Position numbers and translations under genes: made by a program. Below, one piece after another: positions 1 through 64,000 of a DNA stretch of 64,000 nt. Within the stretch, counting starts at the first letter, position 1; each line of letters starts with the position of its first letter. The notes beneath the pieces are model-generated. The model saw nothing but the letters and a program-made list of their open reading frames with translations, did not search any database and was not told where the DNA came from. This DNA comes from Caldilineaceae bacterium (lineage in GTDB: Bacteria > Chloroflexota > Anaerolineae > Caldilineales > Caldilineaceae): NCBI GenBank assembly GCA_022823185.1, contig JAJDXQ010000033.1:1-64000 (forward strand), written 5' to 3'.

Positions 1-1
1 C

Positions 2-124
2 CGCAGCCCGACCAACTTTCTCGTCAATCTCATCGCCGGTCTGATTGCTTACACTTGGCAACCCAAAAAGCCATCGCTCAATCTCTCTAAAAAAGATATG
101 GCTCTATTGCCAACCACCATTTAA
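2..124 (+). CDS. Transposase, C-terminal end only (cut by window edge)
   Basis: An open frame enters from the left edge and stops at TAA 122-124, giving about 40 residues. It reads [17 protein letters not shown] and then a QPKKPSLNL stretch. This matches my memory of the C-terminus of DDE transposases of the IS5/IS982 kind, where an RSPxNFxVNLxAGLIAY segment follows the catalytic glutamate. The catalytic residues would lie outside the window, so family and integrity cannot be judged. It marks the left part of the window as accessory DNA. No terminal inverted repeat was recognised in the roughly 100 bases downstream. Confidence 0.6.
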
Positions 125-226
125 CTTCGAATTCAGGTTAATATGAATAGTGAACCGTGGCAGAAAAGGTATCGGGCCGACAATACATGCTTCTGAACAA
201 GACTTATCATAAACTAGGGGGCCAAA

Positions 227-1393
227 ATGTCTACAGACAACAAGGCTTTAACATCAGGGGACATCAGCTACACATGGACAGATTCTGTCAAAACGAAATT
301 CGTCTTGCATTTCGACGGAACGGGAATTGTCCGAGGATTCGTTGGACTTGGGCGCAGAAGCTTTTCCATTGAGGATCCCGATAAAGGAATTCTGACCTTT
401 CGTCGGATGGTGGACGCTAAAGCAAGAGCAGCTCAATTGTGGCCGGAAGGTCACCGAGTTTCCTTCTCAGGTGGCAAGCCCGTAGTAGTCTCGCGTCCTG
501 CCCTTGTAAGAGAAAGGCAAGCCAGGACTCAAGTGTCATCGACAGAAAGCGGAGCGTTCGAGTCAGAAGGCACCTTCTTGCCAAGGGCATTTCAATACCT
601 CCACAAGGATGGAGAGTACGCCAAGCGTCTTGGCAAGACTAAAGATCTCGTCAGCCACATCAATCGCGTAAAGCGGGACGTCTTGCGAGAAGAATTCATG
701 AAGCTCATGAATTGCGCGCCTCATCGCTCTGACAGAGGAAAGCGTTACTTTGTCAACGGACACGACGGAATACCGTCAGGAACATCTGTCAGTAATCGGT
801 ACGAGGAACACCTGGCCATAGCTCTTTGGAATCTCAAGCAGTTTTGGCCCCGTGACGATGGCAGTCAGTTCTGCCTACTCGACTATCAGGTCCCTCTGCA
901 AGCCCGGCAGTCAGACCGAGGAATAGGCAAGGTGGATCTCGTCGGACTCACGACAGAAAAACGGCTTATGGTCATCGAATTGAAAGTCAATCCCGAAGGT
1001 ACAGATAATCGAGGAGATACTCCTGCGGCGGCCTTGCTACAGGGATTACGCTATGCCGCAATAGTCCAAGCCAACCGCAAGACAATTGGAGAGGAAATAA
1101 GGGACCGTTGCAAGATCACTGTTAGCGATCAGCCCCCAATAGTACAGGTGCTCGCGCCACAGGACTGGTGGCAGGGATGGATGCAACTTCCAGACAGCAC
1201 GCGAAACGCCGCTGGATGGTGGGAGCCGGCTTTCACAAAGCTAGCCAGGGAAATAGAAGATTTGATTGGAGTGACTGTCGAGTGCGCGTCTCTCAATATT
1301 GAACGACGTCAGCTCTCATTCGGTGGAAGTGGTCGTCCGCCGCGTTTGGGCCGTACGCCCGAGCTCACTTACCTATTCAATGGCATCCGCTGA
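227..1393 (+). CDS. PD-(D/E)XK nuclease-like protein of unknown role
   Basis: This 388-residue protein has no N-terminal domain that I recognise. Around residues 240-260 it has a clear PD-(D/E)XK-type core: G-K-V-D-L-V-G-L, a short turn, then M-V-I-E-L-K-V. That is the aspartate followed by E-x-K of restriction-like nucleases such as the DUF91/NucS and DUF4268-type families. A conserved-looking aromatic stretch (QDWWQGWMQLPD) follows. The ATG at 227 has a G-rich ribosome site just upstream, and the frame is open from there. GC content is visibly lower than in the catabolic genes to the right, which fits horizontal acquisition. It stands alone, with no methyltransferase or helicase beside it. 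It could be an orphan defence nuclease or a DNA-repair-type nuclease; the nuclease fold is likely and the role is unknown. Confidence 0.6.
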   Translation: MSTDNKALTSGDISYTWTDSVKTKFVLHFDGTGIVRGFVGLGRRSFSIEDPDKGILTFRRMVDAKARAAQLWPEGHRVSFSGGKPVVVSRPALVRERQARTQVSSTESGAFESEGTFLPRAFQYLHKDGEYAKRLGKTKDLVSHINRVKRDVLREEFMKLMNCAPHRSDRGKRYFVNGHDGIPSGTSVSNRYEEHLAIALWNLKQFWPRDDGSQFCLLDYQVPLQARQSDRGIGKVDLVGLTTEKRLMVIELKVNPEGTDNRGDTPAAALLQGLRYAAIVQANRKTIGEEIRDRCKITVSDQPPIVQVLAPQDWWQGWMQLPDSTRNAAGWWEPAFTKLAREIEDLIGVTVECASLNIERRQLSFGGSGRPPRLGRTPELTYLFNGIR

Positions 1394-1605
1394 CGTCGGC
1401 TGATCTACGGGTCCACCTTTGCCATACGTCTAGCACGACCACATCGTCCACTTGTACAAAGGAAGTTCCCACGCTGCCGGAACCGGTGGTGCCTATCAGG
1501 TTGTGGATGGCACCGCGGCAATGACGATAGGACATTCCTTTCCTCCACTCCAGCTTCGTCGAGCGAAGCAAAGGAATCGAATTCCATAAGACTTCAGACA
1601 CATTC

Positions 1606-1644
1606 TTGACATATCAGCGAATTGTGTGTACTATGTAGTACACA
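1606..1644 (+). promoter_or_regulatory. Promoter and palindromic operator of the XRE gene
   Basis: A consensus -35 TTGACA (1606-1611), a 17 bp spacer and a -10 TACTAT (1629-1634) place transcription start near 1641, three bases before the ATG at 1644. The mRNA would be almost leaderless. A perfect inverted repeat with 9 bp arms, TGTGTACTA (1625-1633) and TAGTACACA (1636-1644), covers the -10 box, the start point and the first base of the start codon. A repressor bound there would block RNA polymerase. Autoregulation by the adjacent XRE protein is the obvious inference. Confidence 0.75.
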
Positions 1645-1994
1645 TGACATTCGGCAAGTATATCCGTACCGCCCGCGAAAAGAGGTTCAAGGAAGACCGA
1701 GCATACTCGGTGCGGCAGGTTGCGCAGCGCGTCGGCGTCGAACCGTCCTACCTCAGCAAAATCGAGCGGGACCAGGTCGCGCCGCCTTCGGAGGCCGCGA
1801 TCGGCCGTCTGGCCCGGGAGTTGGGCGAGGACCCTGACCTGCTACTGGCGATGGCGGGCAAGGTGTCAAGCGACGTCCAAGACATCATCCTGCGGCGGCC
1901 GCAGCTGTTCGCGGAGCTGTTGCGGCAGCTCAAGGATGCGCCGGATCAGGCGATTGAGGAGGTCGCACGCGAGATACGTGACGGAGATTGGTAA
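1644..1994 (+). CDS. XRE-family HTH transcriptional regulator
   Basis: This 116-residue protein has a Cro/C1-type helix-turn-helix at about residues 8-65. The key piece is S-V-R-Q-V-A-Q-R-V-G-V-E-P-S-Y-L-S-K-I-E-R, followed by a leucine-rich tail. I chose ATG 1644 over GTG 1626 because the latter would lie inside the operator and upstream of the predicted transcription start. Members of this subfamily, as I know them, are often followed by an ImmA/IrrE zinc peptidase. Here the next gene, 42 bases on, lacks an HExxH motif. The protein probably represses its own promoter and the downstream gene. Confidence 0.85.
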   Translation: MTFGKYIRTAREKRFKEDRAYSVRQVAQRVGVEPSYLSKIERDQVAPPSEAAIGRLARELGEDPDLLLAMAGKVSSDVQDIILRRPQLFAELLRQLKDAPDQAIEEVAREIRDGDW

Positions 1995-2036
1995 GGAACC
2001 ATGCTGCATATGGAAAGGACCCAGGAGAATTTGGCC

Positions 2037-3011
2037 ATGATTGAACTGAAAAGAAATCAGCTGATATTTCGATTCCCGGAAGTGCATAAGGCTGCCAAGT
2101 GCCGGATCTCGTTCCAGCGCACGTTGCGCATACCCGACGACAACCGGGCCTATTCGCTGCCGCCGGGGTTGGGCAGGTTTCCGCTCAATCTGGTGGACGA
2201 CTACACGGAGAGTGTGCCCGCGGGCTGGAACGCGCACGGCGGCGTCTTCCTGCCGATGTACCAGGCGGAGGCGATGTGGCTCAATTTCAGCGGCTCGTAT
2301 CCGATGGCGGTGAAGGTCGCCGCGGGCAAAATCAATGCGGTAACGGGTGAAGTTTGGGAGAACGAGCTTTCGAGGCGGCCACAGGACTATGTTGTGATCC
2401 CCGACCAACCCTGGCTGGACGGATTTTCAGTCATGAAGGGGATGATCCGGCAGTTTGTGGCGATGCCGCTGGGCGAAGGCTACACCGCGGAAGAGCAGCT
2501 GACGGGCGAAGCGGAGCACGGCGGGCTGCAGATCGTTGTCTATCCGATCAAGGCATCATACTACAAGAGGAGTATGGAGGAGCTCAGCTTCATTACCTAC
2601 AGCCCGCGGATCAAGCAGGCTCCGCCGCGGGAGATGGGACTGGCGCCGGGGGGCCTGATGCGCCAGGAGATATATGAGGACGAGTACGGGTTTGGGGCGT
2701 GGGAGACATCGGTGCGCTCGCGCTGTTACGTGCATATTGTGAACAGCCTGCAGTTCTTCGGTGTGACCGGCGCCCAGCCGCCCAGCTTGCCGCCGACGGC
2801 GAGGGAGTATACGGCTGCGGGGCTGCCGTGGTTCGACTATTATGGCGGTGACTTGAAGGCGTTGGCGGGCGCGGAGAAGCTGGCGGGGTTGGACAGTGTT
2901 GCTGCGAAGAAGCTGAAGAAAGGCGAAGGCGTGCTGGCCGACAATGAGGCGGTGGAGCCGAAGGTGGTGAAGAGGCTGGGGAAGGGACAGGTGAGAGAGG
3001 GGGAGTTTTAG
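2037..3011 (+). CDS. Conserved protein of unknown function downstream of XRE regulator
   Basis: This protein of about 324 residues belongs to a family I remember as a conserved hypothetical protein in Actinobacteria and Chloroflexota. Landmarks are F-Q-R-T-L-R-I-P-D-D near the N-terminus, H-G-G-V-F-L-P-M-Y-Q, V-A-A-G-K-I-N-A-V-T-G and Q-L-T-G-E-A-E-H-G-G-L-Q. I see no signal peptide, membrane segment or catalytic motif. ATG 2037 has AGGAG nine bases upstream (2023-2027). ATG 2001 in the same frame is the alternative and would add 12 residues. The gene is probably cotranscribed with the XRE gene. Its last 40 or so codons are repeated, slightly altered, at 4839-4952 in a fragment mosaic. The lysine-rich tail looks like a low-constraint extension. 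Confidence 0.7.
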   Translation: MIELKRNQLIFRFPEVHKAAKCRISFQRTLRIPDDNRAYSLPPGLGRFPLNLVDDYTESVPAGWNAHGGVFLPMYQAEAMWLNFSGSYPMAVKVAAGKINAVTGEVWENELSRRPQDYVVIPDQPWLDGFSVMKGMIRQFVAMPLGEGYTAEEQLTGEAEHGGLQIVVYPIKASYYKRSMEELSFITYSPRIKQAPPREMGLAPGGLMRQEIYEDEYGFGAWETSVRSRCYVHIVNSLQFFGVTGAQPPSLPPTAREYTAAGLPWFDYYGGDLKALAGAEKLAGLDSVAAKKLKKGEGVLADNEAVEPKVVKRLGKGQVREGEF

Positions 3012-3126
3012 CGATCTTGCCCAAGGTTGGACGAGGGAAGGATTGGTGAAGTGGATGACCAGGGATCGGGGCCCGTGAGCGGCGCAGAGTACACTCTACT
3101 GCGGTTGCTATCGCGCTCTACCTGTC

Positions 3127-3394
3127 TCAACGGAGATTGTTTCTGCCCCTAATTCTGTTCCGCTTCAGTTCGATCATAACCACATTCCCGGCGCGGTCCA
3201 CTCCCAGCAGGCCGGCAGATCCTCCCAGGTCGGTTGTCACTTGGCATCCGATAATGAGAAGCGCACCATCTTCAAGGACCCCATCCGGATTGCGCTCTAT
3301 CCTGTTCTAGATTTTTTTCTTCGTGCTTCACTTGAAATGATTCTTGCGTAAACTCACTGAACGCGCCGTCGGGATGTATGCTAAAGATTCTCAT
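3127..3394 (-). pseudogene. Frameshifted, truncated DUF91/NucS-like nuclease
   Basis: The minus strand begins at ATG 3394 with M-R-I-F-S-I-H-P-D-G and runs to E-E-K-N-L-E-Q near 3303. The homology then continues in another frame with I-E-R-N-P-D-G-V-L-E-D-G-A-L-L-I-I-G. It ends with L-L-G-V-D-R-A-G-N-V-V-M-I-E-L-K-R and a stop at 3127. The D...E-x-K core is that of DUF91/EndoMS (NucS)-type nucleases, in which E-x-L-E-x-W-I-E-x-N-P-D precedes the core. A two-base loss in the codon expected to be Trp would explain the shift. The protein also stops right after the E-x-K motif, where family members continue for 100 or more residues. It is therefore a dead remnant, and the second PD-(D/E)XK gene in 3.4 kb. 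Confidence 0.7.
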
Positions 3395-3613
3395 GTGTTG
3401 CCTTCTCCGGCTCCGCCTGGCAGTGAACGATTCAAATAGACGTATGCCGCACAGCAAGTAGACAGGATTGAATCGTGCATAAAGCTTGACGGTCTTAAAA
3501 GGCTGAACAGTTCGTATGTTCTCATTTTGGCGCTGGACATGGTAAGATGGAGTCTACATCGAGTCAGCGTTTAGAGTTTGTTATCGGATTGGAACAATGG
3601 AGAAAAGAGGACG

Positions 3614-4099
3614 ATGCTAAGAACGTCGGGAAAAACGACGCGTGTCGTGACTTCGGAATGGTCGGAATGCGCGACTGAAGAAGAAAAAGCGATCTTGGAT
3701 CGTCTGGAATCAAACAAGCTCGGCAAAGTTGCTCGCAGGCTCAACAGCCTGATCGAGATGTTCGACGAAGATCCGGATGTAGATCGATTGGTTCTGGAGT
3801 CGATACAGTCAGTCGCTGAATTCTTCATACGCAACAATCCTCCCCATCCTGCGATTGTGGCTGACTACGATGGTACGCTCGCGTTAGAATGGAGGTTGCC
3901 TCTAACGCCGCCGCCTGATGAGAAGTGGCAGAACTGTGACGGAATTCTCTGCATGGAATTTCTGCAATCGGGCGATATTGAGTTCTTTGGCGATGCAAGA
4001 AAAGTCGGAGGTGAGGAGGAACTGAGAATTGGAGGAGTTGCCTCACATAAACAAATCATGAAGGAGATCGACCCGTTTCTCAGCAGGTTGGGCAACTGA
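3614..4099 (+). CDS. Unknown protein, first gene of a coupled two-gene unit
   Basis: This 161-residue acidic protein has no family that I can name with certainty. A charged N-terminal helical part (about residues 1-75, including the run S-N-K-L-G-K-V-A-R-R-L) is followed by a possible beta-rich half. That half carries P-A-I-V-A-D-Y-D-G-T-L-A-L-E-W and then D-I-E-F-F-G-D-A. The latter reminds me of small proteins whose gene is followed by a partner carrying an F-R-L-R-P-x-E-x-Y-L-S motif, as here. ATG 3614 is preceded by AGAGGA; a TTG at 3578 is an unlikely alternative. Its stop overlaps the next start (TGATG), so the two are translationally coupled. The low GC fits the accessory patch. Confidence 0.6.
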   Translation: MLRTSGKTTRVVTSEWSECATEEEKAILDRLESNKLGKVARRLNSLIEMFDEDPDVDRLVLESIQSVAEFFIRNNPPHPAIVADYDGTLALEWRLPLTPPPDEKWQNCDGILCMEFLQSGDIEFFGDARKVGGEEELRIGGVASHKQIMKEIDPFLSRLGN

Positions 4100-4395
4100 T
4101 GGAGGCAAATGGATATGATCTCAGCAATTCTCACCTGATCAGGCATTGCCGTGCATCGCAGATCGACAACAATATCCCTACCTTTGAGGCTTTCAGACTG
4201 CGACCAAATGAACAATATCTTTCGTTCAACTGGTTGGAGAAAATCTGCGTTGACGCCGGGATTGAAGTAGATCACAAGAGGGCCATCCAAGAGCTAGAGA
4301 AGGCGCCCCCTTTGGAAATCAGCGCAGGGCAACTGTGGGCCGTTCTTGGTTGTGAAACGGTTTCGTCTGCAGTCCGGCGAGCCGCATCGGTGTAG
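4099..4395 (+). CDS. Unknown protein, second gene of a coupled two-gene unit
   Basis: This 98-residue protein starts inside the stop codon of the previous gene (ATG 4099, TGATG overlap). The recognisable part is residues 18-50, C-R-A-S-Q-I-D-N-N followed by A-F-R-L-R-P-N-E-Q-Y-L-S-F-N-W-L-E. I have seen this pattern in small uncharacterised proteins encoded just after a partner like the one above. There is no signal peptide, membrane segment or catalytic motif. The short, coupled, low-GC pair has the look of a toxin-antitoxin or other mobile two-gene module, but nothing in the sequence proves that. Confidence 0.6.
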   Translation: MEANGYDLSNSHLIRHCRASQIDNNIPTFEAFRLRPNEQYLSFNWLEKICVDAGIEVDHKRAIQELEKAPPLEISAGQLWAVLGCETVSSAVRRAASV

Positions 4396-4591
4396 CCGGC
4401 TATCCAGCTAGATTCAACAGGGATGTTGCCGTAGAACTCGCCAAGAGAATCCGACGATCTGATCTGTACCCGATTACACAGAAGAGACGACGGTTTCGTG
4501 CATCAAGGTAGCCACCCATCGTCGCGGCGTCCATGATCGACACCGGCTCATCTTTTACCCCATAGCCGGTTCAGACTGACCCCGAACTTCC

Positions 4592-4952
4592 TCACGCATA
4601 CAACACCACCTGCTCCCCCTCCACCTCCACGCGGTAGGCGCGGACGCGGAGTTTGGGGTCGTAGAGGGCCTGGCCGGTCTTGATGTCGAACTCCCACTGG
4701 TGCCAGGGGCATTTGAGGATTTCGCCTTCGCGCGTGTAGCTCATGCCGGTGAGCCCGTCGGGGAGGACGAGGGGGCGCAGCCGGCCGCGGCAGAGCGGGC
4801 CGGGCCAGCCACACTTTGAGGTAGTAGGTGGGGAAGCCGGCGGGGTTGGACAGTGTTGCCGCGAAGAAGCTGAAGAAGAGCGAGGGCGTGCTGGCCGACA
4901 ATGAAGCTGTGGCACCGAAGGTGGTGAAGAGGCTGGGGAAGGGGAGTTTTAG
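4592..4952. pseudogene. Mosaic of fragments of three neighbouring genes
   Basis: Three fragments abut without gaps. Positions 4592-4804 repeat the 3' part of the Rieske gene (5411-5623, minus strand). Positions 4802-4838 resemble an internal piece of the amidohydrolase gene (6180-6216, minus strand). Positions 4839-4952 repeat the 3' end of the gene ending at 3011 (2882-3011, plus strand), with one internal deletion. The Rieske piece differs from the intact gene at seven bases by eye, all silent, so its 66 residues are unchanged, including the CPWH ligand motif. No start or complete domain survives. It looks like the remains of a second copy of the amidohydrolase-Rieske unit next to a second copy of the unknown gene. 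Confidence 0.8.
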
Positions 4953-5410
4953 GGAATAGGTATTTCGTGGTACCCCAAAGCGCCATGCCTTTGTGCCCAC
5001 GCTATTTTGACACAGTGAAAATGGGCGCCGAGACTGGCGCAGTTTTTATGTGTGAGAATGCTCAGGAGGCGGATTACGAATGACCGTCCGCTGGGTCAGG
5101 AGTCCTGTCGAACGTCGGATGTGCCTCTGTCAAGAGACTTTCTGGGAAGTGCGTCGATCTTGCGTACGTTTATAACGACGACTGTGTTTTTCATCATCGC
5201 AGAAAGGTTGTCTGTGGCGGCGGTGCCTTGCGAAATAGCTGCCGGCTGCCCTGTTGCTGGTGGGATGTTTTTCATCGTGCTTCGGTTGCTATGCGTCTTG
5301 GATATCATTGAAATTCCGATCCTACTAAGTCAAAAGGTGGGAAAGCGCGGTGGAACTCAAACTTGAGTATTGTCTTCCCATCCTACCAGGAAGGCGGAAC
5401 TCCGCCAATT
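4953..5410. other. Intergenic stretch with no recognisable gene
   Basis: This segment lies between the fragment mosaic and the Rieske gene. Short open frames exist on both strands (for example 5052-5366 plus and 5096-5308 minus). Neither shows a family motif, a convincing ribosome site or codon use like its neighbours. It has lower GC than the genes to its right. I see nothing else in it. Confidence 0.5.
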
Positions 5411-5761
5411 TCACGCATACAACACCACCTGCTCACCCTCCACCTCCACCCGGTAGGCGCGGACGCGGAGTTTAGGGTCGTAGAGGGCCTGGCCGGTCTT
5501 GATGTCGAACTCCCACTGGTGCCAGGGGCATTTGAGGATCTCGCCTTCGCGCGTGTAGCTCATGCCGGTGAGCCCGTCAGGAAGGACAAGGGGGCGCAGC
5601 CGGCCGCGGCAGAGCGGGCCGGCCTTGTGGGGGCAGATGTTGCGGAGGGCGTAGTAGTCGCCGTCGAGGTTGAAAACGCCGATCTCCCGCCCGTTGACGG
5701 TCACGATTTTGCGGCCGCCGGGCGGGATTTCGTCGATGGCGGCGATGACGTGCGCGGGCAT
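5411..5761 (-). CDS. Rieske [2Fe-2S] ferredoxin-type protein
   Basis: This 116-residue single-domain Rieske protein has the two ligand boxes C-P-H (about residue 43, in I-C-P-H-K-A-G) and C-P-W-H (about residue 77, in K-C-P-W-H-Q-W-E-F-D). These would bind a 2Fe-2S cluster through two cysteines and two histidines. The proline-containing strand and the final V-E-G-E-Q-V-V-L-Y are typical of the ferredoxin component of ring-hydroxylating oxygenases. ATG 5761 overlaps the amidohydrolase stop (TGATG), so it is made together with that enzyme. It may donate electrons to an unlinked oxygenase or act with the amidohydrolase in breakdown of aromatic or heterocyclic compounds. No reductase or oxygenase alpha subunit is nearby. 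A second, broken copy of its 3' half lies at 4592-4804. Confidence 0.88.
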   Translation of the reverse strand: MPAHVIAAIDEIPPGGRKIVTVNGREIGVFNLDGDYYALRNICPHKAGPLCRGRLRPLVLPDGLTGMSYTREGEILKCPWHQWEFDIKTGQALYDPKLRVRAYRVEVEGEQVVLYA

Positions 5762-6924
5762 CAGTCTAGGCCGTAGAGCTCGGCGGCGGTGTCGTACATG
5801 ATGCTGGGGCGCAGTTTCTTGTCGAGCAGACGCATGAAGCCGGCGGGTTCTTCCCAGTCCCAGTGGGGATAGTCGCTGGCGAAGACCAGGATTTCGTCGG
5901 CGTGGAGCCAGTCGAGGAAGGTTTCGAGCGCCTTGCGGTTGGGCGCGTTGGGGAAGGGCTGCGTGCCGAAGCGGATGTGGTCGCGCAGGTATTCGCTGGG
6001 CAGGCGCTTGATCCAGGGCGTGTAGTCGCGCAGGCTCTTCCAGTCGGCGTCCATGTGCCACATGAGGCCGGGTACCCAGAAGGTGTCGTGTTCGATGAAG
6101 AGAAACTTGAAGTTGGGAAACTTTTCAAAGACGCCTTCGCAGATGAGGCTGGCGGTATGGGCCATTGCGATCTGGGGACGGGCCATCCGCATTTCGAGGT
6201 AGTAGGTGGGGAAGCCCGCCGCGGTGGGGGGCGCGGAGAAGCCGGCGCCCTCGCCGCCAAAATGGGTACACATGGGCAGACCGTTGCGCTCGCAGGCCTC
6301 GTAGATGGGGTGGTAGATGCGGTTGCCGAAGGGATGGAGACTGCCGGCAGGCATCAGGACCTGGGCGACGCCGGGATGGTCGCCCAGGCGGTCGATCTCG
6401 GCGGCTGCCTGTTGGGGATCGGCGGGCGCGATGTGAATTGAGGCTTTCATGCGATCATCTTTGGCGACCCACTCTTCCAGCGTCCAGTCATTGAAGGCGC
6501 GGCAGTAGGCGGTGGCATAGTCGACGGTGGGATGCACGGCCATATTGTAGGGCCCGCCGGTGAGGACGGCGATGTCGATGCCGTAGGCGTCGAGGTGTTT
6601 CTTGCTGCAGACGTCGGGAAGCGTTGACGGGTCGGGCTCGCCTTCCACGCCTTCCCAAAGGTCGGGGCGGGCATGGCCGCCGGGCATGTTGGTGTAGCCC
6701 ACGTGCGGGGTCATCGAGCCGAAGTCTTTGATCTGCTCGACATACTGCCGCGGCAGGTAGGGAAAGAGTGCCTCTGCGTTGGGGGAATTGTGATGCACGT
6801 CGCAGTCGATAATCCGCTGCCGTGCGGTGGTCTCCTGCGCGGGCCTCTCTGCCTGTTCCGGTTTGGCGCCATTTGCAGGCGTGACAGTGGCATTTCCGGT
6901 CCGCTCTTTCACCTCTGTGGCCAT
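5761..6924 (-). CDS. Amidohydrolase-family metal-dependent hydrolase (Amidohydrolase_2)
   Basis: This 387-residue TIM-barrel hydrolase is of the ACMS decarboxylase/amidohydrolase_2 kind. Visible landmarks are R-I-I-D-C-D-V-H-H-N-S near residue 38 (an altered DxHxH metal site), C-T-H-F-G-G-E-G near residue 222, F-L-F-I-E-H-D-T-F-W near residue 273, and V-F-A-S-D-Y-P-H-W-D near the C-terminus, where the aspartate is the usual catalytic metal ligand. A low-complexity N-terminal 35 residues precede the barrel. ATG 6924 has AGGAG upstream. It is cotranslated with the Rieske protein. The substrate cannot be read from sequence; relatives decarboxylate or hydrolyse aromatic and ring-cleavage products. 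Confidence 0.88.
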   Translation of the reverse strand: MATEVKERTGNATVTPANGAKPEQAERPAQETTARQRIIDCDVHHNSPNAEALFPYLPRQYVEQIKDFGSMTPHVGYTNMPGGHARPDLWEGVEGEPDPSTLPDVCSKKHLDAYGIDIAVLTGGPYNMAVHPTVDYATAYCRAFNDWTLEEWVAKDDRMKASIHIAPADPQQAAAEIDRLGDHPGVAQVLMPAGSLHPFGNRIYHPIYEACERNGLPMCTHFGGEGAGFSAPPTAAGFPTYYLEMRMARPQIAMAHTASLICEGVFEKFPNFKFLFIEHDTFWVPGLMWHMDADWKSLRDYTPWIKRLPSEYLRDHIRFGTQPFPNAPNRKALETFLDWLHADEILVFASDYPHWDWEEPAGFMRLLDKKLRPSIMYDTAAELYGLD

Positions 6925-7046
6925 GTTTCGGCTCCTTGCGTTTACTTTTCCCGCATCCTCTACTGCGCGGTCCAGAATTTCGCCCGTTGTTGCGCGTATG
7001 GTCGGGACCCACCCGCGCGCCGCGGCTGTGACAGTCTGTCCAGCCG

Positions 7047-7790
7047 CTATTCCCTGGCTTGCTTGAGCAAGGCGCGCGCCTGATCCAGGATTTCCGAACT
7101 GGGCGGATAGTGCCTGCCGGGCACGACCTTTTCAGCCAGGATCCGCTCCTTGGCCAGCCCCTCCGCGGTCTCATAGACTTCGGTGAGTTCGACGCACTCT
7201 TCGGCGAACCAGGAAGGCACGACAACCACGCCGTCATCGTCCCCGACAAGCACGTCGCCGGGCCGCACCAGCGCGCCGCCGCACTGGATGTCAACATTCT
7301 CTTCGGCTGGGAAAACCCAAGGGCCGCCGCCGTAGGGCGTTCGATCGCGGGCGTAGATGATCAGCCCGTACTCCTCCTCAACCATGATATCGAGGTCGCG
7401 GATGCCGCCGTCGCAGACGACGCCGTCCGCGTCGTTCATCCTGAGCTGCAGGCCCTTCACATCCCCAAAAACAGCCGCGGACGCGTTGCCCATGATGTCG
7501 ACGACCAGCACGTCGCCGGGGCCGCAACGGGACATGGCCCGGTAGTCGATGGCCTCTTCGCCGCCAGGCGTCTGCGCGGCCAGGTCGGGGCGGGGCGGCA
7601 GGTAGCGCATAGTGCGGGCGCGGGCCGCGAGGCGTTTGCCTGGGGTGAACGGGCGCACGTTATCCATGAAGGGCAGCGGTACGTCGGCATAGCTATGCAC
7701 GATGTGCCACACGGTGGCAACGGGCAGCTCTTTGAAACGATCCAGAACGGACTGCGGCACTTCGACAGGTGTGAAGGAGCGTTCGGTCAT
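7047..7790 (-). CDS. RraA-like / HMG-CHA aldolase-family protein (copy 1)
   Basis: This 247-residue member of the RraA/dimethylmenaquinone-methyltransferase-like fold has the conserved core G-D-V-L-V-V-D, then [13 protein letters not shown]. Asp and Arg of the DGGIRD loop form the active site in 4-hydroxy-4-methyl-2-oxoglutarate/4-carboxy-4-hydroxy-2-oxoadipate aldolases. The C-terminal [15 protein letters not shown] is also characteristic. Such aldolases act late in the protocatechuate/gallate 4,5-cleavage route, which would fit the adjoining amidohydrolase and Rieske genes. The family also includes the RNase E inhibitor RraA and many unassigned proteins, so the exact reaction is open. It is a close tandem paralogue of the next gene. 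Confidence 0.85.
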
Positions 7791-7953
7791 CGGGCGTCTC
7801 CTGAGGCCAGTTCGTCGTTGATGGAGAACAACACATCTTCTGCTGTTGCCTGATCATACGCGAAAACCGGCGAAACGTCTACCGGAAATGCCCGGTGGCG
7901 ACGACGACGGCTCGGACTGGGCCACCGACTGGCCGGAATGCCGATTGATTTCG

Positions 7954-8715
7954 CTACCCTTGCGCCTGCTTGCGGGCGGCGCGCACCTGCTCGTAGGTCT
8001 CCTCTCCGGGCGGGTAATACTTGCCGGGCACGACCCCTTCGGCCAGGATGCGCTCCTTGACCATCGCCTCGGCTTCTTCGTGGACCTCGGTCAGCTCGAC
8101 GCACTCTTCCGCGAACCAGGAGGGCACAACGACGACGCCGTCGGCATCGCCAACGAGGACATCGCCGGGCCGAACGAGGGCGCCGCCGCACTGGACGTCG
8201 ACATTTTCCTGGGCGGGGATGGCGTAGGGTACGCCGCCGAGGGGCGTGCGGTCGCGGGCGTAGATGATGAGGCCGTACTCCTCCTGCACCATGATGTCGA
8301 GATCGCGGATGCCGCCGTCGGTGACGACGCCGTCGGCGTTGGTCATCTTGAGCTGCAGCGCTTTCACGTCCCCGAAGATGCAGGGCCGGGCATCGCCCAT
8401 CACGTCGCAGACGAGGACGTCACCGGGGCCGCAGCGTCCCATGGCGATATACTCCGGCGAGTCTTCGCCGATCTGCACCTCAGCCTGCAGGTCGGGCCGG
8501 GGGGGCAGGTCGGGCCGGGGGGGCAGGTAGCGCAGCGTGCGGGCGCGGGCCGCGAGCTGCTGGCCCGGTGTGCAGAGCCGCACGTCATTCATATAGGGAA
8601 GGGGCACGCCGGCATAGCGATGGACAGAGTGCCATACAGTGGCGACGGGCAGTTTCTTGAAGCGATCCAGAATGTGCTGCGGCACTTCGACCGGGGTAAA
8701 GGAGCGATCGGTCAT
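7954..8715 (-). CDS. RraA-like / HMG-CHA aldolase-family protein (copy 2)
   Basis: This 253-residue paralogue is roughly three quarters identical to copy 1 by eye, with the same D-G-G-I-R-D active-site loop and [10 protein letters not shown] end. It carries an extra six residues where PPRPDL occurs twice in a row, encoded by an 18 bp tandem repeat at 8488-8523. The two copies share their first ten residues almost exactly. They are separated by 163 bases with no recognisable gene. The duplication may have broadened substrate range or created a hetero-oligomer. Transcription is probably from the 8716-9084 region, shared divergently with the transporter gene. Confidence 0.85.
8488..8523. repeat. 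18 bp in-frame tandem duplication inside RraA-like gene
   Basis: Two identical 18-base units (8488-8505 and 8506-8523) differ in no base. They encode a doubled PPRPDL in the protein. Copy 1 of the gene has only one unit, so this is a recent slippage or unequal-exchange event in a G-rich tract. Confidence 0.9.
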
Positions 8716-9084
8716 CGGGTGTCTCCTGGTGGGGTGGGTACGCGGAATTTCTGTGCAAGCCGGGCGTGCCGGGATTGAGAAACGGCCAGGCAGTGAGCGC
8801 GATGGTCGCGAGCGGCGTGGTCAAAATCTGCTTTTTCCGGGGCTCATCAGCAGGAGTTCAGGGAGGACCCGACCACGCCGTGATCATAACTGAAGACGGT
8901 GGAAATGCCTATCGGAGAGGGGGTTGGATTCGGTCAGCAACGGAGACCGTTTGGGGTGTTTCTGAACCCTGCGCCTGGCGAGCGTGCCTGTTTGCGGAAG
9001 AGAGATATGTCCAAAACAGTTTCGTTTCGGCGTCGCTTCCAGTGTAAGATAGACAGAGTGTGACCACTACGGGAAAGCCCATTT
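8716..9084. other. Divergent intergenic region, no gene seen
   Basis: This lies between the minus-strand RraA-like pair and the plus-strand transporter, so it should hold both promoters. I see a possible -10 (TAAGAT at 9049-9054) for the transporter but no convincing -35. No open frame here has family features. Confidence 0.4.
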
Positions 9085-10467
9085 ATGAAAATGAGTGAAT
9101 CCACGCCAGCCGCTGCCGCGACTCGTTCGCAATGGGGTCTGCTGATCGCGCTCATGATACCCGTCGGCATGGCAACGATCAATATGTCGATGTTCGGCGT
9201 GGCCCTGCCGACGGTGCGGGATACGTTCGCGGTGGAGGCCGACATGGCGGCCTGGCTGCTGGCGGCTTACAGTCTGCCGTTCGTTATCTTCATGCCGCTC
9301 TACGGCAAGCTGGGGGACAGCCTGGGCAAGGCGCGTCTCTTCCAGAGTGGAATTGTCTTCTTTTTCGCGGGCTCCGCCATCTGTGTGCTGGCGGGAAACT
9401 TGCCGCAACTCCTGATCGGCCGCGTTCTGCAAGGGATGGGCACGGCCGGCTTCTACCCCCTGTGCATGGCCATCATCACGGAGCGCTTTCCGGCGGCGCA
9501 GCGGGGCAGGGCCATGGGCACGTGGAGTTCGGTCGCTCCGGGCGCGTCAACGTTGGGTCCCTTGTTGGGCGGGTATGTGGTTGATCATCTCGGCTGGAAC
9601 TATGTCTTTGTGCCGAGCTTGCTGGTTGCCCTCATCGCCCTGTGGGTGGCGTACCTGCGCGTGCCGTCGCAACGCCCTATTCACGGGGCAGGACTGCAGG
9701 CCTTCGACTGGTTGGGCGCGGCCTTACTGGGCAGCGCGCTCGTTTTTGTCATTTTCTTCCTCTCAAGCCGCACGGTCACCGGTGTCGAACCACTACGCGA
9801 TTGGCGGTTGCTCGCAGCCGCAGTCGGCTTCGGGCTCCTGTTCTGGCGGCGGGAGGGCCGGGCGCCTCGTCCCCTTGTCAATTTCGCTCTTTACCGGCTC
9901 AAGAACTTTGGGGTTGCCTCGCTGGCGGCCGGCTGCCGCATGGTGATGATGCACACGGCCATGTTTCTGAACGTGCTTTTTCTGACCGATGTGTACGGAT
10001 TGAAAGCGATTGAACTGGGGGTTTTCTCAACCATTATCTCCGGCGCGATCTTTGCCACGACCCACTGGGGAGGTCTGTTGTCGGATCGAGTGCACAGCCG
10101 CTTGATAGTGGGAATCAGTTTCACGATCCAAGCCTGTGCGTTTGCCGGCTTGGCCTTGTTCCCGCTGCCGCTGCCGGGCGCGGCGGCTCTGATGCTGACG
10201 CAGGCTTTGGCAGGCGGCGCGGCGATGGCAACGCTTCATCGCGCCGCGCTGGAAGATATCCCGGGGGAAGAGAGCGGGTCTGCGGCCGGGCTATACAGCA
10301 CCGCCCGAATGGGCGGCGGGGTGGTCGGCGCCACGATGGCAGGGGTGGGGCTGCAGCAGGCGCTCCTGTTCACCCCGGGGCCGGGGGAGGCCTACCGGCT
10401 GGTGTTCGGCGGGGTTGCGGCGATCAGTCTGGCGAGCCTGGCGGTGGCGTTGAAGTTGGAGCGGTGA
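9085..10467 (+). CDS. MFS transporter, DHA2/EmrB-QacA-like
   Basis: This 460-residue polytopic membrane protein has about 12-14 predicted helices. MFS motif A is seen as Y-G-K-L-G-D-S-L-G-K-A-R in the loop after helix 2. Motif C of drug:H+ antiporters lies within S-V-A-P-G-A-S-T-L-G-P-L-L-G-G near residue 155. The order fits the 14-TM DHA2 exporters, although it is a little shorter than their usual 480-520 residues. ATG 9085 is followed closely by a second ATG (9091). It probably moves a pathway substrate or product, or a drug, across the cytoplasmic membrane. The link to the catabolic block is by position only. Confidence 0.85.
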   Translation: MKMSESTPAAAATRSQWGLLIALMIPVGMATINMSMFGVALPTVRDTFAVEADMAAWLLAAYSLPFVIFMPLYGKLGDSLGKARLFQSGIVFFFAGSAICVLAGNLPQLLIGRVLQGMGTAGFYPLCMAIITERFPAAQRGRAMGTWSSVAPGASTLGPLLGGYVVDHLGWNYVFVPSLLVALIALWVAYLRVPSQRPIHGAGLQAFDWLGAALLGSALVFVIFFLSSRTVTGVEPLRDWRLLAAAVGFGLLFWRREGRAPRPLVNFALYRLKNFGVASLAAGCRMVMMHTAMFLNVLFLTDVYGLKAIELGVFSTIISGAIFATTHWGGLLSDRVHSRLIVGISFTIQACAFAGLALFPLPLPGAAALMLTQALAGGAAMATLHRAALEDIPGEESGSAAGLYSTARMGGGVVGATMAGVGLQQALLFTPGPGEAYRLVFGGVAAISLASLAVALKLER

Positions 10468-10493
10468 ACTGCAGTAGTCAGTGGTCAGTGGTC
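10468..10493. repeat. Dispersed GTCAGTGG-type repeat, copy 1
   Basis: It begins ACTGCAGT directly after the transporter stop and continues with tandem GGTCAGTG words. Similar sequences lie at 12214-12251 and 50341-50378. All are intergenic. Confidence 0.6.
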
Positions 10494-10549
10494 GCGGTGC
10501 TGTGCCGAGGGCCGGGAAGGTTTGGTGCAAGTCTGCCTGGGATAGCGTT

Positions 10550-12211
10550 TCATCTCCCGTCTTTTTCGCTGCCGTCTCCCGCGCCCCAGCCGCCGCCGCC
10601 GGGGGTCTCGATGCGCAGGCGCTGGCCGGGCTGCAAGCGGCGCGTGACTTTGGAAGAGAGCTCCTCCTCGGAGCCGTCCGTGTCGATCAGCAGGTTGCGG
10701 CCGGGCGCGGCCGGCGCGCCGCCAGCCAGGCCCCAGGGGGCGATGGCGCGGCGTTCGCTGAGAATGGTGGCCGTTGTCGGGCGCAGAATCTCATACTCCC
10801 GCACGATGCCCTCGCCGCCCCGGTGTCTTCCGCGGCCGCCGCTGCCCTCCCGCAGGTGGTAGCGGGTGAGGCGGAGGGGGTAGGCCATTTCAAGGGCCTC
10901 GACCGGTGTATTGAGCGTGTTGCTCATGTGGACGTGCGCGCCGCTGAACCCGTTTCCCTGTGGGTGGGCCCCCATGCCCCCGCCGAGCGTCTCGTAGTAG
11001 GTCCAGGGCGAACCGTCGGCGTATTCGCCGCCCATTGTACAGTTGTTCATCGTGCCCTGTCCGGCCGCGGCGACGCGCTCGGGAAGTGCCTGTGCCAGCG
11101 CGCCGAATACGGCATCGGTGATGCGCTGTGATGTCTCGACGTTGCCGCCGGCCACGGCAGCGGGCGGGCGGGCGTTGACGAGGCAGCCGGCCGGGGCATC
11201 GACCAGGACGGGCGCAAAGCAGCCGGCGTTGACCGGCACATCTTCGCCGACGAGGCAGCGCACGACGTAGTAGCAGGCCGACCTCGTCACGCTGAGGGGC
11301 GCGTTGAGGGAACCGTAAATGCTGGGGCAGGTGCCGCTGAAGTCAAAGGTGATGGAGTCGCGGCTGACGGTCGCGGTCACGCGGATAGGCGCGTGTGTTG
11401 TGCGCCCGTCCACGACCGACTCGATCGGATCCTCGAAGCTGTATCGTCCATCCGGCCAGCTGCGAATGGCTGCGCGGGTGAGGCGTTCGCTGTATTCCTG
11501 AAGGTGGCTGGCATAGGCCAGCAGCTCGCCGCTGCCATGGCGGGATGCCAGCTCGTGCAGGCGGCGGTCGCCGACCGCGTGGGCGGCCCGCTGCGCGGCG
11601 AGATCGCCGCGGCGTTCATCCGGCGTGCGCACATTGCGCAGGATCAGTTCAAGCAGGGATTCCGCCAACGCGCCGCCTTCGTAAAGTTTCAGGGGCGGGA
11701 TGATGATGCCCTCCTGAAACAGCTCGGTGGAGAGGGGCAGTGAGCCGGGCGACATGCCGCCGACGTCGGCGTGATGGGCGCGGCTGGCGGCGAAGAACTG
11801 GGGGCCGGGCGGCGAGGCGTGGGCGTTGCGCCCTTCCGGATTTTTCTTGTCGCTCTCTCCCGTGTTTGCGTCTGGCAATTCTGACAGGAAGACGGGCGAA
11901 ACAAGGGTGATGTCGGGCAGGTGGGAGCCGCCGAAGTAGGGATCGTTGAGGATTACGACGTCGCCCGGCTGCCAGTGGTCGAAGACGGCGAGCGCGGCGG
12001 CGACGCTGTCCGGCATCGCGCCCAGATGCGCGGGGATGTGGGCGGCCTGGGCCACCAGGCGGCCGGCGCCGTCAAAAAGCGCGCACGAGAAGTCGAGGCG
12101 CTCCTTGATGTTGGGCGAGTAGCTTGTGCGCTGCAGTGTGATTCCCATCTCCTCGGCGATGCCGCTGAAACGGTGGCGGTAGAGCTCGAGGGTGATGGGA
12201 TCGGGAGCCAT
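10550..12211 (-). CDS. hyuB: Hydantoinase B / oxoprolinase-type subunit
   Basis: This 553-residue protein matches the HyuB family (N-methylhydantoinase B, 5-oxoprolinase C-terminal half, acetone carboxylase alpha). It has the N-terminal block P-I-T-L-E-L-Y-R-H-R-F-S, the H-I-P-A-H-L-G-A-M-P segment, D-V-V-I-L-N-D-P-Y-F-G-G-S-H-L-P-D near residue 90, and the late G-G-N-V-E-T-S-Q-R block. With HyuA it would perform ATP-dependent opening of a cyclic amide or a related carboxylation. The sequence just before ATG 12211 is a copy of the GTCAGTGG repeat and shows no ribosome site, so the start or its expression is unusual. HyuA lies upstream on the same strand, beyond a small membrane protein gene. 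Confidence 0.9.
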   Translation of the reverse strand: MAPDPITLELYRHRFSGIAEEMGITLQRTSYSPNIKERLDFSCALFDGAGRLVAQAAHIPAHLGAMPDSVAAALAVFDHWQPGDVVILNDPYFGGSHLPDITLVSPVFLSELPDANTGESDKKNPEGRNAHASPPGPQFFAASRAHHADVGGMSPGSLPLSTELFQEGIIIPPLKLYEGGALAESLLELILRNVRTPDERRGDLAAQRAAHAVGDRRLHELASRHGSGELLAYASHLQEYSERLTRAAIRSWPDGRYSFEDPIESVVDGRTTHAPIRVTATVSRDSITFDFSGTCPSIYGSLNAPLSVTRSACYYVVRCLVGEDVPVNAGCFAPVLVDAPAGCLVNARPPAAVAGGNVETSQRITDAVFGALAQALPERVAAAGQGTMNNCTMGGEYADGSPWTYYETLGGGMGAHPQGNGFSGAHVHMSNTLNTPVEALEMAYPLRLTRYHLREGSGGRGRHRGGEGIVREYEILRPTTATILSERRAIAPWGLAGGAPAAPGRNLLIDTDGSEEELSSKVTRRLQPGQRLRIETPGGGGWGAGDGSEKDGR

Positions 12212-12213
12212 GG

Positions 12214-12251
12214 ACTGCAGTGGTCAGTGGCTAGTGGTCAGTGATCAGTGG
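12214..12251. repeat. Dispersed GTCAGTGG-type repeat, copy 2
   Basis: It starts ACTGCAGTGGTCAGTGG and continues with CTAGTGGTCAGTGATCAGTGG-like words. It abuts the hyuB start codon. The same order of words occurs at 50341-50378. Confidence 0.65.
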
Positions 12252-12265
12252 TTGGACGCCGGAAA

Positions 12266-12799
12266 TCAGGCGTGAGACTCTTGGGATTGGGCCCAGGAGA
12301 GGACGCGCAGGCCGAAGAGGATGAGGAGAGCGGCGGCGCCGGTCCAGACCCAGAAGCGGAAAAAGGCGCCGCGTAGGGCCCACTGCGCGGAGAGCGCGTC
12401 GTTGATCGTTCTGGGGTAGGCCAGCTCGTGCCGTTCGTCGATGGCCACGTTGGTGAAGCGCTGCTCGCGGCCGTCGGGCCAGAGAACGGTGAGCGCATGC
12501 GCTTCTTCGTTGTCTTCAAGGTCGAAGAGGACTGTGCGGTTGGCGGCGTCTACTTGCGCTTCCACCGTTTCGAATTCGAGTTCAAGCGAGAGCATCGCGC
12601 CGTTGGTGGTGTAGATGTCGTCTTCGGGCACGGTAAAGGCGACCCAGTGATGGCCTTCGGGCACGTCCGCTTCGTAGATTTCGGCGTCGGGCATCCCGAC
12701 TTCGAGCGCATCGCGCACCGGAATCCAGAGGAGGAGGGCGGCCGCAATCAGCGGCAGCAGGAAGAGCAGAAGACGTTGCTGGGAAGAAAGTGTCAACAT
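12266..12799 (-). CDS. Membrane protein of unknown function between hyuA and hyuB
   Basis: This 177-residue protein has an N-terminal hydrophobic helix (about 9-27, L-L-L-F-L-L-P-L-I-A-A-A-L-L-L-W-I) and a C-terminal one (about 148-168). Between them is an acidic, beta-rich extracytoplasmic-looking domain of some 110 residues with no recognised motif. ATG 12799 has GGAG upstream. It sits between the two hydantoinase genes on the same strand, so it is probably cotranscribed with them. No relation to hydantoinase chemistry is evident. Confidence 0.6.
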   Translation of the reverse strand: MLTLSSQQRLLLFLLPLIAAALLLWIPVRDALEVGMPDAEIYEADVPEGHHWVAFTVPEDDIYTTNGAMLSLELEFETVEAQVDAANRTVLFDLEDNEEAHALTVLWPDGREQRFTNVAIDERHELAYPRTINDALSAQWALRGAFFRFWVWTGAAALLILFGLRVLSWAQSQESHA

Positions 12800-12911
12800 C
12801 GCACAACTCCGATAGGAAGTTTATCTCTATTTCGGTCTCCGGTTTCGCCAGCCTGGCAAAGCCGTCCGGAGGTCGGAACTATGATAACACAGCCGGGCCG
12901 CAAGGCCAGCT

Positions 12912-15089
12912 TTAGCCACCCGCGCGCGCCAACAAAAGATTGTGCCTTTCGTCGATGCTGGCCGACCAGCCGGGCCCGACGACGGTGGTGGTGTCAAACT
13001 GGAAAACGATGGCGGGGCCTTCGAAACGGTGGCCGGGTCGGAGGCGGACGCGATCATAGCAGGATGTAGTCGTGGGGCCGTCCGGGCCGAACCAGACCGG
13101 CTTGGCGGTGACGCGCGCTGCGTCCGGGTCGGGCGGGCCGAGCGGCTCTTGCGGCAGATTCAGCTGGGCGCCGGAGCCGGTCGCGCGCAGGCGGACGGCG
13201 ACGGATTCGACTGTTTCGGAGAGCATGGCGTAGCCGTAGCGGGCTTCGTGGGCCGCGTGAAAGGCCTCGATTGCGCGCTGCACCGCGTGAGATGCCTGGG
13301 CGGGGCTGGGCGCGGGGAGAGCCAGGGGAACGGAGAGCTCGTAGCTCTGGCCGCGGTAGCGCAGGTCGAGCGAGGCATCCAAAGCGGGGGCGTGGACGCC
13401 TTCCGCGGCGAGCACGGCTTTCACCCGCCTTTCCAGGGCCGCGGCGCTTTCCTGCAGGGGAGCGGGGTCGTCGACAAGGCTGCTTGCTTCGAGCAGCAGA
13501 GCGCGGGAGGACTCGTGGACGACGTCCGCGATCAGGAGACCCAGGGCGCTGAGCACGCCGGGGCTGGGAGGCAGAAGGATGCGGGGAATGCCGAGAGCGT
13601 CGGCCAGGTCGCAGGCGTGAAGGGGGCCCGCGCCGCCAAAGGGCACGAGGGTAAAGGTGCGCGGGTCGTGTCCCCGCTCGACAGAGACGCGGCGCAGAGC
13701 GCGTTCCATGCGGGCGTTGGCGACCCGGACGACGCCAAGCGCGGCCTCGTGCGAGGAGAGTCCGCCGAGTGCCGCGCCGAGGTCGGCCAGGGAGGCTTCG
13801 GCGGCGGCTAAGTCGAGCGCCATGGCGCCGCGGCCGCCGAGAAACTGGCTGGCGTCCAGGCGTCCAAGGACGAGATTGGCATCAGTGACGGTCGGCTGCT
13901 GGCCGCCGCGGGCATAGCAGACAGGACCGGGCACGGCGCCGGCGCTCTCCGGGCCGACGCGCAGGCCGCCGCCTGCGTCCACGCGCGCCAGGCTGCCGCC
14001 GCCCGCGCCAACAGTGTGAATGTCGATGATCGGAAGCCGCAAGGGGAGCCCGGCAACCTCGCTCTCTGTGGTGCGAGGAATGCGGCCGGGGCAGAGGGCC
14101 ACGTCGGTGCTGGTGCCGCCCATGTCGAAGGTGATGATGCGCGGGCCTTGGCGGCTGACTTGCGTCGCAGTTTGTGAAGTTGAACTGCCGGCGGCGCCAT
14201 GTTGCGCGTCCGCCGCGCCGGCAAGCTGCGCCAGGCGAAAAGCGCCGACGACGCCGCCGGCCGGGCCGCTGAGCACAAGGCGGGCCGGTTCGCTTGCGGC
14301 CTGGGCCGCGCCGATGGCGCCGCCATTGGATTGCATGACCCTGATGGGAACGCGGCCCCGTTGCCGCCCTGTGTTGTGGGCAGGCCGTCCCGCAGCTTCT
14401 GCCAGAGCCTCTGTGAGATGGTCGAGGTAACTGCCCACGAGCGGAAGCAAATAGGCGTTTATGACGGTGGTTGCTGTGCGCTCATACTCACGGTATTCCG
14501 GCAAAATATCGCTGCTGAGCGAGATGGCAAGACGCGGGCAGGCTTCGCGCACGATCTGCGCGGCGCGTCGTTCGTGGTGGGGGTTGCGGAAGCTGTGGAG
14601 AAAGCAGACGGCGAGACTTTGGGGCGCGGCTGCGGCGATTTCGCTTGCTGTGCCGGCAAGGGCCTCTTCATCCAAGCCGGTGAGGACATTACCTTGAAAG
14701 TCCAGCCGTTCCGCGGCCTCGAAGCGCAGATCAGGGGGGACCAGCGGGTGCGGCCGGCTCTGGTGCAGGGCATAGAGATGGGGTCGGTTCTGGCGGCCGA
14801 TCTCGATCACGTCGGCGAAACCGGCGGTGGTCAGCAGAGCGGTACGCGCGCCGCGGCGCTCGAGCAGGGCGTTGGTGGCAATGGTTGTGCCGTGTACGAG
14901 CTCGGCGTCAACAGCCGCCTCTCCCCCGGCGGCAGTCACGACTCCCAGATGGGAAAGCCCGGCCAGAATCGCCTGGCTCTGATCGGCGGGCGTTGTGGCC
15001 TCTTTATGCGCCAGCAGTTGGCCGTCACGCAGGAGCGCAAAATCAGTAAAAGTTCCGCCAACATCGATTCCAACCAGAGTCGTGGGCAT
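12912..15089 (-). CDS. hyuA: Hydantoinase A / oxoprolinase-type subunit
   Basis: This 725-residue HyuA-family protein has an actin-like ATPase fold. The phosphate-binding G-I-D-V-G-G-T-F-T-D-F is at the N-terminus and the second glycine motif, F-D-M-G-G-T-S-T-D-V-A, is near residue 285. A C-terminal acetophenone-carboxylase-like part follows. I chose ATG 15089 because AGGA lies nine bases upstream; ATG 15098 and TTG 15116 are in frame but poorly spaced. It supplies the ATP-using half of an HyuA/HyuB enzyme acting on a cyclic amide (hydantoin, oxoproline) or a ketone. Substrate cannot be told from sequence. Confidence 0.9.
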   Translation of the reverse strand: MPTTLVGIDVGGTFTDFALLRDGQLLAHKEATTPADQSQAILAGLSHLGVVTAAGGEAAVDAELVHGTTIATNALLERRGARTALLTTAGFADVIEIGRQNRPHLYALHQSRPHPLVPPDLRFEAAERLDFQGNVLTGLDEEALAGTASEIAAAAPQSLAVCFLHSFRNPHHERRAAQIVREACPRLAISLSSDILPEYREYERTATTVINAYLLPLVGSYLDHLTEALAEAAGRPAHNTGRQRGRVPIRVMQSNGGAIGAAQAASEPARLVLSGPAGGVVGAFRLAQLAGAADAQHGAAGSSTSQTATQVSRQGPRIITFDMGGTSTDVALCPGRIPRTTESEVAGLPLRLPIIDIHTVGAGGGSLARVDAGGGLRVGPESAGAVPGPVCYARGGQQPTVTDANLVLGRLDASQFLGGRGAMALDLAAAEASLADLGAALGGLSSHEAALGVVRVANARMERALRRVSVERGHDPRTFTLVPFGGAGPLHACDLADALGIPRILLPPSPGVLSALGLLIADVVHESSRALLLEASSLVDDPAPLQESAAALERRVKAVLAAEGVHAPALDASLDLRYRGQSYELSVPLALPAPSPAQASHAVQRAIEAFHAAHEARYGYAMLSETVESVAVRLRATGSGAQLNLPQEPLGPPDPDAARVTAKPVWFGPDGPTTTSCYDRVRLRPGHRFEGPAIVFQFDTTTVVGPGWSASIDERHNLLLARAGG

Positions 15090-15149
15090 CGTGGACATTC
15101 CTGAAGGTGGGCGCAAGGTCGGCGTTGCCTGGCCGGCGGCTGGCGGCTG

Positions 15150-15671
15150 CTATCGGTCGGAGACGATGCGGACGTGCGCCACCCACTTCACCTGCCGCAG
15201 GGCGTCGTCGGTTTCGCTCGGGACGATGAGGCGGACGAGGCCGTCAGCCCGCGACAGCGGTCGGCCGTCGAGCGTATGCGCGAGAATGATTGGCCGGGTC
15301 GTGGGTTCGGTCAGCTCGCGGCGCTGTGCGCGCGTGCCGAAACCGTCGCCGCTGACCACCTCCACCTGCGTCCAGTCGCCTTTCCAGAGCAGGTCGACAA
15401 GATCGAGCAGGCGCAGGCCGGTGAAAGCAAACGGGCCGGAGGCGCCGTGACCCGTGGAAACAATGTAGCAGTTGGGTAAGGTCACCTGCTCTGCTGAGGC
15501 CGGGCGCTCGGCGACGCGATCGGTAGGCGCGAAATCCAGGCTGCGCAGGGCTGCGGCGGCGATGCAGCGGCATGTGCCGTCGGGAAAATGGACCGTCAAA
15601 TCCGCGTCGGGCGAGGGAGGCAGTGGATTGGGCTCGTGCGAGTGTGGGGCCAGTGGGTCGTGGGCGTTCAC
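15150..15671 (-). CDS. Sulfite-oxidase-type molybdopterin-domain protein (short)
   Basis: This 173-residue protein matches the C-terminal two thirds of the oxidoreductase molybdopterin-binding fold (PF00174). It has V-V-S-G-D-G-F-G-T-R-A, then G-R-P-L-S-R-A-D-G-L-V-R-L-I-V-P and the V-K-W-V-A-H-V-R-I end. The usual Moco cysteine region is not evident, so it may not bind cofactor. The GTG start at 15671 overlaps the clpS stop (GTGA), which makes it the second gene of a coupled pair. I see no signal peptide. It could be a small binding protein derived from the sulfite oxidase fold rather than an enzyme. Confidence 0.65.
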   Translation of the reverse strand: MNAHDPLAPHSHEPNPLPPSPDADLTVHFPDGTCRCIAAAALRSLDFAPTDRVAERPASAEQVTLPNCYIVSTGHGASGPFAFTGLRLLDLVDLLWKGDWTQVEVVSGDGFGTRAQRRELTEPTTRPIILAHTLDGRPLSRADGLVRLIVPSETDDALRQVKWVAHVRIVSDR

Positions 15672-16072
15672 GATTTCGGTTCCATCGAGAAGGTGAGGGG
15701 GTAGCCGGCCGCGCGGGCGAGGGCGTGCGCACCGCTGATCAGGCGTTTGGCCTCGGACTGGGGGCGGGAGCAAACCGGGGCCAACCCCTTGGAATGCGCC
15801 TCCCAGGTGACGGTTTCGGCGATTTCAGCGGACAGGCTGAAGACGCGGCCCAGTGTATCGACGACAAATTCGTAGGGCGTCACGTCATCGTTGTGGACGA
15901 GGATGGTCCATGGTTCTTCCCTGGCGGTTTCGACGGCCGTCTCCCTTTCCGGATCGACGCGGGTCTGGGCGTCGGCATTCGCGCCGGGTCCTTGCGGCGC
16001 CGTACCGAAAGAGAGGCCGTGCGAGGGCGCTGTCGGCGGCGGGATCGATTGGAACGGGTGACTCTCGAGCAT
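15668..16072 (-). CDS. clpS: ATP-dependent Clp protease adaptor ClpS
   Basis: This protein of about 134 residues ends in a ClpS domain: P-W-T-I-L-V-H-N-D-D-V-T-P-Y-E-F-V near residue 55, then E-A-H-S-K-G-L-A and a final P-L-T-F-S-M-E-P. The Asp pair of NDD and the His of EAHSKG correspond to the N-degron pocket of known ClpS, so it should deliver N-end-rule substrates to ClpAP or ClpCP. The N-terminus is variable in this family. ATG 16072 is my choice and ATG 16135 would add 21 residues; neither has a strong ribosome site. No clpA or clpC is nearby. It is coupled by a 4-base overlap to the molybdopterin-domain gene. Confidence 0.85.
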   Translation of the reverse strand: MLESHPFQSIPPPTAPSHGLSFGTAPQGPGANADAQTRVDPERETAVETAREEPWTILVHNDDVTPYEFVVDTLGRVFSLSAEIAETVTWEAHSKGLAPVCSRPQSEAKRLISGAHALARAAGYPLTFSMEPKS

Positions 16073-16135
16073 AGAGCAGAAAGTAACACAGTGAGGGTGC
16101 ATTGGGCAAGATTTTTGTATGATCCGGGTCGTCAT

Positions 16136-16661
16136 CTTTTCGATACCGGTGACTTGAGTCGTTCGCCAGGGGGAATCCCTCTGCGCAGGGTCACAGCGTG
16201 AGGTTGCGCTGGAAGGTGACCAGCTGAGGCCAGGCAGGTGTCGGTTTTATTGATTTGCCTGGACCTGAGCTCCGTGCTATACTGCCGCCGTCCTCTAATC
16301 CTCTTTTTGAGTTGCGGTTGCTCGCCGCCGTAACGGTGATTTGGTGACCGGCAACTCCTATCCGACATTTTGATGTGCGTTTCGCGTGCCTCAGCGCTGT
16401 GCTTGCCCCAACCGGCGGCAGCATTGCCCCTGAATCCAATTTGGATCCGCGTTGCGTCGCAGCGCGACAACCATTGTCACGCTTTCCTCTTTGTGGACGG
16501 TTTTGGCAACGAGTCCCGCCAGGCGGAAAGGAGTTTGTGCTCGCCTCCGTTTGCGCGACCGAACAGTTCTGCCGCAGAGAAGAGAGTGTATCAGGCTCAC
16601 CGGAATCCGAAGCCAAAAACGCAGGTGAGCCCAATCTTCACCAAAGGAGCAAAGTACCAAA
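16136..16661. other. Divergent intergenic region with long untranslated leader
   Basis: This lies between clpS and the ATPase gene. Apart from the promoter at 16255-16283 it contains a short palindrome (ATCCAATTTGGAT near 16436) and the ribosome site AAGGAG before 16662. No riboswitch class is recognised. Confidence 0.4.
16255..16283 (+). promoter_or_regulatory. Predicted sigma70-type promoter of the MalK-like ATPase gene
   Basis: TTGCCT (16255-16260), 17 bp, then TGC-TATACT (-10 at 16278-16283, extended -10). Start of transcription would be near 16290. That leaves a leader of about 370 bases before ATG 16662, in which I see no open frame with family features. Confidence 0.6.
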
Positions 16662-17768
16662 ATGGCAAGTGTAACCTACGAACATGTCTACAAGCGCTTC
16701 GGCGACGTCGTGGCCGTCAACGACCTGACGATTCACGTCGAAGACAAGGAGTTCCTGGTCTTTGTCGGCCCTTCGGGCTGCGGCAAGACGACCAGTCTGC
16801 GCCTTCTGGCCGGTCTGGAGGAGATCACGGAGGGGCAGATCCTGATTGGCGATCGCATCGTCAACGATGTGCCGCCGAAGGATCGGGACATCGCGATGGT
16901 GTTCCAGAGCTACGCTCTCTACCCCCACATGAGCGTCTATGACAACATGGCGTTTGGCCTGAAGTTGCGCAAGACGCCCAAGGATGAGATTCAGAGGCGT
17001 GTGGAAGAGGCCGGAGGGATTCTGGGCATTGAGCATCTGCTTGACCGCAAGCCGAAGCAACTTTCGGGTGGACAGCGCCAGCGTGTCGCGGTTGGCCGCG
17101 CGATTGTGCGTGAGCCGGCGGTTTTCCTCTTCGATGAGCCGCTGTCGAACCTCGACGCCAAGCTGCGTGTCCAGACGCGTGCGGAGATTTCCAAGCTGCA
17201 CCAGCGCCTGGCCACGACCTTTATTTATGTGACGCACGACCAGGTGGAGGCGATGACGATGGCCTCCCGGATCGCGGTGATGAAGGAAGGCGTTTTGCAG
17301 CAGGTCGATTCGCCGCAGAACCTGTACGACCATCCGGCAAATATCTTTGTTGCCGGCTTCATCGGCAGCCCGAGCATGAACTTCTTCGATTCCACGCTGG
17401 TGGAGAGCGATGGCAAGATGGAGGTTAACGCCGGCGGATTCCGGCTGGACGTGCCTGGGGATAAGGCGACAGAGTGGCGCGAGCATTTGGGCAAAGAGGT
17501 CATCTTCGGCATTCGCCCGGAAGACATCCACTCGAAAGAGTTTGCGCCGCCGCAGATTCTCGAGTCCGACATGGTTGCTGGGGTTGATGTTACCGAGCTG
17601 ATGGGCAATGAGATCTTCCTCTACTGTTTGACGCCGGATGACAAGCAGTTTATTTCCCGCGTCGATCCTCGTGTCCGTGTCTCGACAGGCGACAGTATCG
17701 AATTGGCGGTCAATATGGCCAACGCGCACATATTCGATCCCAAGACGGAACTGTCACTGGCCAGCTAA
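16662..17768 (+). CDS. ugpC: Sugar ABC transporter ATPase, MalK/UgpC/MsmK type
   Basis: This 368-residue ATP-binding subunit has Walker A G-P-S-G-C-G-K-T-T (residue ~36), signature L-S-G-G-Q-R-Q-R-V-A (~130) and Walker B V-F-L-F-D-E-P-L-S-N-L-D-A (~156). An H-loop in Y-V-T-H-D-Q-V-E-A-M is followed by a C-terminal TOBE/MalK-type regulatory domain (I-G-S-P-S-M-N-F onward). MalK-like ATPases often serve several CUT1 importers. Two such importers lacking an ATPase lie at 57867-64000, making this a candidate partner. It is followed by a stem-loop and then a peptide-type importer that has its own ATPases. Confidence 0.92.
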   Translation: MASVTYEHVYKRFGDVVAVNDLTIHVEDKEFLVFVGPSGCGKTTSLRLLAGLEEITEGQILIGDRIVNDVPPKDRDIAMVFQSYALYPHMSVYDNMAFGLKLRKTPKDEIQRRVEEAGGILGIEHLLDRKPKQLSGGQRQRVAVGRAIVREPAVFLFDEPLSNLDAKLRVQTRAEISKLHQRLATTFIYVTHDQVEAMTMASRIAVMKEGVLQQVDSPQNLYDHPANIFVAGFIGSPSMNFFDSTLVESDGKMEVNAGGFRLDVPGDKATEWREHLGKEVIFGIRPEDIHSKEFAPPQILESDMVAGVDVTELMGNEIFLYCLTPDDKQFISRVDPRVRVSTGDSIELAVNMANAHIFDPKTELSLAS

Positions 17769-17780
17769 GGTTGAAAAGCG

Positions 17781-17827
17781 AGAAGCGAGAAGTGAGGGCC
17801 GGTCCGGTATCCTCGCTTCTCGCTTCT
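17781..17827 (+). terminator. Stem-loop after the MalK-like ATPase gene
   Basis: Near-perfect 17 bp arms, AGAAGCGAGAAGTGAGG (17781-17797) and CCTCGCTTCTCGCTTCT (17811-17827), differ at one position. There is no T-run directly after it, so it may act as an mRNA 3' end or an attenuator rather than a classic terminator. Confidence 0.55.
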
Positions 17828-17949
17828 GTCCGTTTGCAGTTCCCCTCTTTTTGCCAAAAGCCCCTTGCACGTCTCGCTGGATGCAAGCCGGGCCTATGAT
17901 GGGCCAGTTCCTCCTCTAAAAAAGAACACATCAAATAAGGGAGCAAGTC

Positions 17950-19764
17950 ATGAGATCGCCTTATCGATTGACAATTCTTCTGGTATTGCTCACAGTCCTT
18001 TTGGCGGCATGCGGCGCAGACACGACCGAGCCGGCCGCTGCGGACGCGCCGGCCGCGGAAAGCGAGAGCCAGACGGAGGAGATGGGAACGCCGGAAGACT
18101 ATCTCAATGCTTCACGCGAGGAGACCGTGATCCTGGACCGCACAAGCCCGCTGCAGGGATCTGACAACTGGAATCCCTACGTGCGCGGCAGTGCAGTCGG
18201 TTGGGGCTATACGGAGTTTTCGGACGTGCTGACACTGCTGAACTACGGCAGCGGCGAGATCGAAAACTGGTTGGCCGAATCCCTGACTCCCAACGAAGAT
18301 CACTCTGTCTGGACGCTTAAACTGCGCGCGGGCATTACCTGGCAGGATGGCACGCCCTTTACGGCAGACGACATCGTTTTCTCGACCGAGTTGCAGATGA
18401 ATAACGATGCGCTCGGCCAGCACTTTGCTTACCAGGAGTGGATCGAGTCGGTCGAAAAGGTTGACGACCTGACGGTTGTGTACAACCTCAAAAAGCCGAA
18501 TGTACGCTTCAAGCTGGAGCGCTTCTCCGATAACATCTGCGGTGTCGACTACTTCGTCCCCAAGCATATCTGGGAAAATGTCGAAGATCCGGCAACGTTC
18601 AAAAACTTCGATTTGGAGAAGGGGTTGCCGATGGGCACCGGCCCATACATTCTGGCCAAGGTCACTGAGAATGAAACGATTTGGGTGCGCAACGACAACT
18701 GGTGGGCAGCCGAAGTCGGCTTGAAGAAGCTGCCGGAGCCGAAGAAACTGGTCATGTCCTACACCGGCACCGAGGAAGTCCGACTGGCGACCGCGATCGA
18801 GGACGACTATGACGGTCTGCACGATATCACCTTTGGGTCGTTCCAGGCATTGGTGGCACAGAATCCCAACTGGATTGCCTTCCAGGATGAGATGCCGTTT
18901 GTGTGGCCTGATCCGTGCGCGCGCAGTCTCTCTGTCAACAATTCGCTCGAGCCATGGAACGACAAGGATATGCGCTGGGTGCTCAACTATGTGATGGACC
19001 GCCAGCAGATAATCGATATCGCATATGAAGGCACCTCGATAATGGGCCCGTATCCGTTCCCGCTCTATCCCTCGATGCAGAAGTTCGCGGATCTGGTGCC
19101 GGCCGAGACGATCGCCAAGTTCACCCAGCCCAATCTGGCCGCGGCCGAGGAGATTCTGATCTCCAAGGGGTATGAGAAATCGGGCGACTATTGGTCGAAG
19201 GATGGGGAGGAACTGAGCCTGGAGATTCAGGTATACGAAGGCATCAGCGAGTTGGAGCGTGTCGCCGATGTATACGCGGAGCAGCTGCAGCGTTTCGGCA
19301 TCAATGCCGTCAAGGTAAATCTGATCGGCGGCACATGGGTGGAATACCTGGACACGGGCAACTACGAAGCGCAGAGCGGCTGGCAGACATGCGGCTCGAT
19401 TGTCGAACCGTGGAATACGCTGCGCACGCTACGCGCCGATGAGGTGCCCCCACAGGGCGAACGTCACCAGCTGCCTCACTCCAACCGCTTCCGCTGGCAT
19501 AACGCCGAGTTCTCTGAACTGGTGGACCAGATAAGCGAGCTGGGTTGGGACGATCCGCTGTTGTACGAACTTACGGCACGCGCCCTGGAGATCTACTACG
19601 ACGAGATTCCGGCCATCCCGACAGCCCAGTCCAAGAAACTGGTGCCATTCAACACCACCTATTGGACCAACTGGCCGACGATCGACAACTACTATCAACG
19701 GCCGGTGATCTGGTGTCCCAGCTTCGTGGGCATCCTGCCTGAGATTGAATCGACGAGCAAGTAA
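17950..19764 (+). CDS. ABC transporter substrate-binding lipoprotein, family 5
   Basis: This 604-residue solute-binding protein of the peptide/nickel class (SBP_bac_5) has a lipoprotein signal M-R-S-P-Y-R-L-T ... L-L-A-A-C (cysteine about residue 20). It is therefore tethered to the outer face of the membrane. Family landmarks are W-T-L-K-L-R-A-G-I-T-W-Q-D-G-T-P-F-T-A-D-D-I near residue 118 and A-A-E-E-I-L near residue 400. ATG 17950 has AGGGAG upstream. It is the first gene of a four-gene importer with the dppB-like permease, the permease-ATPase fusion and the second ATPase. A strong stem-loop follows before the permease. Substrate is unknown; peptides or oligosaccharides are both possible for this class. 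Confidence 0.9.
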   Translation: MRSPYRLTILLVLLTVLLAACGADTTEPAAADAPAAESESQTEEMGTPEDYLNASREETVILDRTSPLQGSDNWNPYVRGSAVGWGYTEFSDVLTLLNYGSGEIENWLAESLTPNEDHSVWTLKLRAGITWQDGTPFTADDIVFSTELQMNNDALGQHFAYQEWIESVEKVDDLTVVYNLKKPNVRFKLERFSDNICGVDYFVPKHIWENVEDPATFKNFDLEKGLPMGTGPYILAKVTENETIWVRNDNWWAAEVGLKKLPEPKKLVMSYTGTEEVRLATAIEDDYDGLHDITFGSFQALVAQNPNWIAFQDEMPFVWPDPCARSLSVNNSLEPWNDKDMRWVLNYVMDRQQIIDIAYEGTSIMGPYPFPLYPSMQKFADLVPAETIAKFTQPNLAAAEEILISKGYEKSGDYWSKDGEELSLEIQVYEGISELERVADVYAEQLQRFGINAVKVNLIGGTWVEYLDTGNYEAQSGWQTCGSIVEPWNTLRTLRADEVPPQGERHQLPHSNRFRWHNAEFSELVDQISELGWDDPLLYELTARALEIYYDEIPAIPTAQSKKLVPFNTTYWTNWPTIDNYYQRPVIWCPSFVGILPEIESTSK

Positions 19765-19772
19765 GATCGCGA

Positions 19773-19821
19773 CAGTGGTTGGCGGTCGGTGGTTCGTAAC
19801 GCCGCCGACCGCCAACCACTG
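19773..19821 (+). repeat. Perfect stem-loop between binding-protein and permease genes
   Basis: Perfect 17 bp arms (CAGTGGTTGGCGGTCGG at 19773-19789 and its complement at 19805-19821) flank a 15-base loop. It begins nine bases after the stop codon. There is no T-run, so it is more likely a processing or mRNA-stabilising element that raises binding protein relative to permease. Confidence 0.8.
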
Positions 19822-19832
19822 AAATTCTGCCC

Positions 19833-20849
19833 ATGCGCGGACTGACGAAAGAGTACGTTCTGCAGCGGTTCCTGATGTATCTCCTGACCATCTGGTTGGG
19901 CTCTACGTTGATCTTCGTGATCCCGCGTCTGGCGCCGGGCGACCCGGTGAGCGAAATGGTCGGCCGTCTTTCGCTGGATGCGGGCTATATTGAGAACGCC
20001 GACAAGCTGATCGCCAGCTGGAAGGCCCGTTTCGGGCTGGATGCCCCGATTCATGTGCAGTATTTTCGCTACTGGGGCAACGTGTTTCGGCTCAATTTCG
20101 GGTATTCGCTGTCGCACTTCCCGACCGAAGCGTGGTCAATGGTCAGCAGGGCATTGCCGTGGTCGTTGGGTCTGCTTACGGTGGCGACCGTGCTCTCCTT
20201 TTCCATCGGCGTGACAGTTGGATCGCTGATGGGCTGGCGGCGCACGCCGCGTTGGTTGCAGATGATCCTGCCCAGCAGCTTGGCCTTCACCGCGATCCCA
20301 TACTTCATGTTCGGTATCATGCTGATCTATCTCGTTGCATTTGAGCTGGACTGGCTGCCGGCGACGGGGGCCTACTCGCGCCGGGTCGATCCCGGATGGA
20401 ATCTGCCTTTCATCAAGAATATGCTCAGTCATGCCATTCTGCCGGTGGTGTCGATTGTGCTGACGTCGATGGGTGGCTGGGCGCTGGGAATGAGGGGATT
20501 GATGATCAGCGTCAACAACGAAGATTACTTCTTGCTGGCGCAGGTCAAAGGCCTATCGCCGGCGCGCATCTTCTTTCGGTACGGCGTCCGCAACGCGATT
20601 CTACCGGCGTTGACCGCGCTGGCGCTGGGGCTGGGGGGGTTGATCAGCGGTTCGATCCTGGTCGAGTTCATCTTCGCCTACCCGGGCACCGGCTATACGC
20701 TGTATCAGGCGATCATCTCTCAAGACTATACAGTGACCCAGGCCATCGCCAATCTGATCATCCTCGTGACTGCAACGAGCGTTTTCCTGCTTGATCTGCT
20801 CTACCCCTTCATCGACCCGCGCATTACCTACAAGAGGACTATGCGCTAG
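19833..20849 (+). CDS. ABC transporter permease, DppB-like
   Basis: This 338-residue inner-membrane permease has an N-terminal helix (F-L-M-Y-L-L-T-I-W-L-G-S-T-L-I-F-V-I-P-R-L) followed by P-G-D-P. Four or five further helices follow, and the cytoplasmic loop with R-N-A-I-L-P-A-L-T-A-L-A-L-G-L-G-G is the EAA-like contact for the ATPase. The end Y-P-F-I-D-P-R-I-T-Y is typical of DppB/OppB. It is the partner of the permease domain in the fusion protein that follows 21 bases downstream. Confidence 0.92.
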   Translation: MRGLTKEYVLQRFLMYLLTIWLGSTLIFVIPRLAPGDPVSEMVGRLSLDAGYIENADKLIASWKARFGLDAPIHVQYFRYWGNVFRLNFGYSLSHFPTEAWSMVSRALPWSLGLLTVATVLSFSIGVTVGSLMGWRRTPRWLQMILPSSLAFTAIPYFMFGIMLIYLVAFELDWLPATGAYSRRVDPGWNLPFIKNMLSHAILPVVSIVLTSMGGWALGMRGLMISVNNEDYFLLAQVKGLSPARIFFRYGVRNAILPALTALALGLGGLISGSILVEFIFAYPGTGYTLYQAIISQDYTVTQAIANLIILVTATSVFLLDLLYPFIDPRITYKRTMR

Positions 20850-20870
20850 GACAAGAAGCAGAAGAAACCA

Positions 20871-22850
20871 TTGGCTGTCGGACAACGAACCCCTGATGAT
20901 GCCTCCGCTCCCGCCCAAGGCTGGGGGCTGAATACCTGGGACTCCCCTTGGCTGAACTTCAAGTTTCTGCTTGGCGCCGGCATCGTCCTGCTGATTCTTC
21001 TGTTCGGCCTCGTGGGTCCCTTTTTTTGGGACACGGATTTAGCCTATACGGGCGCGGGGCCGTTGAACAAGCCGCCGGTGTGGGCTGAGGGGGGCCTGCC
21101 TGAACACCCCCTTGGCACTGAAAGTAACGGGCGCGATATGCTCGCCCAACTGATCCTGGCGACACCCTCTTCGCTCAAGGTCGGGTTCCTGGCGGCGATC
21201 ATCGGCATGGGCATCGGCATGGCGCTCGGTTCCGTGGCGGGTTACGTAGGCGGATGGTGGGACCATGTAATCCGTACGCTCAGCGACTCCGCGGTCACGA
21301 TTCCGGCGCTGGTTGTGCTGGTTGTCATCGCGTCCTACGTGCAGATGACAGACACCACGGCGATGGCGCTGATCCTCGCGCTATTTGCCTGGCCCGGCCC
21401 GACGCGCCTGGTACGCTCGCAGGTGCTCACGTTGCGCGAGCGCAGCTATGTGCGGATGGCGCATCTGTCGGGCGCATCGGCGTTGGAGATCATGTTCGTG
21501 GAGATGCTGCCGAACATGCTGCCGTGGCTGGCGGCCAGCCTGACCGGCGGCATTTCAGCGGCGATCCTGGGCGCCACCGGGCTGGAGGTGCTGGGGCTTG
21601 GCCCGACACGCGTGCCTTCGCTGGGTCTGATCATCAACCAGGCCACGACGAACGCTGCCCTGGTGCGCGGTCTCGTGTGGTGGTGGCTGCCGCCGATCAT
21701 CATTCTGATGGTCATCTTCGTCGGCTTCTTTCTGATGACGATCGGTCTCGATGAAATCGCCAATCCGCGTATCCGGCAGTTCAGCTCGACGCGGCGGGAG
21801 CGGACCGCGGCGGGGGAACTGCCGCCGGTCGAGCCAGTAGAGGACGGAACTGCTGGTGAGGAAGAAGCCGCCCTGGAAGTCGACGACCTGCACGTCCATT
21901 ATTTTACGCCGCGTGGGGAGGTCATTGCCGCCAACGGGGTAAACTTCAGTGTGCGCAAGGGCGAAATCCTCGGGCTGGTTGGGGAATCCGGGTGCGGCAA
22001 GACGACGGTGGCCATGGCGATTCTGCAGGTGGTGCAACCGCCGGGCCGGATCGTGCAGGGAGCGGTGCGAATCGAGGAGCGGGATCTGGTCAGTCTCTCC
22101 GGCAGAGACCTGCGCCGGGTTCGCTGGCGCGATCTGGCCCTGGTGCCTCAGGGAGCCATGAACTCCCTCAACCCGGTCACGCCGATCCGCGAACAGATGG
22201 CCGACGCGATCCTGGCGCATGAGAACATTGGCCGCGCTGAGCTCGAACAGCGCATTCTCAACCTGCTGAACGATGTCGGACTGCCGGAACGGGTGATTGA
22301 CATGTTTCCCCACGAACTGAGTGGGGGCATGAAGCAGCGGGTCTGCATTGCGATGTCGATCGCGCTCAACCCACAGGTGATTATCGCCGACGAGCCAACC
22401 AGCGCCCTGGACGTGGTTGTGCAGCGAGTCGTGGCCCAGACGCTGCTGGAGGTAAAGGAGCGGCTGGGCGTCTCCATGGTGATGATTGGCCACGACATGG
22501 GATTGCAGGCCCAGCTTGTCGACCGCATCGCGGTCATGTATGCCGGCAACCTGGTCGAAGTGGCGCCGGTGGAATCTGCCTTTGCTGAGCCGCTTCATCC
22601 ATACACGCAACTCTTGATCGAATCGATTCCATCGATCCGAGAGCGCAAGCCATTGAATGTGACAGAAGGGCTTACGCATGACCTGCGCGACCCGCCGCCC
22701 GGCTGTATCTTCCAGTTCCGCTGCAAGCATGTCGAGCGGATCTGTCGCGAGCGCCGGCCGGAACTGGTGGAAAGAGATGACGACCATCTGGTGGCCTGCT
22801 GGCTGTACGAGCCGGAACGCCACTCCCTGATCGAATTGGAAGAGGCATGA
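20871..22850 (+). CDS. Fused ABC permease (DppC-like) and ATPase (DppD-like)
   Basis: This single 659-residue protein combines two subunits that are normally separate. Residues ~30-300 are a DppC-type permease, with N-terminal helix, H-P-L-G-T-E-S-N-G-R-D and an EAA loop near residue 200. Residues ~330-650 are an oligopeptide-type ATPase: Walker A G-E-S-G-C-G-K-T-T (~370), signature L-S-G-G-M-K-Q-R-V (~483), Walker B V-I-I-A-D-E-P-T-S-A-L-D-V, and the C-terminal cysteine-rich oligo_HPY part. The frame is open throughout and a proline/glutamate-rich linker joins the halves. The start is TTG 20871, since no ATG or GTG fits. Its stop overlaps the next start (ATGA). Confidence 0.9.
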   Translation: MAVGQRTPDDASAPAQGWGLNTWDSPWLNFKFLLGAGIVLLILLFGLVGPFFWDTDLAYTGAGPLNKPPVWAEGGLPEHPLGTESNGRDMLAQLILATPSSLKVGFLAAIIGMGIGMALGSVAGYVGGWWDHVIRTLSDSAVTIPALVVLVVIASYVQMTDTTAMALILALFAWPGPTRLVRSQVLTLRERSYVRMAHLSGASALEIMFVEMLPNMLPWLAASLTGGISAAILGATGLEVLGLGPTRVPSLGLIINQATTNAALVRGLVWWWLPPIIILMVIFVGFFLMTIGLDEIANPRIRQFSSTRRERTAAGELPPVEPVEDGTAGEEEAALEVDDLHVHYFTPRGEVIAANGVNFSVRKGEILGLVGESGCGKTTVAMAILQVVQPPGRIVQGAVRIEERDLVSLSGRDLRRVRWRDLALVPQGAMNSLNPVTPIREQMADAILAHENIGRAELEQRILNLLNDVGLPERVIDMFPHELSGGMKQRVCIAMSIALNPQVIIADEPTSALDVVVQRVVAQTLLEVKERLGVSMVMIGHDMGLQAQLVDRIAVMYAGNLVEVAPVESAFAEPLHPYTQLLIESIPSIRERKPLNVTEGLTHDLRDPPPGCIFQFRCKHVERICRERRPELVERDDDHLVACWLYEPERHSLIELEEA

Positions 22851-23851
22851 CGCAGCCGGGCAAAGCGGAACCTCTTCTCCGAATCCGTGACGCCACGATG
22901 GAGTTCGGCGGCGGCTTTCTGAGTTCGCAGCCCCCTCTTGTGGCGCTGGACTCTTTCAGCCTTGATCTGCACGAGTCTCCCGCGCAGATCACGACGATCG
23001 CAGGTGAGAGCGGCAGCGGCAAGACGACGCTCGCCAACCTGGTCCTCGGATTTATCTCGCCGACCCAAGGGCAGATCCTCTACAAGGGTGTTGATCTCTC
23101 GCAGTTGGATCGCAAGCAGCGCCTGACCTATCGCCAAGAGGTCCAGGCCATTTTTCAGGACCCGTATGACGTTTTCAACCCCTTCTTCCGCATCCAGCAC
23201 ACGTTCAACCTGGTCATGCGGCATTTTGCCCTGGCCCAGGACAAGCTCGAGAGACGCGAACTGATCGAGGACGCGCTAAACGTCGTGGGCCTGCGCGGCG
23301 ACGAAATCTTGGAGAAGTACCCGCATCAACTCAGCGGGGGGCAGCGCCAGAGGGTAATGGTGGCGCGCGCCTACCTGCTGCGTCCGCGGCTGATTGTGGC
23401 CGATGAACCGGTTTCAGCCGTGGACGCTTCTCTGCGGGCGATGATCCTCGATATCATGCTGCGGCTGCGAGACGAACACGGCATATCCTTCCTCTATATT
23501 ACGCACGACCTCTCGACCGCGTACCAGATCGGCGACAATATGATTGTTCTCTTCCAGGGCATCACCGCGGAGACGGGGGATACCGGCCAGATCATCCAGA
23601 ACCCGCAACACCCTTATGTGCAGGAGTTGATCAATTCGATCCCGGTGCCGGACCCGAAAATCAAGTGGGATACGGATATTAGGCTGCCGGCAGAGGAGAC
23701 GATGCGCTCGCAGAACGCGGAGGGCGCCCCGAGAGGCTGCCGCTTTTACCAGCGCTGCCCACACCGGATGGACATCTGCCTTGAGAATCAACCGCCTCTC
23801 ATCCCCGTGGAAGGCCAACATGCCGTGGCCTGTTACCTGTACGAGTCCTGA
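22847..23851 (+). CDS. ABC transporter ATPase, DppF/OppF-like
   Basis: This 334-residue second ATPase of the family-5 importer has Walker A G-E-S-G-S-G-K-T-T (~52), signature L-S-G-G-Q-R-Q-R-V-M (~162) and Walker B I-V-A-D-E-P-V-S-A-V-D-A. A C-terminal oligopeptide-type cysteine segment (C-R-F-Y-Q-R-C-P-H-R-M-D-I-C) may hold an iron-sulfur cluster, as proposed for this subfamily. ATG 22847 overlaps the stop of the fusion gene by four bases. It would pair with the ATPase half of the fusion to make the nucleotide-binding dimer. Confidence 0.92.
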   Translation: MTQPGKAEPLLRIRDATMEFGGGFLSSQPPLVALDSFSLDLHESPAQITTIAGESGSGKTTLANLVLGFISPTQGQILYKGVDLSQLDRKQRLTYRQEVQAIFQDPYDVFNPFFRIQHTFNLVMRHFALAQDKLERRELIEDALNVVGLRGDEILEKYPHQLSGGQRQRVMVARAYLLRPRLIVADEPVSAVDASLRAMILDIMLRLRDEHGISFLYITHDLSTAYQIGDNMIVLFQGITAETGDTGQIIQNPQHPYVQELINSIPVPDPKIKWDTDIRLPAEETMRSQNAEGAPRGCRFYQRCPHRMDICLENQPPLIPVEGQHAVACYLYES

Positions 23852-24043
23852 AAAGACGACCAGGGATAGGGCCGCCGTTTTCCCCTCATCGTAACTCGCG
23901 CCCCGCATATATTCTTCTAATCTTGCGCTGACCTCCATCTAACGATTGATCGGCTATTCTTGTCTGTGAAGGCGGCAATGAGTAAGGAAGCCGCAGAGTA
24001 CTTCAGACAGAATCGTCGGTTGAAAGTTCTATGGAGGCAAACA

Positions 24044-24514
24044 ATGAATCGAGTTGTGAGATGGGACCCATTCCGTGAGATGTTGTCGGTGCGCAATCAG
24101 ATGGACCAGTTGGTTGGCGATCTTCTGCGGGAGCCGTCCGGGTGGCAGGGCAACGAGAACGGAGATTCGTTGCGGCTGGCGCTGGATGTGTACGAGGATG
24201 ACCATGCGTTCAACGTCAAAGCCTCTTTGCCAGGGATTGCCCCTAATGAGATCGAAATCAGCTTTTCTGAGAACACGCTGACGATACAGGGCGAGACCAG
24301 TGGCGAGAGCGAGGAAGAGACCGCCAAATGGCATCTGCGAGAGCGCCACTTCGGCAAGTTTATGCGCAGCATCACTTTGCCGGCGGCGATCAACAGCGCC
24401 GATATCAGCGCCGACTTCGCCGATGGCGTGCTCACGCTGACACTGCCGAAGGCCGATGAGGTGAAACCCCGCAGGATTACGGTGAACGTCGGCGGAGGGA
24501 CGGTAGAGGGTTAG
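24044..24514 (+). CDS. Hsp20 / alpha-crystallin small heat-shock protein
   Basis: This 156-residue chaperone has N-terminal W-D-P-F-R-E-M. An alpha-crystallin domain spans about residues 45-140, with L-D-V-Y-E-D-D, A-S-L-P-G-I, I-T-L-P-A-A-I and A-D-F-A-D-G-V-L-T-L-T-L-P-K. The last is the classic GVLxLxxPK box. It holds unfolded proteins in oligomers without ATP. ATG 24044 has GGAGG upstream. I do not see a CIRCE element upstream. A strong terminator follows at 24573. Confidence 0.93.
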   Translation: MNRVVRWDPFREMLSVRNQMDQLVGDLLREPSGWQGNENGDSLRLALDVYEDDHAFNVKASLPGIAPNEIEISFSENTLTIQGETSGESEEETAKWHLRERHFGKFMRSITLPAAINSADISADFADGVLTLTLPKADEVKPRRITVNVGGGTVEG

Positions 24515-24572
24515 TCATCACCTCGTTCCTCCATCAGCGGGTACAACCCACAACGTAAACTGAGACGCAGCA

Positions 24573-24610
24573 GAGCCCCAGGCCATATGGCCTGGGGCTC
24601 CTCTTGTTTT
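24573..24610 (+). terminator. Rho-independent terminator after hsp20
   Basis: A perfect 28 bp palindrome has arms GAGCCCCAGGCC and GGCCTGGGGCTC around ATAT (24573-24600), followed by CTCTTGTTTT. Confidence 0.85.
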
Positions 24611-25086
24611 GGGCCGCAGCGCCCGAACTGAACGCCCTGGCGGTGGGCGGCCTTCTCCCAATGCCGCGAAGGAAGCGCAGGAGGGTTCCCTGTTGGGCCA
24701 ATTTTGCCCCGCCCCATATCGCTGCCCCGCGGCATATACGCGCCCCCGCCCCTCACATGTCCGCCGGCCTACGTTTGCGCGCCCCGCCTCCCCCTGTAGG
24801 GGCGCCCCTTGTGGGCGCCCTCCCCGCAGTTCCCCTGCCCTTCTCCCCGCCGCTGGCCCCCATTCTGGACCACGCCCAGGAACGACCGCCAAGTTGAGCT
24901 GTGTCACGCGCGAGATTTGTCTACAGTCTGTCTTGTTTGCGACAATAGGGCCGTTCTGCTCCCGCGAAGACGGCCCGGGATGGGGCAACTGGAACGAACT
25001 GCCGAATCCGCGGCGCGGCCCCTGCACGCAGGCGCCGCGCCCCTGCCCTGCATAGTGGACCGGCTGTGCGCCGCCCTCCCACAATA
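24611..25086. other. C-rich intergenic stretch with dispersed repeat words
   Basis: No gene is supported here. The plus strand is strongly pyrimidine-rich. At 24791-24820 it holds a CCCCTGTAGGGGCG unit followed by a CCCTTGTGGGC unit, then GCAGTTCCCCTGCCCTTCTCC. Related words occur at 39167-39197 and 39263-39360. Confidence 0.55.
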
Positions 25087-25097
25087 GGAGAATACAG

Positions 25098-26330
25098 ATG
25101 GCATCGCCATTTACCGACTTTGATCTGATGCGCAATCTGCGACAGGACGGCAGCAAAATCGTTCTGCTGGTGATGGATGGTCTGGGCGGCCTGCCCGCAA
25201 CGCCGGGGGGAAGGACGGAATTGGAGACGGCCCGCACGCCTAACCTGGATGGGCTGGCGGAGTCCGGGTCGTTGGGTCTGAGCATCCCGGTTCGGCCCGG
25301 GGTGGAACCGGGGAGCGGGCCTGCGCACCTGAGCCTGTTCGGTTACGATCCCGTGCGCTATATGATCGGTCGCGGCGTGTTGGAGGCGTTGGGGATCGGC
25401 TTCCCGTTGCAGGCCGGCGACGTGGCCGCGCGCGGCAACTTCGCGTCGGTCGATGGTGATGGCCTGATTACCGACCGGCGGGCCGGACGCATTGGCACCG
25501 AGGAGTGCATCCGGCTGACGGGCAAGCTGCGTGAGGCGAGCGCTGGGCTTTTCGACGACTGTGAAGTATTCGTCGAACCGGTGCAGGAACATCGTTTTGT
25601 TTTCGTGCTGCGAGGCGAGGGGCTGGGGGGCAGCCTGACGGATACGGACCCGCAGGCGGTAGGGCGGAAGCCGCTGCCGGTGCGGGACGAAAGCGGGCGA
25701 AGCGAAGGCGCGCGCACGGCGGAACTGGTGAACCGGTGGGCGGCGCACGCCCGTGAAGCGCTGGCCGACGAGCCGCGGGCCAACAGCCTGAACCTGCGCG
25801 GTCTGGCGCAGGACCCGGGACTGCCGCTCTTTCCGGACATATTTGGCATGCGGGCAGCGGCGATCGCGGTCTATCCGATGTACCGCGGGGTGGCGAGCCT
25901 GGTAGGGATGGAAGCGATCCCGTTCGAGGGAGACCGCCCGCGGCATGAGATCGACGCGCTGGTGGAGGCGTGGGAAGATTTCGACTTCTTTTTTGTTCAT
26001 GTCAAGAAGACGGACAGCTACGGCGAGGACGGAGATTTCGACGCGAAGGTCCGCGAGATCGAGACGGTGGACGCGGAGATTCCCCGCATCCTGGAGCTGG
26101 GCCCGGGCGCGCTGATCGTGACCGGCGATCACAGTACGCCGGCGGTTCTGCGCAGCCACAGCTGGCATCCGGTCCCGACGCTGCTGTGGAGCCCCGATGC
26201 CATGCCTGAAGCGGCGCGGGGCTTTGGCGAGCGCGCTTGCGCCGGCGGCCAGCTGGGAATCTGCCACGCGACAACGCTGGTTCCGCAGGCCATGGCCCAT
26301 GCGGGCCGGTTGAAGCGCTTCGGAGCATGA
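25098..26330 (+). CDS. apgM: 2,3-bisphosphoglycerate-independent phosphoglycerate mutase, archaeal type
   Basis: This 410-residue alkaline-phosphatase-superfamily enzyme is of the ApgM branch. The first metal site is I-V-L-L-V-M-D-G-L-G-G near residue 20. G-P-A-H-L-S-L-F-G-Y-D-P follows near residue 75 and V-T-G-D-H-S-T-P near residue 345, carrying the second set of Asp and His ligands. It converts 3- to 2-phosphoglycerate in glycolysis. Its length and motif order differ from bacterial GpmI (about 510 residues). ATG 25098 has AGGAG upstream. Some members of this family act on phosphonates or other sugars phosphates, but the pattern here favours the mutase. Confidence 0.88.
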   Translation: MASPFTDFDLMRNLRQDGSKIVLLVMDGLGGLPATPGGRTELETARTPNLDGLAESGSLGLSIPVRPGVEPGSGPAHLSLFGYDPVRYMIGRGVLEALGIGFPLQAGDVAARGNFASVDGDGLITDRRAGRIGTEECIRLTGKLREASAGLFDDCEVFVEPVQEHRFVFVLRGEGLGGSLTDTDPQAVGRKPLPVRDESGRSEGARTAELVNRWAAHAREALADEPRANSLNLRGLAQDPGLPLFPDIFGMRAAAIAVYPMYRGVASLVGMEAIPFEGDRPRHEIDALVEAWEDFDFFFVHVKKTDSYGEDGDFDAKVREIETVDAEIPRILELGPGALIVTGDHSTPAVLRSHSWHPVPTLLWSPDAMPEAARGFGERACAGGQLGICHATTLVPQAMAHAGRLKRFGA

Positions 26331-26400
26331 TTGGGGCAGTGTCCGGTGATCAGTGCTTGGTCTCAGCGCAGGGGATCGGAGCAGGGCAAATGTGGGGAGT

Positions 26401-27159
26401 ATGAGAGAGGATATCGATAGGGCCGCGCGCGCGCTCGGGACCGCTTCAAGGGTTGTTTGCCTCACGGGGGCCGGGGTGAGCGCGGAGTCGGGTGTGCCGA
26501 CTTTTCGCGACGCCCAGACCGGTCTGTGGAGCCGGTTTGATGCGGAAGAGTTGGCTTCTCCAGAGGGCTTCGAACGGGACCCGGGGCTGGTCTGGCGCTG
26601 GTACATGTGGCGGTTGGACCTGCTGAAGGCGGCTGCGCCCAACCCCGGACACTTTGCTCTGGCACAGCTTGCCGGGCTCTGCGAGCGGTTTCTACTGGTC
26701 ACGCAGAACGTGGACAGTTTGCACGAGCAGGCGGGCAGCGGGGAGGTCCTTCACCTGCATGGCAGCCTCCTTCATTTCCGCTGCAATTCGTGCGCCGCCC
26801 CGCATCATCTGACCGGCGAACAACGGCGCGCAGAGTCGCCGCCCGCGTGCGGACTCTGCGGCGATCTTGTGCGGCCCGATGTGGTCTGGTTCGGCGAGAG
26901 TCTGCCCTGGGATGTGGTGGAAGAGGCGGCCGACGCGGCCCAGGGCTGTGATGCAATGCTTGTCATCGGCACAAGCGGGCTGGTCTATCCCGCGGCGCAG
27001 CTGCCGCTGATCGCGAAACGGGCGGGGGCCGCGGTGATCGACGTAAACCCGGAGCCGGGCCCCATTTCCTCCATCGCCGATCTGTTCCTGCAGGGGAAGA
27101 GCGGGGAGATACTGCCGGCGTTGGCCGGTTCTGTCGCGGACAGGCGGGCGAACGCCTGA
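26401..27159 (+). CDS. cobB: NAD-dependent protein deacylase (sirtuin)
   Basis: This 252-residue Sir2 protein has the NAD motif C-L-T-G-A-G-V-S-A-E-S-G-V-P-T-F-R-D (~20-37), T-Q-N-V-D-S-L-H-E-Q-A-G (~100), and the catalytic His in H-L-H-G-S (~119). A zinc ribbon, C-N-S-C and C-G-L-C, is also present. The absence of the Y-x-x-R pair of SirT5-like enzymes cannot be judged confidently by eye. ATG 26401 follows a GGGGAG. It would remove acyl groups from lysines, for instance on acyl-CoA synthetases; one such enzyme is encoded at 37055. Confidence 0.92.
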   Translation: MREDIDRAARALGTASRVVCLTGAGVSAESGVPTFRDAQTGLWSRFDAEELASPEGFERDPGLVWRWYMWRLDLLKAAAPNPGHFALAQLAGLCERFLLVTQNVDSLHEQAGSGEVLHLHGSLLHFRCNSCAAPHHLTGEQRRAESPPACGLCGDLVRPDVVWFGESLPWDVVEEAADAAQGCDAMLVIGTSGLVYPAAQLPLIAKRAGAAVIDVNPEPGPISSIADLFLQGKSGEILPALAGSVADRRANA

Positions 27160-27267
27160 GTGAGCGGCCCCAATGCGCGGGCCTTCCTCCGGTCGCGCCC
27201 GCCCGCCGGTCTTGAGCCGGGGAACCGACTGTCAAATCCTGAACAACGTACATACGAGGAGTGGATA

Positions 27268-28488
27268 ATGGAAATCGTCGTCGCGGTTATTGCAGGCGTC
27301 CTGGTTGGAGGCGTGGTCTGCTGGATTTTGCAGGGCTCTCGGGCCAGGAGCCGCCAGTCCAGAATGGAGGCGGATTGGGTAAAGAGGGAAACTGCGCTGC
27401 GAGAAGAGATCGCAGGGTTGAAAGGCCAGTTGGCCCAACGAGACAGCGCCGAGAAGATCCTGGAGACGGCGAAGGATCAGCTGAGCGAGAGTTTCCAGGC
27501 GACCGCCAGCCAGGTGTTGCAGGCGAATAACGCCCAGTTCATCGATCTGGCGCAGGAGAATCTGGGAAAGACCCTGGAGGAGGCAAAGGGCGATTTCAAG
27601 CAGCGCCACGAGCAGTTTGAGGCGCTGGTCAAGCCTCTTCGGGATAACTACGAAAAGCTCAACCCGCAGATCAGTCTGCTCGCGCAGAGGAGCGAAAGCA
27701 TTGCCGAGGAGGCCACCAGGCTGTCCAGCGCGTTGACGGATAACAGGCAGATAGGCAACTGGGGCGAGGTACAGCTGCGCCGGGTCGTCGAACTGGCCGG
27801 AATGCAGGCGTACTGCGATTTTGCGGAACAGACTGCCGGCAGCGGCTCGCAGATCAGGCCCGACCTGACGGTGCGGCTGCCGGAGAAGCGGGCTGTGGTC
27901 ATTGACGCCAAAGCGTCCACGGCTGCATACATGGAGGCGCAGCAGGCGGATGATGAGACGGCGCGGGACGATTCGCTGAAACGCCATGCCGGCGCCCTGA
28001 AAGCGCAAGTGGACGACCTGGCAAAAAAGGAATATGGGGCCAAAGTGGAAGGGTCGCTGGATTTTGTGGTGATGTTCGTGCCTGGCGACCAATTTCTGTC
28101 AGCGGCGCTGAACGCCAACCCTGAGCTGATTGAGTACGCCATGCACAGGCGGGTTGCCATCGCGACACCGGCGTCGCTGATCTCGCTCCTGTGGTCTGTT
28201 GCCAATGGCTGGCAGCGCCAGCGCATTGCCGAAGATGCTGAACGCATCCTGAAAGAGGGGCAGGAACTGCACAAAAGAATGCTGACCTTTATGGATCACT
28301 ACAAGGATGTTGGCGCAAGGCTCAACAGGGCCGTTGAAACTTTCAACAGGTCTGTCGGTTCCTTCGATAGCCGGGTCTTGCCCCAGGGGCGCAGGTTTGC
28401 CGAAATGGTCACCGACAAAAAAGAAGAGTTGCCGCAGCCCCTGCAAATTGAAAATCGCGCCCGAATCTCCAGTTACGCGGGGGAGTAG
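27268..28488 (+). CDS. rmuC: DNA recombination protein RmuC
   Basis: This 406-residue protein has an N-terminal membrane helix (residues ~2-23), a long coiled coil to about residue 170, and a C-terminal RmuC domain. That domain contains G-N-W-G-E-V-Q-L-R-R-V-V-E and then R-P-D-L-T-V-R-L-P, A-V-V-I-D-A-K-A-S, an endonuclease-like D...DxK core. RmuC limits inversions and has been linked to clearing DNA-protein damage. ATG 27268 has GAGGAG upstream. It stands alone between the sirtuin and DUF899 genes. Confidence 0.92.
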   Translation: MEIVVAVIAGVLVGGVVCWILQGSRARSRQSRMEADWVKRETALREEIAGLKGQLAQRDSAEKILETAKDQLSESFQATASQVLQANNAQFIDLAQENLGKTLEEAKGDFKQRHEQFEALVKPLRDNYEKLNPQISLLAQRSESIAEEATRLSSALTDNRQIGNWGEVQLRRVVELAGMQAYCDFAEQTAGSGSQIRPDLTVRLPEKRAVVIDAKASTAAYMEAQQADDETARDDSLKRHAGALKAQVDDLAKKEYGAKVEGSLDFVVMFVPGDQFLSAALNANPELIEYAMHRRVAIATPASLISLLWSVANGWQRQRIAEDAERILKEGQELHKRMLTFMDHYKDVGARLNRAVETFNRSVGSFDSRVLPQGRRFAEMVTDKKEELPQPLQIENRARISSYAGE

Positions 28489-28528
28489 ATTTCGCGCCAG
28501 GAATGAACGACGGCGCAGGGAGGATGCC

Positions 28529-29134
28529 GTGCCTGAGAGCAGGTTGGAACTGGAAAGGGAGATCGCCAGTGCCCAGGATGAACTCGAGGCGGCGCGACGC
28601 AAGCTGGTGAAACTGCGGCGGCAGCTGCCGCCGCAGCCGGTGGAAGATTACGAGCTGAAGAACGCGGACGGGCCCGTGAAACTCTCGCAACTGTTCGGCG
28701 GCAACGATGATCTTATCCTCATACACAACATGGGAACTGGCTGCTCGAACTGCACGATGTGGGCCGACGGATTCAATGGCGTGTACGACCATCTGCAGAG
28801 CCGGGCCGCGTTTGTCGTGGTTTCGCCGGACACGCCAGAGGCGCAGCAGGCGTTCGCGAGAAAACGCGGCTGGCGGTTTCCGATCTGTTCCGCGGAGGGG
28901 ACGACGTTTACGAAAGACATGGGCTTCCAGTGGGAAGAGGAGGCCTTCATGTCCGGATTCCAGCCGGGCGTTTCGGTCTTTCGAAAGGAGGAGGCCGGAA
29001 GGATCGTGCGGGTAGCCAAAGACTCCTTCGGACCGGGCGACCCCTACTGCGGCGTGTGGCCCCTGTTCGATCTGCTTCCGGACGGGCCGGCCGGCTGGGA
29101 CCCGTTGTTTGCGTACCCCGCTGACAGTGGTTGA
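28529..29134 (+). CDS. DUF899 thioredoxin-like protein
   Basis: This 201-residue protein has a thioredoxin-like fold after a short N-terminal coiled coil (residues ~3-35). Key features are D-L-I-L-I-H-N-M-G-T-G-C-S-N-C-T-M-W, holding a C-S-N-C pair at the usual redox position, and F-V-V-V-S-P-D-T near residue 95. The end, P-Y-C-G-V-W-P-L-F-D-L-L-P, is typical of DUF899. I chose GTG 28529 because GGGAGGA precedes it (28518-28524). The function of the family is unsettled; a peroxide- or thiol-linked role is plausible. Confidence 0.82.
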   Translation: MPESRLELEREIASAQDELEAARRKLVKLRRQLPPQPVEDYELKNADGPVKLSQLFGGNDDLILIHNMGTGCSNCTMWADGFNGVYDHLQSRAAFVVVSPDTPEAQQAFARKRGWRFPICSAEGTTFTKDMGFQWEEEAFMSGFQPGVSVFRKEEAGRIVRVAKDSFGPGDPYCGVWPLFDLLPDGPAGWDPLFAYPADSG

Positions 29135-29377
29135 CGAAAATCCTGGCCGGCCAGCCAGCCAGCGCAACGCCCGCCCGACCCAAAATCAGACACGATCGCC
29201 AGGAGCAGGAAACCTAATGTTGCCTTGGACCGTACAGTTGTCAGACGGGCCTCATTGGATGCAACGATGAGGCCGCCAGAGAACCCCTGAGACAACGACA
29301 AAACAGGTGCGCGTCTCTTTCGACGTGATGGTATCGGCCAAAAAACGGAGGAGGCGATCACGACAAGGAGGGCAACA

Positions 29378-31042
29378 ATGGTACGCAGTCCCGGCAAAGA
29401 CGCGAGAATCGGTCCACCGGCCCGCAGATGCAGTCCGCGCAGTAGTTGGCGCAACCTGCCTGTTCCGCTCCTACTGATGCTGGCGCTTCTTTTGGCCGGC
29501 TGCGCGGCGCCGTCACAGGATGAGCGGCAGGCGGCTCCAGACTCGAGCAAACAGTCGTTTGTCAGCCAGGCTCCTTCGCAATCCGCTTCTTCAAGCCCCA
29601 GGTCAGGCCCTGTCTCGCCCGATTCAGGACGCCGCAACCGCCGCGGCCCGCAGCCGGAAGCGCAGCTGCCGCCGGTCGTCCCCACAAGCCTCGAAACGAC
29701 CTCCACGTTCGGTCTGGACGCCGATGACGCGTCGTGGCGCCGTTCGCTCGCTCTCGCGCGCCAGGGCTTTGTACTCGAACCGGATGACGTGCGCGTGGAG
29801 GAGTGGCTCAACGCGCTGCGCTGGGACTATTCCCGGCCTGAGGGCGAAGAGACGTTTCATCTCGATCTGACCGTTACGACCGACCCGCTTGACCCCGAAT
29901 CCTGGCTGGCGTTGATTGGGCTCAGCGCGGCTGCGCCCCGGGAGCTGCCGACCAGGCGTTATGTATCGGTCGTCCTGGATGCGTCCGGCTCGATGGGAGA
30001 GGACAATAAGCTCGATACCGCGCGTACGCTCGTCGAGACGCTGCTCAGCCGCCTTTCCGAGGGGGATCGAGTCTCCCTGGTGCAGTTTTCAGAGGTGGTC
30101 CTGGGCGAGTACACGGTACCTCACGCGGCCCCCGACGATCCCGCGCTAACCGGTTCGCTGCGCGGCTTCCGCCCCAACCAGAGCACGAACGCCGAGGCGG
30201 GGCTGCGCAGGGGCTATGAACTGGCGCTGGAAGCGCGGCGGCAGGACCCCGACGCGCTGCACTACGTCTTCTTCATCAGCGACGGTGTGGCCAACGTGGG
30301 CGACACCCGCGCGGAGTCGATCATCGAATCTCTGGGGGGCCAGCGTGCCGAGGCCAACCCGATCCGCCTGGTTGCGGTGGGTGTGGGCATCGAAAACTAC
30401 AATGACGACCTGCTGGAGCAGGTGAGCAACGACGGCGACGGCTGGTACCGGTACGTGTATTCGCCCGAGGAGGCGCAGGGTCTGCTGTCGGCGGACTCTT
30501 TCGCCGCGCTATTCAGCCCGGCCGCGGACGAAGCGCGGGCGCAGGTTTCATGGGACGCGGAAACGGTCGAAGAGTGGCGCCTGGTGGGCTACCTCAACCG
30601 GGCGGCCGCGAATGAGTCATTTGAAGATGACGAGGAGGACTTCGCGGAGCTGCACGTGGGCCAGGAGAACACGGTCGTGTACCGGCTGAAGGCGCGGCCG
30701 GGGGCGGCGGGGCCGCTGGGCACGCTGGCCTTGCGCTGGCATCATCCTGGCAGCGGGGAGCCGCAGACACAGGCGTGGACGCTCGCTTCGGAAAGTCCAA
30801 TGCGTTGGCAGGATGTCGCTCCGATCCGGCGCCTTGCGCTGCTGGTGGCGCTGGCGGGCGAGAACTCGGCCGAACGTCTGGATGACGCCCAAGCCCGGCG
30901 CCGCGCAATTGAGCAGGAGTTCGCGCGGCTGGGCGGCCTGACCGAGACGCGCCAGGGGCAGGAGTTCGGCGAGATTCTGGCGGCGTCGTTGCCGGAGCCG
31001 CCGGCGTGGTTCGAGCAGGGCAGTTCGACGCGGGGTGAGTAA
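29378..31042 (+). CDS. von Willebrand factor A lipoprotein, YfbK-like
   Basis: This 554-residue exported lipoprotein has a signal ending L-L-L-A-G-C (cysteine ~42) after a basic stretch and a proline/serine-rich linker. A vWF-A N-terminal block (S-T-F-G-L-D-A-D-D-A-S-W) precedes the VWA domain. The MIDAS motif D-A-S-G-S-M-G lies near residue 203, with the distal Thr in S-T-N-A-E-A-G and Asp in F-I-S-D-G-V. The rest resembles the YfbK C-terminal domain. ATG 29378 has AAGGAGG upstream. It probably binds protein partners through a metal ion at the cell surface. It precedes the caspase-hydrolase gene by 450 bases on the same strand, but that gene seems to have its own promoter. Confidence 0.85.
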   Translation: MVRSPGKDARIGPPARRCSPRSSWRNLPVPLLLMLALLLAGCAAPSQDERQAAPDSSKQSFVSQAPSQSASSSPRSGPVSPDSGRRNRRGPQPEAQLPPVVPTSLETTSTFGLDADDASWRRSLALARQGFVLEPDDVRVEEWLNALRWDYSRPEGEETFHLDLTVTTDPLDPESWLALIGLSAAAPRELPTRRYVSVVLDASGSMGEDNKLDTARTLVETLLSRLSEGDRVSLVQFSEVVLGEYTVPHAAPDDPALTGSLRGFRPNQSTNAEAGLRRGYELALEARRQDPDALHYVFFISDGVANVGDTRAESIIESLGGQRAEANPIRLVAVGVGIENYNDDLLEQVSNDGDGWYRYVYSPEEAQGLLSADSFAALFSPAADEARAQVSWDAETVEEWRLVGYLNRAAANESFEDDEEDFAELHVGQENTVVYRLKARPGAAGPLGTLALRWHHPGSGEPQTQAWTLASESPMRWQDVAPIRRLALLVALAGENSAERLDDAQARRRAIEQEFARLGGLTETRQGQEFGEILAASLPEPPAWFEQGSSTRGE

Positions 31043-31495
31043 GGGTTGCCCTGTCCACCGGTGATCGGCAAGCCCGGGGCAGGAAGTCGGCGCAGCCAGG
31101 CGCAAAGCTGGCCGCGACCACAAAACGCGACATCGCGGAGGCGCCCTTGGGAACGAAAACCCGGGGCGCCGCCCTGCGACCGCCCCTCTCCCCGCCACCC
31201 AATATCCACTATCCCCTGCAGTTCACACCCCGCCGCTCGCCCCCAAATCCCAGTCCAGACAACAACCCATCCCCCATATCCCAAAAATCCCTCCAAATCC
31301 CCGTCCAGACATAATCCCCGTCCAGAATAAGCTCTGAATGTTGTTCCGTTCACGTGACGACGGGGTAGAATGGTATCTGTCGATTCCGGTTACGCATTGT
31401 GACATCAATGTGCTATGATCGCTCTATTTCCCACAAACTGTCCGCTCTCATTTCGCGAAGTGAAAGCGTGTCTCACTCGTCTTTAAGGATTGCCA
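31043..31495. other. Intergenic stretch with C-rich tract and extended -10 element
   Basis: No gene is supported. Positions 31180-31330 are pyrimidine-rich, with AATCCCCGTCCAGA-type words repeated about three times (31297-31326). TGC-TATGAT at 31411-31419 is a good extended -10 for the gene starting at 31496; its -35 is poor. AAGGA lies six bases before that start. Confidence 0.5.
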
Positions 31496-34400
31496 ATGTT
31501 GTCTCCGCGCTTATTTGCTCTCGTGGTTGGCGTTGATCAGTACAAGAGCAGTGTGATTTCCGATTTGGGTGGCTGCGCCAACGATGCCAGAGCGATCTAT
31601 GGATTCCTGACCCAACGGCTGGGCGTGCCCACTGAGAACATCCGGCTACTGACATCGACAGGCGCGGAACCGGACGAAAAGCTCCCCTCGCGACAGAACA
31701 TCATAGACGGCTGGCGGTGGCTGATCGAGCGGACCAACACCGGCGACCAGGTTTTCTTCCATTACAGCGGGCACGGCTCACAGGCCCTCTCATCCGATCC
31801 CAATGAGCCCGACGGATACGATGAGACGTTGGTGCCCTGCGACAGCCGCACGACGGACGACAGGGGCAGACCTGTCTACGACATATTGGACAAAGAGCTG
31901 GCCGCGCTCATCGCTTTGGCGGAGGAGAGAGGCGCGCTGGTCACCGTTGTGCTGGACTGTTGCCACGCAGGTTCAGGCACGCGGGCGCTCGTTCCAGTGC
32001 GTCGGACACCGGCGGACCGCCGCGCGCGGCCAGCCGGCGCCGTTCTGCCCGAAACGCAGGGCGCAAAAACGGTAGCCAGCCGCCACTGGTCAGGGAAGCT
32101 GGGCAGCGATCACCTGTTGCTGGCCGGTTGCCGCGATGAAGAGATGAGCCACGAGTACCGCTCGCCGACCAACGGCGCCTGGTACGGGGCGATGACCTAT
32201 TTCCTGTTGCAGAAGCTGCAGGAGCTGCACCCGCGGATGAGCTGGCGGGAGGTCCACGACGCCGTGCAAACGCAGGTCCACAGCGTCTATGCGAGGCAGA
32301 TCCCCCAATTGGAGGGCCCCGTAAACCGCGCGGTGTTTGGCGATCTGATGCCGCACGCGGGCTCCTACCTGAACGTTATCGATGCCCGCGAGGCCGGGGA
32401 GACGGGAAACGATGTGATCATACGCATCGGCGGCGGCGCGGCGGTTGGCCTCACCCCGGGCAGCCATGTGGAGTTGTACCCGGCCGGCAGCGAAGCCCTG
32501 TCGGGACGCGGCCTTGGCCGCGGCGAGGTGTTCGAGTCCAGGGTCGATTCGTCCTACGCAATGATCAAGGGCGTCCGCCACACACAGTTCAGCCTGCCGG
32601 CAAGGGCGAAAGTGACGGCTTACGGCTACCAGAGGTTGATGTACGAGGTATCGACCACAGATCCCTTTCTGCTGGCGGAGTTGACCACGGCCCCCTCTTC
32701 ACCATTCCTGCACGCGGCAGGAAGAGGCCAGCCGGATGGATTTACCCGTTTTCACGTGGCTGTCGAGAACGATGCCTACGTCATTCACGATGGCAGCGGC
32801 GAACGGATCATCCAGGACACGCCGCCGCGTACGCAGGCGGGCGCGGCCAGGACTGCCGAATATCTGCATCATCTGGCGACCTTCCATAATGTGCGCACGC
32901 TGCGCAATCCGGCGCCCATGGCATTGATGGAAGAGGCGCTGAGCTTGGAGGTTCAGTCCTACACGCGGGCCAGTTTTACCGAGCCGAAGGACGGCGAGCC
33001 TCTGCACCGGGATGGGTTGCTGCCGCCGGGCAGGAAGATCTGGATCACGGTTCGGAACAACAGCGCCGAGAATCTCTATGTCACCGTCTTTGCGCTGTCT
33101 TCGAATTACGGCATTCGCCGCGTCTACCCGGAGCGGGCCCCGTATCAGCTGGTGTCGCCGGGCAAGGCCTTTTTTGTCAACAACATCGAACCGGTTGTGA
33201 TGGACCCCGGGGCCGAGAGTGAAACAGAGATTTACAAAGTCTTCGCCACGCGGGTTCCCACTTCTTTCGATGTGTTGGAGTTGCCGGAGTTGAACGAACC
33301 CGGCGGCGCCGAACAGACGCGTGCATTCGGCCCGCTGGCCGAGCTGTTGAACGGCATTCGCTACGACGGTCCGCGCGTGCGCAATCTGATGGTGCAGCGG
33401 GACGATACACATGATCGCTGGTTCACGAAGCAGGTGACGGTCAAAGCCTTGAGAAAACAGGAGGAATTCCTGCTCCCTCAGGGTCAGAACAGGATCAATG
33501 TGGGCACGGACCTGGACATTACGGTTGAGAAGCCGGCGGGTTTGGGCGGCCTGCTGGTGGTCAGCAATCTGAGCCACTTCGCGTGGGACCCGACAGACCC
33601 GATCACCCTGCCGCCGGGCTTGAGCAGCCCGGAAGCCGCCCCGTTTTTTCAGCCGCTCTCCTTTTCGCGCAAGGCGGGGGCGGCTGGCGCTTCGCCCGGC
33701 GTGCTGGTCTTGGATACCTCAGCAGACCAGCTCGCGACGATCAGCGAGGAGTCGCCGTTGCGGATTGCGCTCAGCGTGGAGAATGATCCGGACATTGCCG
33801 GGATTGCGGCGGTCGCGTTTGACGGCGAATACTACTACATGGTTGGCCATCCAACCGATGCCCAGAACCTGTCGCAGGACGGCGACAGGAGGCGCATGGC
33901 GGTGGAGATTACCCACTTGCCGATTCCGGACTCGGCGGCTGCGGAGTCCGGTTCCGCGGGCGCCAGGCGAAGGTTCGGGGCAAACGAGGCGGAAGAGACA
34001 GCGGTTGAAACGGGGCATGGGACAGCGCCTGGCAGGGGCAAGGGAGGGCTGTTCCGGCGGCTGATCAACTTTTTCCAGGAAGAGTGGCGGTTGGCGGAAG
34101 CCGCGGCGCGCAAGGACCCGGCAACGGATGAGGAAGACGCGGAGCCGGAAGCGTCCGTCAGAGACGCAAAACATGCCGTGCGCGTCCTTTTCTACAAGCT
34201 GTTCTACCAGAAGCTTCCGCCTGATCTTGGCTTGCGCCAGGTGCGGATGGAGGCGGGGGGCACACCGGTCTATTCGAAGGTTACCGCGCGGGACGTGGCC
34301 CAGGCGCGCCGTGCCCTGCTGATCACCCACGGTTTCGGCAGCAGCACCGAGAAGCTGGTGCAGAGGGCTCTGCCGGTTCTGAAGGAGTTGGACGAATACG

Positions 34401-35095
34401 ATCTGGCGCTTGCGTTCGACTACGAGACGATCAACACGAGTATACGCGAAAGCGGGCTGCTGATGACGGCGCAGCTGCGCCGCCTCGGCTTTGGCACTGA
34501 CAAGGGGCCGCCGCTCGACATCTTTTGTCATAGCATGGGGACGCAGGTCGCCCGCGTGTGCGTGGAGATGGAGAGCGGTCATCAGTTTGTCGAGCGCGTT
34601 ATCATGGTGGGCGCGCACAACACGGGCACGGCTCTGGCCGAATCTCACCGGCTCATTCCGTGGCTGGCAACCATCATTCTCAACCAGGCAGGGCTGATGG
34701 ACTATGAGCTCCTGGCCCAGCTTCTGGTGATCGGAATCTCGCGGCTGACCAACGGCATACAGGACCTGGCGCCCAGCGCGGAGCTGTATCAGAAGCTCAA
34801 TGACCCGCGCAATGAGGTGAATGTGAAGTACTATATCCAGATTGGCGTCAATTCCGGGATGGACGGCCCGGTGAACTGGCGCAAGCTCTTTTCCAAGACG
34901 GAGTTGACGCGTATTTTGGATAAGGGGCTGGACCAGGTTTTGGGTCCGAATGACCTGCTGGTTGGGGTGGCGTCGGCCCGAGGCGTGCGCGGCGGAAACT
35001 GGCCGGACCTGCAGGTGGATGTCATAGGCTGCCATCACTTCGAGTACTTCTACGCCAAAGAGTCGCTGGAGGCCCTTCGCCGGCAGTTCGAGTAA
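31496..35095 (+). CDS. Caspase-like protease fused to alpha/beta hydrolase
   Basis: This 1199-residue multidomain protein begins with a peptidase C14 (metacaspase-like) domain, residues ~3-285. It has F-A-L-V-V-G-V-D-Q-Y, the catalytic His in H-Y-S-G-H-G-S-Q (~91) and the catalytic Cys in V-L-D-C-C-H-A-G-S-G (~157). A beta-rich module follows (~285-390), with the R-I-G-G-G-A-A-V-G-L-T-P-G motif. Next is a DUF4384-like part (~500-620, R-K-I-W-I-T-V-R-N-N-S). The C-terminal alpha/beta hydrolase has the oxyanion motif L-L-I-T-H-G-F-G-S-S (~943) and nucleophile elbow F-C-H-S-M-G-T (~1012). There is no signal peptide or membrane helix, so it is probably cytoplasmic. Both catalytic sites look intact. 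Such combinations resemble bacterial conflict or programmed-death effectors; the role here is inferred. Confidence 0.85.
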   Translation: MLSPRLFALVVGVDQYKSSVISDLGGCANDARAIYGFLTQRLGVPTENIRLLTSTGAEPDEKLPSRQNIIDGWRWLIERTNTGDQVFFHYSGHGSQALSSDPNEPDGYDETLVPCDSRTTDDRGRPVYDILDKELAALIALAEERGALVTVVLDCCHAGSGTRALVPVRRTPADRRARPAGAVLPETQGAKTVASRHWSGKLGSDHLLLAGCRDEEMSHEYRSPTNGAWYGAMTYFLLQKLQELHPRMSWREVHDAVQTQVHSVYARQIPQLEGPVNRAVFGDLMPHAGSYLNVIDAREAGETGNDVIIRIGGGAAVGLTPGSHVELYPAGSEALSGRGLGRGEVFESRVDSSYAMIKGVRHTQFSLPARAKVTAYGYQRLMYEVSTTDPFLLAELTTAPSSPFLHAAGRGQPDGFTRFHVAVENDAYVIHDGSGERIIQDTPPRTQAGAARTAEYLHHLATFHNVRTLRNPAPMALMEEALSLEVQSYTRASFTEPKDGEPLHRDGLLPPGRKIWITVRNNSAENLYVTVFALSSNYGIRRVYPERAPYQLVSPGKAFFVNNIEPVVMDPGAESETEIYKVFATRVPTSFDVLELPELNEPGGAEQTRAFGPLAELLNGIRYDGPRVRNLMVQRDDTHDRWFTKQVTVKALRKQEEFLLPQGQNRINVGTDLDITVEKPAGLGGLLVVSNLSHFAWDPTDPITLPPGLSSPEAAPFFQPLSFSRKAGAAGASPGVLVLDTSADQLATISEESPLRIALSVENDPDIAGIAAVAFDGEYYYMVGHPTDAQNLSQDGDRRRMAVEITHLPIPDSAAAESGSAGARRRFGANEAEETAVETGHGTAPGRGKGGLFRRLINFFQEEWRLAEAAARKDPATDEEDAEPEASVRDAKHAVRVLFYKLFYQKLPPDLGLRQVRMEAGGTPVYSKVTARDVAQARRALLITHGFGSSTEKLVQRALPVLKELDEYDLALAFDYETINTSIRESGLLMTAQLRRLGFGTDKGPPLDIFCHSMGTQVARVCVEMESGHQFVERVIMVGAHNTGTALAESHRLIPWLATIILNQAGLMDYELLAQLLVIGISRLTNGIQDLAPSAELYQKLNDPRNEVNVKYYIQIGVNSGMDGPVNWRKLFSKTELTRILDKGLDQVLGPNDLLVGVASARGVRGGNWPDLQVDVIGCHHFEYFYAKESLEALRRQFE

Positions 35096-35138
35096 TGCGT
35101 GTCGCCCGTCTTCAGATTCCGGGCCAGGGCCGTGGGCT

Positions 35139-37054
<1,916 letters not shown>

Positions 37055-37058
<4 letters not shown>

Positions 37059-39028
37059 GCCGACTTCTGGATTGCCTGCAGGGTGGCGGGGTCTTCGAGC
37101 GCGCTGATGTCGCCCGGGTCTTCGCCCAGGTAAGCGGCCCGGATGAGACGGTGCATCACCTTGGCATTGCGTGTTTTGGGGAGCGCGGCGCAGAATCTGA
37201 CCTCTTTGGGTCTGAGCGGGCGGCCCAATTCGGTGGTGATGCGCTCCTGCAGGGTCGTACGCAAAGATTCACTGGCGTCGACGCCTGGTTGGAGGACGGC
37301 GAACACGACGACATCGTTGTCCTTCACAGGGTGGGGCACAGCGACAGCCGCGGATTCGGTCACGGCCGGATGGGCATTCACCAGGGTTTCGACTTCAGCC
37401 GGGCCGAGCCGCTTGCCAGCGATATTGATGGTATCGTCGCTGCGGCCGAGTATGAACCACATGTCGTCTTCGTCAATGGCGCAGAAATCTCCGTGGACCC
37501 ATACGCCCTCAAAGCGGCGCCAGTAGGTGTCGAGATAGCGCTCGTTGTCGCCCCAGAAGCCGCGTGTCATCCCGATCCAGGGTTGGCGGACGATGAGGTC
37601 GCCCACCTGTCCGCGCACGGGGCTGCCGGATTCGTCGACGACATCGGCATCCATACCTGGAATGGGCCCGCCAAAAGCGGCAGGCTTGAGCGGTTTGAAA
37701 AAGCTGCCCGCGAGAATGCCGCCGCTGATTTCGGTGCCGCCGGTATAGTTGAAAATCGGCTTGCGGCCTTCGAGCGCATGATCGAAAATCCAGCGCCAGC
37801 TGGCGGGGCCCCAGGGGCTTCCGGTGGAGCCGACTGCCCGGAGTCGGGACAGGTCGTGTCGGGTCACGAAGTCGGCGCCGTGGGGCATGAGCGTCCGAAC
37901 CAGCATTGGCGAGAGGCCCAGGAGGGTGATGCGGTGCCTGGCGCACAGTTCCCACACGCGGTCGACAGAAGGATAGTCGCCGGAGCCGTCGAAAAAAAAC
38001 ATGGCGGCCCGGTTGAGCAGCGTGCCAAGGACGAGCCACGGTCCCATCATCCAGCCCATATCGGTCATCCAGTATACACGGTCACCCGGTTTGACATCCA
38101 TCGCGTGGCGCATATCTTGTGCCGCTTTGATGGGAAAGCCGCAGTGGGTGTGGACGGCGCCCTTGGGCGGACCGGTGGTACCGCTTGTGTAGATGATCAT
38201 AAGGGGATCTTCGGCCGCGGTCGGGGTGGTCTCGGCCTCGTCAGCCTGTGACGGAACCAGTTCATGCCACCAGTGGTCCCGTTGCTCCTGCCAGGCGATC
38301 CGCGATGCGGGCGAGGAGGCGGGGAGCCGCTTTGCGACAATCACGTGGCGGACGCCGGGAACGTCTGCCAGCGCCATATCCAGGGTCGATTTCATTGCCA
38401 CCGGCTGTCCCCGGCGCAGGAACCCGTCGGCGGAGAAGACGGCTTTGGCGCCCCCATCCTGAAGGCGGCTGCGGATGGCGGACCGGCCGTACCCGCTGAA
38501 AAGGGGCAGGATGATGCCGCCAATCTTTATCACGGCGAGAAAGGCGATGGCAAGTTCGGGAATCATCGGCATGTACAGCCCGATGGCATCGCCTTTGCCG
38601 AGTCCCAGGCCGCGCAAGGCGTTGGCGCAACGGCAAACTTCCCGGTGGAGTTGAGCGTAGGTAAGGGTAGCGGTTCGGCCCTCTTCCCCTTCCCAAATGA
38701 ACGCAGGTTCGGACGCGGCGGCGGATTCCTGCCACTTGTCGAGGCAGTTGTCGACGATGTTCATCTGTCCGTCGACACACCAGCGGGGGAAGGGCGCGCC
38801 GTCGGAAAGATCGACGATCTGCGAATAGGGATGGGTAAACCTGATATCGAGGTCCTCCATCACGGCATCCCAGAACCAACTGATATCCTCGAACGAGCGC
38901 GTCAGCAACGCATCGTAGGAACCGATCGCGTGCCGCTCCATAAACTGTTGCAGATTGCTCTGCGCGATCCAGTCAGGATTCGGCTGCCACGCTATGTCCT
39001 GGCCGAAGGGAAAAGTGGGGGTGGACAT
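37055..39028 (-). CDS. AMP-forming acyl-CoA synthetase, acetyl-CoA synthetase-like
   Basis: This 657-residue ANL-superfamily enzyme carries an acetyl/acetoacetyl-CoA synthetase N-terminal extension (W-F-W-D-A-V-M-E-D-L) and the P-loop-like I-I-Y-T-S-G-T-T-G-P-P-K-G (~280). It also has N-Y-T-G-G-T-E-I-S, D-D-M-W-F-I-L-G-R-S-D-D and the C-terminal catalytic lysine in K-T-R-N-A-K-V-M-H-R (~630). It activates a short carboxylic acid to its CoA ester with ATP; acetate or propionate is the likely class of substrate. In relatives that lysine is controlled by acetylation and sirtuin deacetylation. It is the first gene of a pair with the ABC-F gene. Confidence 0.9.
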
Positions 39029-39425
39029 GACCTGTTTCGAAGTGGGGCTGGCGTCATCTTCGCGTACCTTGGTATCGGCCTATTATAGCGGAGAGAGGCG
39101 GAAACAGGGAAGGGCGGCGTGTGCAGTCCAAATCCCATCCCAATCCCCCCTCCCTTCCCTCGCAAACCCCCTGTAGGGGCGTCCCTTGTGGGCTCCCCAC
39201 CCCAACCGCACAGAAACACTCCACCAACCTGAGACGCCAACACAGTCCCCGCGCCCTTCCCCGGCAGTTCCTCTGCCCTTCTCCGTGTCCCTCCGTGGAT
39301 CAAAAAGGTGTTGCCGTTCGCTGTTGCCGTTCCCCGCAGTTCCCCTGCATTTCCCCGCCCCTCCCCTGGCCCCTCACCCCTGCAGTGGAGACATTGCGGG
39401 CTGCTAAAAGACTGCGGTTTCCCGG
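39029..39425. other. Pyrimidine-rich intergenic stretch with repeats and a -10 box
   Basis: No gene is supported. A consensus TATAAT on the minus strand (39082-39087) could serve the acyl-CoA synthetase gene, although its -35 is weak. Positions 39110-39400 are C-rich on the plus strand. They hold a CCCCTGTAGGGGCGTCCC unit (39167-39197) and three GCAGTTCCNCTGC words related to 24826-24850. Confidence 0.5.
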
Positions 39426-40229
39426 TTACGCGAGAAGGGGAAACTGCAGGCTGGTTGGGTCCTGAAGCGCTGCCCAGATGGAGACGGCGATCAGGGCCTG
39501 GCCGGGGACGCGGAGCAGCTGGGCGGCGGCGTCGCTCGATGATGGGAGCCCGTGCCGGTTTTTCTGCGCAGCTGGCCTGGACCTTGGTGAAAACGAAAGG
39601 CTGGGGGCCAGTTCGAGCAGGAGGAGCAGATCGCCGGAGACGAGGAGCAGCGCGCCCGCTGCCAGGACACCGAAACGGGGGCCGGTAAGGGCGAGACCGA
39701 CGGCGAGGCCTGTTGCCGCGGAGAGCAGGAGCGCGAACGCGGCGGCCGTCCACGCCTGGACAGGACTTTGGCGGCGTGTTCGCAGTAGAACGGCGCCGGC
39801 GGCCGCCGCGCCGACGAGCATACCGAGGGACAGAAAAAGTAGGCGCACGCTTTCGAGGGTTGCGCCATATTGCGCGACGGCAACGGCGTACAGAAGGTAA
39901 CCGACAGCGATGGCGGCGATGCCGACCACCGAGAGCCTGGGCCTGCTCCTGCGAGCAAGCTGGCCGCCCAGCAGGCTCAGCGTGATGGAGGCGGCGATGC
40001 CGGAAGCGTAGCGGGCGTCTTCCGCGCCGGGACGGGTGAGGAGGAAGCCGTACCAGGGCAGGAGGAGCAGAACCAGCGCGGATGCGATCTGAATCTTGTG
40101 AGGGAGGAGCGGCCGGCGCGGGCGTTTCCTGCCGAAGAAAAGACCGCCGGCGAAGAGCGAGGCCCAGATGAATAGGAGAACCCAAGCGATGACGTCAAGG
40201 ACGGGCATGGGAGGCTCGGTCAAGGCCAT
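39426..40229 (-). CDS. Polytopic membrane protein, possibly YhhN-like
   Basis: This 267-residue protein has about seven or eight hydrophobic helices throughout and short loops. The late segment G-A-L-L-L-V-S-G-D-L-L-L-L-L-E, followed by P-G-Q-A-L-I-A-V-S-I-W, vaguely recalls the YhhN/TMEM86 lysoplasmalogenase pattern, with an Asp in the sixth helix and Q-x-L-I near the end. The match is weak. ATG 40229 is the first available start; ATG 40208 is an alternative. The neighbours give no clue to function. Confidence 0.55.
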   Translation of the reverse strand: MALTEPPMPVLDVIAWVLLFIWASLFAGGLFFGRKRPRRPLLPHKIQIASALVLLLLPWYGFLLTRPGAEDARYASGIAASITLSLLGGQLARRSRPRLSVVGIAAIAVGYLLYAVAVAQYGATLESVRLLFLSLGMLVGAAAAGAVLLRTRRQSPVQAWTAAAFALLLSAATGLAVGLALTGPRFGVLAAGALLLVSGDLLLLLELAPSLSFSPRSRPAAQKNRHGLPSSSDAAAQLLRVPGQALIAVSIWAALQDPTSLQFPLLA

Positions 40230-40277
40230 GGCCCGGCGGCAGGAGGGGGGAACAGGCCAGGGCAGGCCCGGCGCCCT

Positions 40278-40931
40278 TCACTTCCCACTGTCTTCGTCTC
40301 GTTGCGGGGCAGTGTAGCCGAGCAGCTGCGGTTCGGCCCAGACAGCCCAGTTCCAGCGGCTGTTGCCCAGGCCGTCGGTCATCAGTTGGAGGACTGCCTG
40401 CTGGCCTGCCTGATTCGGCAGATCGATAGCGAAGCGCTCCCACTCGCAGCTCTGTTTGGTACGGCTCCAGATGCGTACGCCGTTGAGAAGAACGCGGAAG
40501 GCGCAGTGGTTGTCGTCCTGCATCTGGGCGCCGTCTCGGATCCCGATCGCGAACTGCATGCGCAGACGCTCCACCTCCGGAGGGACGCGCAGGTCATATT
40601 CGACGACGGCGCTGCCCTCTACGGGAGGATGCTGCCAGAGCGCCGGCTGCTGCACCATGCCACAGCTGGCCGTGCCGACGCGCACTTCCATCAGGTCGGG
40701 CGCGCGGGTGGCGCTATGGCGGGACTGGGGAAACAGGGACAACAGGTCACACTTCCATTCAAGGGCAAACCCGGCTTCGTCCCTGCTTTCCTCTTCGAGA
40801 AGACTCTGCCACAGTTCCTCCTGCCACTTGAGGTAGCCCAGATACTGGGAAAGCTGCAGGAGGGAGTGTTCGTTCAGATCGTGGATACGCCGGATCACGG
40901 CATCCAATGTTTCCTGCTGGGGCCTGGTCAT
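40278..40931 (-). CDS. Unknown protein with a jelly-roll-like C-terminal half
   Basis: This 217-residue protein has an N-terminal helical part (residues ~1-55: D-A-V-I-R-R-I-H-D-L-N-E-H-S-L-L-Q-L). Residues ~100-205 form a beta-rich segment containing A-V-V-E-Y-D-L-R-V-P, F-R-V-L-L-N-G-V-R-I-W and N-W-A-V-W-A-E-P-Q-L. That pattern of strands resembles NPCBM-type carbohydrate-binding modules. It has no signal peptide. I do not recognise the family. Confidence 0.55.
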   Translation of the reverse strand: MTRPQQETLDAVIRRIHDLNEHSLLQLSQYLGYLKWQEELWQSLLEEESRDEAGFALEWKCDLLSLFPQSRHSATRAPDLMEVRVGTASCGMVQQPALWQHPPVEGSAVVEYDLRVPPEVERLRMQFAIGIRDGAQMQDDNHCAFRVLLNGVRIWSRTKQSCEWERFAIDLPNQAGQQAVLQLMTDGLGNSRWNWAVWAEPQLLGYTAPQRDEDSGK

Positions 40932-40992
40932 GGAGGTCTCGTGCGGTTGATGCCTGGTATCAGGTGGAGGTCGGCCTGTCAGTTGAGGACGA

Positions 40993-41502
40993 CTAGATCG
41001 CTGCGTTCATCATCGTCTCCCAGCGGGAGGCGGCGGTTGGATTGCTCAAAAGAACGAGAGCGACATAGGTCGGTTCAAACGGACGCCGTATCAACTTCAT
41101 GCCCGCTTCGCGGGGGCTCATGCCCCCCTTTTTGCAGTTGCAGCGTTTGCAGGCTGTGGCCAGATTGGTCCAGCTATGATCGCCGCCGCGGCAGCGGGGG
41201 ATCACGTGGTCTACGGTTAACGCCTGCTTGCCGGGTGTTTCCCCACAGTACTGACAGGTGTAGGCGTCTCTGAGAATCACGGCGCTGCGCGTGGGAGGCA
41301 CCGAGCGATGCGGCAATCGGACGTAGCGGGTGAGACGGATCACCAGCGGTTCGGGCAGGGCCTGGTTGGCGCTGTGCAGCAAACGTTCGGTTGCCTCAAC
41401 CAGCTCTGCCTTTTCCCGTAGCAGCAGTACGATTGCGCGCCGCACAGAGACGAGGCTCAATGGTTCGAATGTTGCATTCAGTACCAGCACGGAACGGGAC
41501 AT
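40993..41502 (-). CDS. HNH endonuclease family protein
   Basis: This 169-residue protein begins [14 protein letters not shown], typical of the widespread single-domain HNH proteins of actinobacteria, cyanobacteria and Chloroflexota. The nuclease core is C-Q-Y-C-G (~87), [11 protein letters not shown] (~102), [10 protein letters not shown] (~117). It has two CxxC pairs for structural zinc and the HNH His and Asn residues. It is a stand-alone gene of chromosomal composition. The role is not established for the family. Confidence 0.85.
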
Positions 41503-41636
41503 GATATTGGCGCAGGTGTGTTGATGGTGTATTGGAAGCGTGGGAAATGGGCAGAGTCAGGCAAGCCCCCCGTGTTGCCCCGCGGTCGACTGTGCGCAGC
41601 TTCGTGAAGTCGGACGGGAACCCCGCTGGGAGCGGA

Positions 41637-42020
41637 TTATGCCAAAGCCACGACGCGGGCCCTAATGATTACCTCCATGAGAAAGAAGCATACGATGGCA
41701 AACAGAACTGTTTTTACATTTTCATCGCGCAGCCGGCTCAGGTAAAGATAGGCTGCGGGCAGTGTGATGACAGCGACGGTCGCGTAAAGAATATGCACGA
41801 ATCCGCGTGACAGATTTGTGGACAGGCCCTGCCCGTAGAGTACCCACCCCAGCAGAAAGTTGGCGGCGATGAGCAACTCACCGATTACGGCAGCACCGTA
41901 CCAGCTGCTGTCAAGCGGGCGGGAGCGAATGCGGAGCCAGATGGCCCATACGCCCAAGGCGATAAAGAAGAAGATGCCGGATTGGGCGAGGCCCCCGTGG
42001 ATGTCGCTCAGAGTTTCCAC
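41637..42020 (-). CDS. Small four-helix membrane protein of unknown function
   Basis: This protein of about 127 residues has four hydrophobic helices, at roughly 14-30, 43-64, 72-95 and 103-122. I see no charged motif that identifies a transporter or enzyme. The start is uncertain: GTG 42020 (V-E-T-L-S-D-I-H-G-G) is the last one before conserved-looking sequence, while GTG 42125 would add 35 residues of unlikely composition and overlap the upstream gene. It probably follows the lipoprotein gene in one transcript. Confidence 0.55.
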   Translation of the reverse strand: METLSDIHGGLAQSGIFFFIALGVWAIWLRIRSRPLDSSWYGAAVIGELLIAANFLLGWVLYGQGLSTNLSRGFVHILYATVAVITLPAAYLYLSRLRDENVKTVLFAIVCFFLMEVIIRARVVALA

Positions 42021-42105
42021 CGTAACAAAAAAGGTTGATGACCTTAGCGTTGCAGGAATCGACTTTTCGCTGTCACCCCGCCCGCCAGCGTGAACGCAAC
42101 AGGAA

Positions 42106-43503
42106 TTACCGCTGCGGGTGGACACTCAGGTACTGGTGCAGGACAGACTCCACATGTCCGCCGATTTCGTACGATTCCCAGCCGGGGCTGGCGGCCAAGG
42201 CGAAAATGCAACCGCCGAGCACGTATGAATCCTGTTGCATCGCCTGATCGTACCAGACCAGCTGTTCCGCGTAGGCGCCGGGTCCCCAGGAACCGAAGCC
42301 GTGTTGCGCCCAATAGGTTTGAAAGTGCTGCCATCCTTTGGCGTCGGGCGGGCCTGGCCGGTTGGTTACCAGGCCGTCTACGCCCAGCTCGGTCATGACG
42401 AGGGGAATGGCGCGGCCGGCGGGCTTCAGGAGCTGATTGTAGACTTGGCGGTAACGCAGAGTCAACCAGCCGGTGTCATGGGGCGCGACGCCCGGGTAGC
42501 GTCCCTGCCCTTCACGAGTACTGGCAAAATAGATGGTTGGGGCGGAGTATTCGTGCAGCCCCAGCCACCCGTCGTGGGCCTGGGCTTCGGCGATGGCGGG
42601 CAAAAAGTGCTCCCACATTTCGAGGGGGGGCTGCCCTGTGCCAAAGTTGCCGATCACGCTACGCAGACCGCCCTGGGCGAGGAGCCGGGTGCGTTCGGCT
42701 TCAAATTCGGCCAGGCGCTTGAACTCGTCCAGGTTTCCGGCCACCGGCTCGTTGTAGGCTTCCCAACCGTCGTAATGGAGGCGCCGTTCAGGATGATCGG
42801 CGATGGGCCAGAGACGGTTGACGAAGTCCTGCGCGGCCGCCTTCGGGTTGAGATTCTGCAACTGCAGCTGGGGCAGATCAATGCGGCCAATCAGCCTGGT
42901 TGTCGGAGCCGTCTCTTTGATCTGACGGGCGAAACGGAAGTCCAGCTCCAGTGTTTTGACGACGGAGACGCCTCCGCTGCGCAGAAGGTTGAAGACGCTG
43001 GGATGGTTGCGGGTAATGAACAGTCCCAGCTTGCTGGGCGGCCCCGGCGGAAAGGGAGTCACGGTCGGCGTCGGCGTGTAGGTCGGCGTCGGGGGGACGG
43101 TGGTATCGGTCGGGAAAGGTGTCGTCGTGGGGAAAGGTGTCTCGGTGGGAATGGGCGTGACCGTCGCTTTGGGCGGTGTTGGCGGGAAGGCGGGCGCGGC
43201 GGGGCGCAGCCCCCTCATTTCGACCCAGGGCAGATAGCCGTGATACGAGCCGGGGGTGGATGAAGGCGCGGGCAAGGAGGCTGCGTCGAGCGACGGCTCT
43301 CCGTTGCCGCAGGCGCCGACAAGCATACCAAGCCCAGCGGCCGCGGCCGCCAGGAAACGGCGGCGAGACCAGACAGGCTGCCCTTTCCGAGGGCCAGCCT
43401 GTCTCTGCCGGGGCGGTTTGGACCCTGGAAATGGCTCGGTATTCGGCTCGGAATCTCTGTTTCCGTCCTTGCTTGAAGAGGTGGGAAGGTTCTCTCCTGT
43501 CAT
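42106..43503 (-). CDS. Tat-exported lipoprotein resembling a TIM-barrel glycosidase
   Basis: This 465-residue protein has a twin-arginine signal ([14 protein letters not shown]) ending in a lipobox L-V-G-A-C (~residue 66). A proline/threonine-rich spacer follows (~115-160, repeated P-T-P-T). The C-terminal 300 residues look like a cellulase-type TIM barrel: [10 protein letters not shown] carries a possible acid/base Glu (~265), and [10 protein letters not shown] a possible nucleophile Glu (~380). It would be anchored outside the cell and act on a polysaccharide. ATG 43503 coincides with the predicted transcription start. No carbohydrate gene lies beside it. Confidence 0.7.
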
Positions 43504-43538
43504 GCGATTACTATAGCACCGAGTCGGCAGCGGTTCAA
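43503..43538 (-). promoter_or_regulatory. Promoter giving a leaderless mRNA for the Tat lipoprotein gene
   Basis: On the minus strand, TTGAAC (43538-43533), 17 bp, then TGC-TATAGT (-10 at 43515-43510). Start of transcription falls on or next to the A of the ATG at 43503, and there is no ribosome site. Confidence 0.65.
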
Positions 43539-43610
43539 AGTATCGGGTACAGTTGTCCAAGCCGGACCATTCGCCGGAGCCCGCGTCCGGCCATCACTGG
43601 GCGAGACTGA

Positions 43611-43996
43611 TTAAAGTGGCAGCGGGATGAGAGTGAAGTCGACTTCGGCAGCGGCGACCTGAACGGACTTAGCCCGGTGCCAACCGGCGCCGTCCCGGCT
43701 AATATGGTCGAAGAGCGGAGCAGAGTCACTTACGCGCCAGGCTTTCTTGTCCTTTGCGGGCCAGATGCAGCCCAACTCCATATCGCCATGGAAGTGGGCT
43801 TTACTGGCATAGACCAAACGAATCTCCCGGCGGCATTGTTGCGCGTGCAGCTCTTGAAATCGTTCCACAAAGGCAGCACGTTTCTGGGGGGCGGCCTTCT
43901 TGAGCGCCTTCTGGCACATCTTCCAACGCATCTGCGCTGCCTGCGGAATCTGAGGAGTGAATTGCTTGGGGCCAGATTTTGGGGTAGCATTGTGGC
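43611..43996 (-). pseudogene. IS630-like transposase remnant
   Basis: The minus strand reads through P-K-Q-F-T-P-Q-I-P-Q-A-A-Q-M-R-W-K, then R-L-V-Y-A-S-K-A-H-F-H-G-D-M-E-L-G-C-I-W and A-W-R-V-S-D-S-A-P-L. This follows the IS630 DDE domain pattern, in which D-E-A-H-F-H holds the second catalytic Asp. Here that position is S-K-A-H-F-H, so the metal ligand is lost. The helix-turn-helix half is missing and the end is unrelated. It is a decayed fragment at the left border of the restriction-modification genes. Confidence 0.6.
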
Positions 43997-44077
43997 GGAG
44001 AGGCGCCGAGCATTAAACGCGCGTGGATGCTTCTGCGCCTTTCAATGCCACTGAGGCAGTCTGGCAGATCCTGCGAA

Positions 44078-45028
44078 ATGACAGACACTTCTCTTTTTGC
44101 CGTCATCATAGCTGACTGGTGGGAATCCTTTCCACCACGATCAAGATCTCGGGGAAATATCGCGGGCGGACTCGTCATTCTTGAAAACCTGCGTGAAAAT
44201 TTCGATTTGGACATTGAGGCGCATAAGGCTACCGGCAGCGATCAGTTAAGGAATGCAAGCCGCCAAAACGTCCAAAAAATACTGGCGCGCTTTGGCGAGG
44301 AAAGAACTCTGTTGCAAGAGGGAGGTCGAACAAATCGCGGCTTGATGAAGAATCTCCAGCCTCTGCTGCAATCGCTTGCGGACGCTGGTATGGATCAACT
44401 CTCCCGGGAATCCAGGGAGAGTGAAATAGGAAATATGCAAGCAGTTCTTGCCGACAAAGCGCGAGATATCTTCAACGCAGAAAAAATAACTTTCGACTTC
44501 AAGTTAGGCATGACATCACGAGAGCTGGTTGGCGCGATTTTGGCGTCGGCTCGCAAACGACTGAGAACCGGCGAAGTCGCGGAATATCTGGTTGGAGCAA
44601 AGCTCTCCCTTCGCTTTCCTGCTTACGACATCAGGAATTCGGCAGCCAGCGCCGCTGACAGACAGACGGAAGAACAGGGAGATTTTCAGATCAACGATTG
44701 CGTTTTTCATGTGTCCGTGGCGCCCAATAGAGGTCACTATGACAAGTGTCAACGCAATCTGGCTGACGGACTCAGGGTCTTTCTGCTCGTGCCCGATGAG
44801 GTGTTGGTAGGCGCACGACAAAACGCGCAACACGATACAAATGGCCGGGTTTCGGTGGAATCCATAGAGTCCTTTGTCTCCCAAAACATCGAGGAACTAT
44901 CCGATTTTGCCGGAAAAAAGGTTGCTCACAACATACGGCGGTTATTGGAAAGATACAACCGAAGAGTCGCTGAAGTTGAGACCGATTTGTCACTACAGAT
45001 CCGAATACCCGTGGCGCTGGAGAAGTAA
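44078..45028 (+). CDS. DUF4928 protein, probable restriction endonuclease
   Basis: This 316-residue protein matches DUF4928, a family I know as encoded beside Dcm-type cytosine methyltransferases and thought to be their restriction partner. Landmarks are G-A-I-L-A-S-A-R, V-A-E-Y-L-V-G-A-K-L-S-L-R-F-P (~185), G-D-F-Q-I-N-D-C-V-F-H-V-S-V-A-P (~220), S-I-E-S-F-V-S-Q-N-I-E-E-L (~275) and R-Y-N-R-R-V-A-E-V-E-T-D. The G-D-F ... H-V-S-V-A-P strand pair may be a diverged PD-(D/E)XK site. ATG 44078 is chosen because upstream sequence lacks family features. The methyltransferase gene starts right at its stop. The GC is lower than in flanking core genes. Confidence 0.8.
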   Translation: MTDTSLFAVIIADWWESFPPRSRSRGNIAGGLVILENLRENFDLDIEAHKATGSDQLRNASRQNVQKILARFGEERTLLQEGGRTNRGLMKNLQPLLQSLADAGMDQLSRESRESEIGNMQAVLADKARDIFNAEKITFDFKLGMTSRELVGAILASARKRLRTGEVAEYLVGAKLSLRFPAYDIRNSAASAADRQTEEQGDFQINDCVFHVSVAPNRGHYDKCQRNLADGLRVFLLVPDEVLVGARQNAQHDTNGRVSVESIESFVSQNIEELSDFAGKKVAHNIRRLLERYNRRVAEVETDLSLQIRIPVALEK

Positions 45029-46258
45029 GTGAAAGACAAATCTTCCGAAATGTCATTAAGAACTTTGTCTAGCGGACCAACAGATCTGCCCCGGACTTTC
45101 GTTGAGTATTTCGCAGGTATTGGTCTCTTTCGCATGGGGCTTGAAGCGGCAGGCTGGCAGGTCGTCTTTGCAAATGACTGGAGCGCCGAACGCGAGCAGA
45201 TGTATAAGGGCTTTTTTGACGAAAGTTACAAGGCGCGAGACATTTTTTCCTTGGCAGCCGAGGAAATTCCGCAAGCGACATTGGCGACATGTTCCTTCCC
45301 CTGTATCGATCTGTCGCTGGCCGGCAAGGGCGAAGGCATAAACGGAAAACATTCGGGCGCCTTCTGGGGATTCTATGAAATTCTGGAAAAACAAGGAGAG
45401 AAGGCTCCGCAGATTGTTCTGTTGGAAAATGTAACAGGGTGGTTGTATTCCAATGGAGGCCAGGACTTTTGCGCTACAGCGAAATCTCTTAATGAACTTG
45501 GCTATGCCTGCGATGTCTTTATGCTAAACGCTCGTTCTTTCGTTCCACAGAGCCGCCCCCGTCTCTTCATGGTAGGAGTGAAATCGGCTGGCGTGGTTGA
45601 TGATTCACCCTACTTCACTTCCAGATCCAAGAGACTCATGCCTACTCGTCTAAAAATGCTGATGCTGGAAAGTGAAAACATTCAGTGGGCACGTTTGGAT
45701 ATTCCAGAACCACCACCCTATAAGAATGAAGGGTTTACCGATTCCGTGGCCGAGAGACTCACGCAGGATGACCCGCGCTGGTGGCCAGAGCCAAAAGTAG
45801 AAAAACATCTGGCCATGATGCCCTCGGCCCATCTGGAAATGGTGAAACTGTTGGCCTGTCGAAATGAGGAGAACTTCAGAACATTTTTCAGGCGCCGGCG
45901 CGCGGCAGGGCAGAGGGCGGAGGTTCGATCGGATGACATTGCCGGCTGCCTGCGCACAGCAGTAGGCGGGAGCGGCAAGCAATTCCTGGTCGCGGCGGGC
46001 AACGGAAAGATCCGCATGAGGACCCTCACAGCCCGGGAATACGCCCGTTTGCAGGGTGTGCCCGATTCCTTTCCGATTGTGGCAAAGACCGAGCGGCAAT
46101 CTCTCAGCGCATTTGGCGATGCTGTATGCGTCCCTGTGGTTACATGGATTGCGACGAACGTTCTGCAGCCCTTGACAGAGAGACTACAGGCAGGGTCGGA
46201 ATTCGTACCCCGCGACGAACAAGCTCCTCCGTGGCAGGTTATCTGGAAAAGCGCATAA
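45029..46258 (+). CDS. DNA cytosine-5 methyltransferase
   Basis: This 409-residue C5 methyltransferase has motif I F-A-G-I-G-L-F-R-M-G-L-E (~30), motif IV with the catalytic Cys in C-S-F-P-C-I-D-L-S-L-A-G-K (~91), motif VI L-L-E-N-V-T-G-W (~133) and motif VIII Q-S-R-P-R-L-F-M-V-G (~175). The C-terminal motif X is A-F-G-D-A-V-C-V-P-V-V. The start is GTG 45029, directly after the previous stop, with ATG 45050 possible. It would protect host DNA from the preceding nuclease. The Vsr gene downstream suggests its 5-methylcytosine sites are T:G repair targets. The recognition sequence cannot be inferred. Confidence 0.92.
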   Translation: MKDKSSEMSLRTLSSGPTDLPRTFVEYFAGIGLFRMGLEAAGWQVVFANDWSAEREQMYKGFFDESYKARDIFSLAAEEIPQATLATCSFPCIDLSLAGKGEGINGKHSGAFWGFYEILEKQGEKAPQIVLLENVTGWLYSNGGQDFCATAKSLNELGYACDVFMLNARSFVPQSRPRLFMVGVKSAGVVDDSPYFTSRSKRLMPTRLKMLMLESENIQWARLDIPEPPPYKNEGFTDSVAERLTQDDPRWWPEPKVEKHLAMMPSAHLEMVKLLACRNEENFRTFFRRRRAAGQRAEVRSDDIAGCLRTAVGGSGKQFLVAAGNGKIRMRTLTAREYARLQGVPDSFPIVAKTERQSLSAFGDAVCVPVVTWIATNVLQPLTERLQAGSEFVPRDEQAPPWQVIWKSA

Positions 46259-46351
46259 CAGCGCAAGAAGAATCTTGTTTCTGTTTAGACAGGCAAGCCG
46301 CTCTTTGCCAACTTCAGAAGGTCGGGTGGCTCATTTCCGGTAAGGGTGATA

Positions 46352-46762
46352 ATGGTCGACACAGTGACGCCACAGGTCCGCAGTCGCACAATGGCGCAAA
46401 TAAAATCTAAAGGCATGAAGCCTGAAATGCAGGTCCGCCGGCTGCTTCACAGGTTGGGCTATCGCTATCGACTGCATCGGAAAGATCTGCCTGGGCGACC
46501 TGACCTGGTTTTCCCCGCGCGGCGCAAAGTCATCTTTGTGAACGGATGCTTTTGGCACCTGCATTCAGATTGTCCCAAGGTGCGAATCCCTGCCACGAAC
46601 AGGCAGTACTGGCTGACAAAGCTGAAGCGCAACAAAGCCAGGGATGAACAAAATGTCGAATTGCTTGAGGCAAACGGTTGGGCCGTGACGACTGTGTGGG
46701 AGTGTCAATTACAGGACATGGCGTCAACGGCTGAACGCCTGGTTGCATTTCTTGATTCGTGA
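46352..46762 (+). CDS. vsr: Very short patch repair endonuclease Vsr
   Basis: This 136-residue Vsr protein has R-S-R-T-M-A-Q-I-K-S-K-G-M-K-P-E near the start. The core G-R-P-D-L-V-F-P ... V-I-F-V-N-G-C-F-W-H-L-H (~60-75) carries the catalytic Asp, and H-S-D-C begins the zinc site. A W-E-C-Q-L segment follows. It nicks T:G mismatches left by deamination of 5-methylcytosine made by the adjacent methyltransferase. ATG 46352 is chosen over GTG 46346. It closes the three-gene cassette. Confidence 0.92.
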   Translation: MVDTVTPQVRSRTMAQIKSKGMKPEMQVRRLLHRLGYRYRLHRKDLPGRPDLVFPARRKVIFVNGCFWHLHSDCPKVRIPATNRQYWLTKLKRNKARDEQNVELLEANGWAVTTVWECQLQDMASTAERLVAFLDS

Positions 46763-46796
46763 CTTTTTCAGGACCTGCATTTGGGGATCAGAGTAA

Positions 46797-48266
46797 CTAC
46801 GTAGCCCTATTGGTGTTTCCTTCATCACTTTCCTCGCGGGAACTGACGACCAGGATGTAGCCCTCTCTCCCTTCCACCTTGACCTGATCGCCGACATCGG
46901 CCGGCGCGGCTTCATCGGAAGATGCGCCGCGCAGTTGCGCGTTCCACAGCTCGCCCGCGAGGAGGACCTTGCCGCGGCCGTTTTCTGCAAAAGGCACGCG
47001 CACGGTCGCCAGCGAGCCAATCACGCCTTCGCTGCCGGTGGCGGTTCCCCTTCGCTGGGCCTCCACCACCTTGCCGCCTACAAAGAGGGCGAAGGCGCCC
47101 ATGGCGATGCCAAGCGAGATGATCGTCGCCCAGGGCACAGCCAGGCCCGGCGCATCGAAAAGCAGGACGCTGCCAAAGATGAATGCGACGGTGCCGCCCA
47201 ATGCGAGCGCGCCAAACGCCGGAGTGAACGCCTCGGCCACCAACAGAATCAACGCCAGACCGATCAGGGCCAGGCCGGTGAAATTCGCTTCCAGCTGGCC
47301 CAGTGAGTACAGCCCCAGCAGAAGGCTGATCAGACCGATCATGCCGGGAATGAATGTGCCCGGATTGTAGATCTCGGCGATCAGTCCAATCGAGCCGAGT
47401 GTCAGCAGAATCGTGGCCACGGTGGGGTTGCTGATGAAGTTCAGAAACTCTTGCAGGGGCGACAGCGGGCGCTGTACAATCCGGGCTCCCTCAGTGCGCA
47501 GCGTGCGCTCTTCGCCCTGAATCGTAATCACGAACCCGTCCATCTGATCGAGCAGGTCCGGCACGTCGGACGCGATGAAGTCGATCACGCCCAACTCGAG
47601 CGCGCGCGAGTCCGTGGCTGCGGCCGCCTCCTGCACAGCCGCGACAGCCCACTCCACCGCCTCTTCGCCGCGCCGCGAGGCCAGGTTTTCAATGTCGGCG
47701 CTGAGGATATTGACGACCTTCGCCTCCATCGTGTCGCCAATGTCCTCGCCCTGGCCGCCGACGGGGCTGGCCGCGCCGATACTGCTGCCGGGCGCCATCG
47801 CGGCTACGTGGCCGGCCAGCGTGATAAAGGTGCCCGCGCTGCCGGCCTGCGCCGCAGCGGGCGCGACATAGACAACCACCGGCACAGGCGAGGCCAACAT
47901 ATCCTGGACAATCTGCTTGGTGACATCGACGCTGCCGCCGGGCGTGTCCAGGCGCAGGATCACTGCCTCGGCCCCCTCCGCCTGCGCTTCTTCGATCGCT
48001 CCGCTGAGATATTGGCGCAGCACCGGCGTTACTGCCCCGCGAAACGTGAGCGTCAGGACAAAGGACGACTCTGTCTGCGAAGTGCTCCCCTGCTCCCGGC
48101 CGGCCGCAGTTGCGCCGCGCGCGCCGGCCGGGCTGGCCGCCTGCACACCGTCTATCACGGTCAGGAGCATGCCCAACAGCAGACAGGAGAGATAAAAGGT
48201 GCGGTAAAGAGAAATCAGCAGGGCTGGGCCTCTCCGTTTCGTGTTTTTCCTTCCGTGTTTAACCAT
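46797..48266 (-). CDS. NfeD-family membrane-bound serine protease
   Basis: This 489-residue long-form NfeD protein has an N-terminal signal/anchor (~20-42) followed by a ClpP-class serine protease domain (~75-270). That domain contains L-D-T-P-G-G-S-V-D-V, the likely nucleophile Ser in A-Q-A-G-S-A-G-T-F, and M-A-P-G-S-S-I-G-A-A with downstream residues for the Lys dyad. Four or five membrane helices (~285-400) and a C-terminal OB-fold (~415-480) follow. Such proteins cleave stomatin partners and influence membrane quality control; no stomatin gene is visible here. ATG 48266 has AGGAAG upstream. Confidence 0.9.
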   Translation of the reverse strand: MVKHGRKNTKRRGPALLISLYRTFYLSCLLLGMLLTVIDGVQAASPAGARGATAAGREQGSTSQTESSFVLTLTFRGAVTPVLRQYLSGAIEEAQAEGAEAVILRLDTPGGSVDVTKQIVQDMLASPVPVVVYVAPAAAQAGSAGTFITLAGHVAAMAPGSSIGAASPVGGQGEDIGDTMEAKVVNILSADIENLASRRGEEAVEWAVAAVQEAAAATDSRALELGVIDFIASDVPDLLDQMDGFVITIQGEERTLRTEGARIVQRPLSPLQEFLNFISNPTVATILLTLGSIGLIAEIYNPGTFIPGMIGLISLLLGLYSLGQLEANFTGLALIGLALILLVAEAFTPAFGALALGGTVAFIFGSVLLFDAPGLAVPWATIISLGIAMGAFALFVGGKVVEAQRRGTATGSEGVIGSLATVRVPFAENGRGKVLLAGELWNAQLRGASSDEAAPADVGDQVKVEGREGYILVVSSREESDEGNTNRAT

Positions 48267-48314
48267 CTGTCGTCTTCCTATCAACCGCCGGTGACCTGAT
48301 GCCCCGGCGACCGG

Positions 48315-50252
48315 TCACGGGCTGCCGCTGTGCAGTCTGTCCACCGCGTCCAACATCTCCACGACCGACTGGCGTCCGGCATCGCTGACCGCGCCCAACA
48401 TATGCGTCAACTCGTCGACACGCGCCGGCCCTTCGACCGGCTGTACGTCGGCGCCGGTGCGCAGCTCGCCGTCAGTTTCAAAAGTCTGTTTGCGTACGGT
48501 CAGGTGGAGGTCGGCAAACGCGGCCAGCTGGGGCAGATGGGTGATGCACAGCACCTGATGGCGCAGCGGACGACCATCGGCGCCGGCGGCCTCGTCATCA
48601 GAGGCGGCGGCAGCGGGCGGCTGCTGGCCGGTCAGATTCCAAAGTTTCTGGCCGACCACACCGCCGACGCGGCCGCCGATGCCCTGGTCGATCTCATCGA
48701 AAATCAGAATCGGCGTCTGGTCGGCCTGTGTAAGCGCCCCCTTCAGCGCAAGCATCAGGCGTGCGGTCTCGCCGCCGGAGGCCACCCTGGCCATCGGTTT
48801 GGCCGGCTCACCCGGGTTGGCGCTGATCAGGAATTCAACCCGATCAACACCGTTGCCGTCGAAGGCAACGCGCCGGCCGTCAGGCAGATAGGCGCCATCC
48901 TCCTGCTCCGCCATCTCCACCGCGACGGCGAAACGCGCGTGGCGCATATGCAACTGCGCCAATTCCGTCTCCACCTGCCGGGCCATCCGCTCGCCGGCTG
49001 TTGCCCGCGCCTGGCTCAGCTCTACGCCCAGGGCGCCGATCTCGCGCAGAAGCTTCTCTTCCTCTTCCTCCAACGCGGTCGTCTGCGCCTCCCAGTTGCT
49101 CAGCTCGTCCAGCTCTGCCTGCGCCGCGGCAGCGAAGGCCAGGATCTCATAGGTCGTGTCGCCGTACTTGCGCTTGAGATTGCTGATCACCGCCAGCCGC
49201 TCTTCGACTTCGGCCAGTCGGTCGGGATTGAACTCCAGCCCGTCGGCATAGCCCTGCAGATCCCGGGCCAGATCGGACAGCTCCTCCAGCAGTCCCTGGC
49301 CGGTCGCGGCCGCGGCCGCCATGCCATCGTCGATGCGGGCAAGCCGTTCGACGCGGCCGACGGCGTCGGCGAAGCCGTCGATGACCCCTGGCATCCCGCC
49401 TTCGCCCTCATTCAGAAGCGTTGCCGCGGCGTTCGCCAACTGCAAGAGCGTTTCGGCATTGCCCAGCCGTTTGCGCTCCACCTCCAGTTCATTCTCTTCA
49501 CCGGCCTCAAGGTCCGCCTCTGTAATCTCCCCTACCTGAAAGCTGAGCAGGTCGAGCCGCTGCGCGATGGCGCGCGCATCGCTGCGCAGCCGCGCCAACT
49601 CTCTGCGCGTCTGCTGGATCTGCCGCGTCTTTTCGGCCGCCTGGCCGCGCAGGGGCAGCAGGCCGCCGTACCGGTCCAGCAGGTCCACGTGTGTGCGGGG
49701 ACGCAGCAGATTCAGGTGCTCGCCCTGCCCATGAATGTCGACGAGCTGGGCGGCCACTTCACTCAGAAGCTGCCGCGAGACGGTGCGCCCATTGATGCGG
49801 CAGAAGTTTCGCCCGCCGCGGCGCACCTCCCGGCTGAGGATCAGCCTCTCCGGCGCATCCGGGTCGTCCAACCCTTCAGCTTCGATCAGACAGCGGATGT
49901 CGTCCGGGCCGGGGGCGCCGACCGGTTTGCCCGCCGGCATCGCGGCGTCCAGCTGGAAGACTGCTTCGATCTGCGCGCGGTCGGCGCCGGCCCGTACCAT
50001 GTCGGCCGTTGCCCTGTCGCCCAGCAGGAGCCCAATCGCGTCGATAATGATCGACTTGCCGGCGCCGGTTTCGCCGGTCAGAATATTGAGCCCGCTGTGA
50101 AAACGAAGATGCAGCCGGTCGATGATCGCGAAGTCGCGGATCTGAAGCTCGGTCAGTGTCGCGGACGGGTCGGCCCGTCCAGCGACCTCGGTCAGGAGAG
50201 ATGGTTGCGTCTGCCCCTCTTCAACAGAGGCGCGACGCGTTTGCGCAGTCAT
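48315..50252 (-). CDS. recN: DNA repair protein RecN
   Basis: This 645-residue SMC-like ATPase has Walker A I-L-T-G-E-T-G-A-G-K-S (~60), a central coiled coil (~210-430), the signature V-A-S-G-G-E-T-A-R-L-M-L (~490) and Walker B I-L-I-F-D-E-I-D-Q-G-I-G-G (~520). An insert with several Ala/Asp residues follows Walker B before the final C-I-T-H-L-P-Q-L-A box. It helps align and protect DNA ends in double-strand break repair. The opposite strand is open for 643 codons across the same region but shows no family features. Confidence 0.95.
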   Translation of the reverse strand: MTAQTRRASVEEGQTQPSLLTEVAGRADPSATLTELQIRDFAIIDRLHLRFHSGLNILTGETGAGKSIIIDAIGLLLGDRATADMVRAGADRAQIEAVFQLDAAMPAGKPVGAPGPDDIRCLIEAEGLDDPDAPERLILSREVRRGGRNFCRINGRTVSRQLLSEVAAQLVDIHGQGEHLNLLRPRTHVDLLDRYGGLLPLRGQAAEKTRQIQQTRRELARLRSDARAIAQRLDLLSFQVGEITEADLEAGEENELEVERKRLGNAETLLQLANAAATLLNEGEGGMPGVIDGFADAVGRVERLARIDDGMAAAAATGQGLLEELSDLARDLQGYADGLEFNPDRLAEVEERLAVISNLKRKYGDTTYEILAFAAAAQAELDELSNWEAQTTALEEEEEKLLREIGALGVELSQARATAGERMARQVETELAQLHMRHARFAVAVEMAEQEDGAYLPDGRRVAFDGNGVDRVEFLISANPGEPAKPMARVASGGETARLMLALKGALTQADQTPILIFDEIDQGIGGRVGGVVGQKLWNLTGQQPPAAAASDDEAAGADGRPLRHQVLCITHLPQLAAFADLHLTVRKQTFETDGELRTGADVQPVEGPARVDELTHMLGAVSDAGRQSVVEMLDAVDRLHSGSP

Positions 50253-50340
50253 GGAATCTAAGGTGCGTCCTTGTCGTAACGGTCCTGAAGCTCTCTGGCT
50301 TTCATTCTAGCACATTTGGACGGGCGCATGGAAGGGGAAC

Positions 50341-50378
50341 TGCAGTGATCAGTGGCTAGTGATCAGTGGTCAGTGGGG
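50341..50378. repeat. Dispersed GTCAGTGG-type repeat, copy 3
   Basis: ACTGCAGTGATCAGTGG, then CTAGTGATCAGTGGTCAGTGG-like words (starting about 50338). These are nearly the same order of words as at 12214-12251. It is intergenic, between recN and tatA, which diverge. Confidence 0.65.
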
Positions 50379-50593
50379 GGTGTCCTCCCGCACAATGGAA
50401 GCCGCTTGAGGCTGACCGTCCCAAAGCAAGGAGAGGGTGGAGAGAAGTGAGGAGAGAGAAAGACAGGTAAACGCGAGGAGCGGGGCAGATTGTGGTAAGG
50501 ACCGGGCTATTGCTGGGAAATTCGACTGAATCCTGGTACCCGTTTCTCCTGGCAACGCCAAATCTGGTCCGCATCCCTCTGCACGATTCATAT

Positions 50594-50621
50594 TTGTCGC
50601 ATGGGGGAATCGTGATATAAT
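50594..50621 (+). promoter_or_regulatory. Predicted promoter of tatA
   Basis: Extended -10 TGA-TATAAT (50613-50621) is preceded at 16 bp by TTGTCG (50594-50599). Transcription would start near 50628, about 64 bases before ATG 50692. The rest of the 50253-50691 gap holds the repeat above and no gene. Confidence 0.65.
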
Positions 50622-50691
50622 GCAGCGATTGAAGGCCTTTGATCAATATCGCCAATGCGCTCCGCATACTGTGAGCTAAGGAGCTTAGCAA

Positions 50692-50967
50692 ATGCTTATT
50701 CTAGGAAATGCAGCGCCGTTCCTCTTGCTGGGTCCGACTTTGGGTCCAACCGAGTTGATTCTGATTCTGGTGATTGTCATTATCTTCTTTGGCGTTGGGC
50801 GGCTGCCGGAGGTGTTCGGCGGGCTGGGTCGCGGTATCCGCGAATTTCGCCGGGCCGCCAAGGACGAGGCAGAAGACGAAGATTCAGAGACAACGGACGC
50901 GCCCCCTGCTGCCGAGAGCGCTGCGCCTGCGGTAACCTCTGAGCCGAATCCACCTGAGAAGGCGTAA
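50692..50967 (+). CDS. tatA: Twin-arginine translocase subunit TatA
   Basis: This 91-residue protein has a short N-terminal membrane helix containing G-P-T-E-L-I-L-I-L-V-I-V, the hinge F-G-V-G-R-L-P-E-V, an amphipathic helix (G-G-L-G-R-G-I-R-E-F-R-R-A) and an acidic, proline-rich tail. These are the TatA/E features. It forms the pore-like part of Tat export. At least two Tat-type signals occur in this window (genes at 42106 and 59765). ATG 50692 has AAGGAG upstream. No tatC is adjacent. Confidence 0.93.
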   Translation: MLILGNAAPFLLLGPTLGPTELILILVIVIIFFGVGRLPEVFGGLGRGIREFRRAAKDEAEDEDSETTDAPPAAESAAPAVTSEPNPPEKA

Positions 50968-51032
50968 CGTCCGTTTTGATTGCCGCTTACGCCAGGGCCT
51001 CGACATAAACGAACGGACAGACTGGAAACTTT

Positions 51033-51066
51033 ACGAGAAGGCCGGGTTGGCCTTCTCGTTTCTGTC
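51033..51066 (+). terminator. Rho-independent terminator after tatA
   Basis: A perfect 11 bp stem (ACGAGAAGGCC at 51033-51043, GGCCTTCTCGT at 51049-51059) has a GGGTT loop and a following TTCTGTC. Confidence 0.8.
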
Positions 51067-51218
51067 AGCGCTCTCAATCTGAATCATTCTGCGCAGTTGC
51101 CCAGGACCTGTTTGATTGCCGCTGATCACAGTGGGACAGGCAGACGATCAGATAGCCGGGTGTTTGGGCGTTTTGTCTACGATGGCAGGCGCATCAGGTC
51201 ACACGACCGAGGTGAACG

Positions 51219-51437
51219 ATGGATGTCTTTTTTATGATTGCGACAGTAATTATTGCCCTCACATTGATTGCGTTCGTGCTGTTGCAAGGTCAGGGTAGTG
51301 GGTTGGGCACCGCTTTTGGGGGCGATGCCGGCATTCAGCGCACCCGCCGCGGCGTAGAGAAAACGATGTTCAATCTGACGCTGACATTAGCGTCGCTGTT
51401 TCTCCTGCTCAGTCTCGTGACAGTCGCCCTTCGCTAG
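51219..51437 (+). CDS. secG: Preprotein translocase subunit SecG
   Basis: This 72-residue protein has two membrane helices (~3-22 and ~50-70) and the conserved loop V-L-L-Q-G-Q-G-S-G-L-G-T-A-F-G-G. It is the small subunit of the SecYEG channel. ATG 51219 has GAGGTG upstream. It lies between tatA and a binding-protein gene, on the same strand as both. Confidence 0.93.
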   Translation: MDVFFMIATVIIALTLIAFVLLQGQGSGLGTAFGGDAGIQRTRRGVEKTMFNLTLTLASLFLLLSLVTVALR

Positions 51438-51478
51438 AAAAGAGGGGGCGCAGCTCACGTGCCTCTGTAATTTTTCCC

Positions 51479-53269
51479 ATGTCGGAACAACAGCCATTCG
51501 GGAGGTCGGGCACTCCGGGGGATGCCGGAACGGCCCAGACGCCTCGGTTGCATACGACCCCTTCTTCCGGCTATCTGCCGGGGCCGGCTGCGCCTCAGGC
51601 CACGCCCGCGCCTTTGGGCCGATATATCCGGTGGCAGTTGCTGCTGGCCGTTGCGGGGATCATTGTTCTGACGCTTCTGATGGGCGTAACCGCCTACAAC
51701 GTCTCCACGGTGCTGGTCCCGGAGCGCGGCGGCGTCTTTCGCGAAGGCGTTGCCGGCAACCCCCAATACATCAATCCACTCTTGTGCCACACCCACGACA
51801 TCGACCGTGATCTGTGCAGACTCCTCTTTCGCGGTCTGACACGGCTCGATCAACGGGGCCGTGTCGTGCCGGATCTGGCCGAACGTTGGACAGCGCCGGA
51901 TGGTCTCGTTTATACCTTTATCCTGCGTGAAAATCAGTTCTGGCACGACGGCAGACCCGTTACCATCGATGATGTGCTGTTTACAATCGAGATGATGCAG
52001 AACCCGGATGCGCCGATTCTGCCCGACCTGGCAGAGCTGTGGCGTTCAGTCACGGTGGAACCGGTCGACGAGCACACAGTGCGTCTTCTGCTGGACGAAC
52101 CCTTTGCCCCTTTCCTCGACTTCACAACGGTGGGACTGCTGCCAAAACACATCTGGCAGGACGTGCCCCCGTCCGAACTGCTCACCAGCCCCCTGAATTC
52201 ACGCCCGGTTGGCAACGGCCCGATGCAGGCAACCTTGACATCGGCGGAATTCATACGGTTGGAGCAAAGCCCGTTTTCCAATGGCGCCATCCCGATGGTG
52301 TCGGCGCTCGAGTTCCATTTTTATCCCGACTATCCATCGATTTACGCGGCCTACGCCGAAGGCGAATTGGATGGCGTGAGCCAGGTAATGCAGTCGGATA
52401 TCGCTCTCGCGCAGGCCCGCACCGATCTGCAGCTCTTTTCAGCCCCTCTATCGACCTATGTCGGTGTCATTTTCAATCTGCAGAATCCGGACGTTCCCTT
52501 TTTGCAGGATGCGAACGTGCGCCGCGCGCTCTATCATGCCCTGGACCGCGACCGGCTTCTTGATGATGTCATCGGCGGGCACGGCGTGCTGGCGTCGTCC
52601 CCCATCCCGTCGAACAACTGGGGGCACGCGTCTGATACCCCCTCCTATGACTATGACCCCAAGGAAGCAAGACGCCTGCTGGATGAAAGCGGCTGGGTTG
52701 ACACGGACGGCGACGGCACGCGTGACCGGGACGGGCTGCCGATGCAGCTCATCCTTCTCACGAACGATGGTCCGAACCGCATCGCGCTGATCGAACAGAT
52801 CGCGGCCGATTGGCGGGCGGTCGGCGTCCGGGTGGCGGTGGAGAGTGTCAGCTTCGCCGGTTTCATCACTGATTTCCTGATGCCGCGGCGCTTTGAGGCC
52901 GCGCTCCTCAGCTGGGATATCAGCGGCGACCCTGATCCCTTCCCTCTCTATCACAGCAGCCAGATTGTTACAGGCCAAAACTTTGGGGGATGGTCGAATC
53001 AGGAGGCGGATGCTCTGATGATCGAGGCGAGGAGCATGGTGGACCCGGACAAACGCAAAACGCTCTATGCGCAGTTCCAGCATATCTTTGCCGCCGATGT
53101 GCCGGCCATCCCTCTCTACTACCCTGTGTATACCTACGGCGTCAGCGAACGCGTCAAGGCAGTTCAGATTGGTCCGTTGAACACGCCGGCCGACCGGTTC
53201 GCGACTTTCCCTGACTGGTATATCCTCACCCGGCGGGTGCCCGCAAACCAACAGTTGAGCGGGAATTAG
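51479..53269 (+). CDS. Family-5 solute-binding protein with N-terminal membrane anchor
   Basis: This 596-residue protein of the peptide/nickel-binding class (SBP_bac_5) has G-N-P-Q-Y-I-N-P-L-L near residue 92 and L-A-E-R-W-T-A-P-D-G-L-V-Y-T-F near residue 138. It also has T-I-D-D-V-L-F and D-P-K-E-A-R-R-L-L-D-E-S-G-W near residue 400, followed by a calcium-loop-like D-T-D-G-D-G-T-R-D-R-D. It has no lipobox. A cytosolic proline-rich segment of about 50 residues precedes a membrane helix (~53-75), so it is a type II anchored protein. No permease or ATPase is adjacent, which is unusual for a transport protein; a sensory or chaperone-like role is possible. Confidence 0.85.
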   Translation: MSEQQPFGRSGTPGDAGTAQTPRLHTTPSSGYLPGPAAPQATPAPLGRYIRWQLLLAVAGIIVLTLLMGVTAYNVSTVLVPERGGVFREGVAGNPQYINPLLCHTHDIDRDLCRLLFRGLTRLDQRGRVVPDLAERWTAPDGLVYTFILRENQFWHDGRPVTIDDVLFTIEMMQNPDAPILPDLAELWRSVTVEPVDEHTVRLLLDEPFAPFLDFTTVGLLPKHIWQDVPPSELLTSPLNSRPVGNGPMQATLTSAEFIRLEQSPFSNGAIPMVSALEFHFYPDYPSIYAAYAEGELDGVSQVMQSDIALAQARTDLQLFSAPLSTYVGVIFNLQNPDVPFLQDANVRRALYHALDRDRLLDDVIGGHGVLASSPIPSNNWGHASDTPSYDYDPKEARRLLDESGWVDTDGDGTRDRDGLPMQLILLTNDGPNRIALIEQIAADWRAVGVRVAVESVSFAGFITDFLMPRRFEAALLSWDISGDPDPFPLYHSSQIVTGQNFGGWSNQEADALMIEARSMVDPDKRKTLYAQFQHIFAADVPAIPLYYPVYTYGVSERVKAVQIGPLNTPADRFATFPDWYILTRRVPANQQLSGN

Positions 53270-53368
53270 GGTTTCCTCCTGTCATCCGATCACGTACAAT
53301 TGGCCGACTTTCTCTCGTCGCGGAAACGTCAAAACGACAACGCAGGCCGTACATTCTCTCAAAACGAT

Positions 53369-53398
53369 TTGACAGGTACGATGCGCGCATGATATAAA
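53369..53398 (+). promoter_or_regulatory. Promoter of tRNA-Leu
   Basis: TTGACA (53369-53374) and TGA-TATAAA (-10 at 53393-53398) are spaced by 18 bp. The start of transcription falls just before the tRNA at 53412. Confidence 0.7.
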
Positions 53399-53411
53399 TT
53401 TAGCTTACTGA

Positions 53412-53495
53412 GCCGCAGTGGCGGAATAGGAAGACGCGCTACGTTCAGGGCGTAGTGGGCATTAGCTCGTGGGGGTTCAAATCCCTCCTGCGGCA
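53412..53495 (+). tRNA. tRNA-Leu (CAG)
   Basis: This is an 84-base type II tRNA. The acceptor GCCGCAG (53412-53418) pairs with CTGCGGC (53488-53494), with discriminator A. The anticodon loop TTCAGGG within the CTACG/CGTAG stem gives CAG. A long variable arm and the T-arm GGGGGTTCAAATCCCTC are present. CCA is not encoded. Confidence 0.95.
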
Positions 53496-53628
53496 TCTAA
53501 GGGACCCAGATGATTCGTCCGGGTTCCTTTTGTTCTTATCCTGTCGTGTTCAGAGTTCCCTCGGGCCGCGTCCTTTCCGGCAGGGACGCAGTCAATCTTT
53601 GCGCGACGCTGTCTGCCGAGCAAAGCCG

Positions 53629-54069
53629 ATGGGTCTTGTCCGAGTCCCGCTCAATCCAAGCCCGCATGATGAACGACGCCAGCGCCACCCGGCCTATCCG
53701 GCCCTGCTGTTGCTGGCGGTGGTCGTTGGGCTGTATTTTCTGTTTCAGCATGTAGAGCAGCTGCGCGAGTTAAGCGCGGTGCGGGCGCAGGTCGCCGACA
53801 TGGAGCGGAATATCGCCCTCGGCCAGCAGAACACGCTGGATCTGGAGGCACAGCTGCGTTACGCGACAAGCAACGAGTATGTCGTGCAGATGGCGCGCGG
53901 CGAATTGGGCTACATTCAGGAAGGAGATGAGGTCTACATTCTGTTGGACGCCCCCTCCGCCCAGGTGGGGAACGCGCCAACTGCCCCGGACCCGGTCGCG
54001 GAGGAAGGTTCCTTCCGCCCCCTGGATTGGAGCTGGTGGCAGTCCTTGTTCCAGCAGTTGCAGAAGTAG
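53629..54069 (+). CDS. FtsB/DivIC-like septum formation initiator
   Basis: This 146-residue protein has a short cytosolic N-terminus, one membrane helix (~23-43, L-L-L-L-A-V-V-V-G-L-Y-F-L-F) and a coiled coil (~45-80). A Y-V-V-Q-M-A-R-G-E-L-G-Y-I-Q-E-G-D-E-V segment follows; it is the FtsB/DivIC hallmark, where EL(G/R)Y precedes GE. The tail is Trp-rich. It is probably part of the divisome FtsQLB-type complex. ATG 53629 is the first start beyond the tRNA. A GC palindrome follows at 54081-54096. Confidence 0.8.
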   Translation: MGLVRVPLNPSPHDERRQRHPAYPALLLLAVVVGLYFLFQHVEQLRELSAVRAQVADMERNIALGQQNTLDLEAQLRYATSNEYVVQMARGELGYIQEGDEVYILLDAPSAQVGNAPTAPDPVAEEGSFRPLDWSWWQSLFQQLQK

Positions 54070-54125
54070 CTTGAATAGGCCCCCGGTCGACCGGGGCGCT
54101 GTGTCAGAAGCGCACGGCGTGAAAT

Positions 54126-54154
54126 TTGACGGCGTGCGGTGGGTGTGTTACACT
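54126..54154 (+). promoter_or_regulatory. Promoter of the initiator tRNA
   Basis: TTGACG (54126-54131), 17 bp, then TGT-TACACT (-10 at 54149-54154). It lies immediately upstream of the tRNA at 54167. Confidence 0.7.
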
Positions 54155-54166
54155 ACCTTTTACTGT

Positions 54167-54238
54167 TGCGGGGTGGAGCAGTGGCAGCTCGTCGGGCTCA
54201 TAACCCGAAGGTCGCAGGTTCGAATCCTGCCCCCGCTA
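54167..54238 (+). tRNA. tRNA-fMet (CAT), initiator type
   Basis: The cloverleaf has anticodon loop CTCATAA on a stem ending in three G:C pairs (CGGG/CCCG), the hallmark of initiator tRNA. Bases 1 and 72 (T and T) do not pair, as expected for an initiator. The T-arm is GCAGGTTCGAATCCTGC. The D-loop is short. CC follows, but not A. Confidence 0.9.
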
Positions 54239-54254
54239 CCTCAGTTTCATAAAG

Positions 54255-54288
54255 CCGCCGAACCGCGATCGGTCGGCGGTTCATTTTT
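54255..54288 (+). terminator. Terminator after initiator tRNA
   Basis: CCGCCGA (54255-54261) pairs with TCGGCGG (54273-54279), an inner CCG/CGG pairs around CGAT, and TTCATTTTT follows. Confidence 0.7.
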
Positions 54289-54325
54289 GACTTAAGGGTG
54301 TACGAGTCACAGTCTGTTTTGGCCC

Positions 54326-54399
<74 letters not shown>

Positions 54400-54432
54400 C
54401 TTTCCGTACGACACTAAAATCGACAGGCAATG

Positions 54433-54463
54433 GGCATGGCCGCCAGCGCGGCCGTGCCTTTTT
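54433..54463 (+). terminator. Rho-independent terminator after tRNA-Met
   Basis: GGCATGGCCGC (54433-54443) pairs with GCGGCCGTGCC (54448-54458), with one non-Watson-Crick position, followed by TTTTT. Confidence 0.8.
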
Positions 54464-54509
54464 GCATATTTCTCCTCAAATGGGCGCCAAACGGATACCG
54501 TGTCCGCGT

Positions 54510-55580
54510 TCAGTCGGGAATCCGATATGAACTGGCCTGAATACAGGTAACACCCTCGCTGTCCTGACCATAGTAGGCGGTGCAGATTGAGCCGTCGGGG
54601 CGCTGAACGGAGGTAGGATACCCCAGATCCCCGTTGGGAAAGTCATCCCGCAGGATCAGTTCGTTGTCGATGTCCCAGCTCGCGCCCCCGTCGTTGCTCA
54701 GGCAGGCGCGAATCCCGAAAGGCGCCCAACGGCAGCCGTAGACGCAGAGCAGGCGTCCGTCCTGCAGGCGCAGCATGTGGGGCGGCAGGCCGCGCATCGG
54801 AGTCGGCTGCGCGCTGCTCCAGGTGCGTCCGCCGTCGTCCGAATGACACTGGTAGAGATGATAGTTGCCTTCTTCGTGCGTGCGCAGCAGCGCCAGCACG
54901 CGTCCGCCCGGCAGCGCGAGCAGGGCGGGTTCGAAGAAGCCGATCGTATCATCGACCGCGAGCAGGCGGGCGCCGCGCCACGTGCGGCCCTGGTCGTAGG
55001 AGGGCACGACAAATGAGGGGCACGGGACCTGGCTCTCATCGTAGCATGGCAGCAGCAGGCTCCCGTCTTCCAGTTCGGTAATCGGGCGCAGCGTGTACCC
55101 GGAGACGAAGGGGGAGACATCGACGCGGGCGCTCCCGTCCCACGTGCGCCCGCCATCCTCCGAGCGATGGACATAGGTGCCCTCTGCCACCGGGAAAGAG
55201 CCGGCCCAGGCAAACCCCTCGCTCCGTCTGTAGCGTGCGTAGGCCGCGTCGGCGCCGGCTGCGTCCAGCGAGACAAAGTTGTTGCGCGCCGTATTGACCA
55301 GCAGCACACCGCTGGAAAGCTGCGCCATGCCGGGGTCGTCCATACCGGCGAAGTCGTAACCGGCGATCACCTGCGGCCCCTGCCAATTCTGTCCGCCGTC
55401 CTCGGAGCGCAGCAGCATATTGAGCAGGCTCGGGTCGAGATGCGTGATGGCGGGGCGGCGCATCGCCTCGCAGAAGGCCAGCACCCACTCCCCGTCCTGC
55501 AGGATCTTGATGTCGGGCCAGGCGCAGTAGGCGTGGGGGTTCTTGTAGATCAACTGGTGCGTCAGGTGCGGTGGGCGCAT
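54510..55580 (-). CDS. Sialidase-like exo-glycosidase family protein (BNR repeats)
   Basis: This 356-residue six-bladed beta-propeller protein has five Asp-box repeats of the S-x-D-x-G-x-x-W type: S-E-D-G-G-Q-N-W (~63), S-E-D-G-G-R-T-W (~140), S-Y-D-Q-G-R-T-W (~193), S-D-D-G-G-R-T-W (~248) and S-N-D-G-G-A-S-W (~295). There is no signal peptide, so it should be cytoplasmic, unlike secreted sialidases. It is the last gene of the minus-strand sugar-import unit, after two dehydrogenases. It may cleave a sialoside-like or other glycoside after import. Catalytic residues were not assigned. Confidence 0.8.
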   Translation of the reverse strand: MRPPHLTHQLIYKNPHAYCAWPDIKILQDGEWVLAFCEAMRRPAITHLDPSLLNMLLRSEDGGQNWQGPQVIAGYDFAGMDDPGMAQLSSGVLLVNTARNNFVSLDAAGADAAYARYRRSEGFAWAGSFPVAEGTYVHRSEDGGRTWDGSARVDVSPFVSGYTLRPITELEDGSLLLPCYDESQVPCPSFVVPSYDQGRTWRGARLLAVDDTIGFFEPALLALPGGRVLALLRTHEEGNYHLYQCHSDDGGRTWSSAQPTPMRGLPPHMLRLQDGRLLCVYGCRWAPFGIRACLSNDGGASWDIDNELILRDDFPNGDLGYPTSVQRPDGSICTAYYGQDSEGVTCIQASSYRIPD

Positions 55581-55593
55581 GGCCGCCTCTTCC

Positions 55594-56688
55594 TTATATC
55601 TGGCCTCTTTCGAGCATATCTATGAATGGATTGTCCCGGATCTCCAGGGGGAAGTCGACGCGCGCCAGCCCCTGCCGCTGCGATTCGTAGACGGCCATGA
55701 TCATCTCCAGCGCGGCGCGGCCCTGCCTGCCGCTCGAGATGCTCTCGCGGTCCTGTTCGATGCAGTCAACCAGGTCGCTCACCGCGTTGATCCACGCATG
55801 TTCCCGCTGCGTCGCCACCGGCTCCCATTCGACCGGCTCGGCGCCCCCGCGCCAGCGGTGCAGATAGGGTTCCCAGCCGTAACCGCCGGAGCGCTCCAGG
55901 CTGTTGCCGGCGCCGTGCTGGATCGCCAGCCGTCCTTCATCCCCTTCGATCAGGATTTCGAACGTGCTGTAGCGCCGCCGGCCGCCGGACTCAAAGAAGA
56001 AGAGACAGCCGCTATCCATGCGGAACAGCCCGCCCGCCACGTCCTCGATTGTGACCGTCTTGTTGCCCCGCTCCACCGTGGCGAAGACCCACTCCGGATC
56101 ACCGGCGTAGAAACGGATCAGATCGAAGAGATGCGTGGCGTCGTGCATCAGATTACCGCCGCCCGCGGTCTGGTAGCGCGAATGCCAGCTGGCGGGATCG
56201 CGCTGATCGGTCGTGAGCAGGTGGCCCCGAATCGTGCGTAGATTGCCGATCTCCCCCTGCTCGATCATCTTCTTCACATCAATATAGTTCGCCTCAAAAC
56301 GCATCGAGTGGTTGACGATCAGTTTAGCGCCGGCACGGTCGCAGGCCGCGATCATCCGGTCGGCCTCTTCCAGGTGGAAGGCCATCGGTTTTTCGCAGAG
56401 GATGCCGCGTGCGCCGGCTTCGGCTGCGGCAATCGTCACCGGCCCTTTGAGACTGTCCAGCGTGCAGACGCTGACGATGTCGACGTCGGCCTGCGCCAGC
56501 ATCTCCTCATAGCTGCCGTAGCGCTGCGGGATCGACCAGCGTTCGCAGAAAAGGTCCAGCTTGTCGGCGTCAATGTCGGCAGCGGCCGCCAGCTGGGTAC
56601 CGGGCACATTCGTATACGCCTCCGCGTGGAGCGCGGCCACCCTGCCGCAGCCGACGATGCCTACCGTGTAATGCTTGCCGTCGCTCAT
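55594..56688 (-). CDS. Gfo/Idh/MocA-family oxidoreductase (copy 1)
   Basis: This 364-residue NAD(P)-dependent sugar dehydrogenase-type protein has a Rossmann motif V-G-I-V-G-C-G-R-V-A-A-L-H at the N-terminus, C-E-K-P-M-A-F near residue 98 (catalytic Lys) and a C-terminal alpha/beta domain with D-A-T-H-L-F-D-L (~183). It probably oxidises an imported sugar or inositol derivative. It is a close paralogue of the gene at 56776. The sequence before its ATG still encodes the tail of a permease, a scar of the duplication. AGGAG precedes ATG 56688. Confidence 0.9.
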   Translation of the reverse strand: MSDGKHYTVGIVGCGRVAALHAEAYTNVPGTQLAAAADIDADKLDLFCERWSIPQRYGSYEEMLAQADVDIVSVCTLDSLKGPVTIAAAEAGARGILCEKPMAFHLEEADRMIAACDRAGAKLIVNHSMRFEANYIDVKKMIEQGEIGNLRTIRGHLLTTDQRDPASWHSRYQTAGGGNLMHDATHLFDLIRFYAGDPEWVFATVERGNKTVTIEDVAGGLFRMDSGCLFFFESGGRRRYSTFEILIEGDEGRLAIQHGAGNSLERSGGYGWEPYLHRWRGGAEPVEWEPVATQREHAWINAVSDLVDCIEQDRESISSGRQGRAALEMIMAVYESQRQGLARVDFPLEIRDNPFIDMLERGQI

Positions 56689-56689
56689 T

Positions 56690-56773
56690 TGTGTACTCCT
56701 GCCAGGGCGGCGCCCGCCTGCGCGGGCACCATCGGGCCAGTGATGATCACCGGGGCGCGCACGGGGATTCGCG
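56690..56773 (-). pseudogene. Remnant of permease 3' end between the duplicated dehydrogenases
   Basis: In the minus-strand frame this intergenic piece reads I-I-T-G-P-M-V-P-A-Q-A-G-A-A-L-A-G-V-H-K and then TGA overlapping the next ATG. The intact permease upstream of copy 2 ends M-M-R-T-F-A-G-A-A-L-V-G-A-F-K with the same ATGA overlap. It is a leftover of the duplicated unit. Confidence 0.75.
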
Positions 56774-56775
56774 CG

Positions 56776-57870
56776 CTATATCTGACCTCTGTCCAGCATA
56801 TCTCCGAACGGGTTGTCCCGGATCTCCAACGGGAAGTCGACGCGCGCCAACCCCCGCCGTTGCGATTCGTAGACGGCCATGATCATCTCCAGCGCGGCGC
56901 GGCCCTGCCTGCCGCTCGAGATGCTCTCGCGGTCATTCTCGATGCAGTCGACCAGGTCGGTGACCGCGTTGATGGTGGCGTTGTCGCGTTGCGTGGGGAG
57001 CGGCTCCCACTCGACCGGCTCGGCGCGCCCGCGCCAGCGGTGCAGATTGGGTTCCCAGGCCCACCCGCCCATATTCTCCATGCTGTTGCGCGCGCCGTGC
57101 TGGATCGCGAGGCGGCCTTCGTCCCCTTCGATCAGGATTTCGAACGTGCCATAGCGCCGCCGGCCGCCCGACTCGAAGAAGAAGAGGCAGCCGCTGTCCA
57201 TGCGGAACAGGCCGGCGCCGAGGTCCTCGATTGTGATCGCCTTGTTGCCCCGCTCAACCGTGGCGAAGACCCATTCCGGATCGCCGGCGTAGAAGCGGAT
57301 GATGTCTGTCAGGTGCGTGCCATTGTGCATCAGCTCGCCGCCGCCCGCGGTCGCGAACTGCGAGTGCCAGCTGCTGGGATCGCGCTGATCGGTTGAGAGC
57401 ATGTTGGCGCGGATCGTGCGCAGATTGCCGATGTCGCCCCGCTCGATCATCGCCTTCACTTCGATGAAATTCTTCTCGAAACGCATCGAGTGGTCGATAA
57501 CGAGCTTGGCGCCGGCGCGGTCGCAGGCCGCGATCATCCGGTCGGCCTCGTCCAGGTCGAAGGCCATCGGCTTTTCGCAGAAGACGCCGCGCGCGCCGGC
57601 CTCGGCCGCGGCGATCGTGGCCGGCCCGTGCAGATTGTCCAAGGTGACGACGCTGACGATATCGAGATCGGCCTGCGCCAGCATCTCCTCATAGCTGCGG
57701 TAGCGCTGGGGAACCGACCAGCGTTCGCAGAAGAGATCGAGCTTGTCGGGGTCGATGTCGGCAGCGGCCACCACCTGGGTATCGGGCACAAGCGTATACG
57801 CCTCCGCGTGCAGATTCGCCATCCTGCCGCAGCCGATGATCCCCGCCGTGTATTGCTTGCCGTCGCTCAT
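56776..57870 (-). CDS. Gfo/Idh/MocA-family oxidoreductase (copy 2)
   Basis: This 364-residue paralogue of copy 1 has the same length and about 80 percent identity by eye. It carries G-I-I-G-C-G-R-M-A-N-L-H, C-E-K-P-M-A-F and N-G-T-H-L-T-D-I in place of D-A-T-H-L-F-D-L. ATG 57870 overlaps the permease stop by four bases, so it is coupled to the importer. The duplicated pair probably divides work on related sugars. An alternative upstream start at 58062 would lie inside the permease gene and is not supported. Confidence 0.9.
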   Translation of the reverse strand: MSDGKQYTAGIIGCGRMANLHAEAYTLVPDTQVVAAADIDPDKLDLFCERWSVPQRYRSYEEMLAQADLDIVSVVTLDNLHGPATIAAAEAGARGVFCEKPMAFDLDEADRMIAACDRAGAKLVIDHSMRFEKNFIEVKAMIERGDIGNLRTIRANMLSTDQRDPSSWHSQFATAGGGELMHNGTHLTDIIRFYAGDPEWVFATVERGNKAITIEDLGAGLFRMDSGCLFFFESGGRRRYGTFEILIEGDEGRLAIQHGARNSMENMGGWAWEPNLHRWRGRAEPVEWEPLPTQRDNATINAVTDLVDCIENDRESISSGRQGRAALEMIMAVYESQRRGLARVDFPLEIRDNPFGDMLDRGQI

Positions 57871-58742
57871 TTGAATGCTCCAACCAGGGCGGCGCCCGCG
57901 AAGGTGCGCATCATCAGGATAATAATAATTGCGGTCGGTATCGACGCGATCACATAACCGGCCATCAGCGGCCCGAACATCACCTGGCTGTTGCCGGTGA
58001 ACGTCGCCAGCCCCAACATCAACGTAAATTTTTCTTTCGAGCGCAGCACCAGCAACGGCCACACATAATCATTCCACGATGACAGAAAGGTGAGCAGGCC
58101 GACGATCGCCATGATCGGTCGCGAGAGCGGCAACGCGATCAGCCGGTACATCTGCAGCTCGGTGCCGCCGTCCATCCTGGCCGCCTCGAACAGCTCCTCC
58201 GGCAGATCGGAGAAGAAACCGGTCAGCAGAAAGACGGCAAAGGCAATCCCGCCGGCGATATAGGGCAGGATCAACCCCCACAGCGAGTTCATCAGCCCAA
58301 ACTGGACGATCAGCAGGTAGCGGCCAATCAGGGTGAGGACGGCGGGGATCATCAGCAGCGACAGCACCAGGTAGTAGGCCGCGTCCCGCCAGGCGAAGTC
58401 GATGCGCGCAAACGCGTACGCGGCCAGCGACGCGCACAGCAGCACGCCCGTAACCGCCCCGATGCTGACGAGGCTGCTGTTGATGATGAAGCGATAGATC
58501 TCGTTCCACGCCATTACATAGTTCTGCAGCTGCAGGGGAAAGGCCGGCAGCCAGAAATTCACCAGCAGCTGCTGAAAGCTCTTGAGCGAGGTGAGGATGG
58601 CAATGAAGAAGGGGAAGAAGGTCAGAAAGAGGAGAAGTAACAGCACCGCATGATGCAGCGAGCCTATGAACCGGGCGCCAAGCTCCGCCTGCGCGGCGTC
58701 CGGCGATGATGTGAAGGACGGGTCGACTGTCTGCTCGGTCAT
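57867..58742 (-). CDS. Carbohydrate ABC transporter permease, MalG-like
   Basis: This 291-residue permease has six helices. It has the N-terminal L-L-L-F-L-T-F-F-P-F-F-I-A-I-L-T-S-L-K segment and an EAA loop near residue 190, L-F-E-A-A-R-M-D-G-G-T-E, that contacts the ATPase. A P-L-M-A-G-Y-V-I-A-S-I-P end is typical of CUT1 second permeases. ATG 58742 overlaps the previous gene's stop, and its own stop overlaps the dehydrogenase start. No ATPase gene is in this operon. Confidence 0.92.
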   Translation of the reverse strand: MTEQTVDPSFTSSPDAAQAELGARFIGSLHHAVLLLLLFLTFFPFFIAILTSLKSFQQLLVNFWLPAFPLQLQNYVMAWNEIYRFIINSSLVSIGAVTGVLLCASLAAYAFARIDFAWRDAAYYLVLSLLMIPAVLTLIGRYLLIVQFGLMNSLWGLILPYIAGGIAFAVFLLTGFFSDLPEELFEAARMDGGTELQMYRLIALPLSRPIMAIVGLLTFLSSWNDYVWPLLVLRSKEKFTLMLGLATFTGNSQVMFGPLMAGYVIASIPTAIIIILMMRTFAGAALVGAFK

Positions 58743-59701
58743 CAGGTCTCCCTTGTGCGGCGCGTGCGGGCGAACGGCGACGTTGTGTAGCGGAAGCTGA
58801 GCAGCGTCAAAATGAAGATGGCGATGAACATCGTCACGCCGATCGTTGCGCCGTAGCCCATCTGGTCCCCGCGGAACGCGGCCATAAAGAGCAGCAGACC
58901 GGGCACCAGCGACGCCTTGGCCGGCCCGCCCGCGGTCATGATCAGCACAAAGGCGAAGTCCTGGATAATGCCGATCATCGTCTGGATCGCCACCAGCTGA
59001 ATCGAAGTGACCACCAGCGGGATGTCGATCCGCACCATCCGCTGCCAGACATTGCAGCCGTCCATCACCGACGCATCGAGCACCTCATTGGGGATCTGCT
59101 GCAGGCCGGCGTAGAAGATCATGAACGGCCAGCCGGAGATCCAGGGGAAGCTGACGAGCAGCAGCGCCAGAATCACCAGGCTCGGCTCGGACAGCCACGC
59201 CGTCTGCCACTCCTCCAGGCCGAAACTGCCCAGCATGCGATTGAGCACACCGATCGTGGGCAGCGGGTTGTAAATGAACTTCCAGATCATGATGGTGACC
59301 AGAAACGGCACCACCATCGGCAACACGAAAAGGGTGCGGTACCAGTATTTGGTGCGTTCCCGCTTCAGATTGAAGACCAGCTCCGCCACGAGGAAGGGCG
59401 AGATGCGCTGCAACATCCAGCCGAGGAAGAACCAGCCGAGATTGCGCGTGGCGATGTGCATGTTGGGGTCGTTCACCATCGTTATGTAGTTCTTGAACCC
59501 AACGAACCGCTCCACCGTAAAGCCGTCCCAGCGAAAGAGGGTATGATAGATGACATTGAATGTCGGCTGGTACATGAAGATGGCCAGAAAGAGGAAGGTG
59601 GGCAGCAGAAAGAGGAACGCGGTCAGGTTGCGGCGCAGCGCCCGGCGGCGCCCCCGCCACAGTCCACTATCGAGACCCGCGTCGGCAGTCTGTACTGACA
59701 T
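58742..59701 (-). CDS. Carbohydrate ABC transporter permease, MalF/UgpA-like
   Basis: This 319-residue permease has six helices and the N-terminal L-F-L-L-P-T-F-L-F-L-A-I-F-M-Y-Q-P signature of the CUT1 family. The EAA-type loop is E-V-L-D-A-S-V-M-D-G-C-N near residue 200. Its start follows a perfect palindrome (59721-59746) after the binding-protein gene. It forms the channel with the next gene's product. Confidence 0.92.
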   Translation of the reverse strand: MSVQTADAGLDSGLWRGRRRALRRNLTAFLFLLPTFLFLAIFMYQPTFNVIYHTLFRWDGFTVERFVGFKNYITMVNDPNMHIATRNLGWFFLGWMLQRISPFLVAELVFNLKRERTKYWYRTLFVLPMVVPFLVTIMIWKFIYNPLPTIGVLNRMLGSFGLEEWQTAWLSEPSLVILALLLVSFPWISGWPFMIFYAGLQQIPNEVLDASVMDGCNVWQRMVRIDIPLVVTSIQLVAIQTMIGIIQDFAFVLIMTAGGPAKASLVPGLLLFMAAFRGDQMGYGATIGVTMFIAIFILTLLSFRYTTSPFARTRRTRET

Positions 59702-59720
59702 GGGGTTCGTAAGGGCCGGC

Positions 59721-59746
59721 GGCCAGTGATCGGCCGATCACTGGCC
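59721..59746 (-). repeat. Perfect 26 bp palindrome between binding-protein and permease genes
   Basis: GGCCAGTGATCGG is followed at once by its reverse complement. It lies 18 bases after the binding-protein stop (minus strand) and 20 before the permease start. No T-run follows. Confidence 0.85.
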
Positions 59747-59764
59747 ACGGGCCAATTTCCACTG

Positions 59765-61366
59765 TTAAGCGTTGAACGGCATCACGAACGGTTCGCTGGG
59801 GACCGTGTAATCGCCCCACGGCGGCGGGGTGTAGTCGGCCTGCATCTTCTCCCATTCCGCGGCGTCTGCGTGCAGCTCCTTATCGACGAGGAAATTCTCG
59901 ATGAAGGTCGGCAGCACGTCGATTTGAATCTGGATCATATCTTCCAGCGTCATATCGTCGGCGAAGTAGGCCTGAATCGCCGAGAACCACTCGTACCAGA
60001 AGTGCCAGTCGCCGATGCGGTCGGAGGAGAATCCGGGTTTGGCCGTATCGGCTTCATAGTCACTAACCAACGCTTTGACATCGTCGTCGACCTCGAGATC
60101 TTCGAGGCCCTTGATCGTGGGCAGCACCAGGTTCGTGCCAAGCCGCTCGTGGATCAGCCGCGCCGTGTTCGCCGGCGTCGTCATGAACTTGAGGAAATCG
60201 ACGGCCAGGTCGACGTGTCCCCGTTCGCGCGCGGTCTTGGTCACCGTCTTGCTCTCGGTCCCGCGCGCGATCAGCCAGGTCGGGTCCTCTTCGCCCCACG
60301 GCGTCAGCTTATTCGTGAGACGCGGCAGATTAAAGACGCCGAACTTGTCGGTGCCTCCCAGCTCCATCAGCTGCGGCCAGATGCGGGTCGCGTTCCATAC
60401 CATCGCCGTCTGTTCGGTCATGAAGACCTCGCCATAGCCGATCGCCGAGGTGGTCTGCGCCATCTGCAGGTAGCCCGGCTGGTAGTAGTTCGTCGCCTCT
60501 TTCCAAATGCGCGTCGGCTCGACCCAGTAAGGTGAGTCGAGGCGCACGATGCCGGCGACGGCGGCGCGGGTCTGTTCCACGTCGTCGCAGAAGCCGTCGC
60601 CGTTGATGTCGATCAGATCGAACAGCCCCATCGCCCGCACCAGATAGTCGACCATGCGATCCCATTCCCAGCTGAGCAGGGTGCTCTCCACGGGAATCGT
60701 GCCCGTATCGAGGATCTGCTGGCAGGCCTGGTAGTAGTCGTAATAGGTTTTTTCGGGAGGTCCGGAGAGGCCGGCGTCGGCGAACATCTCCTTGTTGTAG
60801 GCGATTACCAGTCCCGGGCCGCCCCAACCGACGGGGATGTCGTAGTTGTTGCCGTCGGCCAGCACGATCGGATGCACGTCCTCGAACCACTGGTCGAGCC
60901 AGCGGCTGTTGCCCGGCTGGCCCGCGGGAATATACTGGTTCGGCTGATTCAGGTACTCGGTCGTCGGGACAATCGTGTCCTTGTCGTAGATGAAGGTGAG
61001 GCCGTAGGTGAAGGTGATATCGGGCAGCGTTCCTGCGGCCGCGCCGGCTCTGAAGTAGGTCGGCTGGGTCATGGCCTCAGTTGCCTTGAACGGCTCCTCA
61101 AAGACGACCTCGACGCCGGGGTGCATGTCCTCGTACTCCGACGCGATGTGCAGGATCTCGTGGAGTGCCACCGGCGTATCCGCGGTTACCTTGCCGGGAA
61201 CGTACTGCATGTCGATCGTCAGTTCACCGGTCAACCCTGAGCCTTCGGCTCCATCTTCTTCCATGGTCGCCGGCGCCGTCGGCATCGCACAAGCGGCGAT
61301 AAGGCCGGCAGCGGCAAGACCGCCGGTCCCGATCAGAAATTGGCGGCGAGACAGTTCCCTGTTCAT
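59765..61366 (-). CDS. Sugar ABC transporter substrate-binding lipoprotein, family 1
   Basis: This 533-residue solute-binding protein has a twin-arginine signal S-R-R-Q-F-L-I-G-T-G-G and lipobox L-I-A-A-C (Cys ~26). It is therefore exported folded and lipid-anchored. The mature part matches SBP_bac_1 (V-E-V-V-F-E-E-P-F near residue 85, G-W-G-G-P-G-L-V-I-A-Y-N-K near residue 180). It contains a calcium-loop-like D-I-N-G-D-G-F-C-D-D (~255). ATG 61366 has AGGAGG upstream and a promoter at 61455-61483. It is the first gene of the unit running to 54510. Confidence 0.9.
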   Translation of the reverse strand: MNRELSRRQFLIGTGGLAAAGLIAACAMPTAPATMEEDGAEGSGLTGELTIDMQYVPGKVTADTPVALHEILHIASEYEDMHPGVEVVFEEPFKATEAMTQPTYFRAGAAAGTLPDITFTYGLTFIYDKDTIVPTTEYLNQPNQYIPAGQPGNSRWLDQWFEDVHPIVLADGNNYDIPVGWGGPGLVIAYNKEMFADAGLSGPPEKTYYDYYQACQQILDTGTIPVESTLLSWEWDRMVDYLVRAMGLFDLIDINGDGFCDDVEQTRAAVAGIVRLDSPYWVEPTRIWKEATNYYQPGYLQMAQTTSAIGYGEVFMTEQTAMVWNATRIWPQLMELGGTDKFGVFNLPRLTNKLTPWGEEDPTWLIARGTESKTVTKTARERGHVDLAVDFLKFMTTPANTARLIHERLGTNLVLPTIKGLEDLEVDDDVKALVSDYEADTAKPGFSSDRIGDWHFWYEWFSAIQAYFADDMTLEDMIQIQIDVLPTFIENFLVDKELHADAAEWEKMQADYTPPPWGDYTVPSEPFVMPFNA

Positions 61367-61784
61367 TTCAGCCTCCTATTGGTAAGGTTTTGCCGAACGC
61401 GATTGTGGAGATAAGTAAAAGAGGAAGGCGGGTGAAGGGGAGGTTTTGCGCCCGACTGTAGCACCTCCTAGGCGTACAGTCAAACCGGTTTTTCGGGACA
61501 GGCTGTCGGTGAGACATTCCTGAGGGTATTTGCGCCCTTTATTTCTCCAATAGAGTCAGAGCTGCGAAGAGTGGGTTGGGCCTTCGGTATCCCCGAGTTT
61601 CAGGACAATTTGCGCCAACGTGCTCATCTGGCGACAGGCGGATCGAGGCGTGGCGCCGCTGAACTTTGGAGATTCCTGGATGGATTTGCCCGGCCTCTAG
61701 CGGCCGGAGGTATAGGGGCGCCTGGAGAGCTGATGTAGCGGAGACAGCATCTGGGCGCGCCCGTTTCGCGCCGCCCGGGGCGTG
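61367..61784. other. Intergenic region between the two sugar-importer units
   Basis: It contains the promoter at 61455-61483, a leader of about 80 bases and a small inverted repeat (CCGGCC/GGCCGG, 61690-61707) that may end the upstream transcript. No gene is seen. Confidence 0.5.
61455..61483 (-). promoter_or_regulatory. Promoter of the second sugar-importer unit
   Basis: On the minus strand, TTGACT (61483-61478), 17 bp, then TGC-TACAGT (-10 at 61460-61455). Transcription would start near 61448. Confidence 0.7.
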
Positions 61785-62669
61785 CTATCCCTTCAGCCCG
61801 GAGAGGCTGATGCCGCCGATGATGTACTCCTGCGCGAGGACGAAGAGGATGACGATGGGGAAGGAGACGATTGTGGAGCCGGCGAATACGGCGGGCCAGT
61901 TGATCTGGTTGACGTCGCGGAAGAGGGCGATCCCGACGGTGACCGGGTACTTCTTCCAGTCGGAGAGGATGATGAGGGGCCAGACGAAGGAGCTCCACTC
62001 GTTGAGGAAGATGAAGACGCCCAGCGTCACCATGGCCGGTTTGGCGAGAGGCAGCATGATGCGCCAGTAGGTGCCGAAGAAGCCGGAGCCGTCAATGCGG
62101 GCGGCGTCCTCCAGTTCGCGCGGGATATTGAGGAAAAACTGGCGCAGCAGGAATATACCGAACGCGCCGGCAAAACCCGGCAGCACCACCCCCGTGAATG
62201 TATTTGTCAGCCCCAACCCATGCGCAATCAGAAATGTCGGGATCAGCGTAACCGAGCCGGGCAGCATCAGCGTCGCCAGCACCGCCAGGAAGAGCGTCTC
62301 GCGGCCGGGGAAATCGACGCGCGCGAACGAATAGGCCGCCAGCGAGTCGATGAAGAGTTGGACAATCAATACCACCGCCGCATACAGAATGCTGTTGCCC
62401 AGGTATACGCCCATCCGCCCGATCGTCAGAGCATCATAGTATGTGCTCAGCGTGGGCGGCATCGGAATGACCGAATAGGGATTGGTGAAGAAATCGGTCC
62501 TGCTCTTGAAGGAGTTGGCCAGCATCCACAGGTAGGGGAAGATCATGCTGAAGGCGAGGGCAATCAGCAGGGCATAGACGATGAGGGTAAAGCTGCGCCT
62601 GGTAGCGATCAGAAGCAGTCTGTTCTGGTCTCTTTGCCCGCTGCCGGGGGAGGAAAGTGTACGCGCCAT
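61785..62669 (-). CDS. Carbohydrate ABC transporter permease, MalG-like (second importer)
   Basis: This 294-residue six-helix CUT1 permease has M-I-F-P-Y-L-W-M-L-A-N-S-F-K-S near residue 42, the EAA loop E-L-E-D-A-A-R-I-D-G-S-G near residue 188, and G-G-I-S-L-S-G-L-K-G at the C-terminus. It follows the upstream permease stop by three bases. No ATPase follows. Confidence 0.92.
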   Translation of the reverse strand: MARTLSSPGSGQRDQNRLLLIATRRSFTLIVYALLIALAFSMIFPYLWMLANSFKSRTDFFTNPYSVIPMPPTLSTYYDALTIGRMGVYLGNSILYAAVVLIVQLFIDSLAAYSFARVDFPGRETLFLAVLATLMLPGSVTLIPTFLIAHGLGLTNTFTGVVLPGFAGAFGIFLLRQFFLNIPRELEDAARIDGSGFFGTYWRIMLPLAKPAMVTLGVFIFLNEWSSFVWPLIILSDWKKYPVTVGIALFRDVNQINWPAVFAGSTIVSFPIVILFVLAQEYIIGGISLSGLKG

Positions 62670-62672
62670 AAC

Positions 62673-63605
62673 TCAGTACAGCTCCCGCGAGATGAACAGC
62701 TTCAGCTGCAGCGCGGAAAAGAAGAAGATTACGCCGAACAGCATCCAGGAGATGGCCGACGCATAGCCCATTTGGAACCGTTGGAACGCATAGTGGTAGA
62801 CGACCATCTGCACCGTCTGTGTCGAGTTCATCGGGCCGCCCTGCGTCATGATGAAGACCTGGGTGAAAACCTGAAACGCCGCGATCGTCAGGGTAACAAA
62901 GGCGAAGATGAGCGAATTGCGCAACAGGGGTATGGTGATGCTCCAGAAGGTGTGCCAACGGCCGGCGCCGTCCACCTTGGCCGCTTCATAGAAGACCTCC
63001 GGGATCTCGGCCAGGCCGGCCAGGAAGATGATCATGTAGTAGCCAACCGCGCCCCAAATGGTCATGATCATAATCGCCGGCAGCGCGGTCGATGGATTGA
63101 AGAGCCAGTTGGGACCCTCAATGTTTACCAATTCAAGCAGCTTGTTAATCCCGCCGGTGGGTTCGTACAGCCACACCCACAGCATCGAAGTCACCACGAT
63201 AGGTGTAATTGTGGGGATGAAGAAGACGGTGCGGAAGAGGGCTCGCCCCCGACGCACCTGGTTGCCAAGAACGGCCAGCAGCAAAGAGATGATCGTAATC
63301 GACGGCACGATTACGATGACGTAGATGAAGGTGTTGCGGAAACTGATGCGGACCAGCTTATCGTTCAACGCGCGCGTATAGTTCTCCAGCCCCTCGAAAG
63401 GCCGCGCCTCTGAAATGATGTCATATTGGTAAAAGCTGATGTAGAGAGAGAAGATGATCGCGATGTAGGAGAAGACCGTGATCAGCAGGCCTGCCGGGCT
63501 GATGAACAGATAGCCCGGCCAGGTCTTCCTGACCCGTTTCCACAGTTCTCTCTGCCTACTCGCACGCGACTGTACCGGCTGCGAAGGTTGTGCCAAAGTC
63601 GTCAT
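62673..63605 (-). CDS. Carbohydrate ABC transporter permease, MalF-like (second importer)
   Basis: This 310-residue six-helix permease starts with a basic tail and Y-L-F-I-S-P-A-G-L-L-I-T-V-F-S-Y. The EAA loop is V-F-Y-E-A-A-K-V-D-G-A-G near residue 205, and T-Q-G-G-P-M-N-S-T is near residue 255. It is separated from the binding-protein gene by a perfect stem-loop at 63628-63665. Confidence 0.92.
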   Translation of the reverse strand: MTTLAQPSQPVQSRASRQRELWKRVRKTWPGYLFISPAGLLITVFSYIAIIFSLYISFYQYDIISEARPFEGLENYTRALNDKLVRISFRNTFIYVIVIVPSITIISLLLAVLGNQVRRGRALFRTVFFIPTITPIVVTSMLWVWLYEPTGGINKLLELVNIEGPNWLFNPSTALPAIMIMTIWGAVGYYMIIFLAGLAEIPEVFYEAAKVDGAGRWHTFWSITIPLLRNSLIFAFVTLTIAAFQVFTQVFIMTQGGPMNSTQTVQMVVYHYAFQRFQMGYASAISWMLFGVIFFFSALQLKLFISRELY

Positions 63606-63627
63606 CTGTCACCGCGCTGAATCAAAA

Positions 63628-63665
63628 TGGTTCGTGGTCAGTCAGCATCTCCTGACCACGAACCA
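63628..63665 (-). repeat. Perfect stem-loop between binding-protein and permease genes (second importer)
   Basis: Perfect 14 bp arms (TGGTTCGTGGTCAG at 63628-63641, complement at 63652-63665) flank a 10-base loop. It lies nine bases after the binding-protein stop on the minus strand. Confidence 0.85.
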
Positions 63666-63673
63666 CCCTTCTC

Positions 63674-64000
63674 TTAGGAGTAACCGGCATCTGCCATGAT
63701 CTGGTTGCACTCATCGACCATCTGCTCGACTGCCGCTTCCGGTTCTATCTCCTGCAGAATCGCCGCCTCCAGGATCGGCTTGATCGCCGCATCCAGGGCG
63801 CTCTGCTGGATGTACACCAGGGGCGTACCTGACGCCGACGCCAGCGGAACCATGTTCAGAACAGGCAGCTCCTGCAACGCGGCCTGGTATTCCGCTGTCT
63901 CGTAGAAGTCCTTACGCGGCGCCAACCAGCTGCCGATCGCGAATCGCTCCAACATCCAACCCAGCCCGCACCAGAACTCCAGGAAGGCCCAGCCGGCATC
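63674..64000 (-). CDS. Sugar ABC transporter substrate-binding protein, C-terminal part
   Basis: The C-terminal 108 residues run off the right edge. The frame continues through D-A-G-W-A-F-L-E-F-W at the edge, and the end is Q-I-M-A-D-A-G-Y-S. The segment with R-K-D-F-Y-E-T-A-E-Y-Q-A-A-L and A-V-E-Q-M-V-D-E-C-N is typical of the C-terminus of family-1 binding proteins. It belongs with the two permeases that follow on the minus strand. Confidence 0.8.
   Translation of the reverse strand, partial: DAGWAFLEFWCGLGWMLERFAIGSWLAPRKDFYETAEYQAALQELPVLNMVPLASASGTPLVYIQQSALDAAIKPILEAAILQEIEPEAAVEQMVDECNQIMADAGYS

Follow-up and report, generated by a model that had tools for sequence, protein, structure and literature searches.

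A mosaic of three gene fragments in a Caldilineaceae genome as a probable scar of cassette exchange between two convergent conserved genes

Homology-facilitated illegitimate recombination is known from natural transformation, and in it one end is anchored by homology while the other is joined at microhomology. The term is used in PMC8116780 and PMC5312590. Two further descriptions lie close to the locus reported here, namely the minimal mobile element (MME) of Saunders and Snyder (2002), taken here in the definition given in PMC3898611, and the horizontal-transfer hotspots between flanking core genes treated in PMC5635113. The site analysed in this work, which lies between two convergent genes termed A and R, is most likely a minimal-mobile-element-like site and as such a new case of a known kind.

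The window, by which we mean the whole stretch of 64,000 nucleotides that was analysed, is contig 30 of a 5.17-Mb Caldilineaceae MAG (G000). The comparison covered 17 genomes of the genus, one per species, the relatives being metagenome-derived according to their record titles; several of them, judging by their isolate names, presumably come from sponge studies. In the window the order at the site is A - Q relic - S - (R' am' A') - P relic - R - Am, with Q, S and P denoting cassettes, and the features are as follows.

2001-3011, plus strand: gene A, which forms the conserved flank on the left and encodes 336 aa without a Pfam family; the ~130 nt at its end are of the type that gave rise to A'.
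3151-3394, minus strand: relic of a Q cassette, in which the N-terminal portion of a gene for a NucS-like nuclease is left, interrupted by stops; 58% aa identity to Q of G013, and 68% at the nt level to Q from G013, G009 and G016.
3578-4099, plus strand: S cassette gene 1, with a product of 173 aa that matches neither Pfam nor NCBIfam and has no family assigned; conserved at the site in G013, G008, G015, G005, G014 and G006.
4099-4508, plus strand: S cassette gene 2, broken by an in-frame stop (4393-4395) and a ~52-nt deletion; intact, at 154 aa, in several relatives.
4592-4803, minus strand: R', the 3' part of a Rieske ferredoxin gene; its position is that of the single R copy in relatives with S only.
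4797-4849, minus strand: am', an internal piece of an amidohydrolase gene, identified by its repeat match and the CGG join.
4830-4962, plus strand: A', the last ~130 nt of gene A, delimited by the repeat match and by comparison with G013.
4977-5410, no strand given: relic of a P cassette, its protease gene almost wholly deleted; 4977-5312 is homologous to the sequence directly downstream of gene A in G006 (79% over 336 nt; 75% over 88 nt to G009), and in an end alignment the last ~85 nt resemble the R-side end of P-type loci.
5411-5764, minus strand: R, an intact Rieske [2Fe-2S] protein gene, 117 aa, the right conserved flank (PF00355, E = 1e-16).
5761-6924, minus strand: Am, an intact amidohydrolase gene, 387 aa (PF04909, E = 5.6e-33).

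A repeat search confirmed the three-part mosaic, with R', am' and A' in register. R' matched R at 5411-5622 (212 nt, 97%), am' matched Am at 6175-6227 (53 nt, 83%), and positions 4830-4943 of A' matched the tail of gene A at 2873-2986 (114 nt, 91%), the A piece running on to about 4962. Neighbouring pieces share a few bases at each join, which bears out the statement of an earlier, sequence-only reading that fragments of the Rieske gene, the amidohydrolase gene and a third gene abut without gaps. Because the own-genome BLAST E-values were 2.6e-97 for the R piece, 8.2e-40 for the A piece and 2.7e-8 for the Am piece, these matches are not due to chance. The am'/A' join sits at GAAGC, which is found in both parents, and the R'/am' join shows the exact microhomology CGG, within GGGCCGG/GGGACGG; ~555 nt are absent between R' and am', and ~20 nt near the end of A' when G013 is taken as the reference.

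The joins between R', am' and A' are base-identical, and at the same place, in the sister species G013, where they are followed by Q and not by P. An assembly chimera was rejected for the main joins, since G013 is a separately binned MAG and has the same bases. At its end, A' carries P-type sequence (TTTTAGGG) in G000, and own-clade sequence (cgctcttg) is retained in G013. The base-identical joins place the scar before the split of G000 and G013, and since the scar is shared yet the next cassette differs (P versus Q), the cassette would have been exchanged after that split. The A' copy of G013 shows 11-15 differences over 127 nt from local A genes, a distance equal to that between A genes of different species; dating from A'-to-A distances was dropped, as it gave no resolution. 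By sequence comparison A' is too short for self-duplication and import to be told apart.

Across the genus, A and R are neighbours in convergent orientation, 3' end towards 3' end, on every contig that covers the site. The A-R gap is empty, at 54-63 bp, in G011, G007, G010 and G004. S is the only cassette in G015, G005 and G014, and also in G008, where the contig begins within the gap; G012 has only P, G016 has Q, and G001 has a nuclease-like gene plus a DUF6946 gene. S consists of two overlapping genes (161-186 and 154 aa) without known family, P encodes an SDH-type serine protease (PF01972, E = 7e-17), and Q encodes a NucS-like nuclease, which in G013 has a match (6e-42) to PDC-S11, a candidate defence family of PADLOC. 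Within the genus, close homologues of S and P were found only at the A-R site, as were those of Q at 58-60% aa. Stacked arrangements were found beyond the window as well: G013 reads A - Q relic - S - scar identical to the window's - Q - R - Am, and G006 reads A - P - R' (348 nt) joined to A' - S - R - Am, so that its scar is a join differing from the window's and its cassette order is reversed, P then S. In G009, one contig reads A - Q - 109-nt R piece - further genes, and an overlapping contig reads P relic - R - Am. Contig ends fall in or close to R in G008, G009, G016 and G002, as a repeat would lead one to expect, and some of these structures are incomplete.

These arrangements also bear on which copy of R is the older resident. 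In the window, S-R' occupies the place that S-R has in G008, G015, G005 and G014, with the left flank found there. R' thus marks the site where R originally stood, and the intact R-Am is part of an added A'-cassette-R segment. Codon 64 of R specifies K or N beside S and glutamine (Q) beside other cassettes. G000 and G013 depart from this rule, with the two copies within each genome in agreement, a pattern consistent with gene conversion between R' and R.

The site resembles an MME in that different whole-gene cassettes, and an empty state, occur in different lineages (empty, S, P, Q and the G001 type) between two conserved genes, A being present in 14 of the 17 genomes and R pieces in nearly all. 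Another likeness lies in the nuclease-type cargo and in the lack of mobility genes, no match to integrase or transposase families having been found among the S, P, Q and G001 cargo proteins. Homologous recombination alone would fit the haplotype shifts at the A' end and at the last R codons, yet the scars also need a microhomology join. In contrast to an MME, the present comparison is between species of an uncultured genus rather than between strains, and the cassettes are stacked, separated by scars of both flank genes, and extensively decayed. With the hotspots of PMC5635113 the site shares a fixed chromosomal place and fast turnover of accessory genes, but it is very small (0-2.5 kb in most genomes) and was studied as a single locus. 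A literature search for published descriptions of such a site in sponge Caldilineaceae returned nothing specific; of stacking with scars of both flank genes we have seen no description, and we do not claim it as new in kind. In these uncultured, sponge-associated Chloroflexota the locus is an instance of conserved genes between which cassettes turn over. The cargo includes nuclease and candidate defence genes, with roles assigned from their families, and the scars of the flanking genes can be read as a record of events.

We consider it likely, with a probability of roughly 75%, that cassettes are exchanged between the convergent genes A and R and that the mosaic is a non-coding scar of recombination within this site, passed on by inheritance. 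An ancestor of G000 and G013 would have received or duplicated A-cassette-R DNA with an end broken inside gene A; homologous pairing on the R-Am side would have accompanied the joining of this end to the amidohydrolase gene at the GAAGC microhomology, giving A-S-R-am'/A'-cassette-R-Am. A deletion of ~555 nt with a 3-nt microhomology would then have fused R' to am'. Once the two species had separated, the cassette on the right-hand side of A', now P in G000 and Q in G013, would have been replaced in at least one of the lineages. Homologous recombination through A' and R is the most likely route, exchange by way of the flank pieces being the simplest account. Both the join and the deletion are reconstructed from their product, and the 5- and 3-nt microhomologies are so short that they may have arisen by chance. 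Homology-facilitated illegitimate recombination fits both the am'/A' join and the R'/A' join of G006, with the difference that at the A-R site it is inferred from the product. The R' and A' flank fragments might further act as extra homology arms, such that cassettes could be added, swapped or dropped singly without a recombinase, in a self-building array whose scars record its history; this extension is speculative, and we hold it to be doubtful.

The mosaic could instead have come from a plain tandem duplication in one genome, spanning the A tail, spacer, R and part of Am, with one copy decayed and without exchange between lineages. The am'/A' join looks just as the junction of a tandem duplication would, with the unit end joined to the unit start, and the ~555-nt loss between R' and am' resembles later decay. 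However, the spacers of such a duplication should match, and they do not, with the Q relic and S on the left and the P relic (G000) or Q (G013) on the right; moreover, P and Q occur at the A-R site in other species, and the R' of G006 does not group with its local R in a weakly supported tree. We thus regard tandem duplication as unlikely. We find still less probable the sequence-only reading, in which a second full amidohydrolase-Rieske unit under selection once lay here and was mostly lost. R' and am' do stand in R-Am order and orientation, every difference between R' and R is silent, and a second, broken R-Am end is indeed present, but R' holds the original site and is not the leftover of an extra unit, and a search for two full units found them in none of the 17 genomes. 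Loss of such a unit had been said to fit the order of the pieces; it leaves A' unaccounted for, which is the other flank of the cassette-exchange site. That reading had also named, as evidence against itself, an identical mosaic elsewhere as part of a mobile element: the identical mosaic was found, in G013 beside a different cassette, but no element with its own mobility genes.

The silent differences, on which the second-unit reading leaned, point elsewhere once they are polarised. Alignment of R' with intact R over 70 codons (stop included) gave the seven differences that had been counted before, all 7 silent and 0 changing an amino acid. Without selection the expected silent share is ~24-28%, so that seven of seven has a probability of ~4e-5 to 1.5e-4, and the all-silent pattern itself is therefore not chance. 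The changes were polarised by comparing this 212-base stretch across 16 copies found within the genus. The intact gene is the outlier at codons 13, 14 and 57, where the fragment agrees with nearly every other genome; the base of the intact gene is otherwise found only in the distant G012 at codon 27, only in G008 at codon 11, and, among close relatives, only in the G013 fragment at codon 49. By this comparison the intact gene carries the derived base at codons 11, 13, 14, 27 and 57 and probably also at codon 49, and the change at codon 62 is ambiguous and assignable to neither copy. In a tree of the R pieces, which with 212 nt and most nodes weakly supported is useful for branch lengths, the fragment branch measured 0.008 versus 0.032 for the intact branch. 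Since at least five of the seven changes, and probably six, arose in the intact gene, the silent pattern shows purifying selection on the working R and not selection on the fragment. R' is nearly unchanged, with ancestral bases kept, and its own record says nothing on selection. The earlier proposal that the source copy was under protein-level selection before breakage holds insofar as the source was a working gene, but the silent changes, as polarised by the relatives, lie in the intact R. "Silent-only" differences between a gene and its fragment thus need polarising before selection on the fragment is inferred.

The fragment is, in addition, predicted to give no working Rieske protein. R' begins after the first ligand pair and is without the first Cys-His motif, whereas a functional Rieske [2Fe-2S] protein requires both the Cys-X-His and the Cys-X2-His pairs; because the first pair is absent, R' cannot form the cluster. 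A 107-aa open frame does extend over 4592-4915, and the R' frame is open in both G000 and G013, but we consider it very improbable that this frame is a working small protein or that R' is held constant by selection. Besides the missing motif, the remaining cluster ligand His is lost in the G013 fragment (CPWH to CPWY), and the comparable piece has two stops in G006 and comprises just 109 nt in G009. Constancy by selection is opposed by the comparison of R' between G000 and G013, which differ by 3 silent and 3 amino-acid-changing substitutions.

A phage or plasmid origin of 3012-5410 was also considered and rejected: the interval gave no phage match, and the only plasmid matches were short pieces in annotated Rieske genes.

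Several further features were seen around the site. Upstream of gene A, 227-1393 encodes a 388-aa protein with a weak NucS/PDC-S11-like nuclease signature, and a gene clearly similar to it is the A-R gap cargo in G001, so that nuclease-type genes lie on both sides of gene A. The sister genus has gene A with other neighbours, and in one of its genomes (L152:3313-6585) gene A is followed by a type IIG restriction-methyltransferase-like gene; the downstream side of gene A may attract defence genes in that genus too. The G009 site apparently carries a much larger insert (L028:1-2741, L029:4821-9000; two contigs joined only through a ~310-nt overlap) with WD40, CobW-like GTPase and Fur-like regulator genes and a metal-binding ABC substrate protein with His/Asp repeats, a content that suggests a zinc-uptake set. 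Beyond Am, two tandem RraA-like genes (7047-8715, 76% DNA identity) are found side by side in several relatives as well (e.g., G013, G008, G015 and G011), and the second contains an 18-nt tandem duplication at 8494-8530 that is absent in G013 and G008, judging by their 18-nt shorter gene length.
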